Assembly (NCBI RefSeq): GCF_000018285.1
Contig: NC_009901.1
Location: 1,115,001-1,179,000 of the forward strand
Direction: 5' to 3'
DNA length: 64,000 nucleotides
Source of the DNA: Shewanella pealeana ATCC 700345
GTDB taxonomy: Bacteria > Pseudomonadota > Gammaproteobacteria > Enterobacterales > Shewanellaceae
In this document: positions 1 through 64,000 of the stretch, piece by piece
Numbering within the stretch: the stretch's first letter is position 1
Layout of the letters: every line of letters begins with the position of its first letter
Translations under genes and position numbers: made by a program
Notes under the pieces: generated by a model
What the model was told of the DNA's origin: nothing
Seen by the model: only the letters and a program-made list of their open reading frames with translations
Databases searched by the model: none

Positions 1-1377
1 CTTCTTAGTAAAGCGAGATAGGAAGCAAGCTGCGGTAATCGACCCTGCTGCACGACCGCCTAGGTTGGTCATATCGGCAAATGGGCTTTCTAAGTGCTCT
101 TGATACTCATCCCATAGCGGCATGCGCCATGCGCGGTCACCACTTTGTTCACCGGCATTTAATAGCTCGTGTGCAAGTGGGTTATGGCCTGAGAACAAGC
201 CCGATGCATGCTTACCTAATGCGATAACACAAGCACCAGTTAGGGTTGCTGTATCGACAACCAGTTCAGGATCGAAGCGTTCTACATAAGTTAGAACGTC
301 ACACAACACCAGGCGACCTTCAGCATCTGTGTTTAACACTTCTACAGTTTGGCCTGACATGGTCGTTAGAATATCACCTGGGCGATACGCATTGCTTGAT
401 GGCATGTTTTCACAGCCAGCCAAGATACCGATAACATTGAGCGGCAGTTGCATCTGACATAAGGCTTTCATGGTGCCAATAACGCCAGCTGCGCCGCCCA
501 TGTCGTACTTCATCTCATCCATGGCTTCGCCAGGCTTGAGTGAAATACCACCCGAGTCGAATGTAAGGCCTTTACCCACTAGAACAATAGGCTTTTCAGT
601 ATTATCGACTGCGCCCTTGTATTCCATGATGGTCATGACTGACTCATTATGGCTACCACGACCTACAGCTAGGTATGAGTTCATGCCTAAGGCTTCCATC
701 TGCTCTTCACCGAGAGTGGTCACCGTTAGGTTTTCTGTGTTTTCGGCTATTTGGCGCGCTTGGGACGCCAGGTAAGCAGGATTACAGATATTTGGTGGCA
801 TGTTTGCCACGTCGCGGCAAAGGTGCATACCAGCAGAAACCGCCATACCGTGCTCGATGGCGCGCTCGCCAACCGTGAGCTCACGGCGAGTCGGTACATT
901 AAATACTAATTTGCGTAGTGGGCGACGAGTTTCACCTTTACGTGTTTTCAGTGCGTCGAAGCAGTAAAGGCTATTCTGTGTGGTTTCTACGGCTTCACGT
1001 ACTTTCCAGTAGGTGTCGCGCCCTTTGACATGCAGCTCAGTAAGGAAACAAACCGCTTCCATTGAACCTGTTTCATTCAAGGTGTTGATGGTTTTAGTGA
1101 TGATCTGCTTATATTGGCGTTCATCAAGCTCGCGCTCTTTACCACAGCCAACGAGTAAAACACGCTCGCTAAGCACGTTGGGTACATGATGAAGCAACAA
1201 CATCTGTCCAGGCTTACCTTCCAAGTCGCCACGACGAAGTAAGTTGCTAATATAGCCTTCACTGATTTTATCTAACTGTTCGGCAATACCGGACAAGCGT
1301 CTAGGTTCGTATACACCTACGACGATACAAGCTGAGCGTTGTTTCTCTGGACTACCGCTCTTTACGCTAAACTCCAT
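1..1377 (-). CDS. pepA: Leucyl aminopeptidase (M17), C-terminus off the window
   Basis: Reading the minus strand from the ATG at 1377 gives 459 codons without a stop, so the gene runs off the left edge. The family is about 500 residues, so roughly 40 C-terminal residues are missing. The protein carries the M17 metal-site segments [16 protein letters not shown] and the signature NTDAEGRL, which bind two metal ions and the peptide N-terminus in the hexameric cytosolic exopeptidase. E. coli PepA also binds DNA as a XerCD accessory factor and regulator; whether this one does is unknown. It diverges from lptF across 223 bp, the same arrangement as in E. coli. Confidence 0.97.
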
Positions 1378-1600
1378 GAGCTCTCCTAGATTCTTAAAGA
1401 CAAATTTTATTATTTATTAGATAATGTCTGCTTGTGCCCAAAAAGGGCAAAGATATGGCTCACTCAAGAACTTTCTTTTCGAGTGTTTTCCCTGGCCATG
1501 TTATGTAATTGTTGGTGACAAAACTACTAAAAGTAGACAGTCTACATGAAAGTTGTATTGATACCAGTATAAATGAAACTTTGGAGACCGGATCCTCACT

Positions 1601-2716
1601 GTGATTGTATTTAGATACCTGATTCGAGAAGTTTTTAAAGCACAAATAGCGGTACTTTTAGTGCTGTTAGCTATTTTTATTAGCCAACATTTTGTGCGTG
1701 TGCTTGCTGATGCCTCCGATGGCGACTTTCCTGCATCTCTTGTTATGACTCTACTCGGTCTTAACATGCCATTTCTCACCGTTTTAGTCTTACCGCTAAG
1801 TCTATTTTTGGGCATTTTATTAGCCCATGGGCGTATGTACGCCGAAAATGAGATGGTTATTTTTCATGGCGTCGGCATCAGCGAGTGGTATATCACTCGG
1901 ATCACTCTGTTGCTTGCCGTGATTAACATGGTGTTTACTGCGTTCCTGTCTATTTATGTCGCGCCATGGGCGGAAGAGAGGCAGAATCAAGTACTGGAGC
2001 ATGCTCAGTCCGAAGCTGGACTTGCTGCCTTAACACAGGGCCGCTTCCAGACTAGCCCTAACGGCCGTGCCGTGCTGTTTGTCGAGCGTATTGGTCGCGA
2101 TAATCAATTAGATAAGGTGTTTGTTGCCCAATTGCCAGATCCCGATGACGAAACCGGTGTGGCAAACGTAGTGGTGGCACGTACCGGTAAAGTGGTCGAA
2201 GATGAAATTGGCGGCCAGCGTCTACAGTTAGAAGATGGGGTGCAGTATCAGGGCAACCCTAAGCGTGTCGACTATCAAGTTGTTGAATTTGGTGGTTATC
2301 AGATGCAGATTAAAGAGCAAGCAGTAGATGAGCGTCGCCGTAAACTGTCTGCCATGCCTATTGGTCAGCTAATGGATATCGATAGCCCTGAAGCCACGGC
2401 TGAGTTCCATTGGCGATTGGCGATACCACTGGCAATTCCACTGATGACCTTGATTGCTGTGCCTATGGCGCGAGTGAATAACCGCCAGGGTAAGTTTGCT
2501 AAGATGTTCCCGGCTATTTTGCTGTACTTGGGTTATTTTGGCTTGATGGTAGCGGGGCGTAAATCACTAGAAGATGGAGTTATTCCTCAGTACTTAGGTA
2601 TGTGGTGGATCCATGCTTCCGCACTTGCCATAGGTATATTGCTTTTAGGTAAAGAGCGTCCTTTAGGAGCTAAAGTTTCAGGCCTATTTAAGCGCAATAA
2701 GGCGAGCAAAGCATGA
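1601..2716 (+). CDS. lptF: LPS export ABC permease LptF
   Basis: A 371-residue inner-membrane permease of the YjgP/YjgQ family. With LptG and the ATPase LptB it extracts lipopolysaccharide from the inner membrane and passes it to the LptC-A-D bridge. About three hydrophobic segments lie in residues 12-122, then a periplasmic beta-jellyroll region (about 125-265), then three more membrane segments. The start is GTG; the initial MIVFRYLIRE fits the family N-terminus, and GGAG at 1583-1586 is a rather distant ribosome-binding site. The stop codon overlaps the lptG start by 4 bp (ATGA), showing translational coupling. Confidence 0.96.
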   Translation: MIVFRYLIREVFKAQIAVLLVLLAIFISQHFVRVLADASDGDFPASLVMTLLGLNMPFLTVLVLPLSLFLGILLAHGRMYAENEMVIFHGVGISEWYITRITLLLAVINMVFTAFLSIYVAPWAEERQNQVLEHAQSEAGLAALTQGRFQTSPNGRAVLFVERIGRDNQLDKVFVAQLPDPDDETGVANVVVARTGKVVEDEIGGQRLQLEDGVQYQGNPKRVDYQVVEFGGYQMQIKEQAVDERRRKLSAMPIGQLMDIDSPEATAEFHWRLAIPLAIPLMTLIAVPMARVNNRQGKFAKMFPAILLYLGYFGLMVAGRKSLEDGVIPQYLGMWWIHASALAIGILLLGKERPLGAKVSGLFKRNKASKA

Positions 2717-3771
2717 AAATATTAGATCTCTATATCGCCAGAATACTGATTAGTACTTCATCTTTAGCTCTACTAGTCCTAACAGGGCTGTCAGGCATAA
2801 TTAAGTGGGTCGATCAATTACGTGTCGTTGGACGCGGCAGTTACACCATGATGGATGCCGGTGTATATGTATTGTTTTTGATCCCAAGGGATATTGAGCT
2901 ATTTTTCCCTATGGCGGTGTTGCTAGGCGCCTTAATCGGTATGGGAATGCTGGCGTCAAATTCTGAGTTGGTGGTGATGCAGTCATCGGGGCTTTCTCGT
3001 TTGCAGATCACCATGTCGGCGATGAAAACGGCTATTCCGCTGATGATCCTTGTGATGATGCTCACCGAGTGGGTTGCGCCAGTTGCAGAACTGCGCGCGA
3101 AAGAGATTAAGCGAACTAAAGTTTCAGGCGGCAGTTTAATTGAGTCTAATCGCGGGATCTGGGCTAAAGACGGGCCGCTATTTGTCAGTATTGGTGGTGT
3201 CGTCGATAGCAATCATCTACGAGATATTACCCTCTACGAGTTTAGTGATACTACGGACTTAACCAGTACGGTTCATGCAGACTCTGCTGAATATAGAGAT
3301 AAATATTGGCAGCTATTTGATGTGAGAAGAACCACACTTAAAGATGAACAGGTAGTGTTAGTTAATCTTGAACAAGATAAGTGGATCTCCTCCTTGACTC
3401 CAGAGAAACTCAGTGTGGTATCGGTTAAGCCAGAGGCGTTATCGATAGAAGGGTTGCTCGATTACCTCGATTATTTAGAGAGTAATAATCAGGCGTCGGA
3501 GCGATACGAATTAGCACTGTGGCGCAAATTAATGCAGCCCGTAACCGTTGCGGTAATGATGCTGGTGGCGCTCTCTTTCGTGTTCGGACCGCTGAGAACC
3601 GTCACTATGGGCGCGCGAGTGTTACTCGGTGTCGTGGCTGGTTTTAGCTTCTATATTTGCAGTGAGATCTTCGGGCCGCTAAGTATTGTCTATGGTTTGC
3701 CCGCCTTTATTAGTGCCGGTATGCCCGCGCTGATCTTCAGTGTTGGAGCACTCTACTATATTAGGAAGTAG
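2713..3771 (+). CDS. lptG: LPS export ABC permease LptG
   Basis: A 352-residue partner of LptF, with the same fold: three N-terminal membrane helices (about residues 13-120), a periplasmic domain and three C-terminal helices ending near ALYYIRK. It starts inside the lptF stop codon and is followed by a strong hairpin terminator at 3801-3842, so lptFG form a two-gene operon. The family is essential for LPS transport in most Gram-negative bacteria. Length and topology are normal. Confidence 0.96.
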   Translation: MKILDLYIARILISTSSLALLVLTGLSGIIKWVDQLRVVGRGSYTMMDAGVYVLFLIPRDIELFFPMAVLLGALIGMGMLASNSELVVMQSSGLSRLQITMSAMKTAIPLMILVMMLTEWVAPVAELRAKEIKRTKVSGGSLIESNRGIWAKDGPLFVSIGGVVDSNHLRDITLYEFSDTTDLTSTVHADSAEYRDKYWQLFDVRRTTLKDEQVVLVNLEQDKWISSLTPEKLSVVSVKPEALSIEGLLDYLDYLESNNQASERYELALWRKLMQPVTVAVMMLVALSFVFGPLRTVTMGARVLLGVVAGFSFYICSEIFGPLSIVYGLPAFISAGMPALIFSVGALYYIRK

Positions 3772-3800
3772 CGTTGTTTTAAGCGCTATACCGCAGCCAT

Positions 3801-3842
3801 AAAAAAGCCAATCAACAGAGGAATCTGTGATTGGCTTTTTTG
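3801..3842. terminator. Bidirectional terminator lptG / RDD gene
   Basis: The stem AAAAGCCAATCA / TGATTGGCTTTT is flanked by an A-run on the left and a T-run on the right. It lies between the convergent lptG and the RDD-protein gene and can serve both strands. Confidence 0.85.
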
Positions 3843-3878
3843 TTGCGCTTATACTAAGTGTATTAAATCGCTTCGCGA

Positions 3879-4412
3879 TTAAACACCGTGCCAGTTACGC
3901 ATCTGGTTAGCATCTTTTGATAGCACAACCACTTCTGAGCGAGTCATCATATCCTGCAAAGCCAGCTTATCGCCGTTAATCAAGATCCATAAATTACCTA
4001 TCCCAAGCAGAGACCAAATAAGCCTAGCTGCAGCTGTCACCATACTCAGGTTTTGTCCATTTGGGTGTTGGATCTTAAGGCGCCAAGCACGCATACCTAA
4101 TGTTTGACCGCCCTTGCTCCAGAAACTGATGTAGAACAAGCCAACACAGGCCAAAATCCAAGACTGGTAGATCCCTTTATACAGTGGCGTGCCATTGAGC
4201 AGGTCAGACACATGCTCAAACCCCGCCATATCGATTAAGCCGCTGCTGGTAAAGCCGATAAAAATACCAAAACCTATGGCACCGGCCACCATATAAACGG
4301 CTACGGCGAGCAATAGGTCGTAAACGATGGCACCGCAGCGCTTTAAAAAGCCAGCACGTGGAAAATTAGCGTGTTCGTTATTGGGCATGTAAGTAGTCGT
4401 CATTGATATCAC
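3879..4412 (-). CDS. RDD family integral membrane protein
   Basis: A 177-residue protein with the RDD layout: a Phe/Arg-Ala-Gly N-terminus (FPRAGFLKRCGAIVYDLLL), two hydrophobic segments at about residues 27-55, another near 85-103, the SKGGQTLGMRAWRLKI motif after it, and a last hydrophobic segment around 125-145. RDD proteins are small inner-membrane proteins; some act as Na+/H+ or Li+/H+ antiporters, but most have no known function. M4 is an alternative start. The next gene upstream on this strand is 47 bp away. Confidence 0.85.
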   Translation of the reverse strand: MISMTTTYMPNNEHANFPRAGFLKRCGAIVYDLLLAVAVYMVAGAIGFGIFIGFTSSGLIDMAGFEHVSDLLNGTPLYKGIYQSWILACVGLFYISFWSKGGQTLGMRAWRLKIQHPNGQNLSMVTAAARLIWSLLGIGNLWILINGDKLALQDMMTRSEVVVLSKDANQMRNWHGV

Positions 4413-4459
4413 TTATTATTAGGTTTATTGGATGCTGATGGCGATTATAGGCTCAAATA

Positions 4460-4714
4460 TTATGACTTTTTTGGTTCATCTTTATGATAGTAGATGTCGC
4501 TAAAGCCAAATCGAGCAAACTCTTTAGCACGAAAATCCCTTACCGCTGATGACCCCTTTGAGGTCATGGCGACCTGCTGCTCCATCATCAGGTATTGGGT
4601 TAAGTCTATGCCTTCTGCTGCGGCAACTGCCTCATACATGTCATGAAACTTGTCGTAAGCAAAGTTAATCTCTTTCGCTTGGTTCTTAAACTTATAGGTA
4701 ATTCTGGTTGCCAT
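4460..4714 (-). CDS. Small conserved protein, DUF2960-like
   Basis: An 84-residue soluble protein (MATRITYKFKNQAKEINFAY...) that I recognise as resembling the DUF2960 family of Shewanella and Vibrio. It is charged, has no membrane segment or cysteine, and contains a probable helix around QYLMMEQQVAM. It sits between the RDD gene and a GNAT gene, all on the minus strand. No function is known. The family assignment is from memory and less certain than the gene call. Confidence 0.75.
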   Translation of the reverse strand: MATRITYKFKNQAKEINFAYDKFHDMYEAVAAAEGIDLTQYLMMEQQVAMTSKGSSAVRDFRAKEFARFGFSDIYYHKDEPKKS

Positions 4715-4759
4715 GGTTAGCTTCTCTAATGAAATTGCCCCTATGATAGCAAATCTCGG

Positions 4760-5239
4760 CTATAAGGTATAAACCATATAGCAGGCATCGTCGGTATAGC
4801 CGCTGAGATCTTTGTCTATCTTTTTTATTTCAAAGCCTTGCTTGGCCCAGTAATGATGAGCACCTTGTACGGCTACTAAGGAGATACTTGGGTAACCCTT
4901 TGAAAGAGCTAAATTCATCAGCGCGGTTAATACTTGGCGGCCAGCTCCTTTACCCTGAGATAAAGAGGAGAGCGCGATATCGTGTAGGTAAAGGGTGTCA
5001 GGACTGTCGATGTTAGCTAATACCTGTTCGAGTGATGGCGGGCTATCTTTGAGCCAAGGGTGAGCGAGGCAATAACCTATCACCACAGATTGTGATTCGA
5101 TGACAAAGCAAGTATCGGGCGAGGCTTGCCACTTACTCTGTAGCACACTGAGTGATTCAGGTTCTATTTGTGGATAGCACTCAAGTTGGATCTCGAGTAT
5201 ATGGGGCCAGTCAGAGGCTTGAATAGGGCGGATCTTCAT
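4760..5239 (-). CDS. GNAT family N-acetyltransferase
   Basis: A 159-residue single-domain acetyltransferase. It opens with MKIRPIQASDWPHILEIQ (beta1-alpha1 of GNAT) and has the acetyl-CoA pyrophosphate loop as SQGKGAGRQVL at about residues 93-103, preceded by the LHDIALSS strand. The C-terminal HHYWAKQGFEI is the usual GNAT motif B (Y..GF). The acetyl acceptor cannot be read from sequence. It is the first gene of a possible minus-strand run with the DUF2960-like and RDD genes. Confidence 0.88.
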   Translation of the reverse strand: MKIRPIQASDWPHILEIQLECYPQIEPESLSVLQSKWQASPDTCFVIESQSVVIGYCLAHPWLKDSPPSLEQVLANIDSPDTLYLHDIALSSLSQGKGAGRQVLTALMNLALSKGYPSISLVAVQGAHHYWAKQGFEIKKIDKDLSGYTDDACYMVYTL

Positions 5240-5277
5240 ATAGTGTCCTACTTAGGTGGTAATATTTTTTACGAGTA

Positions 5278-5325
5278 CTTAAATCTAGTGCTTAAATCTA
5301 GTGCTTAAATCTAGTGCTTAAAGAT
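5278..5325. repeat. 13-bp tandem repeat, 3.7 copies, covering the M32 gene stop
   Basis: The unit CTTAAATCTAGTG occurs three times in perfect tandem (5278-5316), followed by a partial fourth copy CTTAAAGAT. The partial copy contains the TAA stop (5318-5320 on the minus strand) of the carboxypeptidase gene. The repeat lies between that gene and the GNAT gene. Confidence 0.9.
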
Positions 5326-6802
5326 AGCGCCCGATAAGATGCTTTTTAAAGTGTTCAGGGTTGAGCGTCTCACCGGTTGATTGACGCATCAACTCATCGA
5401 TGCTCAGTAGGCTACCTTGAGACCAAATTTTATCGTTTAACCAGCCCATGACACTGGAAAGCTTCCCAGAGTTTATGAGGCTTTCCATGCAGCCGAGTTC
5501 GCATTCCATCGCATTTCTAAATTGCGCTGCATACATGGCCCCTAAGGTATAACTTGGGAAGTAACCCAACTCACCCACCGCCCAATGGATATCTTGCATG
5601 CAGCCATTCTTATAATCGCCATCGGTATTAATGCCTAACAGTGACTGCATCTGCGATGACCAGAATTCGGGAAGATCGGCCACGGCAAGCTCGCCGCTAA
5701 CTAAGGCTTTCTCTGCCTCGAAGCGCAGTAGAATATGGCAAGGGTAGGTGACCTCGTCGGCATCGACACGGATCAAGCCAGGAGTGACTCGGGTGTAGAT
5801 ATTGGTTAATTGATCGTGAGTTAACTGGCTACCCAGTAGAGAGCTTAGGTAGGGCTCTATTAGCTTGAGAAAAGCGGGACCACGGCCAACTTGCATCTCA
5901 CAGAACAGACTTTGACTCTCGTGCAGAGCCATGGAACGTGCAAGGCCCGCTGGTTGACCGCGCCAAGCTAAGGGTAAGCCTTGCTCATATTTAGCGTGGC
6001 CAGTTTCATGGACAATCCCCATTAAGCCACTGGTAAAATCGCCTTCATCGTAACGGGTCGTCAAACGTACGTCACTGGCAACACCACCACAAAACGGGTG
6101 GCTACTGATATCGAGTCGGCCGTGGTTAAAATCGAAGTCCAAGATATTCATGATCTCACGACCCAGCCTAGCCTGGCTTTCTGCGCTGGCCGTTGGAATG
6201 GTGAAACTTGCTTCTGACTTTTGCTTATCTTGTACCTGCTGGATTAACTGGGGTAACCAACTCTTTAAGTTGCCAAAAATCTGCTCCAGACTCGCCGTAG
6301 TCATGCCTGGTTCGAACTTATCTAGCAGGGCATCATAAGGGCTAACGTTTTGCGCCTCGGCGCGAATATTGGCTTCCTCTTTGGCTAGGCTCATCAGGTT
6401 TTCAAGATTGGGCTTAAAGCCTTGCCAGTCGTTATTGCTACGTTGCTCACGCCATGCATGTTCGCAGTGATAGGCTGCCTTCGTTTTGGCTACAACCAAT
6501 TCACTAGGGACCACGTTTGCTTGCAAGTACTGATAGCGCATCTCTGTAAGATTGGCTTTTTGTTGCTCTGTCAGCGGTAACTCATCAGCTTCACTAATTG
6601 TCTGCGCCAACATTGGAGCTGTCTTCAATGAGTGGATGTGTTTTGCAAGTTCTGCCATTGCGGCGCCACGCGCTTCACCGCCTCCCATTGGCATCATAGT
6701 CGCCTGATCCCAATCACCCAATGCGCTCAGGTGTTCGAAGTGACTAATACTTTGAAAGTGATTAACTAAAGTTTGATAGTGCGGGTTGCTTTTGGCGTTC
6801 AT
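5318..6802 (-). CDS. M32 carboxypeptidase (thermostable carboxypeptidase 1 type)
   Basis: A 494-residue cytosolic zinc carboxypeptidase of family M32 (Taq carboxypeptidase), which removes C-terminal residues from peptides. The zinc-binding HEXXH motif is HETGH (H265, E266, H269), and the downstream MALHESQSLFCE segment supplies the third ligand region. Other family blocks are GDWDQATMMP near residue 30 and GELGYFPSYTLGAMYAAQ near 410. The length is typical. It is transcribed away from the protease gene across a 503-bp gap. Its stop lies in a 13-bp tandem repeat. Confidence 0.95.
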   Translation of the reverse strand: MNAKSNPHYQTLVNHFQSISHFEHLSALGDWDQATMMPMGGGEARGAAMAELAKHIHSLKTAPMLAQTISEADELPLTEQQKANLTEMRYQYLQANVVPSELVVAKTKAAYHCEHAWREQRSNNDWQGFKPNLENLMSLAKEEANIRAEAQNVSPYDALLDKFEPGMTTASLEQIFGNLKSWLPQLIQQVQDKQKSEASFTIPTASAESQARLGREIMNILDFDFNHGRLDISSHPFCGGVASDVRLTTRYDEGDFTSGLMGIVHETGHAKYEQGLPLAWRGQPAGLARSMALHESQSLFCEMQVGRGPAFLKLIEPYLSSLLGSQLTHDQLTNIYTRVTPGLIRVDADEVTYPCHILLRFEAEKALVSGELAVADLPEFWSSQMQSLLGINTDGDYKNGCMQDIHWAVGELGYFPSYTLGAMYAAQFRNAMECELGCMESLINSGKLSSVMGWLNDKIWSQGSLLSIDELMRQSTGETLNPEHFKKHLIGRYL

Positions 6803-7305
6803 GTTGTCTGATTTTAATCCGGTTATTTGCCGTTATGCTAGCACATAAACCGGCTTAAAATGCTAATTTGCCCGAGGTTATAAGCGGTGACTCAAACACA
6901 GTATGAAGTGTTTTTCTGTGAAAGTAGTGCTCGCATCCATCGAGTCGCGGTTGACGAATATGAGCATGGCAAAAATATTTTACTTAGCATTAGTATTCAT
7001 TTTTTTTGCGTTTAAATTCGAGCAAGGCAAGACCTTCCAGTTTCATTAACGCTGTTAAATAGATGAATTTGTTTTATCTCGCTCCCGCTGAACTAGGGAC
7101 TAATACCTTTGAACTAATATTCAGTTGTAAGCGTAGTTACATCTAATTACGATTGTTAATGATTTGTTATCATCAAGGTGCTGTGCTAGTTTGATTTTGT
7201 ATTCCGGTTTTTTTGACCAATAAACCACTAAAAAAAAGTTTAAAAAGCTAATAATAACTAGGCTTAGATTTACGGCCTAATACCATGATTTTGGAGCGAA
7301 TAAAT
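6803..7305. other. Intergenic region between M32 carboxypeptidase and secreted protease
   Basis: About 500 bp of AT-rich DNA between divergent genes. It must hold both promoters, but I cannot fix their positions. The only coding potential I see is a 48-codon ORF at 6903-7049 (+) with a hydrophobic stretch (AKIFYLALVFIFFAFKF) and no clear ribosome-binding site; I do not call it a gene. Confidence 0.5.
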
Positions 7306-9132
7306 ATGAGATTAACAAAAGTAGCTACGGCCCTTGTCGCCTTGTCTTTGGGGGTTTCTGCAGGTGCAACTGCAAGCGAAAGATATGTTATTCAAGTAGA
7401 TAATGATAAAAAAGGGATTATAAAAGCCCTAGCTAAAAAAGTGGGCGGTGAGCTCAACCTAGACGGTAATGGATTTATTGCGGCTACTTTTTCTGGCAAA
7501 GACCTATCTCAAGTTAAAGGTTTACTCAACAATCCGCATGTTAAGTTAGTTGAGGTGGATCAGCCACGTTTTCTTATGTCGTTTAGTGATGATGCGGGTA
7601 ACCCAATGACCCAGCAAGTCACGCCTTATGCTGTTTATCAATCAAAGGTCAATGATATTGGTTTCAATGCTAGTGCAGGCATGAAGGTCTGCGTTATCGA
7701 TTCAGGTTTAGATAGAAGTAATCAAGATTTCGTTTGGAATAATATCAGTGGTGATAACGATAGCGGTACCGGCGACTGGGATCAAAATGGTGGCCCACAC
7801 GGTACACACGTTGCGGGTACGATTGGCGCGGCAGATAATAATGTCGGCGTTGTAGGTATGGCGCCTGGCGTCGATATGCATATCATCAAAGTATTTAATG
7901 CCGATGGCTGGGGTTACTCATCGGATCTAGCCCATGCGGCAGACCTATGTAGCAACGCAGGGGCTAACATCATTAGCATGAGTTTGGGGGGCGGAGGTTC
8001 AAACTCTACCGAGTCTAATGCCTTTCAGTCTTTCAGTGATGCTGGCGGACTAGTGCTTGCAGCTGCGGGTAACGATGGCAATAGTGTACGTTCATACCCT
8101 GCTGGTTACCCTTCGGTTATGATGATCGGAGCGAATGATGCGACCGATGCGATTGCTGACTTTTCTCAATTCCCAAGCTGTACAACTGGCCGAGGCAAGA
8201 AGCAGCGCACGGATCTCAGTATCTGTGTTGAGATTGCAGCCGGCGGTGTGGATACGTTATCGACATATCCAGCAGGTATGGCAACAGCATCTAATATGAG
8301 TGTTGATGGAAATCCTCTAGCGAGCTCGTCGATGGAAAATGCGGGCTCTGTATCGGGTAGCACATACTTTATGGGCACGGCTGAAGCGACGGATTTTGGT
8401 GCAAATGGTAAGGTTTGTGTTATCGACCGCGGCGCAATCTCATTCCATGACAAGGTACTTAACTGTGAAAACTCTGGTGGCGTCGGTGCCGTTATCATTA
8501 ACAATGAGTCGGGTATGTTGTATGGCACTCTAGGTGATGCAAATGCGACAACGATTCCAGCTGTCGGGGCTAGGCTTGAAGATAGAGCCGCTATCGTCGC
8601 TGCAAGCAATGCTGATATCTCAATCGGTACATCTGATTACGGTTTTATGAGCGGTACTTCTATGGCAACTCCAGCGGTATCGGGTATTGCAGCACGTGTT
8701 TGGTCTAACCATAACCAATGTACCGGTGAGGAGATCCGCGCGGCATTAAATGCCAGTGCAAGAGACTCTGGTGCAAGTGGTCACGATGTTTACTTCGGAC
8801 ACGGTATTGTTGATGCGGCAGCTGCGGATGCATACCTAACGGCCAATGGTTGCTCTGGTGGTGACGGTGGAGGAGAGACTGGCGCGGGTGATGGCCTGAC
8901 GGTAACTGCGGACAGCTATAAGCAGCGTGGAGTTAAGAAAGTGGATCTTAACTTTAGTGGCGCAGCGGGTAGCAGTGTTGATGTTTACCGCAACGGTTCT
9001 GAAATCGGGACCGTCTCTAGTTCAGCAACGTATACCGACAGCATTAGCACTAATGGTGGCGGAACCTATACCTATAAGGCGTGTGATGCTGGAACATCTA
9101 CTTGTAGCGAAGAGATCAGCGTAACGTTTTAA
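7306..9132 (+). CDS. Secreted S8 subtilisin-like serine protease with PA domain
   Basis: An exported endopeptidase of about 608 residues. A signal peptide (residues 1-24, ending GATASE) is followed by an inhibitor-like propeptide (about 25-90) and the S8 domain with the triad D132 (VIDSGLD), H165 (HGTHVAG) and S452 (GTSMATP); N256 is the oxyanion residue. A PA domain (about 340-440) is inserted before the serine. After a GGDGGGETGAGDG linker comes a fibronectin-like C-terminal domain with paired cysteines, of a type often trimmed after secretion. I prefer the ATG at 7306, which has TTGGAG 9 nt upstream, over the ATG at 7285. A terminator follows. Confidence 0.95.
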   Translation: MRLTKVATALVALSLGVSAGATASERYVIQVDNDKKGIIKALAKKVGGELNLDGNGFIAATFSGKDLSQVKGLLNNPHVKLVEVDQPRFLMSFSDDAGNPMTQQVTPYAVYQSKVNDIGFNASAGMKVCVIDSGLDRSNQDFVWNNISGDNDSGTGDWDQNGGPHGTHVAGTIGAADNNVGVVGMAPGVDMHIIKVFNADGWGYSSDLAHAADLCSNAGANIISMSLGGGGSNSTESNAFQSFSDAGGLVLAAAGNDGNSVRSYPAGYPSVMMIGANDATDAIADFSQFPSCTTGRGKKQRTDLSICVEIAAGGVDTLSTYPAGMATASNMSVDGNPLASSSMENAGSVSGSTYFMGTAEATDFGANGKVCVIDRGAISFHDKVLNCENSGGVGAVIINNESGMLYGTLGDANATTIPAVGARLEDRAAIVAASNADISIGTSDYGFMSGTSMATPAVSGIAARVWSNHNQCTGEEIRAALNASARDSGASGHDVYFGHGIVDAAAADAYLTANGCSGGDGGGETGAGDGLTVTADSYKQRGVKKVDLNFSGAAGSSVDVYRNGSEIGTVSSSATYTDSISTNGGGTYTYKACDAGTSTCSEEISVTF

Positions 9133-9157
9133 TTTTTAAGCTCAGTTAAACTAGAGC

Positions 9158-9185
9158 AAAAAGGCCTGCATCAGCAGGCCTTTTT
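9158..9185 (+). terminator. Rho-independent terminator after the S8 protease
   Basis: AAAAAGGCCTGC-atca-GCAGGCCTTTTT lies 26 bp after the protease stop. Both ends have A/T runs, so it can also serve the convergent gene at 9217-9855. Confidence 0.88.
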
Positions 9186-9216
9186 ATGTTTGATTGACAC
9201 TTAAATCCTGTTCTGC

Positions 9217-9855
9217 TTAGAGTGCTTGCAGTATCGTTAGTGCAGGTTGTAGGTTCTTGGGCCAGACTTGATAGGCTTTGTGATGTTTAATCAAAGAACT
9301 CTTCTTATTACCAGGGCTTAGCAGCAAATCGTGGCGATAAGCAATTTGAGCGAACTCAGTTTCATCGGCACGAACATAAAGGGTGATAGGTTTAATAATC
9401 TCATCCCCTTCAATGCGCTGACTGTATTGCTCATCAGAAATAACTAGGCTATTACAGCCATCGCTATCGAGTTTTAGCTTTTTAGTCACCTCTTGGTCGG
9501 TGATAACTATCCACTCTTGGCCTTCAAGCTCAGTTAGCATGGCGTTAAGGGATTGACCTAAGCCTGCTTGCTTGTCGCTAATGTAGCTATATTGCGCCTT
9601 AATCTTCTCTAAAAGCATTTTTAGTTCGGCGCCGGCACCCATGCTACGCCCCTGACGGATCCACAGGGTCAAGTCATCGGCAACTAACTTTGAAAAGGTG
9701 CGTTGCTTTAATGCGGTGACCATCCAGCTGCAAAGAAAATGACTCTCAGCTGCCGGTGTTCTTACGCTACTACTCTTAGCGCTAGCTTCTGAAAGTGCTT
9801 CGAGTCCCGCAATGGCGAACTCTAAAACAGCTTGGTTATAGGTGATATCTGACAT
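9217..9855 (-). CDS. Conserved hypothetical protein, possibly DUF2913 family
   Basis: A 212-residue soluble protein without signal peptide or membrane segments. It is mostly helical in its first 110 residues (FLCSWMVTALKQRTFSKLVADDLTLWIRQGR...), then mixed. Size and this N-terminal block recall the DUF2913 family of Shewanella and Vibrio, but I am not certain of that. No catalytic motif stands out. It is a single gene, convergent with the protease and separated from rhlE by a terminator. Confidence 0.7.
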   Translation of the reverse strand: MSDITYNQAVLEFAIAGLEALSEASAKSSSVRTPAAESHFLCSWMVTALKQRTFSKLVADDLTLWIRQGRSMGAGAELKMLLEKIKAQYSYISDKQAGLGQSLNAMLTELEGQEWIVITDQEVTKKLKLDSDGCNSLVISDEQYSQRIEGDEIIKPITLYVRADETEFAQIAYRHDLLLSPGNKKSSLIKHHKAYQVWPKNLQPALTILQAL

Positions 9856-10009
9856 GAATTCTCCGCCGTGTGAAGTGATAAAAGAGACGGCAAGGGATTA
9901 TACCTAATGGGGGGATAAGTATAAAACTAACTTGTGTTTCCAATATCAAACGCTATCCGCTCGATCTATGAAGAACGAAGTATTTGTATAAAGGTTTATC
10001 ATTGTGATT

Positions 10010-10037
10010 AAAAAAGGCACCAAATGGTGCCTTTTTT
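10010..10037 (-). terminator. Terminator of the RhlE-type helicase gene
   Basis: GGCACC-aaat-GGTGCC (10016-10031) with six or more A on the left, which read as a T-run on the minus strand, 33 bp beyond the helicase stop. Confidence 0.87.
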
Positions 10038-10069
10038 GTTTATAAAATAATTCGGTGTCCGTACAGCGA

Positions 10070-11368
10070 TTATTTTATCTTCTTAATTTTTGCCTGTGAT
10101 GAGTTTTTCACTTTGACGCGGCGGCCTTGCATGTTTTTCTCTGCAATCATCTGAGCGCCAGCATTATCGACACGCTGTTGTTTCTTGGCAAAGCTACGAC
10201 GACTCTGTAGTTGCTTGATAAGCAGATCGCGGCTACCCACTTCATAACCAGGAATGCTGATACGGCGAAGCTGCTGACCGATTAACTTCTCGATGTCAGC
10301 TAAGGTACGCTCTTCTTCTCGGCTAACAAAAGAGATGGCTACGCCAGACTTACCTGCACGACCAGTACGGCCAATGCGGTGCACATAGTCTTCAGCTAGG
10401 AAAGGTAAGTCGTAGTTCACTACGTACTCTAAGCCTTGAATATCTAGACCACGCGCAGCAACTTCGGTTGCCACTAATACGCGCATCTTACCTTCTTTAA
10501 ACTCACGTAGTGCACGGCGACGGCTACCTTGTGCCTTCTCACCATGAACAACGGCAGTTGGAATACCATCTAGATTTAGCTCTTTTTCAAGCTTGTCTGC
10601 AGCATCACGGGTGGCAGTAAATACTAGCACTTGTTGCCAGTTCTTCTTGCCGATTAGTTCAGATAATAGTTCGCGCTTACGGCGCTGTTCTACAGGGTAA
10701 ACAACTTGGCTTACTGTAATCGCAGTGGTGTTTTGCTTGTCAGCAGCAATCACGTTTGGTTTAACCATCATCTCGTTAGCAAGCTGTTTAACCGCTGTAG
10801 AGAAGGTTGCCGAGAATAATAGATTCTGACGTTTCTTATTAACGGCTTGCAGAATTTTTTGGATATCGGCGCTAAAACCCATATCTAGCATACGGTCGGC
10901 TTCGTCTAGGACTAAGAAGTCAACGTTAGACAGGCTTAAGTTACAGGCAATAATATGCTCAAGCAGGCGGCCAGGTGTCGCGATAATGATATCGGCGCCG
11001 CGTTTTAATTTAGTCGCCTGACTATCCATCTTCACGCCGCCATATACAGTGACGACCTTCAAGTCTAGGTACTTAGCATAATCATTGATGTTATCGGCAA
11101 TTTGAGCTGCCAGTTCGCGAGTCGGGGTTAAGATCAAAGCGCGTGCATTTGAACGGCCCGTCGTGCTTGGGTTATCTAACATCTTTTGTAAGATAGGCAA
11201 TGCAAAAGCGGCCGTTTTACCCGTGCCTGTTTGAGCACTAGCAAGTACATCTTGACCGCGACGAACGGCAGGGATCGCTTGCTGCTGAATTGGCGTCATT
11301 TTTTCATAACCACATTCAGAGATTGCGCGCAAAATCTCAGGAGCAAAACTAAAAGATTCAAATCTCAT
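10070..11368 (-). CDS. rhlE: DEAD-box ATP-dependent RNA helicase, RhlE type
   Basis: A 432-residue helicase with all core motifs: Q motif near residue 27 (TPIQQQAI), Walker A ASAQTGTGKT (43-52), PTRELA, TPGRLLEH, DEAD at 155-158, SAT near 187, ARGLDI and HRIGRTGRAG. The C-terminus is a short basic tail (RRVKVKNSSQAKIKKIK) likely to bind RNA. RhlE helicases help ribosome assembly and RNA turnover. RhlE is chosen over SrmB, RhlB and DeaD from overall similarity and length. It is a single gene with its own terminator. Confidence 0.9.
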   Translation of the reverse strand: MRFESFSFAPEILRAISECGYEKMTPIQQQAIPAVRRGQDVLASAQTGTGKTAAFALPILQKMLDNPSTTGRSNARALILTPTRELAAQIADNINDYAKYLDLKVVTVYGGVKMDSQATKLKRGADIIIATPGRLLEHIIACNLSLSNVDFLVLDEADRMLDMGFSADIQKILQAVNKKRQNLLFSATFSTAVKQLANEMMVKPNVIAADKQNTTAITVSQVVYPVEQRRKRELLSELIGKKNWQQVLVFTATRDAADKLEKELNLDGIPTAVVHGEKAQGSRRRALREFKEGKMRVLVATEVAARGLDIQGLEYVVNYDLPFLAEDYVHRIGRTGRAGKSGVAISFVSREEERTLADIEKLIGQQLRRISIPGYEVGSRDLLIKQLQSRRSFAKKQQRVDNAGAQMIAEKNMQGRRVKVKNSSQAKIKKIK

Positions 11369-11609
11369 GATTGAGGAGTCCTATGTTCAACAATTCAATT
11401 ACTAACAGGTAAAGCTAGCATCTATCTATACCATTAAAATGGCGGTGGCGGAGTATAGCAAACTTTTATACTGACTGGTATTAGATTAAAACCTGCACTT
11501 TTGCAATTTAGGGACTGCTTACGGCAATAAAAACAGCGCCGAAGCGCTAATACCATTCACTTAAGGACGTTACTTAGAGAAAACTGATGACTTTTAAAGA
11601 TATGAATGG

Positions 11610-11656
11610 ACCACAGAGGACACGAAGTGAGCGCTTCGTGGTTTATCGCTTTTAAA
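11610..11656. repeat. Dispersed intergenic repeat, copy A
   Basis: Contains the inverted repeat CACGAAG-tgagcg-CTTCGTG. Its right 30 nt (11627-11656) match 34613-34642 at 28 of 30 positions. The adjoining GAGGACACGAAG (11616-11627) occurs inverted at 34586-34597. This suggests a short mobile or repeated palindromic element family. Confidence 0.7.
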
Positions 11657-11658
11657 GC

Positions 11659-11694
11659 AAAGAACCCAGTTGGTGCTGGGTTCTTATTTTTTTT
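11659..11694. terminator. Terminator-like hairpin after aminopeptidase P
   Basis: AAGAACCCAG-ttggtg-CTGGGTTCTT followed by a T-run on the plus strand. The minus strand, on which the aminopeptidase is read, gives a weaker T-rich tail (TTTGCTTTTAAA...). Confidence 0.65.
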
Positions 11695-11700
11695 GTTGAT

Positions 11701-11745
11701 TAACCAGATTAACCAGATTAACCAGATTAACCAGATTAACCAGAT
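11701..11745. repeat. 9-bp tandem repeat, 5 perfect copies
   Basis: TAACCAGAT is repeated five times head to tail, with partial units on both sides, ending 11 bp before the aminopeptidase P stop codon. It is noncoding and likely variable in copy number between strains. Confidence 0.92.
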
Positions 11746-11756
11746 TAACAGTTAGG

Positions 11757-13544
11757 CTAAATTGCTGCGGTGACCTTGTTTAACCAATCTAAATCATCAC
11801 CTTGCATAAAGGGCGTTAGCTTGTCTTTAACCTGCTGATGATATTGATTAAACCAGGTAAGTTCAGCATCCGTTAAGTAGCTCTTGTCGATTAAGCGAAA
11901 GTCCATCGGGATAAAAGTCAACGCTTCAAACTCCAGCATTTCACGCTCGATATTGGCAAGAGCTTCACAAGGTCGAACTACGATTAAGTTTTCTAAACGA
12001 ATACCAAACTCGTCTGCGCGGTAGTACCCCGGCTCATTAGATAACACCATGCCTTCGAGCAGCGCCACGTTGGAGCGAGCTTTAGCTATGCCTTGTGGGC
12101 CTTCATGCACACTCAGGTAGTGGCCAACACCGTGACCGGTTCCGTGGTCAAAATCAAAGCCGTGTTGCCATAGGTATTGGCGAGCAAACGAGTCAAGCTG
12201 CATGCCGCTAGTGCCCTTAGGGAACTTAGCTTGATCAATTGCGATATGCCCCTTGAGCACTAGAGTCACCATCTTTCTTTGCTCGTCGGTGACATCACCA
12301 ATAGCAATGGTACGAGTGACATCTGTGGTGCCATCTAAATACTGAGCACCAGAGTCAACAAGGTAGATGCTGTTCATCTGCATCTGTGCTGGTGTGCCGT
12401 TGTTATGATTGTAATGGCACATGGCGGCATTGGCGCCTGTAGCAGAAATGGTATCGAAGCTTGGCTCTTGGTACTGAGGGTCGCTTAAGCGGAAGCTTTC
12501 TAGTTTATCGGCCAGTAGCGCTTCATCATAAAGTCGATTGGCAGCAACTTCACGGTCTAACCAAGCAAGGAAGCGGCTCACTGATACACCATCGCGAATG
12601 TGACAGGCCTTCATGCCTGCAAGTTCAGCGGCATTTTTTTGCGCTTTAGGCAGGGCGACGGGATCGTTGCCCGCAATTAATTGCGCCCCAGCCGCTTGTG
12701 CTGTCAGTTGCAGCCAGGCGTTGCAGCTCTCAGGGCTTGCCAATACCTTAGTGCCAGCGAGTGTTGCCAACTCTGCCGCTAATTCAGCTTCATGCTTAAA
12801 GCTTACGCCTTCACCAACGTGAGCATGGATGTTATCCGGCAGCTTGTTGATATCGGTAAATAGCAGCATATCGCCATTGGCACGTAACAGCGCCGTGCCT
12901 AAAACTACAGGTAAGCATGGAATATCTTTACCGCGAATATTGAGCAGCCAGCAAAAAGAATCGAGTGCCGAGATGATAGCGACATCGGCGCCCTGTTTCT
13001 TGATCTCTAAGCCAATGCTTGTACGCTTATCAAGGCTGCTTCGCCCCGCGCTTTGTTCGCTAAATAGCATAACTGGCTCAGACGCAGGAGATGGTCGGTC
13101 GCTCCAATTTAGGTCAATGGGGTTTTGCTCAACTTGCGTTAGCTGGATTTGCGCCTTAGCGAGTTCGCTATGGGTTTGGTTAAACCAAGCCAATGTATGC
13201 AAACGGGCGTCAAAGCCCACTTGCGCATTTTCGCCAAGTTGTTCTATTAACCACTGGGCCTGGGGGGTGTCGTGTAAGCTTAGGAACTCAAATAAGTTTG
13301 CATCTAGCTGCTGGCGAACCTGCACGGTATAACGGCCATCGATAAAGATAGCGGCGCGAGTCTTAAGGACGATAATCACCCCGGCAGAACCGGTAAATCC
13401 ACTGGCCCATAACATACGTTCATTATGCTGGGGTACGTATTCGCCCAAGTACTCATCGGCACGGGGAATGATAAAGGCATCGAGGTTGGATTTGGCCATT
13501 TCTGTGCGGATGGCATCAAGGCGTGCTGCAATTGTATTTGACAT
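11757..13544 (-). CDS. Xaa-Pro aminopeptidase (M24B, aminopeptidase P, long form)
   Basis: A 595-residue cytosolic metallopeptidase that removes an N-terminal residue before proline. It has the three-domain long form seen in eukaryotic XPNPEP1 and many bacteria: two creatinase-like N-terminal domains (about 1-310) and a pita-bread catalytic domain. Dimetal ligands are visible in VDSGAQYLDGTTDVTRT (two Asp), GTGHGVGHYL (His), SNEPGYY (Glu) and GIRLENL (Glu). The length fits this subfamily, not the 440-residue E. coli PepP. It is a single gene, divergent from the MFS gene. Confidence 0.93.
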   Translation of the reverse strand: MSNTIAARLDAIRTEMAKSNLDAFIIPRADEYLGEYVPQHNERMLWASGFTGSAGVIIVLKTRAAIFIDGRYTVQVRQQLDANLFEFLSLHDTPQAQWLIEQLGENAQVGFDARLHTLAWFNQTHSELAKAQIQLTQVEQNPIDLNWSDRPSPASEPVMLFSEQSAGRSSLDKRTSIGLEIKKQGADVAIISALDSFCWLLNIRGKDIPCLPVVLGTALLRANGDMLLFTDINKLPDNIHAHVGEGVSFKHEAELAAELATLAGTKVLASPESCNAWLQLTAQAAGAQLIAGNDPVALPKAQKNAAELAGMKACHIRDGVSVSRFLAWLDREVAANRLYDEALLADKLESFRLSDPQYQEPSFDTISATGANAAMCHYNHNNGTPAQMQMNSIYLVDSGAQYLDGTTDVTRTIAIGDVTDEQRKMVTLVLKGHIAIDQAKFPKGTSGMQLDSFARQYLWQHGFDFDHGTGHGVGHYLSVHEGPQGIAKARSNVALLEGMVLSNEPGYYRADEFGIRLENLIVVRPCEALANIEREMLEFEALTFIPMDFRLIDKSYLTDAELTWFNQYHQQVKDKLTPFMQGDDLDWLNKVTAAI

Positions 13545-13793
13545 TCAAACTCCATTATCAGCGCTAAAGCGAGTCTTTTACTGGGCTAGAGGCTGTTTAT
13601 TTTTGTACGAATTTAGCGCGGAGAGTACCACAAAGGACCATTGCTTGGGAGGGGAAGGGCTGGATATTTGTAGCTGCAAAGGTGTGAAGCAAATTGGACG
13701 AATGATTTATAAAGCGCCCCGAACCTGCCACACTGGCTCTAGATAATATAGGGTTAACTAAGATAAAAACTGCAATAAGGAAGCGCGAATCGT

Positions 13794-14981
13794 ATGCCAT
13801 TTAATGTTTGGCTATTAACACTAGCACAGGCGTTTGCCATGAGTGCCACTCCTATGATGATGTTACTCGGAGGATTGATTGGCGCCCAAATTGCGCCGTC
13901 GCCTGAGTTAGCGACTCTGCCGATAGCCTCTATGGTGGTAGGACTTGCCTTGTCGGTGCTGCCTGTATCTAGGTTGATGCAGCGCTTTGGTCGCAAGCCT
14001 GTGTTTGTTGGCGGGGCGTTGCTGGCAGCCAGTTCTGGGCTTGTTGCAGCGCTGGCGACGTCGGAGCAAAACTTTATCTTATTTTGTTTGAGTGGCGTGA
14101 TGCTAGGTTCGGCGGGGGCTGTAGTGCAACAATATCGTTTTGCGGCAATGGAGTCGGTAAGTGAGGAACTGGTGGCAAAGGCCGCCTCTAGAGTCTTGCT
14201 TGGGGGGCTTGCTGCTGCCGTTATCGGGCCTGAATTAGCCGTTTGGGGTAGCCTGCTTTGGCAACAAACATATGTGGGAGCATTTTTGTTGCTGACGTTA
14301 GTGAGCCTAGTTGCGGCGGTGATTTTGAGCTTCTATCGTGAGCCGAAATGCGAAACAAGCAGTGACTCTCAGCGAGTGGAAAATAATGCCCGTTCGCTAA
14401 CGGAGATTTTAGCGCAGCCACAACTTTGGGTGGCAATTGCGGGAGCGACTCTAGGTTATGCCATGATGAGCTTTGTGATGACGGCGACACCACTGCATAT
14501 GCATCATGTCGAGCAGCACTCGCTTGCGGATACCAAGTGGGTGATCCAAAGCCATATTATTGCCATGTACTTGCCTTCATTATTTAGCGGAGCCTTGGTG
14601 GCTCGCTTGGGTGTCTCCAAGATGATGCTACTGGGGTTGCTTGCTTACCTTGTTACCATTATCACGGCGGTCATTGGTCGAGATCTACTTAACTATTGGG
14701 CCGCCTTGGTATTACTTGGGATCGGTTGGAACTTCCTCTTTGTGGCGGGGACAGCCTTGCTACCTCGTTGTTATGCGAAGACTGAACGTTACAAGGTGCA
14801 GTCTTTTAATGACACCTTTATATTCGGCGCTCAAGCTATGGCATCGCTGAGTGCGGGCTGGGTGATCCACCTGTTAGGTTGGAATGTTTTGTTGCTAAGC
14901 TGCTTACCTCTAATTGTGGCTCAGGTACTGCTTATTACATGGTGGAAATGGAGTAGAACCAAAGCGCTATCAAATCATTAA
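13794..14981 (+). CDS. Major facilitator superfamily transporter
   Basis: A 395-residue protein with about twelve hydrophobic segments. It has the MFS loop 2-3 motif as RLMQRFGRKPVFVGGA (residues about 61-76) and a long central cytoplasmic loop near 185-205 (REPKCETSSDSQRVENN). The substrate cannot be inferred. The neighbours on both sides are M24 peptidases, which is at most a weak hint at peptide or amino-acid transport. The ribosome-binding site AAGGAAG is about 10 nt before the ATG. Confidence 0.88.
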   Translation: MPFNVWLLTLAQAFAMSATPMMMLLGGLIGAQIAPSPELATLPIASMVVGLALSVLPVSRLMQRFGRKPVFVGGALLAASSGLVAALATSEQNFILFCLSGVMLGSAGAVVQQYRFAAMESVSEELVAKAASRVLLGGLAAAVIGPELAVWGSLLWQQTYVGAFLLLTLVSLVAAVILSFYREPKCETSSDSQRVENNARSLTEILAQPQLWVAIAGATLGYAMMSFVMTATPLHMHHVEQHSLADTKWVIQSHIIAMYLPSLFSGALVARLGVSKMMLLGLLAYLVTIITAVIGRDLLNYWAALVLLGIGWNFLFVAGTALLPRCYAKTERYKVQSFNDTFIFGAQAMASLSAGWVIHLLGWNVLLLSCLPLIVAQVLLITWWKWSRTKALSNH

Positions 14982-15191
14982 GCGCTAATTGTTAGCCACT
15001 TTTGTCGTATTTTTATCAGTAGTTATTTGCATTTTTACTGATTGTTACTGACGCTTTGTATATTTTATGCTAGAAAGTGAGGCATATTTAAGAGTGCCAT
15101 TGTTTTTAGAACAATAGATAGAGCCTTGTTTGATACTCGCAAGTATCAGGCTTTGCTAGGTTCAAAATTATTAAAAGTGAAGGGTAAGCAT

Positions 15192-16409
15192 ATGACCATA
15201 GGTGTTGGCGGTTCTACCGCAGAGCAGGAATTAGCAAAGTTAACCGATATGACTCAAGGCGTTGAGGCCATTAGTCGTGAAGAGTATCAAGCTCGTATCG
15301 CTAAGGCGCAAGCCATCATGAGCGAGCAGGGAATTGCCGCTATTTACCTGAATGCAGGCACTAACCTTTACTATTACACCGGCACGCGTTGGTATGCTAG
15401 CGAGCGCATGGTGGGGGCAATTCTTCCTGCAAAGGGCGATGTTGAATATATCGCTCCGGCATTTGAGGTTGATACGTTAAATGGCTACATGGTCATTGGC
15501 GGCAAAGTTAACACTTGGCAAGAAGATGAAAGCCCATTTGCACTGTTTGGCAATGTATTAGCTAAGATGGGAATTGCATCGGGTGATATCGGTATCGATG
15601 AATCTGCGGCTTTCTTTATCTTCGACGGTGTACGTCAAGAGCACCCACAGTATAACTATGTCAACGCTAAGCCTGTTACAGCGGGTTGTCGTATGATCAA
15701 GTCGGCTGTAGAGCTAAGTCTTCTGCAACGTGCTAAAGATATGACAATGGAAGTGCATAAAGCGGTAGCACGTATTTTACATGAAGGCATTACCACTAGC
15801 GAAGTGGAAGCCTTTATCAATGCGGCGCACATTAAGGTTGGTATTCCTGCTGGTTCATACTTCTGTATCGTTCTTTTTGGTGAAGACAGTGCCTACCCGC
15901 ACGGCGTTAAGTCACCTAAAGCATTGGATCTTAATGATACCGTATTGATCGATACTGGTTGTCAGCTTCATGGCTATAACTCTGATATTACTCGTACTTA
16001 CGTTTTTGGTGAGCCTAGCCCACGTCAACGTGAGTTGTGGCAGTTTGAGCAAGACTCACAAATTGCTGGCTTTGAAGCGGCTCAGATTGGCGCAACTTGT
16101 GCCAGTGTTGATCGCGCTGCCCGTGATGTGCTTGAAGCGGCTGGTTTTGGCCCAGGTTACGATGTGCCAGGTCTGCCACACCGTACAGGTCACGGCGTGG
16201 GTCTAGATATCCATGAATGGCCATATTTAGTACTAAACGATCATACTCCGCTAGAAGCGGGCATGTGTTTTAGTAATGAGCCAATGTTGTGTGTACCGGG
16301 TGAATTCGGCGTGCGCCATGAAGATCACTTCTATATGACAGAGCAAGGCCCAGTGTGGTTCACTAAACCTGCACACTCAATCGATGATCCATTTGGTTAC
16401 GAAGCGTAA
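15192..16409 (+). CDS. M24 family Xaa-Pro peptidase (prolidase-like, short form)
   Basis: A 405-residue peptidase with an N-terminal creatinase-like domain (to about residue 155) and an M24 domain. Metal ligands lie in LIDTGCQLHGYNSDITRTY (two Asp), PHRTGHGVGLDIHE (His), FSNEPMLCVPGEFG (Glu) and VRHEDHFYM (Glu). It acts on bonds involving proline; dipeptidase and aminopeptidase activity cannot be separated from sequence. I take the ATG at 15192 with GAAGGG 7-8 nt upstream, not the in-frame TTG at 15126. Codons are clean throughout. A decayed copy of its last 43 codons lies just downstream. Confidence 0.9.
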   Translation: MTIGVGGSTAEQELAKLTDMTQGVEAISREEYQARIAKAQAIMSEQGIAAIYLNAGTNLYYYTGTRWYASERMVGAILPAKGDVEYIAPAFEVDTLNGYMVIGGKVNTWQEDESPFALFGNVLAKMGIASGDIGIDESAAFFIFDGVRQEHPQYNYVNAKPVTAGCRMIKSAVELSLLQRAKDMTMEVHKAVARILHEGITTSEVEAFINAAHIKVGIPAGSYFCIVLFGEDSAYPHGVKSPKALDLNDTVLIDTGCQLHGYNSDITRTYVFGEPSPRQRELWQFEQDSQIAGFEAAQIGATCASVDRAARDVLEAAGFGPGYDVPGLPHRTGHGVGLDIHEWPYLVLNDHTPLEAGMCFSNEPMLCVPGEFGVRHEDHFYMTEQGPVWFTKPAHSIDDPFGYEA

Positions 16410-16432
16410 TACTCCAGTAACTATAGTGAGAC

Positions 16433-16454
16433 GCCTTGTTATAAGTAACGAGGC
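16433..16454 (+). other. Hairpin after the M24 peptidase gene
   Basis: GCCTTGTTA-taag-TAACGAGGC pairs fully (one G-U pair), 24 bp after the stop codon. There is no T-run, so termination here is uncertain. It lies exactly between the intact gene and its duplicated fragment. Confidence 0.5.
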
Positions 16455-16460
16455 ATCAAT

Positions 16461-16600
16461 TGTTGTGTGTACCGGGTGAATTCGGCGTACGTCATGAAGA
16501 CCGTTCTCTAAACAAGAGTATATGACAGAGCAAGGACTTGTGTGGTTTACAAAACCTGCACACTCAATCGATGAGCCATTTGGTTACGAAGCGTAATACT
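16461..16600 (+). pseudogene. Partial duplicate of the M24 peptidase 3' end
   Basis: This stretch repeats 16285-16413 (the last 43 codons, the stop and a few bases) with scattered substitutions. An extra 11 bp net is present where TCACTTC is replaced by an 18-nt segment ending AACAAGAG, which breaks the frame. The ends match exactly (TGTTGTGTGTACCGGG... to ...GAAGCGTAATACT). It has no start and cannot be a functional gene. It is a remnant of a tandem duplication or of recombination with a paralogue. Confidence 0.92.
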
Positions 16601-16617
16601 TTAAATTAATGCCAAAC

Positions 16618-16655
16618 AAAAAGCCCGAATGCTTAACCATTCGGGCTTTCTTTTT
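16618..16655. terminator. Bidirectional terminator M24 / FKBP
   Basis: AAAAAGCCCGAATG-cttaac-CATTCGGGCTTTCTTTTT between convergent genes; strong stem with A- and T-runs on its sides. Confidence 0.88.
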
Positions 16656-16674
16656 AATCAGGTAAAGTAAGTTA

Positions 16675-17157
16675 TTAATCGATACTGATTAGCTCAACAT
16701 CAAAAATCAGGGTTGATCCGCCGGAAATTTTGCCTGCACTGCGATTACCATAAGCCAGCTCACTTGGAATGAAGAAGCGCGCTTTCTCACCCACAACCAT
16801 CAACTGTACACCTTCGGTCCACCCTTTAATTACACGATTAAGTGGGAATGCAATTGGCTCACCACGTTCAACAGAGCTATCGAAAACAGTGCCATCGATT
16901 AAGGTGCCGTGATAGTGCACGGTAACTGTGTCGCTCGCCTTTGGATGTACAGTGCCAGTACCGGGTTCAAGAACTTGATACTGCAGTCCTGAAGCTGTGG
17001 TTGTTACGCCATCTTTTAGCTTATTCTCGGCAAGGAATGCATTGCCTAAGGCGATATTTTCTTTGGCCGCTTTCTGGTTGTTCATTGACGAAAAAAAGTA
17101 AAACACAACACAAGCAATTACCACAACAGCTAAAACCATCTTCATTTTTCGAGTCAC
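16675..17157 (-). CDS. FKBP-type peptidyl-prolyl isomerase, membrane-anchored
   Basis: A 160-residue isomerase with an N-terminal hydrophobic helix (KMVLAVVVIACVVFYFFSS, residues 5-23), a short linker (NQKAAKENIALGNAFLAEN) resembling the end of the FkpA/Mip dimerisation helix, and one FKBP domain (about 60-160). Active-site blocks are YHGTLIDGTVFDSS, VIKGWTEGVQLM and FFIPSELAYG. It probably acts on proline bonds in the periplasm, tethered to the inner membrane. Single gene. Confidence 0.92.
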   Translation of the reverse strand: MTRKMKMVLAVVVIACVVFYFFSSMNNQKAAKENIALGNAFLAENKLKDGVTTTASGLQYQVLEPGTGTVHPKASDTVTVHYHGTLIDGTVFDSSVERGEPIAFPLNRVIKGWTEGVQLMVVGEKARFFIPSELAYGNRSAGKISGGSTLIFDVELISID

Positions 17158-17434
17158 CTTGTTTTAATTTGACCGCTTATGATAGCGAATCCCCCCCTAG
17201 AGGTAAATCTCGGTACTTCTCTTTGAAGATTGCCGTTTTATAGACCTTAGAATCTTGATAGCAAGAGCCTTGGTTTGTGAGGAAATAAGTTATTAATCAA
17301 GTTATTGAATAAATGATTGATAAGTAGTGCTAATACGGATTATTGTTGCGACTAATAGGGTGTTGTGGCGTGCTTGGGTTATTGTGTTTGGTTATGCACC
17401 CAGTTTGTAAAGCGTTGTTATCAAGGAGTAGGGC

Positions 17435-18505
17435 ATGTTTAAACTGAGTTTGAAGGCTAATGTCTCCATTGTTTTTTTTACTCTGCTATATCAGTCTCTA
17501 GGCTCAGTTTATGCGGCAGAAGCTGATAGTTCTGAACCTGCAAATGAATTCGCCCCTTATTTTTACCTCGGGGCAAAGGCCGGTCAGATGCATTATCAAA
17601 ATGCTTGTGAAAGTTGGAGCGTAAGTTGTGACGGTAATTATGTTGGTTTTGGTGGTTTTGCTGGTTACCAAGCGTGGCAGTATCTGGGTTTTGAGACAGC
17701 TTACCTCGATTTAGGCGAAGCAGTCTCTGGCTACTCAGAAAGTGCCGTCAACAATACTTATGTTGGCAGCATGAAAGGTTGGGAGCTATCGGCGGTAACT
17801 CGGTTTGGTTTAAGTGAAGATTTTGAGCTATTTGCAAAGGCGGGAAGTTTTTATTGGGATGGTGATAATCAAGGTCCTTATAGCCGTAATTCAGACTCAG
17901 GTTGGGCCCCAATGCTAGGAGCTGGATTAGCGTATCAGATATCGCCTTCATGGGTAGCACGACTCGAATATCAGTATATCGATAAGCTAGGTAGTGACCT
18001 AATAGGTGGTAGCAATGGTCACTTAACGACGTTAGGTATTAGCTATCGCTTCGGTCAAAAAAAGCCTGCAAGTGTATCGCAGGTAAAGGAAAAGCCGATT
18101 ACATTGCCTGAGAAAGTTATTCCTGTAACAGCTAAGCCGGTTGTGTTCCCAGCATTAACGGTAACCAGCTTATTTGATTTTGATAGCAGCGAGTTAACCA
18201 ATTCAGACTCTTTAACAGCGGTGATTGAACGACTAAATCAAGTACCAACAGCTATAGCGAACATTAAAGGGTATACCGACTCCACAGGTGCCGCAGCTTA
18301 TAATCAAGCCCTATCGGAGCGTAGGGCTCAAGCTGTCGCCGACGATTTAATTGCGGCGGGCATAAAACCCGAGCAGATAGAGGTGCATGGGTTTGGTGAG
18401 CAATTCCCGGTAATGAAAAACGATACTTCTGAGCATCGCCATGAAAACCGCCGAGTGTTAATACACATCCAATCAACGACATCAGAAATGAAGCCGGAGA
18501 TCTAA
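17435..18505 (+). CDS. OmpA-like outer membrane protein
   Basis: A 356-residue outer-membrane protein. It has a signal peptide (cut near VYAAEA, about residue 28), an 8-stranded beta-barrel region (about 40-210, YFYLGAKAGQMHYQ to LTTLGISYRFGQ), a proline-rich linker and an OmpA C-terminal peptidoglycan-binding domain (about 245-350; GYTDSTGAAAYNQALSERRA). It is 2 bp upstream of the Ig-repeat lipoprotein gene, so the two are probably co-transcribed. It may anchor or present that lipoprotein, but this is inference. Confidence 0.9.
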   Translation: MFKLSLKANVSIVFFTLLYQSLGSVYAAEADSSEPANEFAPYFYLGAKAGQMHYQNACESWSVSCDGNYVGFGGFAGYQAWQYLGFETAYLDLGEAVSGYSESAVNNTYVGSMKGWELSAVTRFGLSEDFELFAKAGSFYWDGDNQGPYSRNSDSGWAPMLGAGLAYQISPSWVARLEYQYIDKLGSDLIGGSNGHLTTLGISYRFGQKKPASVSQVKEKPITLPEKVIPVTAKPVVFPALTVTSLFDFDSSELTNSDSLTAVIERLNQVPTAIANIKGYTDSTGAAAYNQALSERRAQAVADDLIAAGIKPEQIEVHGFGEQFPVMKNDTSEHRHENRRVLIHIQSTTSEMKPEI

Positions 18506-18507
18506 AT

Positions 18508-21320
18508 ATGTTGATATTTAAACAGCTACAACGTCTGTTGATGTTATTCACATTGCTCGTTATCGCTGGTTGTGGCGGCGATGACGATGGTTTTCCTACG
18601 GGAGCCTGTGGTGGCCCCGATAATCCATGCCCTGCCTATGCAATGGCTCTAGATATAACACCTGAGCTAAATACGCTGGCACTCAATACAAGCGATAATT
18701 ATTCGGCAATAGTGACCTACAGTGACGGAACGAGCAAGGATGTGACGCAAGCAGTTACCTGGTCGACGGCTGAACAACAGATAGCCACAGTATCGCAAGG
18801 TGGTATCGCATCCGCCTTGGGCGGCGGGCAGACTCAAGTTATGGCCACCTTTGCATCAGAGCTGCAAGGTGGAGAGCCCCTAACCGATATCGCGACTCTA
18901 ATTGTAACTGATGCGCCATTAACGCATTTGAGTGTTCGGCCCGGGCAAGCTGAAATATTGGTTGGATTGACGCAAGCATATAGTGCATTAGCATCGTTTT
19001 CTGATGGACATCAGCAAGATGTCACTAATGATGTTAAATGGGGGGTGATGCATAGTGCCATAGCAGGTATATCCAATGAAGTTAACTCGAAAGGGGTTGC
19101 GACAGGGCTCAACCAAGGTGTAACACAAGTGAGCGCGAGTTTTAAACAACAGAGCGCACTGGCAAGCTTGGTTGTTTTAGATGCACAGCCTGCAGCATTA
19201 ATTATCTTTCCGCTAGATCAAGCTTTACCTCGAGGAACGAGTCTGCAGTATCAAGCCTATCTGCAACTTGATGACGGTAATAGTATCGATGTCACAGCTC
19301 AGTCGACTTGGCAGACAGCCACACCTGAAATAGCTTCTATCGACAGTAAGGCGTTTCTTACAGGCAATGAACTTGGCATCACAAATGTTAACGCAACGCT
19401 TAATTACGCAGATGTGAGCCTTAATGACAGCACAAGCGTTAATGTTATTGCTGCACAACTTGAAGACTTAGTCGTGACGCCTACAGAAGGTGTGTATCCC
19501 AAAGGCACTATGGGAACATATCAAGCCAGCGCATACTTTTCCGATGGTCAAGTTATCGATGTAACTCGCAATGCAACTTGGTCAACATCAAATCAAGCTG
19601 TGATCATAATAACGCAAACGGGGGCGAGTGCGGGTAATGCTTTAGCCGCCGAAGTTGGCGAAGCCCGTGTTACTGCTAGCTACGACTCATTAACTGCATC
19701 TGCGGACGCAAAAGTGACCGATGCTGTTGTTATCGAACTTAATATTTCCCCCATGATAAAACTATTCCAGCGGGTCTCAAGCAACCCTATCAAGCCTTCG
19801 CAAGCTTCTCTGATCATACAAGTAAAAATGTCACCCTTGAAGCTCGTTGGACAAGCTCAAAGCTTGATATTGCCGCTGTTGATGAGCAGGGAATTGCTTA
19901 TACGATAAAACCGGGGCAGACCCAAATTCAAGCAGCGTTTTTAGGTGAAATAGCTGCGACATCTCTGTTTGTGAAGCAGGTTGAGCTGTTAGAGATACAG
20001 GTGACTCCGGCGGACGCTAGGGTCAATATTAATGAAAAGCAGCAATATAAAGCCCAAGCATTCTATAGTGATGGACACAGCGAAGATGTAACAAAAATTG
20101 CGACCTGGAACATAGATAACGACTCTGTTGCCAATGTGGTGCTCAGTGGCGAAAAGGCTGGCTTAGTAAGTGGCATTAGTCATGGCGAAGGGAATGTTAT
20201 GGCAACCTTTGAATCCCATACCGGGAAAGCCAAGGTTAACGTTACAGATGTTGAATATTTAGGGATTAACATCGAGCCTGCTAACTCTTTAGTCGAGGTC
20301 GGGGCTTTTCAGCCGTTAACAGCGCTAGCAGTTTACCGTGATGCGGTTGGTGGTGTGAGATATAAAGATGTCACTTTACTGAGTGCCTGGCGTACTGAAA
20401 ATCCCGAGATTGCGACAGTATCAGCAATAGGGGTCATTAAAGGTGAAGCGCAAGGCATGACGAATGTAGAAGCCTATTATCACGATCTCTACGGTGAAGC
20501 CCTGGTGAGTGTCGTTAACTCTCTGGTGACCAAACTCACGGTCACGCCCGATAACTTATCGGCCCCTGTTGGCACTAAAGGGCGTTATCAGGCGATTGCT
20601 GCCTATATCGATAGGCCCGATGAAGATGTAACTGAACTTGCAACTTGGTCTTCTAGTGATATTGATGTGGTGCATATCGTCACCTCGGGTATTGATGGTG
20701 GAACAGCGAGTGCGAACAAAGTGGGCAGCAGTGAGATCAGTGCGCAATTTGAGGATATTGTTGATAGCGTAAATGTTCAGGTTACTGCGGCTGTGATAGA
20801 GCGAATAGAGATAACTCCACGAGTCGATACTGTTTACTTGGAGAATATAACCCAGTTTTATGCCCACGCTTACTTCTCTGATGGAACCGTGCTAGATGTC
20901 ACCTTAGACGCTAACTGGAAGAGTGATAGTCCCCAGATCGTCACGATCCAAACGGGGAGTTCGAGAGCAGGGCAGGCCATGGGAGTGAGCCAAGATGGAG
21001 CGGCCAGCATTTCGGCAGATTACGCTGGATTTAGTGATAGTTTATCGCTTAAAGCTGTACCGAACATGCCTGAAAGTATCGAAATTATTCCAAATGAATT
21101 GACACTTAAAAACGGTGGCTATGCAGAGGTACAGGTGATGGTGACCTATAGTAATGGTGATGTGTATGACTACGCTAAATATGTCGATTGGAGCTCAAGT
21201 GATGATAGCATCGCCTATGGCCATCAAGATGTGATTCGCGCCGAAGGTGTGGGTCACGCCACGGTGACAGCTACTATGGAAACGGTATCTGGTTCGGCAG
21301 AGGTAACCGTGACACCTTAA
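18508..21320 (+). pseudogene. Bacterial Ig-like repeat lipoprotein, broken by a one-base frameshift
   Basis: Two abutting reading frames make one protein of about 937 residues. The first (18508-19908) has a lipoprotein signal with lipobox LVIAGC. Both carry about ten repeats of some 85 residues with the core SDG..xDVT.xxxW, as in BIG_2/invasin-type domains. The switch is at a run of five C at 19748-19752: with a sixth C the reading ATT TCC CCC CAT GAT AAA continues the repeat pattern (ISPHDKTIPAGLKQPYQA) into the second frame. As written, translation leaves the repeats there and stops at 19908, giving 466 residues. The break may be a phase-variable tract, a real inactivation or a sequencing error. 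It is probably a surface or adhesion protein. A terminator follows at 21354. Confidence 0.88.
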
Positions 21321-21353
21321 GCTTTTTTAAGCACAATTGACTCAGTTTAAACG

Positions 21354-21388
21354 AAAAAAGCAGCCGCTAATTTGGGCTGCTTTTTTTA
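21354..21388. terminator. Bidirectional terminator Ig-repeat gene / DUF1294 gene
   Basis: AAAAAAGCAGCC-gctaattt-GGGCTGCTTTTTTT between convergent genes. Confidence 0.87.
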
Positions 21389-21394
21389 TTTGCT

Positions 21395-22012
21395 TTAGCT
21401 TAACACTGTGTTCAACTCTGGCCGATGGATAAGATAAATAAGTGCTAGATTTATGCTTATCGTTAACCACAGGATAAACTTAAATCTGCTCTTAGCCGAC
21501 TTGTGTCTGAGCCACTGTTGGGCAAGCAGTGCACCGGGCCAGCCACCAGCCACACTTAATAGGTGCAGCTTTAATTCACTGACACGCCAACCTTGCTTCT
21601 TGGCTGCTCGTTTATCCCAACCATAGGCGATAAAGGTCACTAGGCTCGCCGAGATAAAGTAGAGCAGAAGCCAAAGAGGGGTGTGTTGTAGTGAGTAGCT
21701 AATGCTCAAGGTGGCAAAAAAGCCGAGAGCCACAGTTATGCTTAATCGATTTGGTTTGCTGCTAATTTTTCGGCTCGACTTTACGCTGCCGCCACTGAGC
21801 AGTTGCGCTTTTTCAGCGCGCCACTTACCTTGCTTGTCTTTAGCTAAGGTAAATTGGACTTGCTTACCGCTTTGCGGCCTAGGACTCTGACTAGCAAAGG
21901 CTGAAATATGAAGAAAAACCTGCTGTTTTTGCTCTGGGATTTGAATAAAACCAAATCCCTTATCGTCATTCCAACTGTCTATCACACCCGTTGATACTTG
22001 AGCTTTTGTCAT
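21395..22012 (-). CDS. Cold-shock domain / DUF1294 membrane protein
   Basis: A 205-residue fusion. Residues 5-68 are a cold-shock domain with the RNP1 motif KGFGFIQI and RNP2-like VFLHISAF. After a basic linker (about 70-90) come membrane segments and the DUF1294 block YGWDKRAAKKQGWRVSELKLHLLSVAGGWPGALLAQQWLRHK. This is a common gammaproteobacterial architecture with no established function; nucleic-acid binding at the membrane is the obvious guess. The N-terminal methionine gives a good CSD start. Confidence 0.9.
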   Translation of the reverse strand: MTKAQVSTGVIDSWNDDKGFGFIQIPEQKQQVFLHISAFASQSPRPQSGKQVQFTLAKDKQGKWRAEKAQLLSGGSVKSSRKISSKPNRLSITVALGFFATLSISYSLQHTPLWLLLYFISASLVTFIAYGWDKRAAKKQGWRVSELKLHLLSVAGGWPGALLAQQWLRHKSAKSRFKFILWLTISINLALIYLIHRPELNTVLS

Positions 22013-22056
22013 CGAGATCTATCTACTTCTATTCACTAGGATCTAACCACGCGTTG

Positions 22057-22350
22057 TTAACAAGACTCTCCAGTGCAGCACTCATCTTGCAAGAACTGAA
22101 TAAGACCTTCCAGACAATCAAATTGCGGGATGCAGTGTAGTACTCGGCCTTCTCTGTGCTGCTTCACCAGTCCGGCAGACATTAAACTCGATAGATGATG
22201 GGATAAGGTCGAATTTGGGATCTGCAGGATCTCCTGTAAATGGCCTACAGGTAGACCCTTTCGTCCCGCTTTAACTAGCGCCCTAAATAGGGTTAATCGA
22301 GTAGGGTGACCTAACTCTTTCAGCGCTTTTGCTGCAATTTCTGTGTCCAT
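22057..22350 (-). CDS. ArsR-family winged-helix transcriptional regulator
   Basis: A 97-residue ArsR/SmtB-type repressor. It has the typical LGHPTRLTLFRALVKAG opening, a recognition helix in IPNSTLSHHLSSLMSAG (about residues 43-59) and the wing LVKQHREGRVLHCI. The C-terminus ends with clustered cysteines, DECCTGESC, which could bind metal or thiol-reactive ligands, unlike the alpha3 CxC of classical ArsR. An in-frame TTG (22365) and ATG (22356) lie upstream; I prefer the ATG at 22350. Its target is unknown. An 8-bp inverted repeat about 65 bp upstream may be its operator. Confidence 0.88.
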   Translation of the reverse strand: MDTEIAAKALKELGHPTRLTLFRALVKAGRKGLPVGHLQEILQIPNSTLSHHLSSLMSAGLVKQHREGRVLHCIPQFDCLEGLIQFLQDECCTGESC

Positions 22351-22414
22351 ATACATAACTCGCAAAGAAAAATATGTTTCGGTAGTTTTGGAAATAATAG
22401 CAGGAAAACACTGA

Positions 22415-22437
22415 CCGACAAACGATAATTTTGTCGG
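22415..22437. promoter_or_regulatory. Perfect inverted repeat upstream of the ArsR gene
   Basis: CCGACAAA-cgataat-TTTGTCGG lies between the DUF4442 gene stop (22456) and the ArsR start. It could be an autoregulatory operator or a weak terminator of the DUF4442 gene; on the minus strand it is followed only by a short TTTT. Confidence 0.5.
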
Positions 22438-22455
22438 CCATTATTGTGCTCGTTT

Positions 22456-22956
22456 CTAAGATGGTTTCTTGGCGGGTTTTTCTGAAATCCACAGTTTAAT
22501 CGTGCCTCGTACAACCACTACTCCATCGGTGTCATAGGCGGTAACGGGCACTAGCATGTCACCGGGCACCCACTGTTCAGGCTCAACTTCGGCAATACAG
22601 GTTATATCACTGCCAGCTTTGGCGGTGTAGTCTACGCTCATCCCTTTAGGGATCCACCTTAAGTGATGAGGAATAGATGCTTCAGCCATTACGCCCATCG
22701 CCATCTCTAGTCCGTTACAGATAGCAATCACATGTACCGTCTGAATATGATTGTGCACCGCCTTGCGTTTCTTTATCTGGCAGACACAGCGATTCACATT
22801 TAATTCACTTATGATGGGTTTTACTGTACCGAAGTAAGGCGCCATGCGGCTCACCATAAGTGAGAAAATCTTGTGACCAAATGGCAATCGAGTGACACGG
22901 TTATAGAGTGACATGACTTTGGTGGGCTTATTATTAGTATTTAGATCGCTCATCAT
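22456..22956 (-). CDS. DUF4442 hotdog-fold protein (thioesterase-like)
   Basis: A 166-residue protein of the DUF4442 family, related to hotdog-fold acyl-CoA thioesterases. Characteristic stretches are MAPYFGTVKPIISELN, the KKRKAVHNHIQTVHVIAICNGLEMAMG helix (with H-N-H and the acidic residue typical of the fold) and RWIPKGMSVDYTAKA. Substrate and pathway are unknown. It is upstream of, and codirectional with, the ArsR gene. Confidence 0.82.
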   Translation of the reverse strand: MMSDLNTNNKPTKVMSLYNRVTRLPFGHKIFSLMVSRMAPYFGTVKPIISELNVNRCVCQIKKRKAVHNHIQTVHVIAICNGLEMAMGVMAEASIPHHLRWIPKGMSVDYTAKAGSDITCIAEVEPEQWVPGDMLVPVTAYDTDGVVVVRGTIKLWISEKPAKKPS

Positions 22957-23129
22957 TGCTTGTCCATTTTAATATGCTTTACTGGTCGGATGAGATTAAC
23001 ATCGAATTAACATAAAATGCTAGCCGAAGGTTAATTTAGCTTTATAAAAGTAAACTTCATTTCCTTTTTGATTGTAATGGAACGTATAATTTTGGCCGAC
23101 GAACAGTCTTGACCGAATTAAGGATTAAA

Positions 23130-24047
23130 GTGAATTATTTACAGACCTACCTTAAAGGTATGGCAATGGGCGCAGCGGATGTGGTGCCTGGTGTTTCCGG
23201 TGGTACTATCGCCTTTATTACGGGTATCTTGGACCCACTACTGGAAAGCATTAAAAAAATTAGACCCTCTTTACTGGGCGTGATTAAAGAGAACGGAGTT
23301 AAAGCGGCCTTTATGCATATTAATGGTCCGTTTTTAGTCTGTGTGTTTGGTGGTATTTTGACCAGTATTTTAACTTTGGCTAAGTTGATTACTTATCTGT
23401 TGGAGAATCACCCTATTCCAGTATGGTCGTTCTTTTTTGGTCTTATCTTGATCTCGGTCATTCATATGCTCAAGCAAGTTAAGGGCTTTACACTTGGGCG
23501 TATAGCCTTATTTGCCTTGGGAGTCGTGTTTGCTTGGGGCATTACCATGTTAAACCCGATTGCGGTTGAGATGACCTATCTGAATGTGTTCTTGGGCGGC
23601 TGTATTGCCATTACCGCGATGATCTTACCTGGCATTTCGGGTAGCTTTATCTTGCTGTTACTTGGCTTATATACCCCAGTGATTGGCGCGGTTAAGAATT
23701 TTGACCTCGCAATTATGGCTACCTTTGCCGCTGGTGCCGCTATCGGCATACTCTGCTTTAGCCACGTATTGTCAGCACTGCTAAGAAAGTATCACGATGC
23801 GACATTGATGTTTTTAATTGGCTTGATGCTTGGAACATTAGGCAAGATCTGGCCTTGGAAAGAGGTGCTAACTTTTCGTGAAAACTCAAAAGGCGAAATG
23901 GTACCACTCGATGAGCGCGTGTTATCGCCCCTGCAGTATGAGCATATAACCGGTCAGCCTTCATTGCTAATGTATGCGGTTACCGCCATGTTTGCCGGTA
24001 TTTTATTAGTATGGGGCTTAGAGCGATTTGCTAATAAAACACGTTAA
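23130..24047 (+). CDS. DUF368 membrane protein (undecaprenyl-phosphate translocase family)
   Basis: A polytopic protein of about 305 residues with roughly eight to nine hydrophobic segments and the family signature GAADVVPGVSGGTIAFITGI at its N-terminus, echoed by MILPGISGSFILLLLG near residue 170. DUF368 proteins (PopT) and DedA proteins have been shown in other bacteria to recycle undecaprenyl phosphate across the membrane for envelope synthesis. I choose GTG at 23130, with AAGGA 5 nt upstream, over TTG at 23109. Single gene. UppP, which makes undecaprenyl phosphate, is encoded at 62.8 kb. Confidence 0.9.
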   Translation: MNYLQTYLKGMAMGAADVVPGVSGGTIAFITGILDPLLESIKKIRPSLLGVIKENGVKAAFMHINGPFLVCVFGGILTSILTLAKLITYLLENHPIPVWSFFFGLILISVIHMLKQVKGFTLGRIALFALGVVFAWGITMLNPIAVEMTYLNVFLGGCIAITAMILPGISGSFILLLLGLYTPVIGAVKNFDLAIMATFAAGAAIGILCFSHVLSALLRKYHDATLMFLIGLMLGTLGKIWPWKEVLTFRENSKGEMVPLDERVLSPLQYEHITGQPSLLMYAVTAMFAGILLVWGLERFANKTR

Positions 24048-24073
24048 TTGATACCTTAAAAACAGATCTATCG

Positions 24074-24101
24074 AAAGCCAGCTTATTAGCTGGCTTTTTT
24101 T
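24074..24101 (+). terminator. Terminator of the DUF368 gene
   Basis: AAAGCCAGCT-tatt-AGCTGGCTTTTTTT, 27 bp after the stop. Confidence 0.87.
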
Positions 24102-24169
24102 GGGTTGTAGCGGGAAGTAAGCAGGGCTATTGAGCATAGACCTGCAAAGCGTTGCTAGTGGTGGAGCGA

Positions 24170-24514
24170 CTACGATGTCTTGCGGCTGTTATCGACCTGC
24201 TTCTTGTCGTAATACTCAAACGGAAACAGGTTTCTAATGCGCTGGGTGATGGTATCACTGACGTTAGCAGATACATGCAGGCGAACATCCCCTTGTTTCT
24301 CTGCTCTTACGGTGCAGGTGAGCTTGTTTGATTTAGCAATGGCGCGGCACTCTTTGGCAAACTTATCCGGTATTTTCCCCTTATGCGAGGTCATTCTCCC
24401 GTCCTTAAAGTGCATCTCGAACAGCGTTAAGCCTCTCTTACCACTGAAAATTAGCTTATAGATAATAAACACGGCGATGGCGATAAAAATAATTTTAAGC
24501 AGGGTTGGGGTCAT
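24170..24514 (-). CDS. Small membrane-anchored protein, DUF3634-like
   Basis: A 114-residue protein with one N-terminal membrane helix (LLKIIFIAIAVFIIYKLIF, residues 5-23) and a soluble, basic C-terminal domain. I recognise it as resembling the DUF3634 family of Shewanella/Vibrio. The domain has two cysteines (KECRAIAKSNKLTCTV) and a LHVSANVSDTITQRIRNLFPF segment. No function is known. Confidence 0.78.
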   Translation of the reverse strand: MTPTLLKIIFIAIAVFIIYKLIFSGKRGLTLFEMHFKDGRMTSHKGKIPDKFAKECRAIAKSNKLTCTVRAEKQGDVRLHVSANVSDTITQRIRNLFPFEYYDKKQVDNSRKTS

Positions 24515-24688
24515 GCGCTTTCCTTTTCTTTCGATTTTAGCCCTTAAGTTAAGATACTCTTGCTCAAGCTAATTTAAAAGTGCGCCACAGCACACAATCG
24601 CGAGATTTATAATTTGTGCTAAAGTGAATATGGAGTGGCTGCTAGCCAAGGGATTTATTGGCTTCTAAAACAAGTTAAGGACGACACC

Positions 24689-24871
24689 ATGCAAATATCA
24701 AATTCTGAACGCTGGCTTGAGCTTTGTCAGAAGCAGGCGCAACTTATCGAAGAACTATCGGAAATTTTCCCAGAACGTCGCGAGCAGCATAAACAATTAA
24801 GTGACCGCTGGCGTCAGGTGGCAGATCACCTGAGCCATGAAGAGTTTGAGCATATGGCTAAATTAAAGTAG
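24689..24871 (+). CDS. Small hypothetical protein (60 aa)
   Basis: From the ATG at 24689 (AAGGA 7 nt upstream) the frame encodes 60 residues, highly charged and helical (SERWLELCQKQAQLIEELSE...). It is rich in Glu, Gln and Arg, and probably forms a small helical hairpin or coiled coil. An in-frame upstream start at 24635 is less likely, since it lacks a ribosome-binding site. The good Shine-Dalgarno site and the terminator after it support a real gene. I do not recognise a family. Confidence 0.7.
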   Translation: MQISNSERWLELCQKQAQLIEELSEIFPERREQHKQLSDRWRQVADHLSHEEFEHMAKLK

Positions 24872-24905
24872 ATATCGAGAGTTAGTTGAGAGCAAAACCT
24901 AAAAG

Positions 24906-24932
24906 AAAAACCGCCTTTCGGCGGTTTTTTAT
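24906..24932. terminator. Terminator between the 60-aa gene and the TorF-type gene
   Basis: AAAAACCGCC-tttc-GGCGGTTTTTT between convergent genes. Confidence 0.87.
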
Positions 24933-24997
24933 TGGGGGAAACTGTTTAGACTCGCTTTAACTTCTTAGCATTAATTGCATAGCTGCAAATTTGTAGC

Positions 24998-25732
24998 TTA
25001 AAAAGCATAACTTACGGTCGCAAGCACAGTGCCATCATTTCTCCATGGCTCTTTGGAATCGATGATGTTGTCATCACTTAAGTTAGTATCTAACCAAGCA
25101 AGAGATAGGCCTACACCACCAAGCTCAGTTGAGACTCCAATAGAGTAGTCGACATAGTCTTCACCCCAGTCACCCATATCAGGGTCATTCACACCTTCAC
25201 CATAGCTGTAACCTACATGGGCATCGATGCTCCAGTTCTCGAAGATCTCATAGGAGTAGTTTAGCTCGGTGTAGTTTAGTGATAGATCTGCATTAGCGTA
25301 GTCATTGGTGTACCACTGCGCCAGATGGAAGCCGCCATAGTAGATGCCAGCATTAAGTTCTAGATATTGGCTACTATCATCCTGACCTGGGTATGTGTAA
25401 TAGGTGAGTGTAACGTCATATTCCCACTCTTCATCGGCACCAAAGGCTCCCCAATAACCGGCATAAATATCTATCTCTACATCGGCATCATAGCTATCTT
25501 TATCAACATTACTCGCCCAAGCACCAAAGAAGAGACCATTTTCTAGGCTGTAGTCTAAGCTGCCTTGAACAGCAAAGTCGCCGGCAGTTTGAGATACACC
25601 GCGGAAGCGGTAATCGTTAGTGGCACTGATCTCGCCAGAGAACTCCGCTTGAGCTAGAGGGGCAAATAGCGCGGTAGAAAGTGATAGACCGACAATCTGG
25701 GCAATCCGTTTTTTATTGAGTTTCTTATACAC
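24998..25732 (-). CDS. TorF-family putative porin (Gcw_chp)
   Basis: A 244-residue outer-membrane protein. It has a signal peptide ending at about residue 29 (LFAPLAQAEF), then the family opening SGEISATNDYRFRGVSQT and alternating aromatic beta strands to the terminal aromatic residue (VLATVSYAF), as expected for Bam recognition. Acidic loops are abundant (YDADVEIDIYAG, DPDMGDWGED). The family is annotated as putative porins, often near transport genes; the solute is unknown. Confidence 0.88.
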   Translation of the reverse strand: MYKKLNKKRIAQIVGLSLSTALFAPLAQAEFSGEISATNDYRFRGVSQTAGDFAVQGSLDYSLENGLFFGAWASNVDKDSYDADVEIDIYAGYWGAFGADEEWEYDVTLTYYTYPGQDDSSQYLELNAGIYYGGFHLAQWYTNDYANADLSLNYTELNYSYEIFENWSIDAHVGYSYGEGVNDPDMGDWGEDYVDYSIGVSTELGGVGLSLAWLDTNLSDDNIIDSKEPWRNDGTVLATVSYAF

Positions 25733-25885
25733 GGTAATTTCTCCATTTTACTATGTTGACTGAGATGCTTTATTTTTAAGTGTTATACCAATCCCTTGTA
25801 GGAAGTTGGCGTTAAGCATCCTTTGGTTTTGCCAAACAGCAGCACAATGCTACGACCTCATGGCTCTAGGTGATTTCCTAAACGT

Positions 25886-26260
25886 CTACTGTTGGGCGTT
25901 AGCTTCGAAAATCACATATACCTTACGGCAGTTATCTAGCACCTCCCAGGTGCCTTCAAACCCTGCTGGAATGACAAACCTGTCACCCGTTTTCACCGTT
26001 ATGCTGTGACCATTGTTATCGGTGACCTTGCTGGAACCCGATAAAATCTCACAATATTCATGTTCGCTATAGCTAACTTTCCAGCTGCCTACATCGCCTT
26101 GCCAAACGCCTGCGTGGAACTGTTCGCAATCGCTGGAGTAGTGGTTTTGTAACTCTTGCCCTGGATTACCTGCCAGCACTTTTTCGGCATCGAGTTTATA
26201 GCGCTCGATAGCGGTATTGAGCTTGGCAAAGTTAAGGATTGAATCTATGTTTTGCATCAT
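25886..26260 (-). CDS. Cupin-domain protein
   Basis: A protein of about 124 residues with a single beta-barrel domain. The region YSEHEYCEILSGSSKVTDNNG gives the first cupin motif in reduced form (E..E/Y instead of two His), and FVIPAGFEGTWEVLD the second. It resembles the short cupins (DUF861-type) found beside amino-acid catabolism genes. The start is taken at 26260, where GGAAG lies 6 nt upstream, rather than 26272. It is downstream of mmsA and bauA on the same strand, so it probably belongs to that operon. Confidence 0.82.
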   Translation of the reverse strand: MMQNIDSILNFAKLNTAIERYKLDAEKVLAGNPGQELQNHYSSDCEQFHAGVWQGDVGSWKVSYSEHEYCEILSGSSKVTDNNGHSITVKTGDRFVIPAGFEGTWEVLDNCRKVYVIFEANAQQ

Positions 26261-26340
26261 GAGTGCTTCCATTTCACTGCTTAGTTAGCGCGGGTAAAGC
26301 TAAACCAAAAAAGCGCGGCCTAAGCCACGCCTCGTTATTG

Positions 26341-27846
26341 TTACTTCATTGTCGGCATCACAAACTCGGCCTTGGTGCCAGCGGCACTCTTGTTAGTCGA
26401 TTGCGGCCAACGAGCGGTAATGGCTTTGCGCTTGGTATAGAAACGCACACCATCTGGGCCATGCATATGCAGAGGACCAAACAGAGAACGCTTCCAGCCA
26501 CCAAAGCTATGGAATGCCATCGGCACAGGAATTGGCACGTTTACGCCTACCATGCCCACTTGTACGTTGTGGCAGAAGTGGCGCGCAGCCTCACCACTTT
26601 GAGTGAAGATGGCGGTGCCATTACCAAATTCATGATCGTTTATTAGTTGCAGCGCTTCGCTGTAATCTTTTACGCGCACGATGGCGAGAACAGGACCGAA
26701 GATCTCTTCCTTATAAATGGTCATCTCTGGGGTCACATGGTCAAACAAGCAGCCACCTAAGAAGTAGCCTTGCTGGTGATCGGTAACAGATAGCTCTCGC
26801 CCATCGGCAAGTAGCTGAGCACCCTCATTGACGCCAGTTTCGACATAATTGCTGACCTTTTCCAGATGCTGAGCCGAGATAAGTGGGCCCATGTCCATCT
26901 CTGGGGTGACGCCATTGCCGACTTTAAGCGCCTTGATCTGTGGCAGCAGTTTTTCGACTAATGCATCGCCCGATTCACCTACAGCCAATACCACAGAAAT
27001 CGCCATGCATCGCTCGCCTGCACTACCATACGCCGCGCCCATCAAGGCGCCAACCGCTTGGTCAAGATCGGCATCGGGCATCAATAGCATATGATTCTTC
27101 GCGCCGCCTAGGGCTTGGACGCGCTTGCCGTGAGCCGATGCTGTTGAGTAGATATACTCGGCAATTGGGGTTGAACCGACAAAGCTAACCGCTTGCACAT
27201 CTTTGTGTGTCAGTAGGGTATCAACGGCTTCTTTGTCGCCGTTAACCACGTTAAATACGCCATTTGGCAAGCCTGCTTCGGTGAGGAGTTCGGCCATGCG
27301 CATTACAGAGCTTGGGTCTTTTTCCGATGGCTTCATGATGAAGCTGTTACCGCAAGCAATTGCGATAGGGAACATCCACATAGGCACCATTACTGGAAAG
27401 TTAAACGGGGCAATACCCGCAACGACGCCGAGTGACTGGTTAAGGGTCCAAGCATCGACGCCACCACCGACCTGCTCGGTATGCTCGCCTTTCAACAGGT
27501 GTGGAATGCCACAGGCAAACTCGACGACTTCAAGGCCACGAATGATTTCACCTTTTGCATCGTCAAGTACCTTGCCGTGTTCACGGGTGATAAGCTCTGC
27601 AAGCTCATCCATATTGGCTTCGACTAAGGCTTTAAACTTAAACAGTACGCGAGAGCGATTAAGCGGCGTGACTTTAGACCATGACTCATGGGCTTTTTTT
27701 GCAATTTCGATGACGCCAGCGACTTCAACGGCGCTAGCAAGAGAGACTGTGCCACGTTGCTCACCTGTTGCAGGCTCGAAGAAAGCTTGAGTACGTTGGC
27801 TTGGCGCAGAGTGACCGCCGTTAATGTAATGGTTAATGGTGTGCAT
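26341..27846 (-). CDS. mmsA: Methylmalonate-semialdehyde dehydrogenase (CoA-acylating)
   Basis: A 501-residue member of the aldehyde dehydrogenase superfamily, of the CoA-acylating MmsA/IolA type. The nucleotide-binding and active-site segments read GIAPFNFPVMVPMWM, SFVGSTPIAEYIY and YGSAGERCMAISV, with the catalytic Cys in GERCM. The oxyacylating subfamily lacks the general-base Glu of ordinary ALDHs; here ALGGAKNHM occupies that place, as expected. It converts malonic or methylmalonic semialdehyde plus CoA to acetyl- or propionyl-CoA. Beside a beta-alanine:pyruvate aminotransferase, malonic semialdehyde is the likely substrate. Confidence 0.94.
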   Translation of the reverse strand: MHTINHYINGGHSAPSQRTQAFFEPATGEQRGTVSLASAVEVAGVIEIAKKAHESWSKVTPLNRSRVLFKFKALVEANMDELAELITREHGKVLDDAKGEIIRGLEVVEFACGIPHLLKGEHTEQVGGGVDAWTLNQSLGVVAGIAPFNFPVMVPMWMFPIAIACGNSFIMKPSEKDPSSVMRMAELLTEAGLPNGVFNVVNGDKEAVDTLLTHKDVQAVSFVGSTPIAEYIYSTASAHGKRVQALGGAKNHMLLMPDADLDQAVGALMGAAYGSAGERCMAISVVLAVGESGDALVEKLLPQIKALKVGNGVTPEMDMGPLISAQHLEKVSNYVETGVNEGAQLLADGRELSVTDHQQGYFLGGCLFDHVTPEMTIYKEEIFGPVLAIVRVKDYSEALQLINDHEFGNGTAIFTQSGEAARHFCHNVQVGMVGVNVPIPVPMAFHSFGGWKRSLFGPLHMHGPDGVRFYTKRKAITARWPQSTNKSAAGTKAEFVMPTMK

Positions 27847-27960
27847 AACGCAAAATCCTAATGATCACTCCCCAAAGGGAGCAAATTGTGTTTATAAGTA
27901 ATGGTTTTGCCCATTGCATTAACGCTGCTATCTCGGGTGGAAATGCAATGGGTACAGAGA

Positions 27961-29301
27961 TTAACCGACAGCTTTAATCGCATCGCTAAGGGTATTAACG
28001 ATCTGATCTATTTGCTGTTTGTCGACAATTAACGGTGGTGAAATCGCGATAATGTCACCGGTAGCACGCACTAAGGTGCCAGCTTCGAAACAGTGCTCGA
28101 ATATCCCGAAGCCGCGCTTACCCACGCCCTTTTCGCTAGGAGCAAATTGAATGCCGCCAACAAGGCCTGTGTTGCGAATATCAATCACGTTCGGTAAGCC
28201 TTTTAGGCTGTGTACTGCATCTTCGAAGTAGCCTTCAAGCTCTTTAGTACGATCGAACAGCTTTTCATTTTCATAGATATTGAGAGTGGCAAGTGCTGCC
28301 GCTGCGGCTACTGGGTGGCCGGAATAGGTGTAGCCATGAAACAGCTCGATAGCGTTTTCAGGCCCCTGCATACAGGTATCATAGATATTATCGTCAACCA
28401 GTACTGCGCCCATTGGGATTGCGCCATTATTGAGTGCTTTTGCCGTGGTGATCATATCGGGTACTACGCCCCAACGCTGACTGGCAAAGGCGTCGCCAAC
28501 ACGACCAAATGCTGTAATCACTTCATCAAAAATAAGTAGGATGCCGTGCTTTTTGGTGATCTCGCGAAGCTTTTGCAGGTAGCCTTCTGGCGGCAAGATA
28601 ACCCCTGCCGAGCCAGACATCGGCTCGACTATTACGGCGGCGATGTTTTCTGCGCCGTGCAGGGCAACCAGTTGCTCGAGTACTTCGGCTTTCTCGGCGC
28701 CTGTTTTTGGCATGCCGCGACAAAAGGCATTGCCTTTCATGTCTAATGTATGGGGGAGGTGGTCAACACCTTGTAGCAACTGCTGGTTAAAGGTCTTACG
28801 GTTATTACCGATACCACCAACAGAAATGCCGCCAAAGCCAACACCGTGATAACCCAGTTCGCGACCAATAAAACGGGTGCGAGTCGCTTCACCATTAGCG
28901 CGGTGATAGGTAAGGGCGATTTTTAGTGCGCTGTCGACAGATTCTGAACCTGAATTAGTGAAGAAGGCTTTATTTAGCCCTTTAGGACTGATTTGGGCTA
29001 AACGCTCGGCTAGCTCAAAGGCTAAAGGATGACCCATCTGAAAAGAGGGCGCGTAGTCCATTTCGTGGATCTGTTTGCTGACCGCTTCAGAGATCTCTTT
29101 ACGTCCGTGTCCGGCGTTACAGCACCACAAACCTGCTGTACCGTCTAATATGGGGCGACCTGCGACATCTTTATAGTACATACCTTCGGCATGGGCGAGC
29201 ATTCTCGGGCTCGACTTAAACTGCCTATTTGCCGTAAACGGCATCCAGTAATGTTCTAATGATTGCGCATCGCTTTGATTGTGCATCTGTGGATCTGCCA
29301 T
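27961..29301 (-). CDS. bauA: Omega-amino acid (beta-alanine):pyruvate aminotransferase
   Basis: A 446-residue class III PLP aminotransferase. The opening HYWMPFTANRQFKSSPRML and DGTAGLWCCNAGHGR are typical of beta-alanine:pyruvate transaminases. PLP contacts are NSGSESVDSALK, the Asp in LLIFDEVITAFGR, and the Schiff-base Lys in ITTAKALNNGAIPMG. It would turn beta-alanine and pyruvate into malonic semialdehyde and alanine, feeding MmsA 114 bp downstream. A putrescine or GABA role (SpuC-like) is less likely from sequence. It diverges from puuC, and a PuuR-like site lies in the shared intergenic region. Confidence 0.88.
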   Translation of the reverse strand: MADPQMHNQSDAQSLEHYWMPFTANRQFKSSPRMLAHAEGMYYKDVAGRPILDGTAGLWCCNAGHGRKEISEAVSKQIHEMDYAPSFQMGHPLAFELAERLAQISPKGLNKAFFTNSGSESVDSALKIALTYHRANGEATRTRFIGRELGYHGVGFGGISVGGIGNNRKTFNQQLLQGVDHLPHTLDMKGNAFCRGMPKTGAEKAEVLEQLVALHGAENIAAVIVEPMSGSAGVILPPEGYLQKLREITKKHGILLIFDEVITAFGRVGDAFASQRWGVVPDMITTAKALNNGAIPMGAVLVDDNIYDTCMQGPENAIELFHGYTYSGHPVAAAAALATLNIYENEKLFDRTKELEGYFEDAVHSLKGLPNVIDIRNTGLVGGIQFAPSEKGVGKRGFGIFEHCFEAGTLVRATGDIIAISPPLIVDKQQIDQIVNTLSDAIKAVG

Positions 29302-29387
29302 ATCATCTACCTTGATTCAGTTTAATTATTGTTTTTATCTGTTGCTTTTTTAGGCAAGCGGTCGATATATTCCATGCTATGTCAGAA

Positions 29388-29397
29388 ATAATGAACA
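29388..29397 (+). promoter_or_regulatory. PuuR-like operator half-site between bauA and puuC
   Basis: ATAATGAACA at this place is identical to the last ten bases of the E. coli PuuR box as I recall it. It lies 87 bp upstream of the bauA start and 180 bp upstream of puuC. Confidence 0.55.
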
Positions 29398-29576
29398 TGA
29401 AAGCTTTTTGTGCATTTATTTGTAGCAAAAATGAAGTTTTTGTAAAATATATTGAAATTAAGATGCTAATAAGCGTAATCTTTAGCCACACCTTTTTGTG
29501 GTAATCCGCCTGTAGATGGCGCTTTAACCGCATTAACCCTTATTCTAATTATTATATTCAGCGTTAAGAGGTCATC

Positions 29577-31076
29577 ATGAGCACACCAGAAAGCCGCACT
29601 CAGTGGCAAGCATTAGCAGATTCTATGTCGATAAATGGCTCCGCCTTTATTGCCGGCGAGTATATTGACGCACAATCAAAGCAAACCTTTGACTGTATTA
29701 GCCCGATTGATGGCAAGGTCTTAGCTAAGGTGGCCAGTTGTGATGAAGCTGACGCCAATATTGCGGTACAAAATGCCAGAGAGACATTTGAAAGCGGTGT
29801 GTGGGCGAACCTTGCGCCAGTTAAGCGCAAGCAAGTGATGATACGTTTCGCAGACTTGCTAGAGCAAAATGCGGACGAATTAGCGCTATTAGAAACCTTA
29901 GATATGGGTAAGCCTATTCAATACTCTAAGGCGGTGGATGTGGCGGGGGCTGCCCGTGCAATTCGCTGGTCTGGTGAGGCGATTGATAAAATTTACGATG
30001 AGATCGCGCCGACGGCCCATAATGAAATTGGCATGATCACTCGGGAAGCCGTAGGCGTGGTTGCAGCAATTGTGCCGTGGAACTTCCCTATGCTAATGGC
30101 GTGCTGGAAACTCGGTCCAGCGCTTGCAACGGGTAACAGCGTGGTGTTAAAACCCTCTGAGAAGTCGCCGTTAACCGCGATTCGTATGGCGCAAATTGCC
30201 GTTGAAGCGGGCATTCCAAGCGGCGTATTAAACGTGCTGCCAGGTTTTGGACATACGGTAGGTAAGGCGTTGGCGCTGCATATGGATGTCGATACCTTGG
30301 TATTTACCGGCTCAACTAAGATTGCTAAGCAGTTGATGATTTACGCGGGTGAGTCAAACATGAAGCGCGTCTGGTTAGAAGCGGGCGGCAAGAGCCCGAA
30401 TATTATCTTCAATGATGCGCCAGATCTGAAAAAAGCAGCCGAGGCAGCAGCCTGTGCGATTGCCTTTAACCAAGGTGAGGTCTGCACCGCAGGTTCACGC
30501 TTGCTGGTGGAGTCAGGTGTCAAAGATGAACTTATCGCCTTGATAGCGCAGGAGCTTAAGGGCTGGACGCCGGGACATCCGCTCGATCCAAATACCACCT
30601 CTGGCGCTGTTGTCGATAAGCAGCAGCTAGATAATGTGCTTGGCTTTATTCAGTCAGGGATCGATGACGGCGCCACCTTAAATCACGGAGGCTCTCAGGT
30701 GATGCAAGAATCGGGTGGTGTGTATATCGAGCCGACAATTTTCTCCAATGTAGACAACAAGATGACCATTGCCAAAGAGGAGATCTTTGGCCCCGTTTTA
30801 TCTGTCATTACTTTCGATGGCATGCAGCAGGCGATTGAGATTGCTAATGATACTATCTATGGCCTAGCAGCTGGTGTTTGGACGTCTGATATCAATAAAG
30901 CTCACAAGACCGCGAAGGCACTTCGCAGCGGCATGGTGTGGATTAATCATTATGATGGTGGCGATATGACGGCACCATTTGGCGGCTATAAGCAGTCGGG
31001 GAATGGCCGAGATAAGTCGCTACATGCGTTTGACAAATACACTGAAATTAAGGCCACTTGGTTGGTGTTAGAGTAG
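29577..31076 (+). CDS. puuC: Gamma-glutamyl-gamma-aminobutyraldehyde dehydrogenase
   Basis: A 499-residue NAD(P)-dependent aldehyde dehydrogenase closest in appearance to PuuC. NAD-binding segments are VPWNFPMLMACWK and FTGSTKIAKQLM. The general-base Glu is in LEAGGKSPNI (about residue 269) and the catalytic Cys in NQGEVCTAGSR (about 303). It would oxidise gamma-glutamyl-GABA-aldehyde to gamma-glutamyl-GABA, the third step of the Puu pathway, and such enzymes also accept other amino-aldehydes. It is separated from the other puu genes by about 3.6 kb of unrelated genes. A terminator follows. Confidence 0.9.
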   Translation: MSTPESRTQWQALADSMSINGSAFIAGEYIDAQSKQTFDCISPIDGKVLAKVASCDEADANIAVQNARETFESGVWANLAPVKRKQVMIRFADLLEQNADELALLETLDMGKPIQYSKAVDVAGAARAIRWSGEAIDKIYDEIAPTAHNEIGMITREAVGVVAAIVPWNFPMLMACWKLGPALATGNSVVLKPSEKSPLTAIRMAQIAVEAGIPSGVLNVLPGFGHTVGKALALHMDVDTLVFTGSTKIAKQLMIYAGESNMKRVWLEAGGKSPNIIFNDAPDLKKAAEAAACAIAFNQGEVCTAGSRLLVESGVKDELIALIAQELKGWTPGHPLDPNTTSGAVVDKQQLDNVLGFIQSGIDDGATLNHGGSQVMQESGGVYIEPTIFSNVDNKMTIAKEEIFGPVLSVITFDGMQQAIEIANDTIYGLAAGVWTSDINKAHKTAKALRSGMVWINHYDGGDMTAPFGGYKQSGNGRDKSLHAFDKYTEIKATWLVLE

Positions 31077-31140
31077 TTAAAACTTGAGTATATCCTGATG
31101 GCACGCTGGCCCCAATAGGGTGGTGTTATTACGGTACTTT

Positions 31141-31173
31141 AAGCCCCTGAGTGCAAACTTGGGGGCTTTTTTA
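31141..31173 (+). terminator. Terminator of puuC
   Basis: AAGCCCCTGAG-tgcaa-ACTTGGGGGCTTTTTTATT, an imperfect stem with a clear T-run 65 bp after the stop. Confidence 0.8.
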
Positions 31174-31277
31174 TTGGGCCGTTCTCGCCGATTACTGTTA
31201 ACTTCATTCGTGCGAATATTATCTTGACCTGTCTATAGCTTCATAGTTTATCGTATGCGTTAACTGGAGGAAATCCT

Positions 31278-32474
31278 ATGTACCGAATTACTGAATTAGC
31301 CCAAAAAGTCGGCTTAAGCCGTTCGACGCTTTTGTACTACGAAAAGTTGGGATTGATTTCGGCACAGCGTCAAGCCAATGGCTACCGAAGTTACTCCGAG
31401 CAAGACGTTCAACGCTTAAAGTTATTGCAGCAGCTGCAGGCGGGGGGATTAACCCTTAAAGAGTGTCAGAGCTGCTTAGAAACCAGAATCGATAGAGAGT
31501 TGTTATTAGAGCGCCTTAAGGTGCTGGATGAAGAAATAGCCCAGAAACACAAGGCGAGAGAACTGCTCGGTGCAATGCTGGGTTTGAGTTCGATGAGAGA
31601 GTGGCACCAAACCACTGAAAAACAGGCTCCCAATGCACATCTAGATTGGTTGATGAAGCAGGGCTTCGATGAAAAACAAGCGCTAAGACTTAAGTGGCTA
31701 TCAAAAGATATGAATGAACATGAGCAGTATATGGCTGACTTTGAGCTGATTTTTACTGGGTTAACAAGATTAGGCCCTGGTACCGAAACAGACTCACGAA
31801 GAGCGCTCAATGCTGTTCAACGCCATAGGGTTAAGGCTGAGCCGCTAAACTTTGCCGGTGAGTTATTAGAGATAGCCTGCGGTAAAGGGATCGCGAGTCG
31901 TGTGTTGGCTCAGCATTCTGAATTTGCTATCACTGCGCTGGATAATGATCAGTCTAGTTTGGACGCCTTGCAACAGAGTTTGCAGCCATTAACACTAACT
32001 CAAAAAGTGACAACCGTGTGTGCGAGTATGACTGAGTTGCCGTTTGAGCAGCATCAATTCGACGTCATCTGGTGTGAAGGTGGCGCTTATATCATGGGAG
32101 TTGAGCAAGCTTTTAACGACTGGAAGTCTCTTCTCAAGCCTGAAGGCTACTTAGTCATTAGTGATTTAGTCTGGGCTACAGATAAACCTAGTGGTGAGTC
32201 GCACGAATTCTGGCAACAAGAGTATCCAGATATGGTCACTGTAAAGCAGCGCATTGAGCAGGCTAAGTTGGCAGGCTATGAGTTGATTGATAGCTTTCCA
32301 CTCAGTGAGCAAGCTTGGAGTGATTATTATCAGCCGCTTCAGACTCGTATCGATGAGTTAGCGCCTTTGATGCCGAACTCAAAGGCGCTGTTAGACGTTA
32401 ACAAAGAGCTAGAAATAGCAGCTAAACGGCAAGGTCAGTTCGACTATCAAATGTTGATCTTACAAAAGATTTAA
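31278..32474 (+). CDS. MerR-family regulator fused to SAM-dependent methyltransferase
   Basis: A 398-residue two-domain protein. Residues 1-115 are a MerR winged-helix plus dimerisation helix (ITELAQKVGLSRSTLLYYEK, ANGYRSYSEQDVQRLKLLQ). Residues about 150-398 are a class I methyltransferase with SAM loop LLEIACGKGIASRVLAQ, acidic strand ALDNDQSSLDALQ and VIWCEGGAYIMG. The protein may regulate genes in response to, or through, methylation of a small molecule. No target is evident. It is followed after 35 bp by a GNAT gene, possibly co-transcribed. Confidence 0.88.
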   Translation: MYRITELAQKVGLSRSTLLYYEKLGLISAQRQANGYRSYSEQDVQRLKLLQQLQAGGLTLKECQSCLETRIDRELLLERLKVLDEEIAQKHKARELLGAMLGLSSMREWHQTTEKQAPNAHLDWLMKQGFDEKQALRLKWLSKDMNEHEQYMADFELIFTGLTRLGPGTETDSRRALNAVQRHRVKAEPLNFAGELLEIACGKGIASRVLAQHSEFAITALDNDQSSLDALQQSLQPLTLTQKVTTVCASMTELPFEQHQFDVIWCEGGAYIMGVEQAFNDWKSLLKPEGYLVISDLVWATDKPSGESHEFWQQEYPDMVTVKQRIEQAKLAGYELIDSFPLSEQAWSDYYQPLQTRIDELAPLMPNSKALLDVNKELEIAAKRQGQFDYQMLILQKI

Positions 32475-32509
32475 TCACTCCAGATTATAAGATTATTAGG
32501 AAAATAGAG

Positions 32510-33046
32510 ATGAAGTTTTTACAGTGCAACACAGATAACGCCAAAGCGATCTCGCATCTTTTCAATGAAACCTTTACCGCCTCAGAAGGCGTGGATGAAG
32601 GTAAGGTCATTGGTGAGTTAACCACAGAGCTAATGTGCACCACAGCGAGTGAAGACCTGTTTATCTTTGTAGCTATCGAGGCCGATACACTCGCTGGCTG
32701 CATTATGTTTTCAAAGTTAACTTTTGCAACTGGCATTAATGCTTTTATCTTGTCACCTGTTGCGGTTCAACCTAGCTTTCAACGACAAGGCGTGGGCCAG
32801 AAACTGATTCAGTTTGGCCTGGATAGCTTGCAAAGCAAAGGTGTAGAGCTTGCCTTTACCTATGGCGATCCAAACTATTACTCGAAAGTGGGTTTTAAGC
32901 AGATAAGTGAAGAGGTCGTAAAGGCGCCTCAAGCATTAACTTATCCTGAAGGTTGGCTGTCACTGTCACTTACTGGTGACGAGTTACAGCCAGTGATAGG
33001 CCGCTGCAGTTGTGTAGCTGCATTAAATAAAGCCGAGTACTGGTAA
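32510..33046 (+). CDS. GNAT family N-acetyltransferase (YhbS-like)
   Basis: A 178-residue acetyltransferase. The acetyl-CoA loop is SFQRQGVGQKLIQFGL (about residues 89-104), preceded by the strand AFILSPVAVQP, and the C-terminal GDPNYYSKVGFKQ is the usual Y..GF motif. The layout recalls YhbS. The acceptor is unknown. It is codirectional with the upstream MerR-methyltransferase gene. Confidence 0.87.
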   Translation: MKFLQCNTDNAKAISHLFNETFTASEGVDEGKVIGELTTELMCTTASEDLFIFVAIEADTLAGCIMFSKLTFATGINAFILSPVAVQPSFQRQGVGQKLIQFGLDSLQSKGVELAFTYGDPNYYSKVGFKQISEEVVKAPQALTYPEGWLSLSLTGDELQPVIGRCSCVAALNKAEYW

Positions 33047-33171
33047 TACTTTCCTAGCTTATTAGCATAATAAATCCAGAAACTTTAACTCAGTCGCTAA
33101 CGATATAATCTTAAACGGCTATCATTGCTGTGAAGTGAAATGTCAGTAAAGCCTAGTGAGAACCTAACCCT

Positions 33172-33729
33172 ATGAGTCATGAACATTTTAAAGGTCGATT
33201 TGAGGTCGAACTGAAGTATCGTTTGGCCGATAAGCAAGCTTTTTTAGCGGTACTGAATTCGCTAAAGCATGAGGTGATGTTTGAAGATAATATCGAGTCA
33301 GACTGGTATTTCGATACCCCAAACCAGCAGCTTTTAGCGCAAAATAAGAGTGTCAGCATACGTGAGTGTAAGCCGTCGGGGATCAAGCTTTGGATAGTTA
33401 AAGGGCCTGAGGCCGATCGCTGTCAGGCCACCAATATCACAGATGTCGATAATGCCAAGAGCATGCTTAATACCATGGGTTATGAGCTCAAATTAGAGAT
33501 GGTAAAGCAGCGCAGTATCTACTTTGTCGGCAAGTTCCATATTACGGTGGATCACTTAGCTGGGATAGGTGATTTTGCCGAGTTTGCCATCATGACCGAT
33601 AACGAAGCCATGTTAGAAGTCTATCGTGCTGAGCTGGTGGATTTAGCGGCTCAATTTGGACTGACGGAAACACAACTTGAGCACAAATCATATCGTAGCC
33701 TTCAGGCAAGCAAAGCTGATAATAGATAG
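33172..33729 (+). CDS. CYTH-domain protein (CyaB / class IV adenylate cyclase-like)
   Basis: A 185-residue protein with the CYTH signature ExExK as EVELKYRL (residues 11-18). It continues with a set of basic and acidic residues lining the triphosphate tunnel (WYFDTPNQQLL, SVSIRECK, WIVKGPEA, VDHLAGIGDFAEFAI). The family includes class IV adenylate cyclases such as Aeromonas CyaB, thiamine triphosphatases and inorganic triphosphatases. CyaB-like is my best guess from size and the GIGDFAEFE-like segment, but the reaction is not certain. Confidence 0.85.
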   Translation: MSHEHFKGRFEVELKYRLADKQAFLAVLNSLKHEVMFEDNIESDWYFDTPNQQLLAQNKSVSIRECKPSGIKLWIVKGPEADRCQATNITDVDNAKSMLNTMGYELKLEMVKQRSIYFVGKFHITVDHLAGIGDFAEFAIMTDNEAMLEVYRAELVDLAAQFGLTETQLEHKSYRSLQASKADNR

Positions 33730-33795
33730 TTACTCTTGAGTTAAATACAGATTGAAAATTCCTAGAAATGACTAATAAATATAGGGCTGCAAAAA

Positions 33796-34488
33796 ATGAA
33801 AACAATAGGTATGTTAGGCGGCATGAGCTGGGAGTCTACTGCAAGTTACTATAAGGCTGTCAATGAAGGAGTAAAGGCAAGGCTCGGTGGTCTGCACTCT
33901 GCAAAAGTGTGTCTCTATAGTGTCGATTTTGAACAAATAGAAAGACTGCAGCATGCTGGAAAGTGGCAAGAGACGGCGGAGATATTGTCTGATGCGGCTA
34001 AAAATGTTGCAGCTGGCGGCGCTGATTTTTTACTCATTTGTACGAATACAATGCATAAGGTGGCGGATGAGATCCAGGCTCAGCTCTCAATTCCTATTTT
34101 ACATATAGCCGATGCAACTGCAGCAAAGCTGGTGGCTAATGGGGTGACTAGAGTGGGCCTGTTGGGGACGCGATTCACCATGGAGCAAGATTTCTATAAA
34201 AGTCGGCTGATAAACCAATTCGGTATAGAAGTGATAGTTCCAAATGAAGCGGAGCGCAATCTTGTGCATCAGGTTATTTATGAGGAGTTATGCCAAGGGG
34301 TGGTTAACTCCACTTCAAAGCAGCAATATCTGGATATCGTTAATGCCTTACATGCACAAGGAGCCCAAGCGGTCATTCTGGGGTGTACCGAGATTGCATT
34401 ATTGGTTGGGCAACAAGATACCCAAGTGCCTCTCTATGATACGACAGCGATCCACTGTGAATATGCGGTCGAGATGGCATTAAGTTAA
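33796..34488 (+). CDS. Aspartate/glutamate racemase family protein
   Basis: A 230-residue PLP-independent racemase of the Asp/Glu/hydantoin family, YgeA-like. The two catalytic cysteines are in FLLICTNTMHK (about residue 82) and VILGCTEIALL (about 195), and GMLGGMSWESTASYY opens the fold. It would interconvert D- and L-amino acids, aspartate or glutamate being typical, though YgeA has broader preference. Single gene with no obvious partner; a dispersed repeat follows. Confidence 0.9.
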   Translation: MKTIGMLGGMSWESTASYYKAVNEGVKARLGGLHSAKVCLYSVDFEQIERLQHAGKWQETAEILSDAAKNVAAGGADFLLICTNTMHKVADEIQAQLSIPILHIADATAAKLVANGVTRVGLLGTRFTMEQDFYKSRLINQFGIEVIVPNEAERNLVHQVIYEELCQGVVNSTSKQQYLDIVNALHAQGAQAVILGCTEIALLVGQQDTQVPLYDTTAIHCEYAVEMALS

Positions 34489-34585
34489 GAAGTTACCCAG
34501 AGATAATGCGATGACTTCGAAAGGTAAGAAGAGGCCATGAAAGACCTGAAGAATACGAAGAAAAGCTAACCTGATATTTTCTTTT

Positions 34586-34642
34586 CTTCGTGTCCTCAGT
34601 GTAGTGAACAGAGTGAACGCTTCGTGGTTGATCGCTTTTAAA
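34586..34642. repeat. Dispersed intergenic repeat, copy B
   Basis: 34613-34642 matches 11627-11656 at 28 of 30 positions, and CTTCGTGTCCTC (34586-34597) is the inverse of GAGGACACGAAG at 11616-11627. It lies between the convergent racemase and puuB genes. Confidence 0.7.
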
Positions 34643-34648
34643 ACACGG

Positions 34649-35956
34649 TTAAAAAATATCTTTGAATCTATGGTACAGCATGCCCATTGCTAATAGTGGC
34701 GAGCGCAGGTGCGGGCCGCCGGGAAAGGTCATATGGGGGATTTTGGCAAACACATCGAAACGTTCGGCTTGAGTGGTAATTGCCTCGGCGATTAGCTTTG
34801 CTGCCATATGGGTGGCATTAACGCCGTGACCCGCATACGCTTGGGCATAAAAGATATTCTTGGCATCGGGTAGACGACCGATTTGCGGTAATCGGTTAGC
34901 GCCGATGCCCATCATGCCGCCCCATTCATAGTCGATACGCACGCCTTTTAGCTGCGGGAATACTTTTTCAAGATTGGGTCTTAGAGCGGCTTCGATATCT
35001 TTTGGATCTTTACCAGAATAGGTACACAGACCGCCAAATAGCAGGCGGTTATCTTCAGATAGATGGTAGTAATCAAGATCAACCCTTAAGTCGGCAAAGG
35101 CCATATTTTTAGGAATGATGGCATCACATTGCTCCTGCGTTAGCGGCTCGGTGGCCAAGATGTAGGTGCCAGCAGGTAATACTTTGCTGCCAATGTTCTG
35201 TTCTAAATCGACGCCTAAGTAGGCATTGCCAGCAAGGACTAAGTATTGGCAATTGACTTCGCCATGCTCAGTAATCACCTTAGGCTTATCGCCCTTAATG
35301 ATTTTTGTTGCGGCGCTGTATTCAAACATCTTAACCCCTAAGCTGCGGGCAACTCGGGCTTCGCCTAGGGCTAAGTTAAGCGGATGCAGGTGACCACTGG
35401 CCATATCCACTAAGGCGCCTTGATAAAAATCGGAGCCTATAACCTCACCGATGCGAGACTTGTCGAGTAAGGTCATGTTGTGGCCGTAGCCTATCTTGCT
35501 CAAGTGTTCAAAATCTTCTTCAAGCTCCGTCATATGGCGGGGTCGAATCGCTAAGTCGCAGTAACCCATCTGCAAGTTACAATCGATATTGTGCTCGGCT
35601 ACGCGTTGCCTAACGATATCTACTGCCTCGAAGCCCATCTGCTCGATGGCCTTAACGCCTTCGCTGCCAATGATATTGCTAAACTGGCTAACGTCATGAC
35701 CAATTCCACGGATAAGTTCTCCACCGTTACGCCCAGAAGCGCCCCAGCCGATCCGCTTAGCCTCAAGTAACGCCACACTGAAGCCTTTTTGTGCTAATTC
35801 GATAGCGGTATTAATACCGCTAAATCCACCGCCCACCACACACACATCTACATCAAGCACCTCTTCTAAGCGTGGTGATTGATGTAATTCTTTCGCTGTT
35901 GCAAAGTAATATGATGCGGGATATTGGTCGCTATGCACCGGGCTTCTAGTTGACAT
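34649..35956 (-). CDS. puuB: FAD-dependent gamma-glutamylputrescine oxidoreductase, PuuB-like (copy 1)
   Basis: A 435-residue DAO-family flavoprotein. The FAD Rossmann motif VCVVGGGFSGINTAIELA begins near residue 35, followed by IGWGASGRNGGELI and the C-terminal FAD contact IFYAQAYAGHGVNATHM. PuuB oxidises gamma-glutamylputrescine to the aldehyde with release of ammonia and H2O2. It diverges from puuR with a PuuR-like site between. A second, related gene lies at 43843-45165; the opening SDQYPASYYFATA and block order match that copy. Confidence 0.88.
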   Translation of the reverse strand: MSTRSPVHSDQYPASYYFATAKELHQSPRLEEVLDVDVCVVGGGFSGINTAIELAQKGFSVALLEAKRIGWGASGRNGGELIRGIGHDVSQFSNIIGSEGVKAIEQMGFEAVDIVRQRVAEHNIDCNLQMGYCDLAIRPRHMTELEEDFEHLSKIGYGHNMTLLDKSRIGEVIGSDFYQGALVDMASGHLHPLNLALGEARVARSLGVKMFEYSAATKIIKGDKPKVITEHGEVNCQYLVLAGNAYLGVDLEQNIGSKVLPAGTYILATEPLTQEQCDAIIPKNMAFADLRVDLDYYHLSEDNRLLFGGLCTYSGKDPKDIEAALRPNLEKVFPQLKGVRIDYEWGGMMGIGANRLPQIGRLPDAKNIFYAQAYAGHGVNATHMAAKLIAEAITTQAERFDVFAKIPHMTFPGGPHLRSPLLAMGMLYHRFKDIF

Positions 35957-36037
35957 CTTCTCTCCAAGTATATGTTTTTATTGTAAGTTGGAATGCTGAC
36001 GGTATATTCTATGTTATATAAATAAATTATTTACATA

Positions 36038-36047
36038 TGTTCGTTAT
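36038..36047 (-). promoter_or_regulatory. PuuR-like operator half-site between puuB and puuR
   Basis: On the minus strand this reads ATAACGAACA, 9 of 10 identical to the ATAATGAACA core found upstream of bauA/puuC and puuD. It lies 82 bp upstream of puuB and 151 bp upstream of puuR. Confidence 0.45.
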
Positions 36048-36197
36048 TTTTAACACGCTTTCCTGTAGAATACAAACTCGCTTACTAGAATTCATTACGC
36101 TGTTAATCAAAATCGGCTCTAGTCGTGCCGAGGACTCCTTGTATGACTCTGCATGTTGTTGGAGGCAAAGAACGGTTACTTCAATTAGGGGAATATT

Positions 36198-36746
36198 TTG
36201 GATATCGGAGAAAACCTTAAACGGGTGAGAAAAGAAAAGGGCTTATCCCAACGAGAGTTGGCTAAGCGTGCAGGAGTGACCAACAGCACTATCTCAATGA
36301 TTGAGAAAAATAGTGTGAGCCCTTCGGTCAGTTCACTTAAAAAAGTACTTTCAGGTTTGCCTATGTCTTTAGTGGATTTCTTTTCTATCGAAGACTCCAC
36401 ATTGGTAGAGCAGAAGGTGGTATATCGTAGCGATGAGCTATTAGATATCGGCGACGGCATGCTGGACTTTAAGTTGATTGGTCGAGACTTTCCCAATCGC
36501 GCTATGTCTGTGATGAGCGAAACCTACCCACCTGGGTCGGATACTGGCATTGAGATGCTTAAGCATGAAGGTCAAGAAGCTGCCATGGTCATTGAGGGAC
36601 GTCTTGAGCTGACTGTTGGTGAGGAAGTCTTTGAGTTAGAAGAAGGCGATAGTTATTACTTTAATAGTGAGTTACCCCATCGTTTTCGTAATCCGTTTGA
36701 TGAGCCTTGCCGCATCATTAGCGCCACAACACCTGCTAATTTTTAG
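36198..36746 (+). CDS. puuR: Putrescine-responsive repressor PuuR (XRE HTH plus cupin)
   Basis: A 182-residue regulator with an N-terminal XRE helix-turn-helix (LSQRELAKRAGVTNSTISMIE, residues 15-35) and a C-terminal cupin domain (GHEGQEAAMVIEG-like to ELPHRFRNP). The C-terminal CRIISATTPANF closely matches E. coli PuuR. E. coli PuuR represses the puu genes until putrescine binds. The start is TTG, with AGGGGA about 6 nt upstream. It is divergent from puuB and upstream of puuD-puuA. Confidence 0.9.
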   Translation: MDIGENLKRVRKEKGLSQRELAKRAGVTNSTISMIEKNSVSPSVSSLKKVLSGLPMSLVDFFSIEDSTLVEQKVVYRSDELLDIGDGMLDFKLIGRDFPNRAMSVMSETYPPGSDTGIEMLKHEGQEAAMVIEGRLELTVGEEVFELEEGDSYYFNSELPHRFRNPFDEPCRIISATTPANF

Positions 36747-36971
36747 TTTATTTCCTCTGTTTTCTGTAAAGCTAGCTTACCGGAGAGTGTTTCACTTTCT
36801 TAACGGTAACTAGCTTGTTATCTATATCAATATTCTGCAGTTTTCCCTTTATATAACATTACCCGCTAGGCAGTTCTACTCGATGCTGTTTTTATGCTTT
36901 TATGTAAATAATTTTAAGCATCAGCTGTGCTTGAATGTGACCTGTATCATACTCGATGTTTATGCTTTTAA

Positions 36972-36996
36972 TGCATAAAAAACTTATTATTATGCA
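36972..36996. promoter_or_regulatory. Inverted repeat TGCATAA / TTATGCA upstream of puuD
   Basis: A perfect 7-bp inverted repeat with an 11-nt spacer in AT-rich DNA, about 250 bp upstream of puuD. The binding factor is unknown. Confidence 0.45.
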
Positions 36997-37134
36997 TTTT
37001 AACATAAAGCGATACAAACCTTGTTCCGCGTAACTCGTTGATATTCAACTTGTAATCTTGTTTGTTTGTTTTATTTAACAATCCTTTCACCTTCGCTATT
37101 GCCTAGTTAATTGATTCCGTGTAGTGTGTGAAAA

Positions 37135-37165
37135 AATGAACGATTGAGTGGTAACTGTTCATTAT
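37135..37165. promoter_or_regulatory. Paired PuuR-like half-sites upstream of puuD
   Basis: AATGAAC (37135-37141) faces GTTCATT (37157-37163). The right half read on the minus strand is ATAATGAACA (37156-37165), identical to the site at 29388. It lies about 80 bp upstream of the puuD start, a sensible operator position. Confidence 0.6.
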
Positions 37166-37243
37166 TCAAAATTTCGTAAATCAAGATAAAAACTATACAA
37201 AAATAATTCTAAAAATTACGAAGCAAAGGATTGAAGGTGTTTT

Positions 37244-38005
37244 ATGTCAGAAGTTGGGCTCGCAGTTGTTGGCGTGACAGCATGTAATATGCAGTTGGGC
37301 TTACACCCCTTTAATATAGTGGGTGAAAAGTATCTTCTAGCAATCGCAGATGCGACACAATCTTGGCCATTGGTTATTCCAGCTTTAGGGCATTGCCCTG
37401 CCGAGGTTGTACTTTCTCGTTTGGACGGAATTTTATTCACCGGCTCCCCCTCAAATATCGAACCGCATCATTTTGACGGCCCCGCAAGTGATGAGGGAAC
37501 ACATCATGATCCTAAGCGCGATGCGACAACCTTACCTCTGTTAAAAGCGGCAATTGATGCTGGCGTGCCAGTGCTTGCGATCTGCCGTGGCTTTCAAGAG
37601 ATGAATGTTGTGTTTGGTGGCAGTTTGCATCAAAAGTTGCATGAGCTGGGCGGGTTTATTGAGCATAGAGAAGACAAAACGAAATCCGTAGAAGTGCAAT
37701 ATGGTATTTCCCACGAGGTTCAAATAGAACCTGGGGGACTGCTTCACGATGCATGGGGCCGCAGCTCTGCAGAGGTGAACTCTGTCCATACCCAAGGCGT
37801 AGACCGCCTTGGGGTTGGGTTGCGGCCAGAAGCATATGCAACCGATGGTCTGATAGAAGCCTTTTCTGTCAGAAACGCAAAGAATTTTGCACTAGGTGTG
37901 CAGTGGCATCCGGAGTGGAAGGCACTTGATAGTCCTTTTTATACCGCGATCTTTGAAGCTTTTAATAAAGCATGCCAGCGCCGTGCAGCAAGCAGAGTGA
38001 AATAA
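37244..38005 (+). CDS. puuD: Gamma-glutamyl-GABA hydrolase
   Basis: A 253-residue class I glutamine amidotransferase-like hydrolase (peptidase C26). The nucleophile Cys is in VLAICRGFQEMNVVFGG (about residue 114), and the catalytic His in GVQWHPEWK (about 225), with Glu two residues on. It releases GABA and glutamate from gamma-glutamyl-GABA, the last step of the glutamylated putrescine pathway. Its stop is 2 bp from the puuA start, so the two are co-transcribed. Confidence 0.93.
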   Translation: MSEVGLAVVGVTACNMQLGLHPFNIVGEKYLLAIADATQSWPLVIPALGHCPAEVVLSRLDGILFTGSPSNIEPHHFDGPASDEGTHHDPKRDATTLPLLKAAIDAGVPVLAICRGFQEMNVVFGGSLHQKLHELGGFIEHREDKTKSVEVQYGISHEVQIEPGGLLHDAWGRSSAEVNSVHTQGVDRLGVGLRPEAYATDGLIEAFSVRNAKNFALGVQWHPEWKALDSPFYTAIFEAFNKACQRRAASRVK

Positions 38006-38007
38006 AT

Positions 38008-39357
38008 ATGAAAAAGTTAGTCAGTTATTTAAAAGAACACAAAATTACCGAAGTTGAATGTGTCGTCTGCGATATGACAGGCATTGCACGTGGCAAGATT
38101 GCGCCTGTTGGCAAGTTTATTGACGAGAAAGGCATGCGTTTGCCAGAAAGTGTGTTGTTGCAGACGGTAACAGGCGACTATGTCGATGACGAATCTTATG
38201 ATGCGCTACTCGATGAAGCGGATATCGATTTTGTCTGTGTCCCTGATGAAAACGCCGTGTTTAAGCTGCCATGGACCATAGAAGCAACCGCTCAGGTGAT
38301 CCACGATACCTATGACAAGATGGGTAACCCTATCGAGTTGTCTCCTCGTAACCTGCTAAAAAAAGTGCTTAAACTTTATGACGATAAAGGTTGGAAGCCA
38401 GTGGTTGCACCTGAGATGGAGTTTTATTTAACGCGCATTAATGAAGATCCTGATCAACCACTTATTCCGCCAGTTGGTCGCTCGGGCCGCCAGGAGTCGG
38501 GTCGCCAGTCTTTTTCTATCGACGCAGCGAATGAGTACGACCCGCTATTTGAAGACATGTATGACTGGTGTGAAGAGCAGGGCTTAGATATCGACACCTT
38601 AATCCATGAAGAGGGCACCGCGCAGATGGAGATTAACTTCTCCCATGGTGATGCACTGTCTCTTGCTGACCAAGTCTTTGTATTCAAGCGTACCCTACGC
38701 GAAGCCGCGCTTAAGCATAATGTTTGCGCCACCTTTATGGCGAAACCTGTAACTAATGAGCCCGGCAGTGCGATGCATCTGCATCAGAGTATTGTCGACA
38801 CTAAATCGGGCAATAACATCTTCTCCAATGAGGATGGCACTAAGAGCCCGCTGTTTTATAGCTATATTGGCGGTCTGCAAAAATTCATTCCTGAGTTATT
38901 GCCACTATTTGCGCCAAACGTGAACTCCTTCCGCCGCTTCCTACCGGGCGCTTCGGCTCCGGTTAACCTTGAGTGGGGCGAAGAAAACCGCACTTGTGGT
39001 CTGCGAATTCCAGAGTCTTCACCGCAAAACTTGCGTATTGAAAACCGTATCGCAGGCGCCGATGCCAACAGCTACTTGTCGATAGCGGCGAGTCTGTTAT
39101 GTGGTTACATGGGCATGGTCGATGATGTTAAGCCATCGACGCCAGTGCAAGGCCGTGCAAATGAGACCCGCGGCGGCGCGGCACTGCCATTAACCCTTGA
39201 AGAGGCGTTAGCCATCATGGCCGAAAGCTCGGCTTGTCGAGAATACTTGGGCGATATCTTCACCAATGGTTATATCGCGGTGAAACAGGCCGATCTTGAG
39301 AACTACCGCCGCGTGATCAGCTCATGGGAGCGTGAATTCCTGCTGCTGACGGTGTAG
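38008..39357 (+). CDS. puuA: Glutamate-putrescine ligase (glutamine synthetase family)
   Basis: A 449-residue GS-III-like ligase that joins glutamate to putrescine using ATP. Family blocks: VECVVCDMTGIARGKIAP at the N-terminus, PEMEFYL, HEEGTAQMEINF (metal-binding glutamates), AMHLHQSI, and NRTCGLRIPESSPQNLRIE near residue 325. I start at the ATG at 38008, 2 bp after the puuD stop, since the twelve upstream codons lie inside puuD. The GS family also includes PauA-type enzymes. The pathway context supports PuuA. Confidence 0.92.
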   Translation: MKKLVSYLKEHKITEVECVVCDMTGIARGKIAPVGKFIDEKGMRLPESVLLQTVTGDYVDDESYDALLDEADIDFVCVPDENAVFKLPWTIEATAQVIHDTYDKMGNPIELSPRNLLKKVLKLYDDKGWKPVVAPEMEFYLTRINEDPDQPLIPPVGRSGRQESGRQSFSIDAANEYDPLFEDMYDWCEEQGLDIDTLIHEEGTAQMEINFSHGDALSLADQVFVFKRTLREAALKHNVCATFMAKPVTNEPGSAMHLHQSIVDTKSGNNIFSNEDGTKSPLFYSYIGGLQKFIPELLPLFAPNVNSFRRFLPGASAPVNLEWGEENRTCGLRIPESSPQNLRIENRIAGADANSYLSIAASLLCGYMGMVDDVKPSTPVQGRANETRGGAALPLTLEEALAIMAESSACREYLGDIFTNGYIAVKQADLENYRRVISSWEREFLLLTV

Positions 39358-39533
39358 GTATGAGTTGCAGCGAAGCGTTTTGGGGACGTGTCGCTGCAGT
39401 TGAAACTGATTGCAATATGTAAAGTAAGTTATTCATACAGATAGCATTTTAATGAGTGTTATCTATATGAAAGCTGTAAAGCAGTACCACACTGCCGATG
39501 CGGTTTTTCAGGTGTAGCATTGGTGAACAATAA

Positions 39534-40715
<1,182 letters not shown>

Positions 40716-40722
40716 GTAGAAT

Positions 40723-40749
40723 AGGGCAAGGTATCGTCTTGCCCTTTTT
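40723..40749 (+). terminator. Intra-operon terminator between potF and potG
   Basis: AGGGCAAG-gtatcgt-CTTGCCCTTTTT only 8 bp after potF. Partial readthrough would give more PotF than PotGHI. A second hairpin (AAGGGCG / CGCCCTT, 40779-40800) precedes the potG ribosome-binding site. Confidence 0.8.
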
Positions 40750-40815
40750 GATCGGAAAGAAACAGATAAATAGATACAAAGGGCGGAGGTTATCGCCCTT
40801 AGTTGGAGAAGTAAT

Positions 40816-41952
40816 ATGGCTAGTACCTTAGACGTCACCAATAACTCGATTAAAAAGACGCAGGGCGAAGTGCTACTTCAGATAGACAGAGTCAGTAAGC
40901 TATTTGATGAAGTGCGTGCAGTAGATGATGTCACGCTCAATATCAAAAAAGGGGAGATTTTTGCTTTGCTAGGTGGGTCAGGATCGGGTAAGTCGACTCT
41001 GCTCCGTATCCTGGCAGGATTTGAAAAGCCGTCTGAGGGACGTATTTTTTTAGATGGTGAAGATATCACCGACATGCCGCCACATGAACGACCTATCAAT
41101 ATGATGTTTCAGTCTTATGCACTGTTTCCTCATATGACGGTGGCGCAAAATATTGCCTTCGGTCTGAAGCAAGATAAGTTGCCTAAAGCAGAGATAGAGT
41201 CTCGTGTGCAGGAGATGCTTAAGCTGGTGCACATGGAAAGTTACGCAAAGCGTAAACCTAACCAGCTATCAGGCGGTCAACGTCAACGTGTCGCCTTAGC
41301 CCGCTCGCTGGCGAAACGTCCTAAGTTATTGTTGCTCGATGAGCCTATGGGAGCGCTAGATAAAAAGCTACGCACTCAGATGCAACTTGAGGTTGTGGAT
41401 ATTCTTGAGGCCGTAGGCGTGACCTGTGTGATGGTAACTCATGACCAAGAGGAAGCCATGACCATGGCGGCGCGGATCTCGATTATGAACGAGGGCTGGA
41501 TTGCCCAAACAGGCTCTCCTACCGATATTTATGAGAGTCCAAATAGCCGTATGGTGGCCGAGTTTATTGGCAGTGTTAACCTATTTGAAGGTGAGATAGT
41601 TGTCGATAAAGCGGATCATGTACTTATCGAATGCCAAGGTTTATCGCAAAAACTGTTTATCGATCATGGTGTATCAACCAGTGTTGAGGACAAAACGGTA
41701 TGGGTCGCAGTTCGCCCCGAGAAGACGCGTATTACCCGTGAGCAACCCCAAGGAGAGCACAACTGGTCTAGCGGTGTGGTTGAAGATATTGCTTATCTAG
41801 GTGGTATTTCGGTGTACTACATCCGTCTACCTAATAACTTGCTAATTCAAACTATCATGACTAACCGAGAACGTCGCTCCGATCCACCAACGTGGGAAGA
41901 GGCGGTTTTCATTAGCTGGGAGGCCACCAGCGGAGTGGTCCTTAGAGCATAA
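40816..41952 (+). CDS. potG: Putrescine ABC transporter ATPase
   Basis: A 378-residue ABC ATPase: Walker A GGSGSGKST (about residues 54-62), signature LSGGQRQRVALARSLA, Walker B LLLLDEPMGALD, the switch His in VTHDQEEAM, and a C-terminal TOBE domain (about 290-370). It powers PotHI. A possible ribosome-binding site GGAG lies 8 nt before the ATG. It is followed after 10 bp by potH. Confidence 0.93.
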   Translation: MASTLDVTNNSIKKTQGEVLLQIDRVSKLFDEVRAVDDVTLNIKKGEIFALLGGSGSGKSTLLRILAGFEKPSEGRIFLDGEDITDMPPHERPINMMFQSYALFPHMTVAQNIAFGLKQDKLPKAEIESRVQEMLKLVHMESYAKRKPNQLSGGQRQRVALARSLAKRPKLLLLDEPMGALDKKLRTQMQLEVVDILEAVGVTCVMVTHDQEEAMTMAARISIMNEGWIAQTGSPTDIYESPNSRMVAEFIGSVNLFEGEIVVDKADHVLIECQGLSQKLFIDHGVSTSVEDKTVWVAVRPEKTRITREQPQGEHNWSSGVVEDIAYLGGISVYYIRLPNNLLIQTIMTNRERRSDPPTWEEAVFISWEATSGVVLRA

Positions 41953-41962
41953 GGATTCAATC

Positions 41963-42868
41963 ATGAAAAAGCCGTTAAAATTTCGATTACCCAAAGGCCA
42001 ATGTTGGACCATAGGTGTCCCATACTTTTGGCTACTGATGTTCTTCGCACTACCTTTCGCTATTGTACTTAAGATCAGTTTCTCAACCCCTATCATCTCG
42101 ATACCGCCTTACGAGCCATTGTTTCAGTATGCAGAAGAATCGCTGCAGATCATGCTCAACTTGGGCAATTACTTGCTCATTCTCGATGATTCCTTGTACT
42201 ACAACGCTTATCTAAGTTCACTTAAGATGGCGACTATCTCAACCATAGGCTGTTTACTCATAGGCTATCCGATGGCCTATGCCATTGCTCGTGCGCCTAA
42301 GCGTAACCAAACCATGTTAATCCTGTTGGTGATGTTACCTTCTTGGACCTCTTTCCTTATCCGGGTTTACGCCTGGATGGGCATATTGAGCAACAATGGT
42401 GTGATCAATAACTTGTTGATGTGGACCGGCATTATCTCCGAGCCTTTGCAGATCTTAAATACCAATACCGCGGTCTATATAGGCATTATCTACAGCTATT
42501 TGCCGTTTATGATCTTGCCGCTGTACGCCAACCTGTCTCAACTCGATGGTAGCTTGCTAGAGGCGGCTGCAGATCTCGGTTCTCGCAGTCTCAATACTTT
42601 CTGGAAGGTGACGCTACCGTTATCGAAAGGCGGGGTGATTGCTGGCTCTATGTTGGTGTTTATTCCTGTGGTAGGTGAGTTTGTGATCCCAGAGTTACTC
42701 GGTGGCCCAGACTCATTGATGATAGGTAAGATTCTTTGGCAAGAGTTCTTCAATAATCGTGACTGGCCGGTGGCCTCCGCGCTTGCGATTGTGATGTTAG
42801 GGCTACTGATTATCCCGATAACCCTGTTCCACCGCTATCAGGCTAAAGAGATGGAGAAGACAGCATGA
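41963..42868 (+). CDS. potH: Putrescine ABC transporter permease, subunit 1
   Basis: A 301-residue inner-membrane permease with about six helices. The EAA loop is LLEAAADLGSRSLNTFWKVTLPLS (near residue 198), which contacts PotG. The N-terminal cytoplasmic stretch is followed by a hydrophobic segment (YFWLLMFFALPFAIVLKISF). Its stop overlaps the potI start by 4 bp. Confidence 0.93.
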   Translation: MKKPLKFRLPKGQCWTIGVPYFWLLMFFALPFAIVLKISFSTPIISIPPYEPLFQYAEESLQIMLNLGNYLLILDDSLYYNAYLSSLKMATISTIGCLLIGYPMAYAIARAPKRNQTMLILLVMLPSWTSFLIRVYAWMGILSNNGVINNLLMWTGIISEPLQILNTNTAVYIGIIYSYLPFMILPLYANLSQLDGSLLEAAADLGSRSLNTFWKVTLPLSKGGVIAGSMLVFIPVVGEFVIPELLGGPDSLMIGKILWQEFFNNRDWPVASALAIVMLGLLIIPITLFHRYQAKEMEKTA

Positions 42869-43680
42869 AGAAGTTAAATTTCTCTACCGTTATGCTTTGG
42901 GCTGGGATGTTTTTCCTGTATGCGCCAATGTTTATCTTGGTTATTTACTCATTTAACGAATCTAAGCTGGTTACCGTTTGGGCTGGATTTTCGACTAAAT
43001 GGTATGGCGAACTGTTTCGCGATCAGCAGATCCTCGATGCGGTTTGGACCAGTTTACAGGTGGCGTTTTACGCTTCGACCATGGCGGTGATCTTGGGTAC
43101 CATGGCCGCTTTTGTAATGACTAGATTTGCCCGGGGCTGGGGTAAGTTAACCCTATCGAATATGATCACCGCGCCTCTGGTTATGCCTGAGGTGATCACA
43201 GGTCTGTCTTTGCTACTGCTATTTGTACATATGGCTGACTTCTTTGGCTGGCCTGCTGAGCGTGGTATGTTGACTGTATGGATAGCCCATTCAACCTTCT
43301 GCGCGGCCTATGTGGCGGTAGTCGTATCTTCGCGCTTACGTGAGATTGACCGCTCGGTCGAAGAAGCGGCTCAGGATCTTGGCGCGACGCCATTTAAAAC
43401 CTTCTTCGCCATTACGGTACCTATGATCTCGCCGGCCTTGGTGGCTGGTTGGTTATTGTCATTTAGTCTATCTCTTGACGACTTAGTGATCGCCAGCTTT
43501 GCATCGGGCCCAGGTGCGACAACTTTACCTATGGTGGTGTTCTCGTCTGTGCGCATGGGGGTCTCTCCTAAAATTAATGCACTGGCTACTTTGATCATTC
43601 TTATCGTGTCACTCATCGCATTTATCTCTTGGTACTTCGCACGTCGTGCGGATATTAAGCAGCGCTCTAGTTCAGCTTAA
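42865..43680 (+). CDS. potI: Putrescine ABC transporter permease, subunit 2
   Basis: A 271-residue permease partner of PotH, with six hydrophobic segments and the EAA loop VEEAAQDLGATPFKTFFAIT (near residue 173). It starts within the potH stop codon (ATGA). A 12-bp inverted repeat follows its stop. PotFGHI import putrescine for the surrounding catabolic enzymes. Confidence 0.93.
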   Translation: MKKLNFSTVMLWAGMFFLYAPMFILVIYSFNESKLVTVWAGFSTKWYGELFRDQQILDAVWTSLQVAFYASTMAVILGTMAAFVMTRFARGWGKLTLSNMITAPLVMPEVITGLSLLLLFVHMADFFGWPAERGMLTVWIAHSTFCAAYVAVVVSSRLREIDRSVEEAAQDLGATPFKTFFAITVPMISPALVAGWLLSFSLSLDDLVIASFASGPGATTLPMVVFSSVRMGVSPKINALATLIILIVSLIAFISWYFARRADIKQRSSSA

Positions 43681-43696
43681 CCTCATCAGTGTCATT

Positions 43697-43732
43697 CGGG
43701 TATGAAAGGGCTATTGCGCGCTTTCATACCCG
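43697..43732 (+). other. Perfect 12-bp inverted repeat after potI
   Basis: CGGGTATGAAAG-12 nt-CTTTCATACCCG, 17 bp after potI. It lacks a T-run, so it is more likely an mRNA 3'-end-stabilising hairpin or a Rho-dependent end than an intrinsic terminator. Confidence 0.6.
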
Positions 43733-43842
43733 TTAGCTCTATCGTTATCCTTATTTGCTGAAGAGGCGGACCCTGCAACAGGTTATCTCATCGAGAACTA
43801 ACGATCCGCAGCTTAAGCGTAAAGCACAAAAGGACAGAAGTT

Positions 43843-45165
43843 ATGTCAATAATAATCAATGAAAGACAGGCGGAAACCATGATTACTACACCCCATGCAG
43901 ATTCATACTATGCGGCGTCGGCTAACGACAAGACCGAGCGTCCGATGCTACAAGATAATATCGACACCGATATCTGTATTATTGGTGCCGGTTACACTGG
44001 ATTGTCGACCGCACTGCACCTACTCGAGATGGGCTACAAGGTGACAGTGCTTGAGGCGGCGCGCATCGGCTGGGGCGCATCGGGGCGTAATGGCGGCCAG
44101 ATAGTTAACAGCTTTAGCCGTGATATTGACTCCATTGAGAAAACCGTTGGCACCGAGGCGGGTAAGCTGTTTGGCGAGATGGCCTTCGAAGGTGCGCGCA
44201 TTATTAAAGAGCGAATTAAAAAATATAATATTGACTGCGATCTGCAAGATGGCGGGGTGTTTGCCGCACTAAATGATAAGCAGATGGGCCACCTGCAAGC
44301 GCAAAAATCGCTGTGGGAAAAACATGGTCATATGAACCACCTTGAGTTGCTGGATAAAAACGACATCCGTAAAGTAGTGAATACTGAGTCCTATGTTGGC
44401 GGGTTACTCGACAAGAGTGGCGGCCATATTCACCCGCTCAACTTGGCGCTAGGTGAGGCCCAAGCGGTCGAATCACTAGGTGGTCAAATATTTGAAGGCT
44501 CGGCGGTGATTAAGGTCGAAGAGGGCGAAAGTCCAGTGGTTCATACCAGCCATGGCAGTGTTAAGTCTAAGTTTGTTGTGGTTGCGGGTAATGCCTACCT
44601 TGGCGGCTTGATACCTAAGCTACAAGCGAAATCTATGCCTTGCGGCACGCAAGTGATCACCACTGAACCTTTAGGTGAAGAGCTGGCTAAAAGCCTATTG
44701 CCACAAAACTACTGCGTCGAAGATTGTAATTACCTGCTCGATTACTTCCGTCTATCTGGTGATAACCGCCTGATTTATGGCGGCGGCGTGGTATATGGCG
44801 CTAGGGATCCAGCTGACATTAAGTCGATCATCGGGCCCAAGATGCTCAAGACCTTTCCGCAACTTAAAGATGTGAAGATTGATTACACTTGGACGGGTAA
44901 TTTCCTGCTGACTCTGTCTCGACTTCCACAAGTAGGGCGCATTAGTAGCAATATTTACTATTCACAAGGCTGTAGTGGCCATGGCGTTACTTACACTCAT
45001 TTGGCGGGTAAGATCTTAGCCGAGGCGATAAACGGTCAGGCGACTAGATTCGATGCCTTTGCGGGCTTGCCACACTACCCATTCCCTGGCGGGCATATGT
45101 TCAAGGTGCCTTTTAGTGCCATTGGCGCTTGGTATTACACCATGCGTGACAAGTTAGGTGTGTAA
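43843..45165 (+). CDS. puuB: FAD-dependent gamma-glutamylputrescine oxidoreductase, PuuB-like (copy 2)
   Basis: A 440-residue DAO-family flavoprotein with FAD motif ICIIGAGYTGLSTALHLLE (about residue 45), IGWGASGRNGGQIV, and C-terminal IYYSQGCSGHGVTYTHLAG. It shares domain order and many blocks with copy 1 at 34649-35956 but is clearly diverged. An AAAGGA site lies about 9 nt before the ATG at 43843; M13 is an alternative start. Its position between potI and gabD ties it to putrescine use. Which copy is the main PuuB cannot be decided here. Confidence 0.88.
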   Translation: MSIIINERQAETMITTPHADSYYAASANDKTERPMLQDNIDTDICIIGAGYTGLSTALHLLEMGYKVTVLEAARIGWGASGRNGGQIVNSFSRDIDSIEKTVGTEAGKLFGEMAFEGARIIKERIKKYNIDCDLQDGGVFAALNDKQMGHLQAQKSLWEKHGHMNHLELLDKNDIRKVVNTESYVGGLLDKSGGHIHPLNLALGEAQAVESLGGQIFEGSAVIKVEEGESPVVHTSHGSVKSKFVVVAGNAYLGGLIPKLQAKSMPCGTQVITTEPLGEELAKSLLPQNYCVEDCNYLLDYFRLSGDNRLIYGGGVVYGARDPADIKSIIGPKMLKTFPQLKDVKIDYTWTGNFLLTLSRLPQVGRISSNIYYSQGCSGHGVTYTHLAGKILAEAINGQATRFDAFAGLPHYPFPGGHMFKVPFSAIGAWYYTMRDKLGV

Positions 45166-45247
45166 CCTTATCGAGAGTATAGGGAAACCAATCACGTTTA
45201 CAGCAGTCGAAAGGCGATAAGCGTTTAAGCAAATTAAGGAGTCACCC

Positions 45248-46696
45248 GTGCAGTTAAATGATATGAGTTTACTACGCCAGCAATGTTATATAGATGGTCA
45301 GTGGCTTGAAGCCATCAGTGGTGAAAAGGTTGAGATAGCCGATCCCGCCACCCATAGAGTGATTGGCAGTGTGCCTGTGATGGGCACCACTGAAACTAAA
45401 GCCGCCATCAGCGCAGCCGAGAAGGCATTACCCGCTTGGCGGGCGTTAACCGCAAAAGAGCGTGGTGCCAAGCTAAATCGTTGGTTTGAGCTATTGCTTG
45501 AGCATCAAGACGACTTAGCACTGATGATGACAACAGAGCAGGGCAAACCATTAGCGGAAGCCAAAGGCGAAGTCGCCTATGCGGCGTCGTTTATCGAGTG
45601 GTTTGCCGAAGAAGCCAAGCGTGTCTATGGCGATACCATCCCTGGCCATCAAGGTGATAAACGTTTGATGGTGATTAAGCAAAGCGTTGGTGTTACCGCA
45701 GCTATTACGCCTTGGAACTTCCCTGCAGCGATGATCACTCGTAAAGCCGCACCTGCGTTAGCCGCAGGTTGCACCATGGTGGTAAAACCTGCACCGCAAA
45801 CTCCCTTCACTGCATTAGCTCTGGCAGAGCTTGCCGAGCGCGCAGGCATTCCTAAAGGCGTCTTTAGTGTTGTCACAGGTGATGCCATTGGCATTGGTAA
45901 CGAGCTTTGTAGCAATCCAGTGGTTCGTAAGCTCTCTTTCACCGGATCGACACCTGTTGGCATTAAGCTGATGCAGCAGTGCGCGCCGACCCTTAAGAAG
46001 ATGTCACTGGAGCTGGGCGGTAATGCCCCCTTTATCGTGTTTAATGATGCCGATATCGACGCCGCCGTTGAAGGTGCAATGATTGCTAAATACCGCAATG
46101 CTGGACAGACCTGTGTCTGCGCCAACCGCATCTATGTTCAGGATGCAGTTTACGATGAGTTTGCCGAAAAACTGGCTGCTGCGGTTGCTAAGCTCAAGGT
46201 GGGTGTAGGTACTGAGGAGGGCGTTACCACTGGGCCACTCATAAATGCCGACGCCGTTGCCAAAGTACAGCGTCACCTGGATGATGCCTTATCGAAAGGC
46301 GCGACGCTGCTTGCGGGCGGTAAGCTGGCAAGTGCTGGTGGTAACTTCTTCGAGCCAACGATTTTAACTAGTGTCGATAAAAGCATGTTAGTGGCTAAAG
46401 AGGAAACCTTTGGGCCGCTGGCACCGCTATTTAAGTTCTCTGATGTAGATGATGTGATTGCGCAGGCCAATGACACTGAGTTCGGTTTAGCTGCTTACTT
46501 CTATGGCCGCGATATCTCGTTGGTGTGGAAGGTATCAGAAGCGCTGGAATACGGCATGGTCGGCGTTAATACCGGCCTTATCTCTACAGAGGTCGCGCCA
46601 TTTGGCGGCATAAAAGCCTCGGGGCTAGGCCGTGAAGGCTCAAAGTTTGGCATCGAAGAGTACTTAGAGATGAAGTACATCTGCATGTCAGTTTAA
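45248..46696 (+). CDS. gabD: Succinate-semialdehyde dehydrogenase
   Basis: A 482-residue NAD(P)-dependent aldehyde dehydrogenase of GabD type. It has ITPWNFPAAMITRK, FTGSTPVGIKLM, the general-base Glu in LELGGNAPF (about residue 255) and the catalytic Cys in GQTCVCANR (about 289). The neighbouring second cysteine is a GabD feature. It oxidises succinic semialdehyde to succinate. The start is GTG, with AAGGAG about 7 nt upstream. gabT follows after 41 bp. Confidence 0.94.
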   Translation: MQLNDMSLLRQQCYIDGQWLEAISGEKVEIADPATHRVIGSVPVMGTTETKAAISAAEKALPAWRALTAKERGAKLNRWFELLLEHQDDLALMMTTEQGKPLAEAKGEVAYAASFIEWFAEEAKRVYGDTIPGHQGDKRLMVIKQSVGVTAAITPWNFPAAMITRKAAPALAAGCTMVVKPAPQTPFTALALAELAERAGIPKGVFSVVTGDAIGIGNELCSNPVVRKLSFTGSTPVGIKLMQQCAPTLKKMSLELGGNAPFIVFNDADIDAAVEGAMIAKYRNAGQTCVCANRIYVQDAVYDEFAEKLAAAVAKLKVGVGTEEGVTTGPLINADAVAKVQRHLDDALSKGATLLAGGKLASAGGNFFEPTILTSVDKSMLVAKEETFGPLAPLFKFSDVDDVIAQANDTEFGLAAYFYGRDISLVWKVSEALEYGMVGVNTGLISTEVAPFGGIKASGLGREGSKFGIEEYLEMKYICMSV

Positions 46697-46737
46697 TAGG
46701 ATTAAGTTCATAAGTAGTTAGTTAAAAGGAATTCATT

Positions 46738-48015
46738 ATGACAACCAATGAGTCACTTATGGTGCGACGCCAAGCCGCTGTAGCCAATGGCGTAGGGCAA
46801 ATTCACCCTATCTATACTCAGCGTGCCGATAACGCCACCGTGTGGGATGTAGAAGGGCGCGAGTTTATTGACTTTGCTGGTGGTATTGCGGTGCTCAATA
46901 CTGGCCACTTGCACGATAATGTTAAGGCGGCGGTAGCAGAGCAACTGGAGCTGTTTTCCCATACCTGCTTTATGGTGCTGGGCTATGAGAATTATATCCA
47001 GGTGTGCGAGAAGCTTAATCATCTTGTGCCCGGCGATTTTGCTAAGAAAACAGCGTTGTTCACCAGTGGTTCAGAGGCGGTTGAAAACGCGGTGAAGGTG
47101 GCGCGGGCTTATACTAAACGCAGCGGTGTTATTGCTTTTACCTCGGGTTACCATGGGCGCACCATGGCGGCGTTAGCGCTAACGGGCAAGGTCGCACCTT
47201 ACAGTAAAGGTATGGGGCTGATGTCGGCCAATGTGTTTAGAGCCGAGTTTCCTTGTGAGCTGCATGGGGTGAGCGATGAGGATGCCATCTCATCCATAGA
47301 GCGAATCTTTAAAAATGATGCCGAGCCCGATGATATTGCAGCAATTATTATCGAGCCAGTGCAAGGTGAGGGCGGTTTTTACCATACCTCAGTCGAGTTT
47401 ATGCAGCGTTTACGTCAGTTATGCGATAAGCACGGCATCATGCTGATCGCCGATGAAGTACAAACAGGCGCGGGGCGAACGGGTACCTTTTTTGCTATGG
47501 AGCAGATGAAGGTGAGCGCGGATATTACTACTTTTGCTAAGTCTATCGCCGGAGGTTTCCCGCTGTCAGGGATCACCGGCCGAGCCGAAGTGATGGACTC
47601 TATTGGTGCGGGTGGCTTAGGCGGTACCTATGGTGGCAGTCCGTTAGCCTGCGCTGCAGCGCTTGCCGTAATTGAGGTATTTGAAGAGGAACAACTACTG
47701 CAAAGAGCCAATGCGCTTGGTGCTAAGCTCAAAGAGTCGCTTAACGCGATGGCGAGTAAGCATGAGCCAATTGTCGATGTACGCGGTCTTGGTGCCATGA
47801 TAGCGGTTGAGTTGATGCAAGAAGGTAAGCCTGCGCCAGAACTGTGCGCGCAAATACTCAAAGAGGCACGTGATAGAGGACTTATCCTGCTATCTTGCGG
47901 CACTTACGGTAATGTACTGCGCATTCTTGTACCGCTAACAGCTCCCGATGAGCAAATCGATAAAGGACTGGAGATCATTCAGTCTTGCTTTGAAGTGGTC
48001 TTGAAGCCCGCTTAA
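46738..48015 (+). CDS. gabT: 4-aminobutyrate aminotransferase
   Basis: A 425-residue class III PLP aminotransferase. PLP contacts include TSGSEAVENAVKVAR, IADEVQTGAGRTG (Asp to the pyridine nitrogen) and the Schiff-base Lys in TFAKSIAGGFPLSG (about residue 268). It transfers the amino group of GABA to 2-oxoglutarate, giving succinic semialdehyde for GabD. The order gabD-gabT and the terminator after it mark the end of the putrescine region. Confidence 0.94.
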   Translation: MTTNESLMVRRQAAVANGVGQIHPIYTQRADNATVWDVEGREFIDFAGGIAVLNTGHLHDNVKAAVAEQLELFSHTCFMVLGYENYIQVCEKLNHLVPGDFAKKTALFTSGSEAVENAVKVARAYTKRSGVIAFTSGYHGRTMAALALTGKVAPYSKGMGLMSANVFRAEFPCELHGVSDEDAISSIERIFKNDAEPDDIAAIIIEPVQGEGGFYHTSVEFMQRLRQLCDKHGIMLIADEVQTGAGRTGTFFAMEQMKVSADITTFAKSIAGGFPLSGITGRAEVMDSIGAGGLGGTYGGSPLACAAALAVIEVFEEEQLLQRANALGAKLKESLNAMASKHEPIVDVRGLGAMIAVELMQEGKPAPELCAQILKEARDRGLILLSCGTYGNVLRILVPLTAPDEQIDKGLEIIQSCFEVVLKPA

Positions 48016-48063
48016 TACTGGTTAGTTTAAGCAGTAAAGGCCTGTTGAGTATAGGTAATACAG

Positions 48064-48097
48064 AAATCCGAGAGCTGTTTTTGTCTCGGATTTTTTA
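48064..48097 (+). terminator. Terminator of gabT
   Basis: AAATCCGAGA-gctgtttttg-TCTCGGATTTTTTAC, shared with the convergent universal stress gene on its other side. Confidence 0.85.
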
Positions 48098-48124
48098 CTT
48101 TCCAATTGTACTGCTTTTATAGTG

Positions 48125-48556
48125 CTATTTAACGATAAGAACTGGGCACTTAGCTTTGTTAGCCACCTCTTCAGCGGTGTTGGCGTTCAAGAAGTGTTCG
48201 AGTCCTGTTCGTCCATGACTTGCCATTACAATCATTCCAGCATTGATGTTTTTTTCGGTAGCCAAAATCTTTTCGACTGGATGGCCATGACAAATTTTAC
48301 TTTCAAAAGGAAAGTAAATATCAAACGAGTCGATAAATTGCTGCATTTTATCTGCGGCCTCTCTTTCCATTCTCTCGATAAGTTCATCGGGCGTCACCGC
48401 GAGTACTCGGGTATATTTATCGCCAAAAGGCTTATCGACAACGTGTAATAGACAGATCCCAACGTTATAAAAATTAGCCATCTCAATGGCATAACTTATA
48501 GCGTGTGATGCTGTTTCTGAAAAGTCGGTCGGACAAAGGATCTGTTGGGTTCGCAT
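48125..48556 (-). CDS. Universal stress protein (UspA family)
   Basis: A 143-residue Usp domain. It opens MRTQQILCPTDFSETASHAI with the ATP-binding Asp, and ends with the nucleotide loop MASHGRTGLEHFLNANTAEEVANKAKCPVLIVK in pieces typical of ATP-binding Usp (GxxGxxxxxxGS-like). It is cytosolic, and members help survive starvation or respiratory stress. A run of two possible small ORFs lies upstream on the same strand, and the cbb3-like operon diverges beyond. Confidence 0.9.
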   Translation of the reverse strand: MRTQQILCPTDFSETASHAISYAIEMANFYNVGICLLHVVDKPFGDKYTRVLAVTPDELIERMEREAADKMQQFIDSFDIYFPFESKICHGHPVEKILATEKNINAGMIVMASHGRTGLEHFLNANTAEEVANKAKCPVLIVK

Positions 48557-48593
48557 AACATCCTCCTGTTACCTCTCGCGCTATACCCAAAAA

Positions 48594-48824
48594 TCACAAT
48601 TGTGGTAAATGGATTAGGGCTAAATTCTCACTCCTTACTTCTTTAAATATAGGCGTTGTGTTCCGGTGAGTAAATTCGTTAGATAAAAATCGCCACAACT
48701 TTGTTGTGGCGGCTTCTGTGGTCAGTATTAGGAGTTGGGTGAGGTAAAGATTAGTGGAATAGGTGAGTGACAGTAAAATAATAGAGCTAAGTGATAAAGC
48801 TGCCTGTATACCAAACCTTTTCAT
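48594..48824 (-). CDS. Possible small membrane protein (76 aa)
   Basis: An ORF of 76 codons between the 41-codon ORF and the universal stress gene, all on one strand with gaps of 22 and 37 bp. Its first half is hydrophobic (QAALSLSSIILLSLTYSTNL) and could span the membrane; the rest is polar. The ribosome-binding site is weak. No family is recognised. It may be a chance ORF. Confidence 0.35.
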   Translation of the reverse strand: MKRFGIQAALSLSSIILLSLTYSTNLYLTQLLILTTEAATTKLWRFLSNEFTHRNTTPIFKEVRSENLALIHLPQL

Positions 48825-48846
48825 GACTTAGCTCTAACTGCTTAGG

Positions 48847-48972
48847 CTAGTCCCTACGAAATAGCTTTATCAGTTGTTTAGTGCATAACCCCAATACAAC
48901 AATACAGCACTCTATAATTGCAATCCCCATTACTAATGAAAATAGTGCGGGTACATGTCTAATAAAATCCAT
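48847..48972 (-). CDS. Possible 41-residue single-pass membrane protein
   Basis: From the ATG at 48972, preceded by GAGAGG at about 7 nt, the frame encodes 41 residues. It has a hydrophobic core (ALFSLVMGIAIIECCIVVLGL) and a basic tail (KQLIKLFRRD), the layout of small inner-membrane proteins with N-out, C-in orientation. A good Shine-Dalgarno site supports it. Its size resembles small subunits of respiratory complexes, but I see no real similarity. Confidence 0.45.
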   Translation of the reverse strand: MDFIRHVPALFSLVMGIAIIECCIVVLGLCTKQLIKLFRRD

Positions 48973-49301
48973 CTATGGCCTCTCAACAATACTCGATACA
49001 AGCAGATATGTTTCAATTAATATCCCACGGTTCATCAGTTATGTTTTTGACTAAGTTCACAAAATAATGAGCCTTAATGATTGTTAATTTTCACTTCAAT
49101 TCATGAGTTCAGGAAATCTTTACAATGGGCAAATAGCTTTTACCTTTGATTCGCGCAGTTGAACTTAGCTTATGTTGCGAAAATTTAAATAGAATCATTA
49201 AAAAACCTAGTGATATTTCGGTGGATAATTGCACAAATTGTGGCAAATAAATCAATACCGACTAGTTTCAATAAGGTGCATAAGAAGATAAGGGAATGCT
49301 T
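48973..49301. other. Intergenic region upstream of the cbb3-like operon
   Basis: About 330 bp of AT-rich DNA between the small ORFs and the cytochrome gene. It must hold the operon promoter. I looked for an FNR/EtrA palindrome (TTGAT-4-ATCAA) and saw none. Confidence 0.5.
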
Positions 49302-49634
49302 ATGAATCGATTACCTCTATTGATAATCCTGATTTTTGGGTCAGCAAGCGCATCGGCAGATTACGACCCCAGCTTTAAAATCGGCAAAGAGAAAGCCAAA
49401 GTTTGCATGACCTGTCATGGAGAGGATGGGATCTCAACAATCGACCCTTATCCCAATTTACGCGGTCAAAAAGTGGGGTATTTAATATCGGCGCTTAAAG
49501 ATTACCAGTCAAGGCAGCGTACTAGTGGCTTGGCCATTTTGATGCAGCAACAAGCAGATACGCTTAGCGAACAGGATATGAAAGACATTTCCTACTATTA
49601 CTCTGTGTTAGGCACAAAACAAGAAGAGGAGTAG
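49302..49634 (+). CDS. Small periplasmic cytochrome c (monoheme)
   Basis: A 110-residue protein with a signal peptide (MNRLPLLIILIFGSASASA) and one heme site CMTCH (about residue 35) followed by GEDGISTIDPYPNLRGQ, as in cytochrome c4/c5-type class I cytochromes. A probable Met ligand is in ILMQQQ. The ATG at 49302 has AAGGGA 7 nt upstream; the ATG at 49296 overlaps that site too closely. The gene is 3 bp before ccoN, so it is part of the oxidase operon and may be its electron donor. Confidence 0.88.
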   Translation: MNRLPLLIILIFGSASASADYDPSFKIGKEKAKVCMTCHGEDGISTIDPYPNLRGQKVGYLISALKDYQSRQRTSGLAILMQQQADTLSEQDMKDISYYYSVLGTKQEEE

Positions 49635-49637
49635 GGC

Positions 49638-51044
49638 ATGCAGGTAAGCACTGAGCAATATGACGTAAAGGTTGTTCGTTATTTTATTGTGGCTGCCGTT
49701 ATTTGGTCTATTGCGGGTATGTTTATTGGGGTTGTGCTTGCTGCCCAGCTCTATTGGCCTGCACTTAATTTTGATTCTGAATATATCCAATTTGGACGGT
49801 TACGCCCTGTACATACCTCTGGCGTGATCTATGGTTTTGTCGTCAATATTCTAATGGGAACCTCCCTCTATATTGTGCAACGAACAGGGCAAACGCGGTT
49901 GTTTAACCGTAGTTTATCTTGGATGGTGTTTTGGGGCTGGCAGCTCATTTTACTGCTTGCGTTGATAACCTTGCCTCTAGGTTACACCACGAGTAAAGAA
50001 TATGCGGAGCTTGAATGGCCCGTTGATATTCTGATTGTGATTGTTTGGGTGCTTTATGCCGTATTGTTTTTTGGCACTATCGCCAAACGAAAAGTGAAGC
50101 ATATCTTTGTCGCCAACTGGTTCTTTGGCGCTTTTATTATTGTAATTGCACTAATTTTTATTCTGAATAATTTAGCCTTACCAGCCTATTTCATGAAGTC
50201 TTACTCAGTATTTGCAGGCGCTCAAGATGCCATAGTTCAGTGGTGGTGGGGGCACAACGCTGTCGGCTTTTTACTCACAGCCGGTATTATCGGCATGAAC
50301 TACTACTTCATTCCTAAACTGGCTGAACGTCCAATCTATTCTTACCGACTGTCTATTATCCACTTCTGGGGATTAGTGGGCTTTTATACTTGGGCTGGAA
50401 CTCACCACCTTCTCTATTCGTCAGTGCCAGTTTGGCTACAAAATATCGGTATCGTGATGTCGCTGATATTGTGGCTACCCTCTTGGGCTGGTGCATTTAA
50501 TAGTGGTATGACACTACTGCAAAATAAACAAAAGCTAAAGACCGATTACATTATGTGGTTCTTTATGTCGGCAATTTTGTATTACTGCCTAGCGACATTT
50601 GAAGGGCCTCTGCTGGCGATACGCTGGTTCAATATGCTTGCCCATAATACAGAGTGGGTGGTCGGCCATGTACATTCCGGTGCACTTGGTTGGGTGGCTA
50701 TGTCTGGGATTGCCGTTTTTTATTATTTCATTCCGCGGCTTTGGGGTAAGAGCGGTTTATGGTCTAACCGCTTACTTAAAGTGCACTTTTGGTTGGCACA
50801 TCTGGGTGTAGCCTTATATGCAATTGCACTTTGGGTCGCAGGTATTGGAGAAGGCTACATGTGGCTTACTCAGCGGGAGAATGGCTCTTTAGCATACAGT
50901 TTTGTTGAGGCTATGGACTTTAAAGCGCCGTGGTTATTTGTGCGTTTCTTTGGTGGGGCCTGCTTTGTATTGGGTTTATTGTTGATGGCGTTTAACTTGT
51001 ATAAGACGGTATCGATGACTGCGGAGGCTAGTGAAGATGCTTAG
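49638..51044 (+). CDS. ccoN: cbb3-type cytochrome c oxidase catalytic subunit I
   Basis: A 468-residue heme-copper oxidase subunit with about twelve membrane helices. Ligands are placed as in characterised CcoN: H59 (low-spin heme b, RPVHTSGVIYG), H206 (CuB, WWWGHNAVGF), the cross-linking Y250, H256/H257 (CuB, WAGTHHLLYS) and H344/H346 (HVHSGALGWV). It reduces O2 to water. GAGGAG sits just before the ATG. No ccoQ, ccoG, ccoH, ccoI or ccoS is nearby, so assembly factors must come from elsewhere. Confidence 0.95.
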   Translation: MQVSTEQYDVKVVRYFIVAAVIWSIAGMFIGVVLAAQLYWPALNFDSEYIQFGRLRPVHTSGVIYGFVVNILMGTSLYIVQRTGQTRLFNRSLSWMVFWGWQLILLLALITLPLGYTTSKEYAELEWPVDILIVIVWVLYAVLFFGTIAKRKVKHIFVANWFFGAFIIVIALIFILNNLALPAYFMKSYSVFAGAQDAIVQWWWGHNAVGFLLTAGIIGMNYYFIPKLAERPIYSYRLSIIHFWGLVGFYTWAGTHHLLYSSVPVWLQNIGIVMSLILWLPSWAGAFNSGMTLLQNKQKLKTDYIMWFFMSAILYYCLATFEGPLLAIRWFNMLAHNTEWVVGHVHSGALGWVAMSGIAVFYYFIPRLWGKSGLWSNRLLKVHFWLAHLGVALYAIALWVAGIGEGYMWLTQRENGSLAYSFVEAMDFKAPWLFVRFFGGACFVLGLLLMAFNLYKTVSMTAEASEDA

Positions 51045-51651
51045 TAAAGACTTTACACAATCCTTAGTGATCCTCATTGTGGCTACTGTGTTAGTCGCTA
51101 GCTTTTCAATCGTGGTGCTCATTGTGCCTAGCTTGGTACGCACCGATGCGATAAGAGTTAACTCATTAGCCAAACCACTCACGGCAGTGCAAGTCGCAGG
51201 GCGTGATGTTTACATTAGTGAGGGCTGCCATGTATGTCACACGCAGATGGTGCGTAATATCGAACCTGAAGTGAAACGTGATGGGCGAGCCAATAAAGAG
51301 TCCGATGATATTTATGAGTTTCCCAATCTTTGGGGCTCGAAACGCACCGGGCCTGATTTAACCAACCTAGGCCGAAAGTACTCTGAGCAATGGCAGCGAA
51401 TTCATCTAATTAACCCTCGGCAGGTGGTGCCGACGTCATTGATGCCCGCTTACCCTTGGCTGTTTAGACAGGTATTAAGTGGTGATGAGATAGAAGCTAA
51501 AATGCGTGTACTACAGACCTTAGGGGTGCCTTACACTGACGATGAGATCGAAAGGGCGCGTCTACAGGTTAAAGGACTGACCAAAGGGGAGGCTTTGATT
51601 CAATATTTGCAAAGCTTAGGGCAAGATACCGCCGATGATCAGGAGCGATAA
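51037..51651 (+). CDS. ccoO: cbb3-type cytochrome c oxidase monoheme subunit II
   Basis: A 204-residue membrane-anchored cytochrome: an N-terminal helix (SLVILIVATVLVASFSIVVLIVPSL), one heme site CHVCH in YISEGCHVCHTQMVRN (about residue 58), and the axial Met in PTSLMPAYPWLF. This is the canonical CcoO pattern. I choose ATG at 51037 with GGAGG 9 nt upstream over GTG at 51031. It overlaps the end of ccoN by 8 bp. Confidence 0.94.
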   Translation: MLSKDFTQSLVILIVATVLVASFSIVVLIVPSLVRTDAIRVNSLAKPLTAVQVAGRDVYISEGCHVCHTQMVRNIEPEVKRDGRANKESDDIYEFPNLWGSKRTGPDLTNLGRKYSEQWQRIHLINPRQVVPTSLMPAYPWLFRQVLSGDEIEAKMRVLQTLGVPYTDDEIERARLQVKGLTKGEALIQYLQSLGQDTADDQER

Positions 51652-51652
51652 T

Positions 51653-53824
51653 ATGACTGTTTTCTGGAATATTTGGGTCGTTGGGTTTATTGCTATCTTT
51701 CTAATTTTTATGGCGTTAGTCATTGTTAAATATTGGCGCGATAACCATAGTGCCGATAAAAATAAAACCATCGATACCTTCGACGGTATTGATGAGAATG
51801 ATGCGCCGCCACCTCGCTTACTGTTTATCTCCTATTTAGTCGCTTTTGCCATTTCTGCAGTTTTTCTCGTGCTTTACCCTGGTCTTGGTAATTGGAAAGG
51901 CTTAATGGGCTGGCAGCAAAGTGATGATGCCTTAAGCTCACCAGTTACCGACTTAACGATGGAAATGGCAACACTAAATGATAAAAGCTTGCTAGCACTT
52001 GCGAATAACAAAACGGTGACGGCAAGCGGAGCATCGCTATTTGAAAACCATTGCGCAGCATGCCATAGACGTAATGCTCAGGGGCAAAAGCACTTTCCAA
52101 ATCTAATTGATAATGAGTGGCTCTACGGTGGTACGCAGAGTGATATTTTAGACTCGATAAAGAAAGGCAGACACGGGGCAATGCCCGGTTGGAAAGGGGT
52201 TTTGTCAGAAGACCAGATCACTAAAATGGCGTATTACATCGCGTCACTGCAACCTAAGCGTCGTAACCTAAATGCGCCGCAGGTTAAAATCGATCTAGGT
52301 AAAGACATTTTTGCCGAGTATTGCGCCAGTTGTCATGGTGATGGCACTGTGGCAAATACTCAAATTGGTGCCCCTTTACTTAACGATGCTATCTGGCTTC
52401 ATGGCGGTAGCATCGAAGAGATTAAGCACACTATAGATTTTGGTTTGAATAACTTGATGCCTGCATTTGAAGAGCAGCTGACAGCTGATGAGATCTTGGC
52501 TATTGGTGCTTACATTACTGAACAACGCCTTGAATACGATGCCAAACTCGCAGCACTTGATCCTGAGTCAGTAAAGCGTGGTGAATACCTAGTTAATGCA
52601 GGCGATTGTGTTGCCTGCCATAGCTCAGAAGGCGGTGAGCGATTCGCGGGTGGCTTGCCATTCAAAACACCTTTTGGCACGGTATATTCAACCAATATTA
52701 CCCCCCATGTGAGTGAAGGCATTGGTAGCGACAATTATGCCGACTTCAAAGCGGCGTTATTTGATGGTAAAGGCCGCCATGGTTATCTCTACCCTGCAAT
52801 GCCTTACACCTCTTATCAATATTTAAAAGAGCAGGACACCCAAGATCTGTGGAGCTATTTGCAGTCGATTACAGCAGTCGCAAGGCAAAACGATAAGAAT
52901 GAGATGATCTTCCCGTCGAATATCCGTACCGGATTATTAGCTTGGAATTTGGTGTTTATGGATACCAATCCACTTTCTTATGAGGCGCCCAAGCATGCTC
53001 AACTCACTGAGCAAGAGTTAAAGGAGTGGCAACGAGGTAAATACTGGGTGATGGGGCTCGGGCATTGTAGCGAATGTCATACTCCACGAAATTTAGCTCA
53101 GGCATTAATACCTGAACAAATATTCCAAGGTAACTTGATTGATGGTTGGAACGCCCCAGATATCAGCGCCAAAGAGCTCTATCAAGATAGATGGGATATC
53201 GAGTCGTTAACTGACTTTTTGCACACAGGGCACTCGTCTAAAGGCTCTGCATTTGCTGGTATGGCAGATGTAGTGAAAAACAGTACTAGTTTAATGACAC
53301 GCAAGGATATTAGGACTATCTCTCGTTACCTGCTAGTGGGGGATAAGAACAACACCATTCCAGCTAATACTAAGCAACTTAACCCAGCAGGCTTTACCCA
53401 AGAGGCGTATGCCGATAAGCAGTTTAATGCTTATTCATTGTATGCAGAGACTTGTGGAGCCTGTCATGGTGAAGATGGTAAAGGTCGTGACCCCATAGCG
53501 CCAACCTTATTGAATAACGGCATTATCATGCACAGTGACCCGTTCAATACGATAGCGGTGACGATACGTGGACTTTCGCCAACGTATTTAGATGAAGAGC
53601 GTAACTTCATGCCGATGACTAGTTTTCAAAATGTATTGACCGACACTGAGCTGGCTAATCTTATTAGTTTTGTACGCTACTATTTAGGCGATAGAAAAGA
53701 GCCCGTTACCGCAGAGCAAGTTAAGGCTGTGCGTCAACAACTCGAAAAGGCAGGTTTTGCAGGTAATCTACACACCACGCCTGATATGTATGACCACAAA
53801 GATGGTGATATTGATATCGACTAG
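51653..53824 (+). CDS. ccoP: Pentaheme fusion of CcoP-like oxidase subunit and AdhB-like triheme cytochrome
   Basis: A 723-residue protein, more than twice the length of normal CcoP. Residues 1-90 have two membrane helices and the CcoP hallmark LYPGLGNWKG. Residues 115-300 are the usual two CcoP cytochrome domains (hemes at C134-H138 and C224-H228, with IDNEWLYGG and LNDAIWLHGG). Residues 305-700 resemble the triheme cytochrome subunit of membrane alcohol/gluconate dehydrogenases: hemes at C319-H323, C472-H476 and C601-H605, with GGLPFKTPFGTVYSTNITP and HCSECHTPRN. No dehydrogenase gene is present nearby. AGGAG is 7 nt before the ATG at 51653. It is the last gene of the operon. The frame is open throughout, so the fusion is not a stop-codon artefact. 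Confidence 0.9.
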   Translation: MTVFWNIWVVGFIAIFLIFMALVIVKYWRDNHSADKNKTIDTFDGIDENDAPPPRLLFISYLVAFAISAVFLVLYPGLGNWKGLMGWQQSDDALSSPVTDLTMEMATLNDKSLLALANNKTVTASGASLFENHCAACHRRNAQGQKHFPNLIDNEWLYGGTQSDILDSIKKGRHGAMPGWKGVLSEDQITKMAYYIASLQPKRRNLNAPQVKIDLGKDIFAEYCASCHGDGTVANTQIGAPLLNDAIWLHGGSIEEIKHTIDFGLNNLMPAFEEQLTADEILAIGAYITEQRLEYDAKLAALDPESVKRGEYLVNAGDCVACHSSEGGERFAGGLPFKTPFGTVYSTNITPHVSEGIGSDNYADFKAALFDGKGRHGYLYPAMPYTSYQYLKEQDTQDLWSYLQSITAVARQNDKNEMIFPSNIRTGLLAWNLVFMDTNPLSYEAPKHAQLTEQELKEWQRGKYWVMGLGHCSECHTPRNLAQALIPEQIFQGNLIDGWNAPDISAKELYQDRWDIESLTDFLHTGHSSKGSAFAGMADVVKNSTSLMTRKDIRTISRYLLVGDKNNTIPANTKQLNPAGFTQEAYADKQFNAYSLYAETCGACHGEDGKGRDPIAPTLLNNGIIMHSDPFNTIAVTIRGLSPTYLDEERNFMPMTSFQNVLTDTELANLISFVRYYLGDRKEPVTAEQVKAVRQQLEKAGFAGNLHTTPDMYDHKDGDIDID

Positions 53825-53901
53825 CTAAGGTTAATAAGGGCTTGGACAATATGAGTTGATGACGGTTATGGTTTTAATTCTGGCAGTCAAATTACAGACA
53901 T

Positions 53902-53934
53902 GAAAAAGCCGCTTAAATTTCTTTAAGCGGCTTA
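53902..53934 (-). terminator. Terminator of the tRNA gene
   Basis: AAGCCGCTTAAA-tttc-TTTAAGCGGCTT with an A-run at its left that reads as T-run on the minus strand, 8 bp beyond the tRNA CCA end. Confidence 0.82.
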
Positions 53935-53941
53935 TCAAAAT

Positions 53942-54018
53942 TGGTGGCCCCTCACGGACTTGAACCGTGGACCTGACGATTATGAGTCGTATGCTCTAAC
54001 CAACTGAGCTAAGGGGCC
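53942..54018 (-). tRNA. tRNA-Ile2 (anticodon CAU, lysidine type)
   Basis: On the minus strand a 77-nt cloverleaf starts GGCCCCTTAGCTCAG and ends with encoded CCA. The acceptor stem GGCCCCT pairs with AGGGGCC, and the T arm has GGTTCAAGTCC. The anticodon CAU is at 53982-53984. The acceptor and D-arm sequence match the E. coli tRNA-Ile2 type (ileX), not elongator tRNA-Met, which starts GGCTACG. It should therefore be modified by TilS to read AUA. It has its own terminator. Confidence 0.9.
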
Positions 54019-54167
54019 GACTTAAGATAGTCGTCACTATCGAAAGCGAAAAGAAGTATACGAGGTTTATAAGCGCTTGTCACCTGCGTTTTAGCTAGAA
54101 ATGTCGTTATAAATGCACGACTGCTTATCTGTTAATCAATCTAGCTTAGTGCTTGTTTCATTTGAGC

Positions 54168-54193
54168 AAAAAAAAGCTGCCCTTAGGCAGCTT
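54168..54193 (-). terminator. Terminator of rpoD
   Basis: GCTGCC-ctta-GGCAGC with nine A at the left, giving a long T-run on the minus strand, about 45 bp past the rpoD stop. Confidence 0.9.
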
Positions 54194-54238
54194 TCTGTTT
54201 GATATCGAGTATTTCTTTAACGATTACTCGGCTATTTC

Positions 54239-56080
54239 CTATTCGTCTAGGAACGACTTTAAGATCTCAGAGCGAGAAGGGTGACGCAACTTACGTAGCG
54301 CTTTAGCTTCAATCTGACGAATACGCTCACGTGTTACGTCAAACTGCTTACCCACTTCTTCTAGAGTGTGGTCAGTATTCATGTCGATACCGAAACGCAT
54401 ACGCAGTACTTTAGCTTCACGAGCTGTTAGGCCCGCTAGTACTTCGTGAGTTGCGTTCTTCAAGCTTTCGCCTGTCGCAGAGTCCAATGGTAGCTCGAGG
54501 GTAGTATCCTCGATGAAATCACCTAAGTGCGAATCTTCATCGTCACCAATTGGTGTTTCCATTGAGATCGGCTCTTTAGCGATCTTAAGTACCTTACGGA
54601 TCTTATCTTCAGGCATTAACATGCGCTCTGCCAACTCTTCAGGAGAAGGTTCACGACCCATCTCTTGCAACATTTGGCGAGAGATACGGTTAAGCTTGTT
54701 GATAGTCTCAATCATATGCACTGGAATACGGATCGTTCTTGCTTGGTCAGCAATAGAACGAGTGATCGCCTGACGGATCCACCAAGTTGCATAAGTAGAG
54801 AACTTATAACCACGACGGTATTCGAACTTATCTACCGCTTTCATCAGACCGATGTTACCTTCTTGAATTAGATCCAAGAACTGTAGACCACGGTTGGTGT
54901 ACTTTTTAGCGATAGAGATTACTAGACGTAAGTTCGCTTCAACCATCTCTTTCTTCGCACGACGAGCTTTCGCTTCACCGATTGACATACGACGGTTAAT
55001 ATCTTTGATTGCACCGATAGCTAGACCAGTTTCAACTTCAATTGCATCAAGCTTTGCACGACAACGTTGTACATCGAACTCAACCATTTGTAGACCTTCT
55101 ACATATGGCTTGCCTGATGCAAGTTCATCGTTGAACCATTCGATGCTGCTTTCATTGCTAGTGTAAACTTTGACGAAGTTCTTCTTCGGCATTTTGGCTT
55201 GTTCAACACAAAGCTTCATGATCAAACGTTCTTGAACACGGACTTTGTCCATCATAGAGCGCATGTTCTTAACTAAGCGGTCAAACTGCTTAGGCATCAA
55301 ACGGAACTCTTTGAAGATCTCGCCAATTTCGAATAGTGCTACGGTCGACTCTGGGTGACCACGGCCTTTGTCTGCAATAATTCTTAATGCATTTTCATGG
55401 GCTAGACGAAGTGTTGTAAACTTCTCTTTAGCTTCTTCAGGATCAGGACCTTTTGGACCTTCCTCTTCTTCGTCATCGTCATCGTCATCATCGTCATCGT
55501 CATCTTCATCATCCAATTCATCATCAGATAACTCAGAACCAACATGAGTAGCTGTTGGCGCGACATCTTCTGCATTTGGATCAACAAATCCAGAGATGAT
55601 GTCAGAAAGTCTAACTTCTTCAGCTTCGTAGCGATCGTATTGTTCAAGGATCATCGCAATCGCTTGCGGATATTCCGCAACAGATGCTTGAACCGTGTTA
55701 ATACCTTCTTCGATACGCTTAGCGATAACAATCTCGCCTTCACGTGTTAGAAGTTCAACTGTACCCATTTCACGCATGTACATGCGCACTGGGTCAGTAG
55801 TACGACCTAATTCTGCTTCAACTGTTGCAAGCGCAGCAGCGGCTTCTTCTGCAGCATCGTCATCGGTGCTGTCTTCAGACATCATGATTTCATCAGCATC
55901 CGGAGCCTGTTCATAGACTCGAATACCCATGTCATTGATCATCTGGATAATATCTTCAATCTGGTCAGAATCGACCATGTCTGCAGGTAAGTGATCGTTC
56001 ACTTCTGCATAGGTTAAGTAACCTTGCTCTTTACCTTTGGCGAGCAACAATTTAAGTTGCGACTGCGGAGTATGATCCAT
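54239..56080 (-). CDS. rpoD: RNA polymerase sigma-70 factor
   Basis: A 613-residue primary sigma factor from the ATG at 56080 ([20 protein letters not shown]). Domain order is sigma 1.1 (1-80), 1.2 ([21 protein letters not shown]), a non-conserved insert with a long Asp/Glu tract (about residues 180-205), regions 2-3 ([34 protein letters not shown]) and 4.2 ([20 protein letters not shown]). An in-frame upstream extension to 56137 is not typical of the family and lacks support. It is the last gene of the rpsU-yqeY-dnaG-rpoD cluster, 126 bp after dnaG. Confidence 0.97.
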
Positions 56081-56206
56081 AGATATCATCCAAGTTGGGA
56101 AACTGTTAAAACGACGGGGCAAAAAACAGCCACGCAAGTCGTCAATTATAGCCTTCGGCGCTTCTCTGTGCTAGTCCAAGTGTTTACTTTTGAGGCTGAA
56201 ATTTAA

Positions 56207-57937
56207 CTAAGCCTTGTTTTTAATCACTGAAATTAGCTTACTAAGCTGTAACCGCTCTTCTTTCGTGAGGTTCTGCTTCATACTCAGCTCTTGGTATCGT
56301 TGCTCAAGATACTGGTTGTTTAACCACACGAGTGTTTCTTTTAACTTTTGAAGCAAGTTTTCATCCGCCACTTGATGATCCCATTGGGTCAGTTTTTTTA
56401 GGGTGCTGAATTGGTTATCGCCCCTGAACTGTTCAAGTAGTTGTGCGCTGCTTATCACTTGTCCGCGAGTTAAATCTAATACAAGGGTCAGCAAGTCAAT
56501 GCCGGCCATCTGTATATGTTTTAGCGCTGGTTGCTCAGGTAGTTTTTCACCTAAGCGTGGGTGCTGTACTAACAATGCAATGGCTAATCGCAATGGGGTA
56601 CCGCGCCCTTTCAACGCTTTGTGCTGACTAGGCTTTTCAGCCGCTTTAGCTGAAAAATTAAATTTTCGCTTAAGTTCGTCTGCACCATTCATTCTTAGCT
56701 TATGTGCTAAATCTTCGAGTAACAGGCTCTGTAATACAGTGTCCTGCACTTTCTCTATAAGTTTAATGGCATTTTTTGCCAAAACACTCTTATCTTCGTT
56801 GGCGTAGGTTTTTGCCAGATTTTCGAACAAAAACTCGGGTAGTGCCATTGCCTGGTCAATTTGGGCTTCAAACTGCTCTTTGCCAATCTGTCTTACCAGC
56901 GTATCGGGATCTTCTCCCTCAGGCAGGAACATGAATCGAACTTGATTACCAGGCTTTAATAACGGCAGGGCCGTTTCTAGTGCTCGCCATGCGGCTTCTT
57001 TACCGGCTTTATCGCCGTCGTAGCAGCAGATGACTTCTTTTGCACTGCGAAGTAATAACTGAAATTGATCCGCTGTTGTAGAGGTGCCTAAGGAGGCGAC
57101 CGCATAATCAACATCAAATTGTGCCAAAGCTACAACGTCCATATAGCCTTCAACAATCAAGACTCTTTGTGGATCACGGTGCCGCTGCTTTAATTCATAG
57201 AGGCCGTAGAGCTCATTACCCTTATGAAATATGGGCGTTTCTGGAGAATTCAAGTACTTTGGGGTACCGTCTCCTAAAACTCGGCCGCCGAAGCCGATGA
57301 CTCGCCCGCGCCTATCTCTAATAGGGAACATCAATCGGTCACGGAATCGGTCGTAACGCTTACCGCTGTCATTCTCGATGACCATACCTGCGGTTAATAG
57401 CTTGTCTTGCGAATCTTGATTTTGGCGGTAACGGCTGAGTAAGCCATCCCAACCATCGGGAGCAAAACCGATATTGAAGTGTTCAACCACTTCTTTTGTA
57501 AGGCCTCGATGATCAAGGTAATCAAGGACTTTTTGTTTGTCTGTGTTTTGTCTTAGCTGATTTTGAAAGAAGTTACTGGCTTCTTCCATTAACTGATATA
57601 AATCACGGCTTAGTTCTTGGTCGCGTGGTTTACCTGTGCCTTGTTCCCTAGGGACTTCTAATCCGAGTTGTCCGGCGAGTTCTTCAATGGCATCAACAAA
57701 GTCGAGTCGGTCATATTCCATGACAAAATCGATGACGTTGCCGTGCGCGCCGCAGCCAAAACAATGATAGAACTGTTTATCTCTGCTAACGGTGAAAGAG
57801 GGAGATTTTTCGCTATGAAAAGGACAACAGGCAGAGTGGTTTTTACCCGCCTTTTTAAGGGGCACTTTGGGGTCGATTAAATCGACAATATCAGTGCGAG
57901 CTACTAGCTCATTAATAAAATCACGAGGTATCGCCAT
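56207..57937 (-). CDS. dnaG: DNA primase
   Basis: A 576-residue primase. The N-terminal CHC2 zinc finger uses CCPFHSEKSPSF and FYHCFGCGAHG (about residues 37-65), the TOPRIM domain has IVEGYMDVVALAQ and CYDGDKAGKEA (about 260-315), and a C-terminal DnaB-binding domain follows. It makes RNA primers at the fork. Three 17-bp direct repeats lie just upstream of its start, and a terminator-like hairpin separates it from yqeY. Confidence 0.97.
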   Translation of the reverse strand: MAIPRDFINELVARTDIVDLIDPKVPLKKAGKNHSACCPFHSEKSPSFTVSRDKQFYHCFGCGAHGNVIDFVMEYDRLDFVDAIEELAGQLGLEVPREQGTGKPRDQELSRDLYQLMEEASNFFQNQLRQNTDKQKVLDYLDHRGLTKEVVEHFNIGFAPDGWDGLLSRYRQNQDSQDKLLTAGMVIENDSGKRYDRFRDRLMFPIRDRRGRVIGFGGRVLGDGTPKYLNSPETPIFHKGNELYGLYELKQRHRDPQRVLIVEGYMDVVALAQFDVDYAVASLGTSTTADQFQLLLRSAKEVICCYDGDKAGKEAAWRALETALPLLKPGNQVRFMFLPEGEDPDTLVRQIGKEQFEAQIDQAMALPEFLFENLAKTYANEDKSVLAKNAIKLIEKVQDTVLQSLLLEDLAHKLRMNGADELKRKFNFSAKAAEKPSQHKALKGRGTPLRLAIALLVQHPRLGEKLPEQPALKHIQMAGIDLLTLVLDLTRGQVISSAQLLEQFRGDNQFSTLKKLTQWDHQVADENLLQKLKETLVWLNNQYLEQRYQELSMKQNLTKEERLQLSKLISVIKNKA

Positions 57938-57960
57938 TAGAGTTGTAAAATGCCGCCTTA

Positions 57961-58011
57961 TTACGTGAGATCAAAAGTTACGTGAAATCAAACGTTTCGT
58001 GAAGTCAAATT
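57961..58011. repeat. Three imperfect 17-bp direct repeats upstream of dnaG
   Basis: TTACGTGAGATCAAAAG, TTACGTGAAATCAAACG and TTTCGTGAAGTCAAATT follow each other without gaps, 24 bp before the dnaG start. All share CGTGA.(A/G)TCAAA. Confidence 0.85.
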
Positions 58012-58020
58012 TGGGAACTT

Positions 58021-58052
58021 CGAAAACAAACAAGCCGCGCAGAAGCACGGCT
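58021..58052 (-). terminator. Terminator or attenuator between yqeY and dnaG
   Basis: AGCCG-cgcagaagca-CGGCT followed on the minus strand by TGTTTGTTTTCG. Partial termination here would lower dnaG relative to rpsU, as in the E. coli operon. The hairpin is modest. Confidence 0.6.
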
Positions 58053-58074
58053 CATTCATGCAATAAAACTAAAG

Positions 58075-58518
58075 TTACTTGAGTTTTGCACGGATCATAG
58101 CGCCAATTGCCGCCATGTCAGCTCTACCCATTACCTTTGGTTTTAATGCTCCCATTACTTTACCCATATCCGCCATGGTGGATGCGCCCATCTCAACGAT
58201 GCTTGCATCAACTAACGCGGTGATTTCCTCTTGTGAAAGAGGCTGAGGCAAAAACTTTTCTAAAACTAGAATTTCTTCTGCTTCTATCTGCGCTAGTTCG
58301 TCACGGCCTGCTGCTTCATATTGAGCAATAGAATCGCGACGCTGTTTTACCATTTTGGTTAAGACCGCTATAGCTTGGTCGTTAGTCAGAGTTTCGCGGG
58401 TATCCACTTCAATCTGTTTAACGGCGGCTAGTGCCATACGAATCGTCCCCAAGCGCAGCTTTTCTTTCGCGCGCATGGCTTCTTTCATTTGGTCTTTTAG
58501 CTGATCAACTAGGCTCAT
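58075..58518 (-). CDS. yqeY: YqeY/GatB-related protein
   Basis: A 147-residue helical protein of the YqeY family, with KEAMRAKEKLRLGTIRMALA at the N-terminus and the C-terminal MGKVMGALKPKVMGRADM block similar to the tail domain of GatB. It may act on tRNA-dependent amidation, but the function is unproved. It lies 7 bp after rpsU and is often found inside the rpsU-dnaG-rpoD operon. Confidence 0.92.
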   Translation of the reverse strand: MSLVDQLKDQMKEAMRAKEKLRLGTIRMALAAVKQIEVDTRETLTNDQAIAVLTKMVKQRRDSIAQYEAAGRDELAQIEAEEILVLEKFLPQPLSQEEITALVDASIVEMGASTMADMGKVMGALKPKVMGRADMAAIGAMIRAKLK

Positions 58519-58525
58519 AATGAGA

Positions 58526-58741
58526 TTAGTATAAACGTACGCGACGTGCGTTTTCGCGAGAAAGCTTCTTAGCTAGACGCTTAACTGCAGCGGCTTTAGC
58601 ACGCTTACGTGCAGTAGTTGGCTTCTCGTAGAATTCACGAGCGCGAACGTCAGCTAAGATACCAGCTTTTTCACAAGAGCGCTTGAAACGACGTAGAGCT
58701 ACGTCGAATGGTTCGTTTTCACGTACTTTAATAATTGGCAT
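58526..58741 (-). CDS. rpsU: 30S ribosomal protein S21
   Basis: A 71-residue basic protein, [20 protein letters not shown] to RVRLY, near-identical in pattern to E. coli S21, which joins the 30S platform and aids mRNA start-site pairing. It is the first gene of the macromolecular synthesis operon and diverges from tsaD across 228 bp. Confidence 0.98.
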
Positions 58742-58969
58742 ACGCCATCACCCCTTAGGTGTCGGTTGTATTGAGACAATTACTTGACTCAGATTATTTA
58801 AAAATGGTGCGGAATTCTATACCGACTCGTACCCTCTTGTAAACCCCTTATAGCGATCAGAATGAGGCATATTAGGCGATATTATCCGCAGACCGTGATA
58901 GGACTATGGAGTAATTAAAGCACAGCAGGTAGAATTAGCGGTAATTATGTCAACCGAAGACGAGAAATA

Positions 58970-59986
58970 ATGCGGGTTTTAGGTATAGAAACATCCTGTG
59001 ATGAAACAGGGATTGCGGTTTATGATGATAAAAAGGGCTTGCTGTCGCATGCGCTTTACAGTCAGGTTAAATTGCATGCCGACTATGGTGGGGTTGTGCC
59101 GGAGTTGGCCTCTCGCGACCATGTTCGCAAAATTGTACCTTTAATACGCCAAGCGTTAGCGGATGCTGGCATGACTATCGAGGATATCGATGGTATCGCT
59201 TATACCAAAGGTCCTGGACTGATAGGAGCACTGTTGGTGGGGGCTTGTGTGGGGCGTGCCTTGGCATTTTCATGGGATAAGCCTGCAATTGGTGTACATC
59301 ATATGGAAGGTCACTTGCTAGCTCCTATGCTGGAAGATGACGTACCTGAGTTTCCATTTTTAGCGTTATTAGTTTCAGGCGGTCACTCCATGATTGTTGG
59401 CGTGGAAGGCATTGGGCGCTATACGGTACTGGGTGAGTCAGTTGATGACGCCGCGGGTGAAGCATTCGATAAAACCGCTAAGCTGATGGGGCTCGATTAC
59501 CCTGGTGGCCCAAGGCTTTCTAAGCTTGCCGCTAAGGGAGTGCCAAACAGCTATCGTTTCCCACGTCCAATGACTGACAAACCTGGCCTTAATATGAGCT
59601 TCTCAGGCCTTAAAACCTTTGCGGCTAATACTATTGCGGCCGAGCCAAAAGATGAGCAGACGCGTGCCAACATCGCCTGTGCCTTTGAAGAGGCGGTTGT
59701 CGATACGTTAGCAATTAAGTGTAAGCGTGCTTTAAAGCAAACGGGTTATAAGAACCTAGTGATAGCGGGCGGCGTAAGTGCTAATACTCGACTTCGTTCA
59801 TCTTTGGCTGAAATGATGCAGGGCCTTGGCGGTAAGGTATACTACCCGCGTGGTGAGTTCTGTACCGATAACGGCGCAATGATCGCTTATGCGGGCCTGC
59901 AGCGTCTTAAAGCGGGACAAGTTGAAGGCTTGGAAGTAAAAGGGCAGCCAAGATGGCCACTCGATACGCTAGAGCCTGTAGATTAA
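58970..59986 (+). CDS. tsaD: tRNA N6-threonylcarbamoyladenosine transferase subunit
   Basis: A 338-residue ASKHA-fold metalloenzyme. It opens [19 protein letters not shown], has the metal-binding HHMEGH (H111, H115), [15 protein letters not shown] and the nucleotide-loop [10 protein letters not shown] (about residues 264-273). With TsaB/TsaE it adds threonylcarbamoyl to A37 of ANN-decoding tRNAs. The arrangement opposite rpsU is conserved in gammaproteobacteria. A terminator follows at 60005. Confidence 0.97.
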
Positions 59987-60004
59987 GCTTGTAAATTCGA
60001 TACG

Positions 60005-60034
60005 AAAACGGCGCTCATTGAGCGCCGTTTTTTA
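60005..60034. terminator. Bidirectional terminator tsaD / 2OG oxygenase
   Basis: AAAACGGCGCTCA-TTGAGCGCCGTTTTTT, a nearly loop-less strong stem between convergent genes. Confidence 0.9.
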
Positions 60035-60060
60035 TTTCTCAACAGTATATGCTGAAGGTA

Positions 60061-60684
60061 TTAGAAGCCGTGGTTAGCGTTACTTACGCGAAACCAGCCT
60101 GCGATGCTATATCTGTTCACTTCGGTGCGTAGGACTTCGTGGGGGAAGCGCTCGCTTAAGAACACCACCCATTTACCAAATTCTGGCGCAATGGTTTCAA
60201 TCTTGTTGTCATTTTCATCATAAACGACCAACTCACCAGCATGCTCAGGCTGCCAGCCCTGATTAAGAAAGAGTACGGATGTTAGGATTCGATTTCTGGA
60301 ACCTTGTAAAACGTCAGAGTGCTTTTGATAGAAAGCTCCGGGCTCATAGATGGCGTAATGGCTTTCAAAATCAAATAGCCCCATAAACAGGCGCTTGTTC
60401 ATGCCTTCACGCAGTTGTGTCATCAGCTCTAAATAGAGCTTATCTGCAGGACGCTGCTCAGACAGCCAACGGATTTGGTCGCTGCGAATGGTATCGACGA
60501 GTTGTTGCTCGCCGCCACGACCAATTGCAGCAGGGCGGAAATCATCCCAAGTTGCATTCTTAGAACTCTGTAATAACTGCTCACATACAGATGACGGTAG
60601 TGTGTCGGACAGAACGATATAGCCGGTTTCAACCAATGCATCGGCAATGGTATCCATCACGGCTTCACTTAATTGTGGAACCAT
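60061..60684 (-). CDS. 2-oxoglutarate/Fe(II)-dependent oxygenase
   Basis: A protein of about 207 residues with the prolyl-4-hydroxylase-like double-stranded beta helix. Iron ligands are H and D in YQKHSDVLQG and H in RFPHEVLRTEVNRYSIAGWF, with the Arg for 2-oxoglutarate in the same segment. Similar proteins hydroxylate ribosomal or other proteins; the substrate here is unknown. I place the start at 60684 (MVPQLSEAVMDTIADAL); a longer form from 60735 would add a pseudo-signal-like stretch, and no strong ribosome-binding site decides between them. Confidence 0.82.
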   Translation of the reverse strand: MVPQLSEAVMDTIADALVETGYIVLSDTLPSSVCEQLLQSSKNATWDDFRPAAIGRGGEQQLVDTIRSDQIRWLSEQRPADKLYLELMTQLREGMNKRLFMGLFDFESHYAIYEPGAFYQKHSDVLQGSRNRILTSVLFLNQGWQPEHAGELVVYDENDNKIETIAPEFGKWVVFLSERFPHEVLRTEVNRYSIAGWFRVSNANHGF

Positions 60685-60999
60685 AAAAAAGGTACTCAAA
60701 AAAAGAGAACACGATAGCTTTACTGGCAGGCTCATAAGAAAAGAGCACTGTATTCGAGGTAGTGTTAGAACGGGTAGTTTACTTGGAAAAACGGGCTACC
60801 CAGTCAAAAATCGGCGCAATTATAAGTTGCGTTTGTTAAAAAGCAATCGGAGAAAGTATAGATAGATTTAGTTAAAACGCCATTGTGCAAAAATTAATTC
60901 TTGCTAAGAATTAATTTTATAAAAGAGGTAAGTAGTTAAAGCTTAACGAAAGTCGTTTTGATGTGCTTGTAACTAGTTGATTTTAACTGTGAAGATTTG

Positions 61000-61599
61000 T
61001 TAAGTCTTCTTGCGGGAGACCTTAGATTCCTCACCTTTGAGCAGTCGCTTAATATTATCTTTATGGCGGATAACGATTAGCGTCGACAGCATGGCAACAG
61101 GAATCGTAAACCTGTCATCAAGCCACCAAGTGTAAACTGGAGCCAGCAGCGCAGTGCAGATGGCGGCAAAGGAGGAATAACGAGTGACTAAAACCAGCAC
61201 AATCCATGAGGCCATGAGGCAAAGCGCTAAGTCATGGCCGATGGGGGCCATGGCACCAAAAGCGGTAGCGACGCCTTTGCCGCCTTTAAAGCCAAAAAAG
61301 ATTGGGAATATATGCCCAAGACAAGCTGCTATGGCAATAACGCCAAGTGCGATGGGATCGACGCCGAGCCTAAAGGCTAGATAAGCTGGGGCTGCACCTT
61401 TTAGCATATCGAAAAAGAGCACTAATGCCGCGGAACTGACACCGCCGATACGCAGTACATTGGTAGCCCCAGGGTTGCCTGAACCTTGGCTGCGGGGGTC
61501 GGGAAGCCCGCGCATTTTACATACCAAAACAGCACTCGATATCGAGCCTGCCAGATAGGCGGCCAATATCATCACAATGGTCAGTACTGTTGCGGTCAA
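61000..61599 (-). CDS. plsY: Glycerol-3-phosphate acyltransferase PlsY
   Basis: A 199-residue integral membrane enzyme with about five hydrophobic segments and the PlsY motifs [11 protein letters not shown] (about residue 41), [13 protein letters not shown] (about 103) and [10 protein letters not shown] with its downstream motif 3. It acylates glycerol-3-phosphate from acyl-phosphate, the first step of phospholipid synthesis. It is divergent from folB with 311 bp between. Confidence 0.95.
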
Positions 61600-61910
61600 A
61601 TTGGTTTCCTTAATCGTCTTAGGGTATCATCGCGCCACATAAATAATGCGCTGCTATTTTTTATAACTGAGTAACGCCTTAAGCGGATAACAAACGCGTG
61701 AAGTATCGTCTGTAATGCTTTGTTAGCAAGCTTACTATTAAAGCGGCAGTCTTTTAGTAATTCTTTATATAGCGAGACTTATCCTACTTTGGTTTGGTCT
61801 CGTTAGAAAGAGCGTTAGACTAATATTTCAGCTTTGTGGCGGATTATATCTCTTTTGTCCGTTTTAGCTTATCTGACCTCAGTGTTATGGATTAAAGTTT
61901 TGGAGATATC
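61600..61910. other. Intergenic region plsY / folB
   Basis: 311 bp with no credible ORF. It holds the divergent promoters of plsY and the folBK genes, but no repeat or known site stands out. Confidence 0.5.
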
Positions 61911-62264
61911 ATGGATAAAGTACTGATTAGAGAACTTAGAATTGAAACCGTTATTGGGATCTATGAGTGGGAAAAACAGATCCACCAAAGCTTACTTATC
62001 GATTTAGATATGGCTTGGAATAATCGCCCAGCAGCCGATAGCGATGATTATCAATTTGCACTGTGTTATGAAACGGTATCGAATCGATTAACGGCATTGA
62101 TCACTGAAAAGCCGATCGAGCTGATTGAAACCGTGGCTGAGATGGTGGCCAATTGTGTGATGACTGAATTCAACGTGCCTTGGGTTAAGGTCAAGGTGAT
62201 GAAGCCCGGTGCCATACCGTCAGCCGCTGCCGTGGGTGTTGAGATTGAAAGAGGTTATGCGTAG
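61911..62264 (+). CDS. folB: Dihydroneopterin aldolase
   Basis: A 117-residue folate enzyme. It has VLIRELRIETVIGIYEWE at the N-terminus, the active Glu and ETVAEMVANCVM segment, and the conserved KVMKPGAIPSAAAVGVEI near the end with the catalytic Lys. It splits dihydroneopterin to 6-hydroxymethyl-dihydropterin. A clear TTGGAG precedes the ATG. The stop codon TAG abuts the folK ATG. Confidence 0.95.
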   Translation: MDKVLIRELRIETVIGIYEWEKQIHQSLLIDLDMAWNNRPAADSDDYQFALCYETVSNRLTALITEKPIELIETVAEMVANCVMTEFNVPWVKVKVMKPGAIPSAAAVGVEIERGYA

Positions 62265-62756
62265 ATGGCAACAATCTTTATAAGCTTGGGTAGCAATATC
62301 GACCCTGAGCGCCATCTTAAGGCTGCTTTAACGGACCTTCAGGACCATTTTGGGCCGCTTGAATTGTCATCTGTGTTTGAAAGTGAAGCGGTGGGCTTTG
62401 AAGGGACTAACTTTCTTAATATGGTGGTTGCGGCACAAACCCAGTTATCGATAGCTGATGTTGTGAGTCGATTTAAACAGATTGAGCAGCGTCATGGCCG
62501 AGTTAAAGGTGCTAAGAAATTTGCCCCAAGAACCTTAGATTTAGATCTATTGCTGTATGACGATACCATTAGTGAGCAGCCTATTGAGTTGCCGAGAGCC
62601 GAGATCTTGTATAATGCCTTCGTTTTATGGCCATTAGCGGAAATTGCCCCCACTTTGAACCACCCTGTTGTCAATCAATCGTATCAAGCCCTTTGGAATG
62701 ATTACGATAAGAGTCAACAATCACTATGGCCTGTTGAGTTTAGCTGGTCAGCGTAA
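62265..62756 (+). CDS. folK: 6-hydroxymethyl-7,8-dihydropterin pyrophosphokinase
   Basis: A 163-residue HPPK. It has IFISLGSNIDPERHL at the start, the signature KFAPRTLDLDLLLYDD (about residues 85-100) with metal-binding aspartates, and FVLWPLAEIAP. It uses FolB's product and ATP to make the diphosphate substrate for FolP. It follows folB with no gap and precedes uppP by 24 bp, so all three may be one operon. Confidence 0.95.
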   Translation: MATIFISLGSNIDPERHLKAALTDLQDHFGPLELSSVFESEAVGFEGTNFLNMVVAAQTQLSIADVVSRFKQIEQRHGRVKGAKKFAPRTLDLDLLLYDDTISEQPIELPRAEILYNAFVLWPLAEIAPTLNHPVVNQSYQALWNDYDKSQQSLWPVEFSWSA

Positions 62757-62780
62757 ACCTCTTTTTTATTTAGGATAGTT

Positions 62781-63581
62781 ATGGATACCTTTCAGGTGAT
62801 TATATTGGCTCTGATTCAGGGCCTCACCGAATTTTTGCCGATCTCGAGTTCTGCACACCTTATTTTACCTGCTCAGCTTTTAGGTTGGGAAGATCAAGGT
62901 CTGTCATTCGATGTGGCGGTTAATACTGGCTCTTTACTCGCCGTCGTGATGTATTTCCGACGAGAGATATTGTCTATGTTTACTGCATGGACTGGCAGTG
63001 TTGTGAGCCGTAAACAGACTGATGAGAGCAAGCTAGCTTGGTGGATTATCTTAGCCACTATTCCTGCCGTCATTATTGGCTTTAGCGCTAAAGACTTTAT
63101 CGAGACGCACTTTCGTAGCATCGAGGTGATTGCCGCTACGACCATTATATTTGGCCTACTGCTTTGGTGGGCTGATAAGATGCAACGTCAAGGATTGAAT
63201 GAGTTCCAAGTGGGCTGGAAAAAAGCATTAGTGATAGGTATTGCACAGGCGATGGCGCTTATTCCTGGCACGTCTCGCTCAGGTGCGACTATCACTGCAG
63301 CGCTGATGCTAGGCTTAAGTCGTGAAGCGGCGGCGCGCTTCTCATTTTTGATGTCGGTTCCTGTGAGCTTAGGGGCGGCAATCTTAGTGACTAAAGATCT
63401 TCTTTCTAGCGGCCAAGTTATTGACTATCAAGCCTTGGGTCTTGGTATTTTAGTGTCGTTTATCGCCGCTTATATCTGTATCCACTACTTCTTAAAGATC
63501 ATCAGCAAGATGGGCATGACGCCTTTTGTTATCTATCGCCTAGCGTTAGGTGCGGTGCTATGTTGGATAATCTTCCTGTAA
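62781..63581 (+). CDS. uppP: Undecaprenyl-diphosphatase
   Basis: A 266-residue membrane protein of the BacA/UppP family with about eight helices. The motifs are [17 protein letters not shown] (residues 11-27, containing the catalytic Glu) and [21 protein letters not shown] (about 158-178, with the Arg). It makes undecaprenyl phosphate, the lipid carrier for peptidoglycan and O-antigen; overproduction gives bacitracin resistance. Its product is the likely cargo of the DUF368-type translocase at 23 kb. Confidence 0.96.
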
Positions 63582-63634
63582 ACAGAGCTGATAACTCTAT
63601 AATTTAAGTAATTGATTTAACAGATGAGCGTGTC

Positions 63635-64000
63635 ATGAATAGTATTTATCTTTGCCCTGTATGTCAGTCACCCTTTATGGTGCATGAAGAGTCGAAAGGC
63701 TTACACTGTGAAAACAAGCATCACTTTGACATCAATGAGCAGGGCTACTGGGTGTTTAGCCAGCCCAAAAAGCCTAAGGCAGACTCGCGCGCGGTTATGC
63801 GTGCTAAGCGTTATGTGCTTGAGTCAGGGATCTATATTCCACTAGCCCAAGCGATTGCCAAGGTGATTGCAGAGTTGCCTCAAGTGACTTCTGCCGATGT
63901 GTTATCTCAGCTAGATTTTGATTGTGGTGACGGTTATTTCCTGCGCACGGTCAAGGGGATCTTAGCCGAGTTAAAGCCTGAGCTTGCATTAACACAAACA
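63635..64000 (+). CDS. rlmA: 23S rRNA (guanine-N1) methyltransferase RlmA, truncated by the window
   Basis: The first 122 codons from the ATG at 63635, with no stop before the window end. The N-terminus has the zinc-binding pair CPVC (residues 7-10) and LHCENKHHF, then FSQPKKPKADSRAVMRAKRYVLESGIY, a block typical of RlmA/TlrB-type enzymes. The segment DFDCGDGYFL corresponds to the SAM-binding loop. The family methylates G745 (or G748) of 23S rRNA; RlmA(I) is the expected form in gammaproteobacteria. Confidence 0.88.
   Translation, partial: MNSIYLCPVCQSPFMVHEESKGLHCENKHHFDINEQGYWVFSQPKKPKADSRAVMRAKRYVLESGIYIPLAQAIAKVIAELPQVTSADVLSQLDFDCGDGYFLRTVKGILAELKPELALTQT

Follow-up and report, generated by a model that had tools for sequence, protein, structure and literature searches.

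Which enzyme is encoded by a cbb3-like operon whose ccoP gene continues in frame into three further heme domains, and from where would these additional hemes receive electrons? The operon occupies positions 49302-53824 of the window, i.e. the whole 64,000-nucleotide stretch of Shewanella pealeana ATCC 700345 analysed here (contig NC_009901.1, positions 1,115,001 to 1,179,000). It consists of four tightly packed genes on the + strand (small cytochrome c, ccoN, ccoO and ccoP-triheme), the sequence motifs of which account for seven c-type hemes. Motifs and profiles thereby bear out the gene content and heme count of the original prediction. We propose that the four genes specify a complete O2 reductase of the C-family (cbb3-type), the second in this host besides its normal ccoNOQP, and that the triheme extension is most likely an additional inlet for electrons. 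Judged from sequence, the probability of this reading is roughly 55%. The features are as follows:

49261..49280, + strand: conserved element ACTAGTTTCAATAAGGTGCA of the 5' leader, shortly before the operon; candidate promoter, ribosome-binding or regulator site
49302..49634, + strand: small secreted monoheme cytochrome c, c554/c4-like (Pfam PF00034)
49638..51044, + strand: ccoN, catalytic subunit of a C-family (cbb3) heme-copper oxidase (TIGR00780, 595.6 bits vs. cut-off 583)
51031..51651, + strand: ccoO, monoheme membrane-anchored subunit (PF02433, 196 bits)
51653..52543, + strand: CcoP portion of the fusion protein (residues 1-297), with two CXXCH heme domains behind two N-terminal membrane helices (TIGR00782 over cut-off, FixP_N)
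52544..52576, + strand: short linker (residues 298-308), the least conserved part of the fusion protein
52577..53752, + strand: triheme module (residues 309-700), homologous to periplasmic dehydrogenase cytochrome subunits (matches to 8hdd_B, 8gy2_B, 7w2j_C and 8gy3_A; tree)

The order, strand and tight spacing of the four genes are intact in 25 of 26 loci, representing 24 distinct genomes (L010 and L077 belong to one genome); the 26th locus, L079, is of a tetraheme sister type (see below). The small cytochrome c, with c554, c552 and c4 as its top solved-structure matches, is present with its single CXXCH in the same proportion of loci (25/26) and absent from L079. Two ATG codons, at 49296 and 49302, could open this gene, and the latter is preferred because it alone is kept in all 11 aligned Shewanella rows. 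CcoO scores 227 bits against NF011055 (cut-off 218) and 187 bits against TIGR00781, just below the cut-off of 200.65. The listed ccoO start is a GTG, and a start further downstream is possible. As predicted, neither ccoQ nor assembly genes are found at the operon, and the ccoO-ccoP gap ranges only from -29 to +9 bp among the 25 of 26 loci that are complete. The same genome has a normal set elsewhere, with ccoN, ccoO and ccoP and, in the place of ccoQ, a 58-aa ORF. Next to it come fixH and the genes for a CcoI-like copper ATPase and a DsbD_2-family protein; thus, oxidase assembly factors are available in trans.

The oxidase core shows the hallmarks of the C-family. A monoheme CcoO and an at least diheme CcoP take the place of a CuA subunit II, and six His and the cross-linking Tyr occupy C-family positions, conserved in 31/31 CcoN rows, which represent 30 distinct genes, 13 of pentaheme type (the check covers the 30 of 33 CcoN matches that have a locus). 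CcoN of the window aligns without gaps over 463 residues with that of Pseudomonas stutzeri CcoNOP (PDB 3mk7, 5djq) and shares all catalytic residues, whose roles we take to be those suggested by the alignment to 3mk7. Canonical cbb3 oxidases likewise have a monoheme CcoO and a CcoP that begins with two membrane helices and binds two hemes. In contrast to these, the operon lacks ccoQ, includes an extra small cytochrome c gene, extends CcoP by the triheme module and carries a CcoN of a separate branch. CcoQ was not regarded as defining for the C-family since it is dispensable for cbb3 activity according to PMC8780969. In the tree, CcoN is separated from the canonical CcoN of the same hosts, to which it is 53-56% identical: pentaheme and tetraheme types together stand apart from 14 canonical CcoN with a support of 100/100, while the pentaheme clade alone has modest support (86/78).

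The same ligand set bears on the idea that CcoN of the pentaheme branch mainly removes NO, i.e. that the enzyme acts in nitrosative stress. Genes for hcp and hcr lie near the operon in the earliest-branching fusion lineages (L062, L073 and L074), accompanied by a NorR-like activator in L062 and L073. However, at these three loci a sigma-54-like site (one mismatch) precedes hcp and not the oxidase operon, CcoN keeps the full set of oxidase ligands, and the window has no hcp/hcr neighbour, so that we consider a main function in NO removal very improbable. Exact sigma-54, FNR, NorR or NsrR patterns were not found in the 560 bases before the small-cytochrome heme motif at 25 loci; loose CRP-like matches occur in these regions at three loci.

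The fusion ORF ends at 53824; a start at 51635 gives 729 aa, one at 51653 gives 723 aa. The lengths of its relatives (mostly 701-734 aa) fit both starts, and gene spacing favours 51653. The CcoP part scores 192.6 against an NCBIfam ccoP cut-off of 179.95 (residues 43-295 of the 729-aa form), with hydropathy peaks at residues 1-30 and 53-81, and residues 306-700 match the triheme subunits of glucose, alcohol and fructose dehydrogenases. In the numbering of the 723-aa form, the five CXXCH motifs are located at 134, 224, 319, 472 and 601. One or more Met residues downstream of each motif are invariant across 24 aligned homologues and may act as second heme ligand. Among these 24 hand-picked homologues, pairwise identity is higher in the triheme half (0.72-0.76) than in the CcoP half (0.61-0.67), and 43% of the columns in each triheme domain are invariant; the triheme half is therefore under selection. 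The linker shows a pairwise identity of 0.41 and no invariant column. An AF2 model of the fusion is of low confidence (pLDDT 60.7, pTM 0.51) and too weak to test the heme chain; it contains helices 278-300 and 304-315, i.e. a helical linker.

A sequencing or assembly artefact, a frameshift and a fusion in decay were considered as well. The original prediction had named a stop between residues 300 and 310 as one of the observations that would overturn it. None is present, and the homologues are single frames: all 140 of the best matches listed carry five CXXCH. Given this record and the strong conservation, and with nothing found in favour, an artefact is ruled out and the chance of decay is negligible. 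In one genome (G561) the whole-genome match counts one TGA, yet a 702-aa frame carries all five CXXCH.

Searching other genomes for the 723-residue architecture, as suggested with the original prediction, revealed a conserved fusion. Within Shewanella its distribution is patchy (13/117 genomes), and it recurs in many marine Vibrionaceae and a few others, including Psychromonas; phage records gave no match at E 1e-30. The tree of the module places the fusions in one clade (support 100/100, with 18 of 25 loci), which shows a single origin: the triheme module would have been joined to CcoP once. The suspicion that the architecture is little described holds insofar as open-access titles and abstracts yielded no description of a CcoP with a triheme module, albeit a mention in an oxidase classification in a subscription journal is possible. 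Conversely, the fusion is not rare. Its architecture is hidden by annotation because public sources name the gene variously as c-type cytochrome, diheme cytochrome c-553, cytochrome c6, thiosulfate dehydrogenase or CcoP.

The origin of the electrons was approached via the kinship of the module. The module was predicted to be AdhB-like, and this is correct with regard to triheme homology: three CXXCH domains are homologous over the full length (residues 306-700 vs. 8hdd_B, 8gy2_B and 7w2j_C), and the homology to periplasmic dehydrogenase subunits, 8gy3_A included, and to IorAB-type cytochromes covers the whole module. Unlike those subunits, the module is fused to CcoP and lacks its dehydrogenase. 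The AdhB label does not apply to its closest kin, as the tree groups the module with the cytochromes of IorAB-type molybdenum dehydrogenases (support 100/99; nearest members 40-43% identical) and apart from the sampled subunits of gluconate-type (GMC) and PQQ alcohol dehydrogenases. In contrast to this placement, it is the subunits of glucose and alcohol dehydrogenases that score highest in the raw comparison with solved structures.

It may be asked whether a dehydrogenase of IorAB type, or another AdhB partner, binds to the triheme module and is thereby linked directly to O2. Apart from the nearest stand-alone kin, which serve IorAB-type dehydrogenases, this idea draws on Psychromonas locus L060, where an iorAB-cytochrome-xdhC set convergently adjoins the operon, and on the dehydrogenases of the sister operons. 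The distribution of partners speaks against it. Only 5/29 fusion-bearing genomes (G004, G091, G683, G723 and G836) encode a MoCoBD_1 protein as large as IorB (over 900 aa), and in the four whose neighbourhood was examined, all but G683, it adjoins a triheme cytochrome of its own. Eleven further bearers encode a shorter MoCoBD_1 protein (about 800 aa), and all seven scanned by profile exceed the cut-off for the xanthine dehydrogenase subunit XdhB. Gluconate_2-dh3 is found in 3/29, and a PQQ alcohol dehydrogenase over cut-off in 0/29 (sub-threshold in G561, 150 bits, and G698, 141 bits). In total, seven of the 29 have one of the three partner types, and 22, with the 11 shorter proteins set aside by size, have none over cut-off. 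The genome of the window belongs to the latter, and no MoCoBD_1 protein was found in it. Such a direct link is unlikely on this evidence, and the predicted AdhB-type enzyme is ruled out as general donor; judging from gene content, a classic AdhB-type dehydrogenase cannot be the donor in most hosts examined. The predicted lack of an adjoining dehydrogenase also proved correct: none of AdhB-partner type lies beside the operon in the window, where the nearest upstream oxidoreductases are a DAO-family FAD protein and an NADP succinate-semialdehyde dehydrogenase. An orphan GMC dehydrogenase with a small subunit (L101/L133) was considered as donor. Its gene is present in 108/117 Shewanella genomes (13/13 fusion bearers, 95/104 others), and for this reason no association with the fusion is seen, though it could still act as a donor. 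By eye, the small subunit has a Tat-like signal, and it matches no Pfam or NCBIfam family.

No dehydrogenase gene is found inside the pentaheme operon in 25 loci, unlike in three sister operons of the same CcoN branch. There, a tetraheme CcoP is encoded with the sulfite dehydrogenase SorA/SorB (L079, L098) or beside a TsdA-like thiosulfate dehydrogenase (L132). CcoP is extended by further heme domains in both types; the sister operons differ from that of the window in having two extra hemes, apparently c4-like, a dehydrogenase encoded in the operon, and no separate small cytochrome gene seen before ccoN. Their extra hemes are plausibly the electron acceptor of the dehydrogenase, built into the oxidase, and we read the pentaheme and tetraheme group as cbb3 oxidases with built-in electron inlets. 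More speculatively, this branch might be a modular chassis, in which c-heme modules on CcoP (c4-like with SorAB or TsdA, or triheme of molybdenum-dehydrogenase kin) turn dehydrogenation in the periplasm into direct substrate:O2 oxidoreduction in one membrane complex without the quinone pool and bc1, the pentaheme type being a member; we put this forward only tentatively.

Added hemes on CcoP have precedents. In PMC2924362, the tri-heme CcoP of Neisseria is described with a C-terminal c5 domain, explained by modular fusion. Both proteins are C-terminally extended by a donor-type cytochrome domain; the Neisseria protein has one extra c5 heme after an AlaSerPro-rich region and lies inside ccoNOQP, whereas CcoP of the window has three hemes of dehydrogenase-cytochrome kin, an 11-residue linker and a CcoN of a separate branch. 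A single c5-like domain behind a low-complexity linker was not observed here. That a cytochrome on the CcoP C-terminus can feed the oxidase is indicated, in PMC7876108, by an engineered bc1-CcoP-cyt cy fusion of Rhodobacter capsulatus (PDB 6xkx), although that construct is man-made, with one extra heme and tied to bc1.

The third Neisseria heme was proposed (PMC2924362) to pass electrons to NirK. By analogy, the triheme module might hand electrons of the oxidase arm over to some other acceptor in the periplasm, e.g. a diheme peroxidase, and a CCP_MauG-type diheme protein is indeed the convergent neighbour at three Shewanella loci (L076, L077 and L010). Such a neighbour was not found at the other 23 of 26 loci, window included, no acceptor is conserved with the operon, and dehydrogenase cytochromes normally take electrons away from the dehydrogenase, which makes an outlet improbable. 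We are equally sceptical of a heme wire or charge store that has no specific partner and extends the periplasmic reach, buffering electrons for any small cytochrome. The very different hosts and gene neighbours and the lack of a conserved dehydrogenase among the three types are compatible with it, but the share of invariant columns in the triheme domains suggests a more specific interaction.

The inlet reading is based on the gene structure, the intact heme and catalytic motifs, the single fusion origin, the conservation and the dehydrogenase-paired sister operons. Electrons would pass from a periplasmic donor through the triheme chain to the two CcoP hemes, on to CcoO and to heme b and heme b3-CuB of CcoN, where O2 is reduced; flow direction and heme order are inferred. 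The leading donor candidate would be the small cytochrome c of the operon, itself supplied by bc1 or another dehydrogenase. The pentaheme operon without a dehydrogenase, and the Neisseria precedent for an added heme as outlet (PMC2924362), are points against an inlet. If the module is an inlet, many marine Vibrionaceae and some Shewanella may deliver part of their electrons to O2 outside the quinol-bc1-cytochrome c route assumed in annotations, and models of energy yield and O2 affinity would presumably change. The sister operons supply named substrates, sulfite and thiosulfate, for a built-in dehydrogenase-to-oxidase route.

As to the surroundings of the operon, Rfam gave a downstream tRNA, one sub-threshold match and nothing else. 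Genes for polyamine-type transport and catabolism, with roles inferred from Pfam, lie upstream in the window and in some relatives, and are taken to be there by chance, as other loci lack them. The leader element shows 0-3 mismatches in 15/15 Shewanella fusion-locus rows (14 genomes); in rows from Vibrionaceae and Psychromonas it either has seven mismatches or gives no match.

cbb3 oxidases are a known kind of enzyme, and the operon considered here encodes one in which CcoP is continued in frame by a triheme module. It comprises four nearly gapless genes in a genome of 5.17 Mb (one contig).

49302–53824, + strand: operon, genes 1 to 4
gene 1, + strand: secreted monoheme cytochrome c
genes 2 and 3, + strand: ccoN and ccoO (Pfam, NCBIfam)
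gene 4, + strand: CcoP–triheme fusion, 723 residues (729 from an upstream ATG)

As for CcoN and CcoO, both Pfam and NCBIfam assign CcoP, which extends to about residue 297 of the fusion and is followed by an 11-residue linker and the triheme cytochrome. The C-terminal half has its matches among the triheme subunits of dehydrogenase complexes of known structure, and the gene content agrees with the seven c-type hemes originally counted for the operon. The natural extension of Neisseria CcoP, as described in PMC2924362, holds one heme, whereas that in the window is a triheme module; likewise, the CcoP–cytochrome fusion in PMC7876108 is engineered, while the present one is natural. No description of CcoP joined to a triheme module of the dehydrogenase type was found among the open-access papers searched, classification papers in subscription journals lying outside this search, which is in keeping with the original prediction of a little-described architecture.

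Two protein searches (best 120 of 2976 and best 120 of 2217) provided 140 distinct homologues, all with five CXXCH motifs, and the fusion is thus a genuine single-gene architecture. By source name, the homologues listed stem from Shewanella, Vibrio, Aliivibrio, Photobacterium, Psychromonas, Sinobacterium and an uncultured Microbulbifer. Sought in whole genomes, as had been proposed, the full-length fusion was recovered in genus, order, class and phylum. It is present in 13 of 117 Shewanella genomes, with one additional contig-edge fragment. The searches of the order Enterobacterales (18/394), the class (1/369, the window's own genome) and the phylum (5/398, all from the same order) scored two or three candidates per genome, and distant members may escape. 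In 25 of 26 compared loci the four genes share one strand and are spaced by no more than 46 bp, leaving no space for ccoQ, the absence of which had been noted correctly; the 26th, L079, is of a tetraheme type. As loci L010 and L077 belong to one genome, the 25 four-gene loci represent 24 genomes. Among 24 hand-picked homologues, the triheme domains show pairwise identities of 0.72–0.76 with 43% invariant columns, and the CcoP regions lie below this (0.61–0.67).

CcoN of the operon aligns with P. stutzeri CcoN over 463 residues with zero gaps, and six His and one Tyr are kept in 31 of 31 CcoN rows (30 distinct genes; three of 33 matches, without a locus, were left out). We take these residues to have the roles of the six His and the cross-linked Tyr of cbb3 oxidases, as read off the CcoN alignment. 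The same genome also holds a canonical set, ccoN, ccoO and ccoP with a 58-aa ORF where ccoQ would be expected; behind ccoP lie fixH and the genes of a CcoI-like copper ATPase and a DsbD_2-family protein, so that the extra oxidase can borrow assembly factors. The reported lack of assembly genes thus holds for the operon but not for the genome. Canonical-type CcoN was also found in all 13 fusion-bearing genomes covered by the CcoN search.

The origin of the triheme module was addressed by similarity and phylogeny. The nearest stand-alone cytochromes (40–43% identity) come from gene triads that also encode a molybdenum subunit resembling IorB and a subunit of 177 aa; for the Psychromonas triad, the small subunit was confirmed as a member of a 2Fe–2S family. 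In a maximum-likelihood tree, to be read with its midpoint rooting and long branches in mind, the 18 fusion modules fall into a single clade (100/100) nested in a group of cytochromes linked to IorAB-type molybdenum dehydrogenases (100/99), while their link to the nearest IorAB set has lower support (93/82) and two cytochromes adjacent to GMC dehydrogenases fall outside. The topology was unchanged upon addition of the cytochromes of PQQ alcohol, glucose, fructose and molybdenum aldehyde dehydrogenases (four solved complexes), the last of which did not group with the IorAB set. Plain similarity scores put the module nearer to the subunits of glucose and alcohol dehydrogenase than to that of the solved aldehyde dehydrogenase. 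The AdhB-like identity originally proposed is hence favoured by raw scores, but the tree places the module among IorAB-linked cytochromes.

A partner dehydrogenase was sought in all 29 genomes with a full-length fusion (13 from the genus and 18 from the order, two shared). MoCoBD_1 was matched in 16 of them, with a frame of IorB size (>900 aa) in five and of about 800 aa in 11 more. The XdhB scan covered seven of these 11 proteins, all of which scored far above the xanthine dehydrogenase cut-off (1266–1302 bits versus 849.5); the remaining four agree with them in size and come close in MoCoBD_1 score. Gluconate_2-dh3 occurs in three of the 29, and PQQ alcohol dehydrogenase exceeded its cut-off in none, with sub-threshold matches in genomes G561 (150 bits) and G698 (141 bits; frames of about 790–800 aa). 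Overall, a possible classic partner is present in seven bearers and was not found in 22, or 20 if the two weak matches are counted; MoCoBD_1 proteins are wholly absent from eleven of the 22. The window's genome is among the 22, and the AdhB-type donor of the original prediction is disfavoured as a general one. The higher conservation of the triheme domains nonetheless indicates that the module works with something, which in most surveyed hosts is none of the tested dehydrogenase kinds. In Psychromonas (L060:3567–9220), an IorAB-type dehydrogenase with its own triheme cytochrome and XdhC is convergent with the pentaheme oxidase operon. Genome G000 holds a GMC oxidoreductase and a 172-aa partner that carries, by eye, a Tat-like signal (G000:C1:4282430–4284725, equal to L133:4428–6723), with no cytochrome beside the pair; across the genus, 108 of the 117 genomes have the GMC gene.

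The tree of CcoN, likewise proposed at the outset, separates pentaheme and sister CcoN together from 14 canonical CcoN (100/100). Within this group, three tetraheme rows (100/96) and 13 pentaheme rows (86/78) are resolved. The sister CcoN belong to the following operons with tetraheme CcoP.

L079:6914–12399 (G003, same genus): ccoN, ccoO, tetraheme CcoP (487–488 aa), SorA-type sulfite dehydrogenase, SorB-like cytochrome
L098:5367–10757 (G631, another family of the order): ccoN, ccoO, tetraheme CcoP (487–488 aa), SorA-type sulfite dehydrogenase, SorB-like cytochrome
L132:8197–12749 (G836, Vibrionaceae; also L119): ccoN, ccoO, tetraheme CcoP, TsdA-like diheme protein, in one operon

In G836 this is the third cbb3-type CcoN of the genome, about 8 kb from the pentaheme operon. 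The two C-terminal domains of the sister CcoP resemble the small cytochrome of the window (30–37% identity). The operons are few and their assignments lie near or below curated cut-offs: SorA of L079 and L098 reached 554 and 547 bits (NCBIfam cut-off 600) and the SorB-like cytochrome 88 bits (cut-off 93); SorA of L098 scores 409 bits to subunit A of a solved sulfite:cytochrome c oxidoreductase. The L132 diheme protein, with a SoxA/TsdA Pfam match under cut-off, scores 132–135 bits to solved thiosulfate dehydrogenases and reaches 232 bits against 5lo9 (entry name Cytochrome C), which we take to be a TsdBA fusion. No cbb3 operon with sorAB or tsdA was found described among the open-access papers searched. 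The SorAB-bearing operons suggest that a single gene set may provide a route from sulfite to O2. That one operon combines dehydrogenase, oxidase and acceptor-type CcoP hemes is, from these three cases, the simplest argument for reading the extra CcoP hemes as an inlet.

The main rival reading regards the triheme module as an electron outlet or hub. It has a precedent in the third heme domain of Neisseria tri-heme CcoP, which PMC2924362 explains by fusion with c5 and proposes to be connected to NirK, and a diheme peroxidase-like gene is convergent with the fusion gene in L076, L077 and L010. With the module as inlet, the most likely route would lead from a donor via the triheme module, the CcoP hemes, CcoO and heme b to heme b3–CuB and O2; heme order and direction of flow are those we infer. 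Our best guess for the donor is the small c554/c4-like cytochrome, as it is the one further soluble carrier of electrons that the operon always includes. This small cytochrome is nearest to c554, c552 and c4, and cytochrome c4 is a chain in the solved cbb3 entries 8smr and 8snh. S. oneidensis is not known to have a cbb3 oxidase other than the canonical one. According to PMC4335978, the main electron source of this oxidase is bc1, with a minor contribution of CymA.

The neighbours of the operon differ among loci, none being conserved across the family. Polyamine-type genes adjoin it in several Shewanella, EAL/GGDEF and hydrolase genes in many Vibrio, and iorAB–cytochrome–xdhC in Psychromonas. 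The convergent neighbour in two Shewanella genomes is a diheme CCP/MauG-type gene (L077:11406–12950, L076:7404–8981). Three early-branching Vibrionaceae loci (L062, L073, L074) carry hcp–hcr nearby, the first two with a NorR-like activator as well; a sigma-54-like site precedes the hcp genes but, unlike there, none was found before the oxidase operon. Upstream of the operon, ACTAGTTTCAATAAGGTGCA at 49261–49280 (22–41 bases 5′ of the start codon) is nearly invariant across all 15 Shewanella rows compared for the fusion locus, while the DNA further upstream has largely diverged. Between the fusion gene and rpoD lies a tRNA-Met (cat) gene (53942–54018, minus strand), which could mark the insertion point of the operon.
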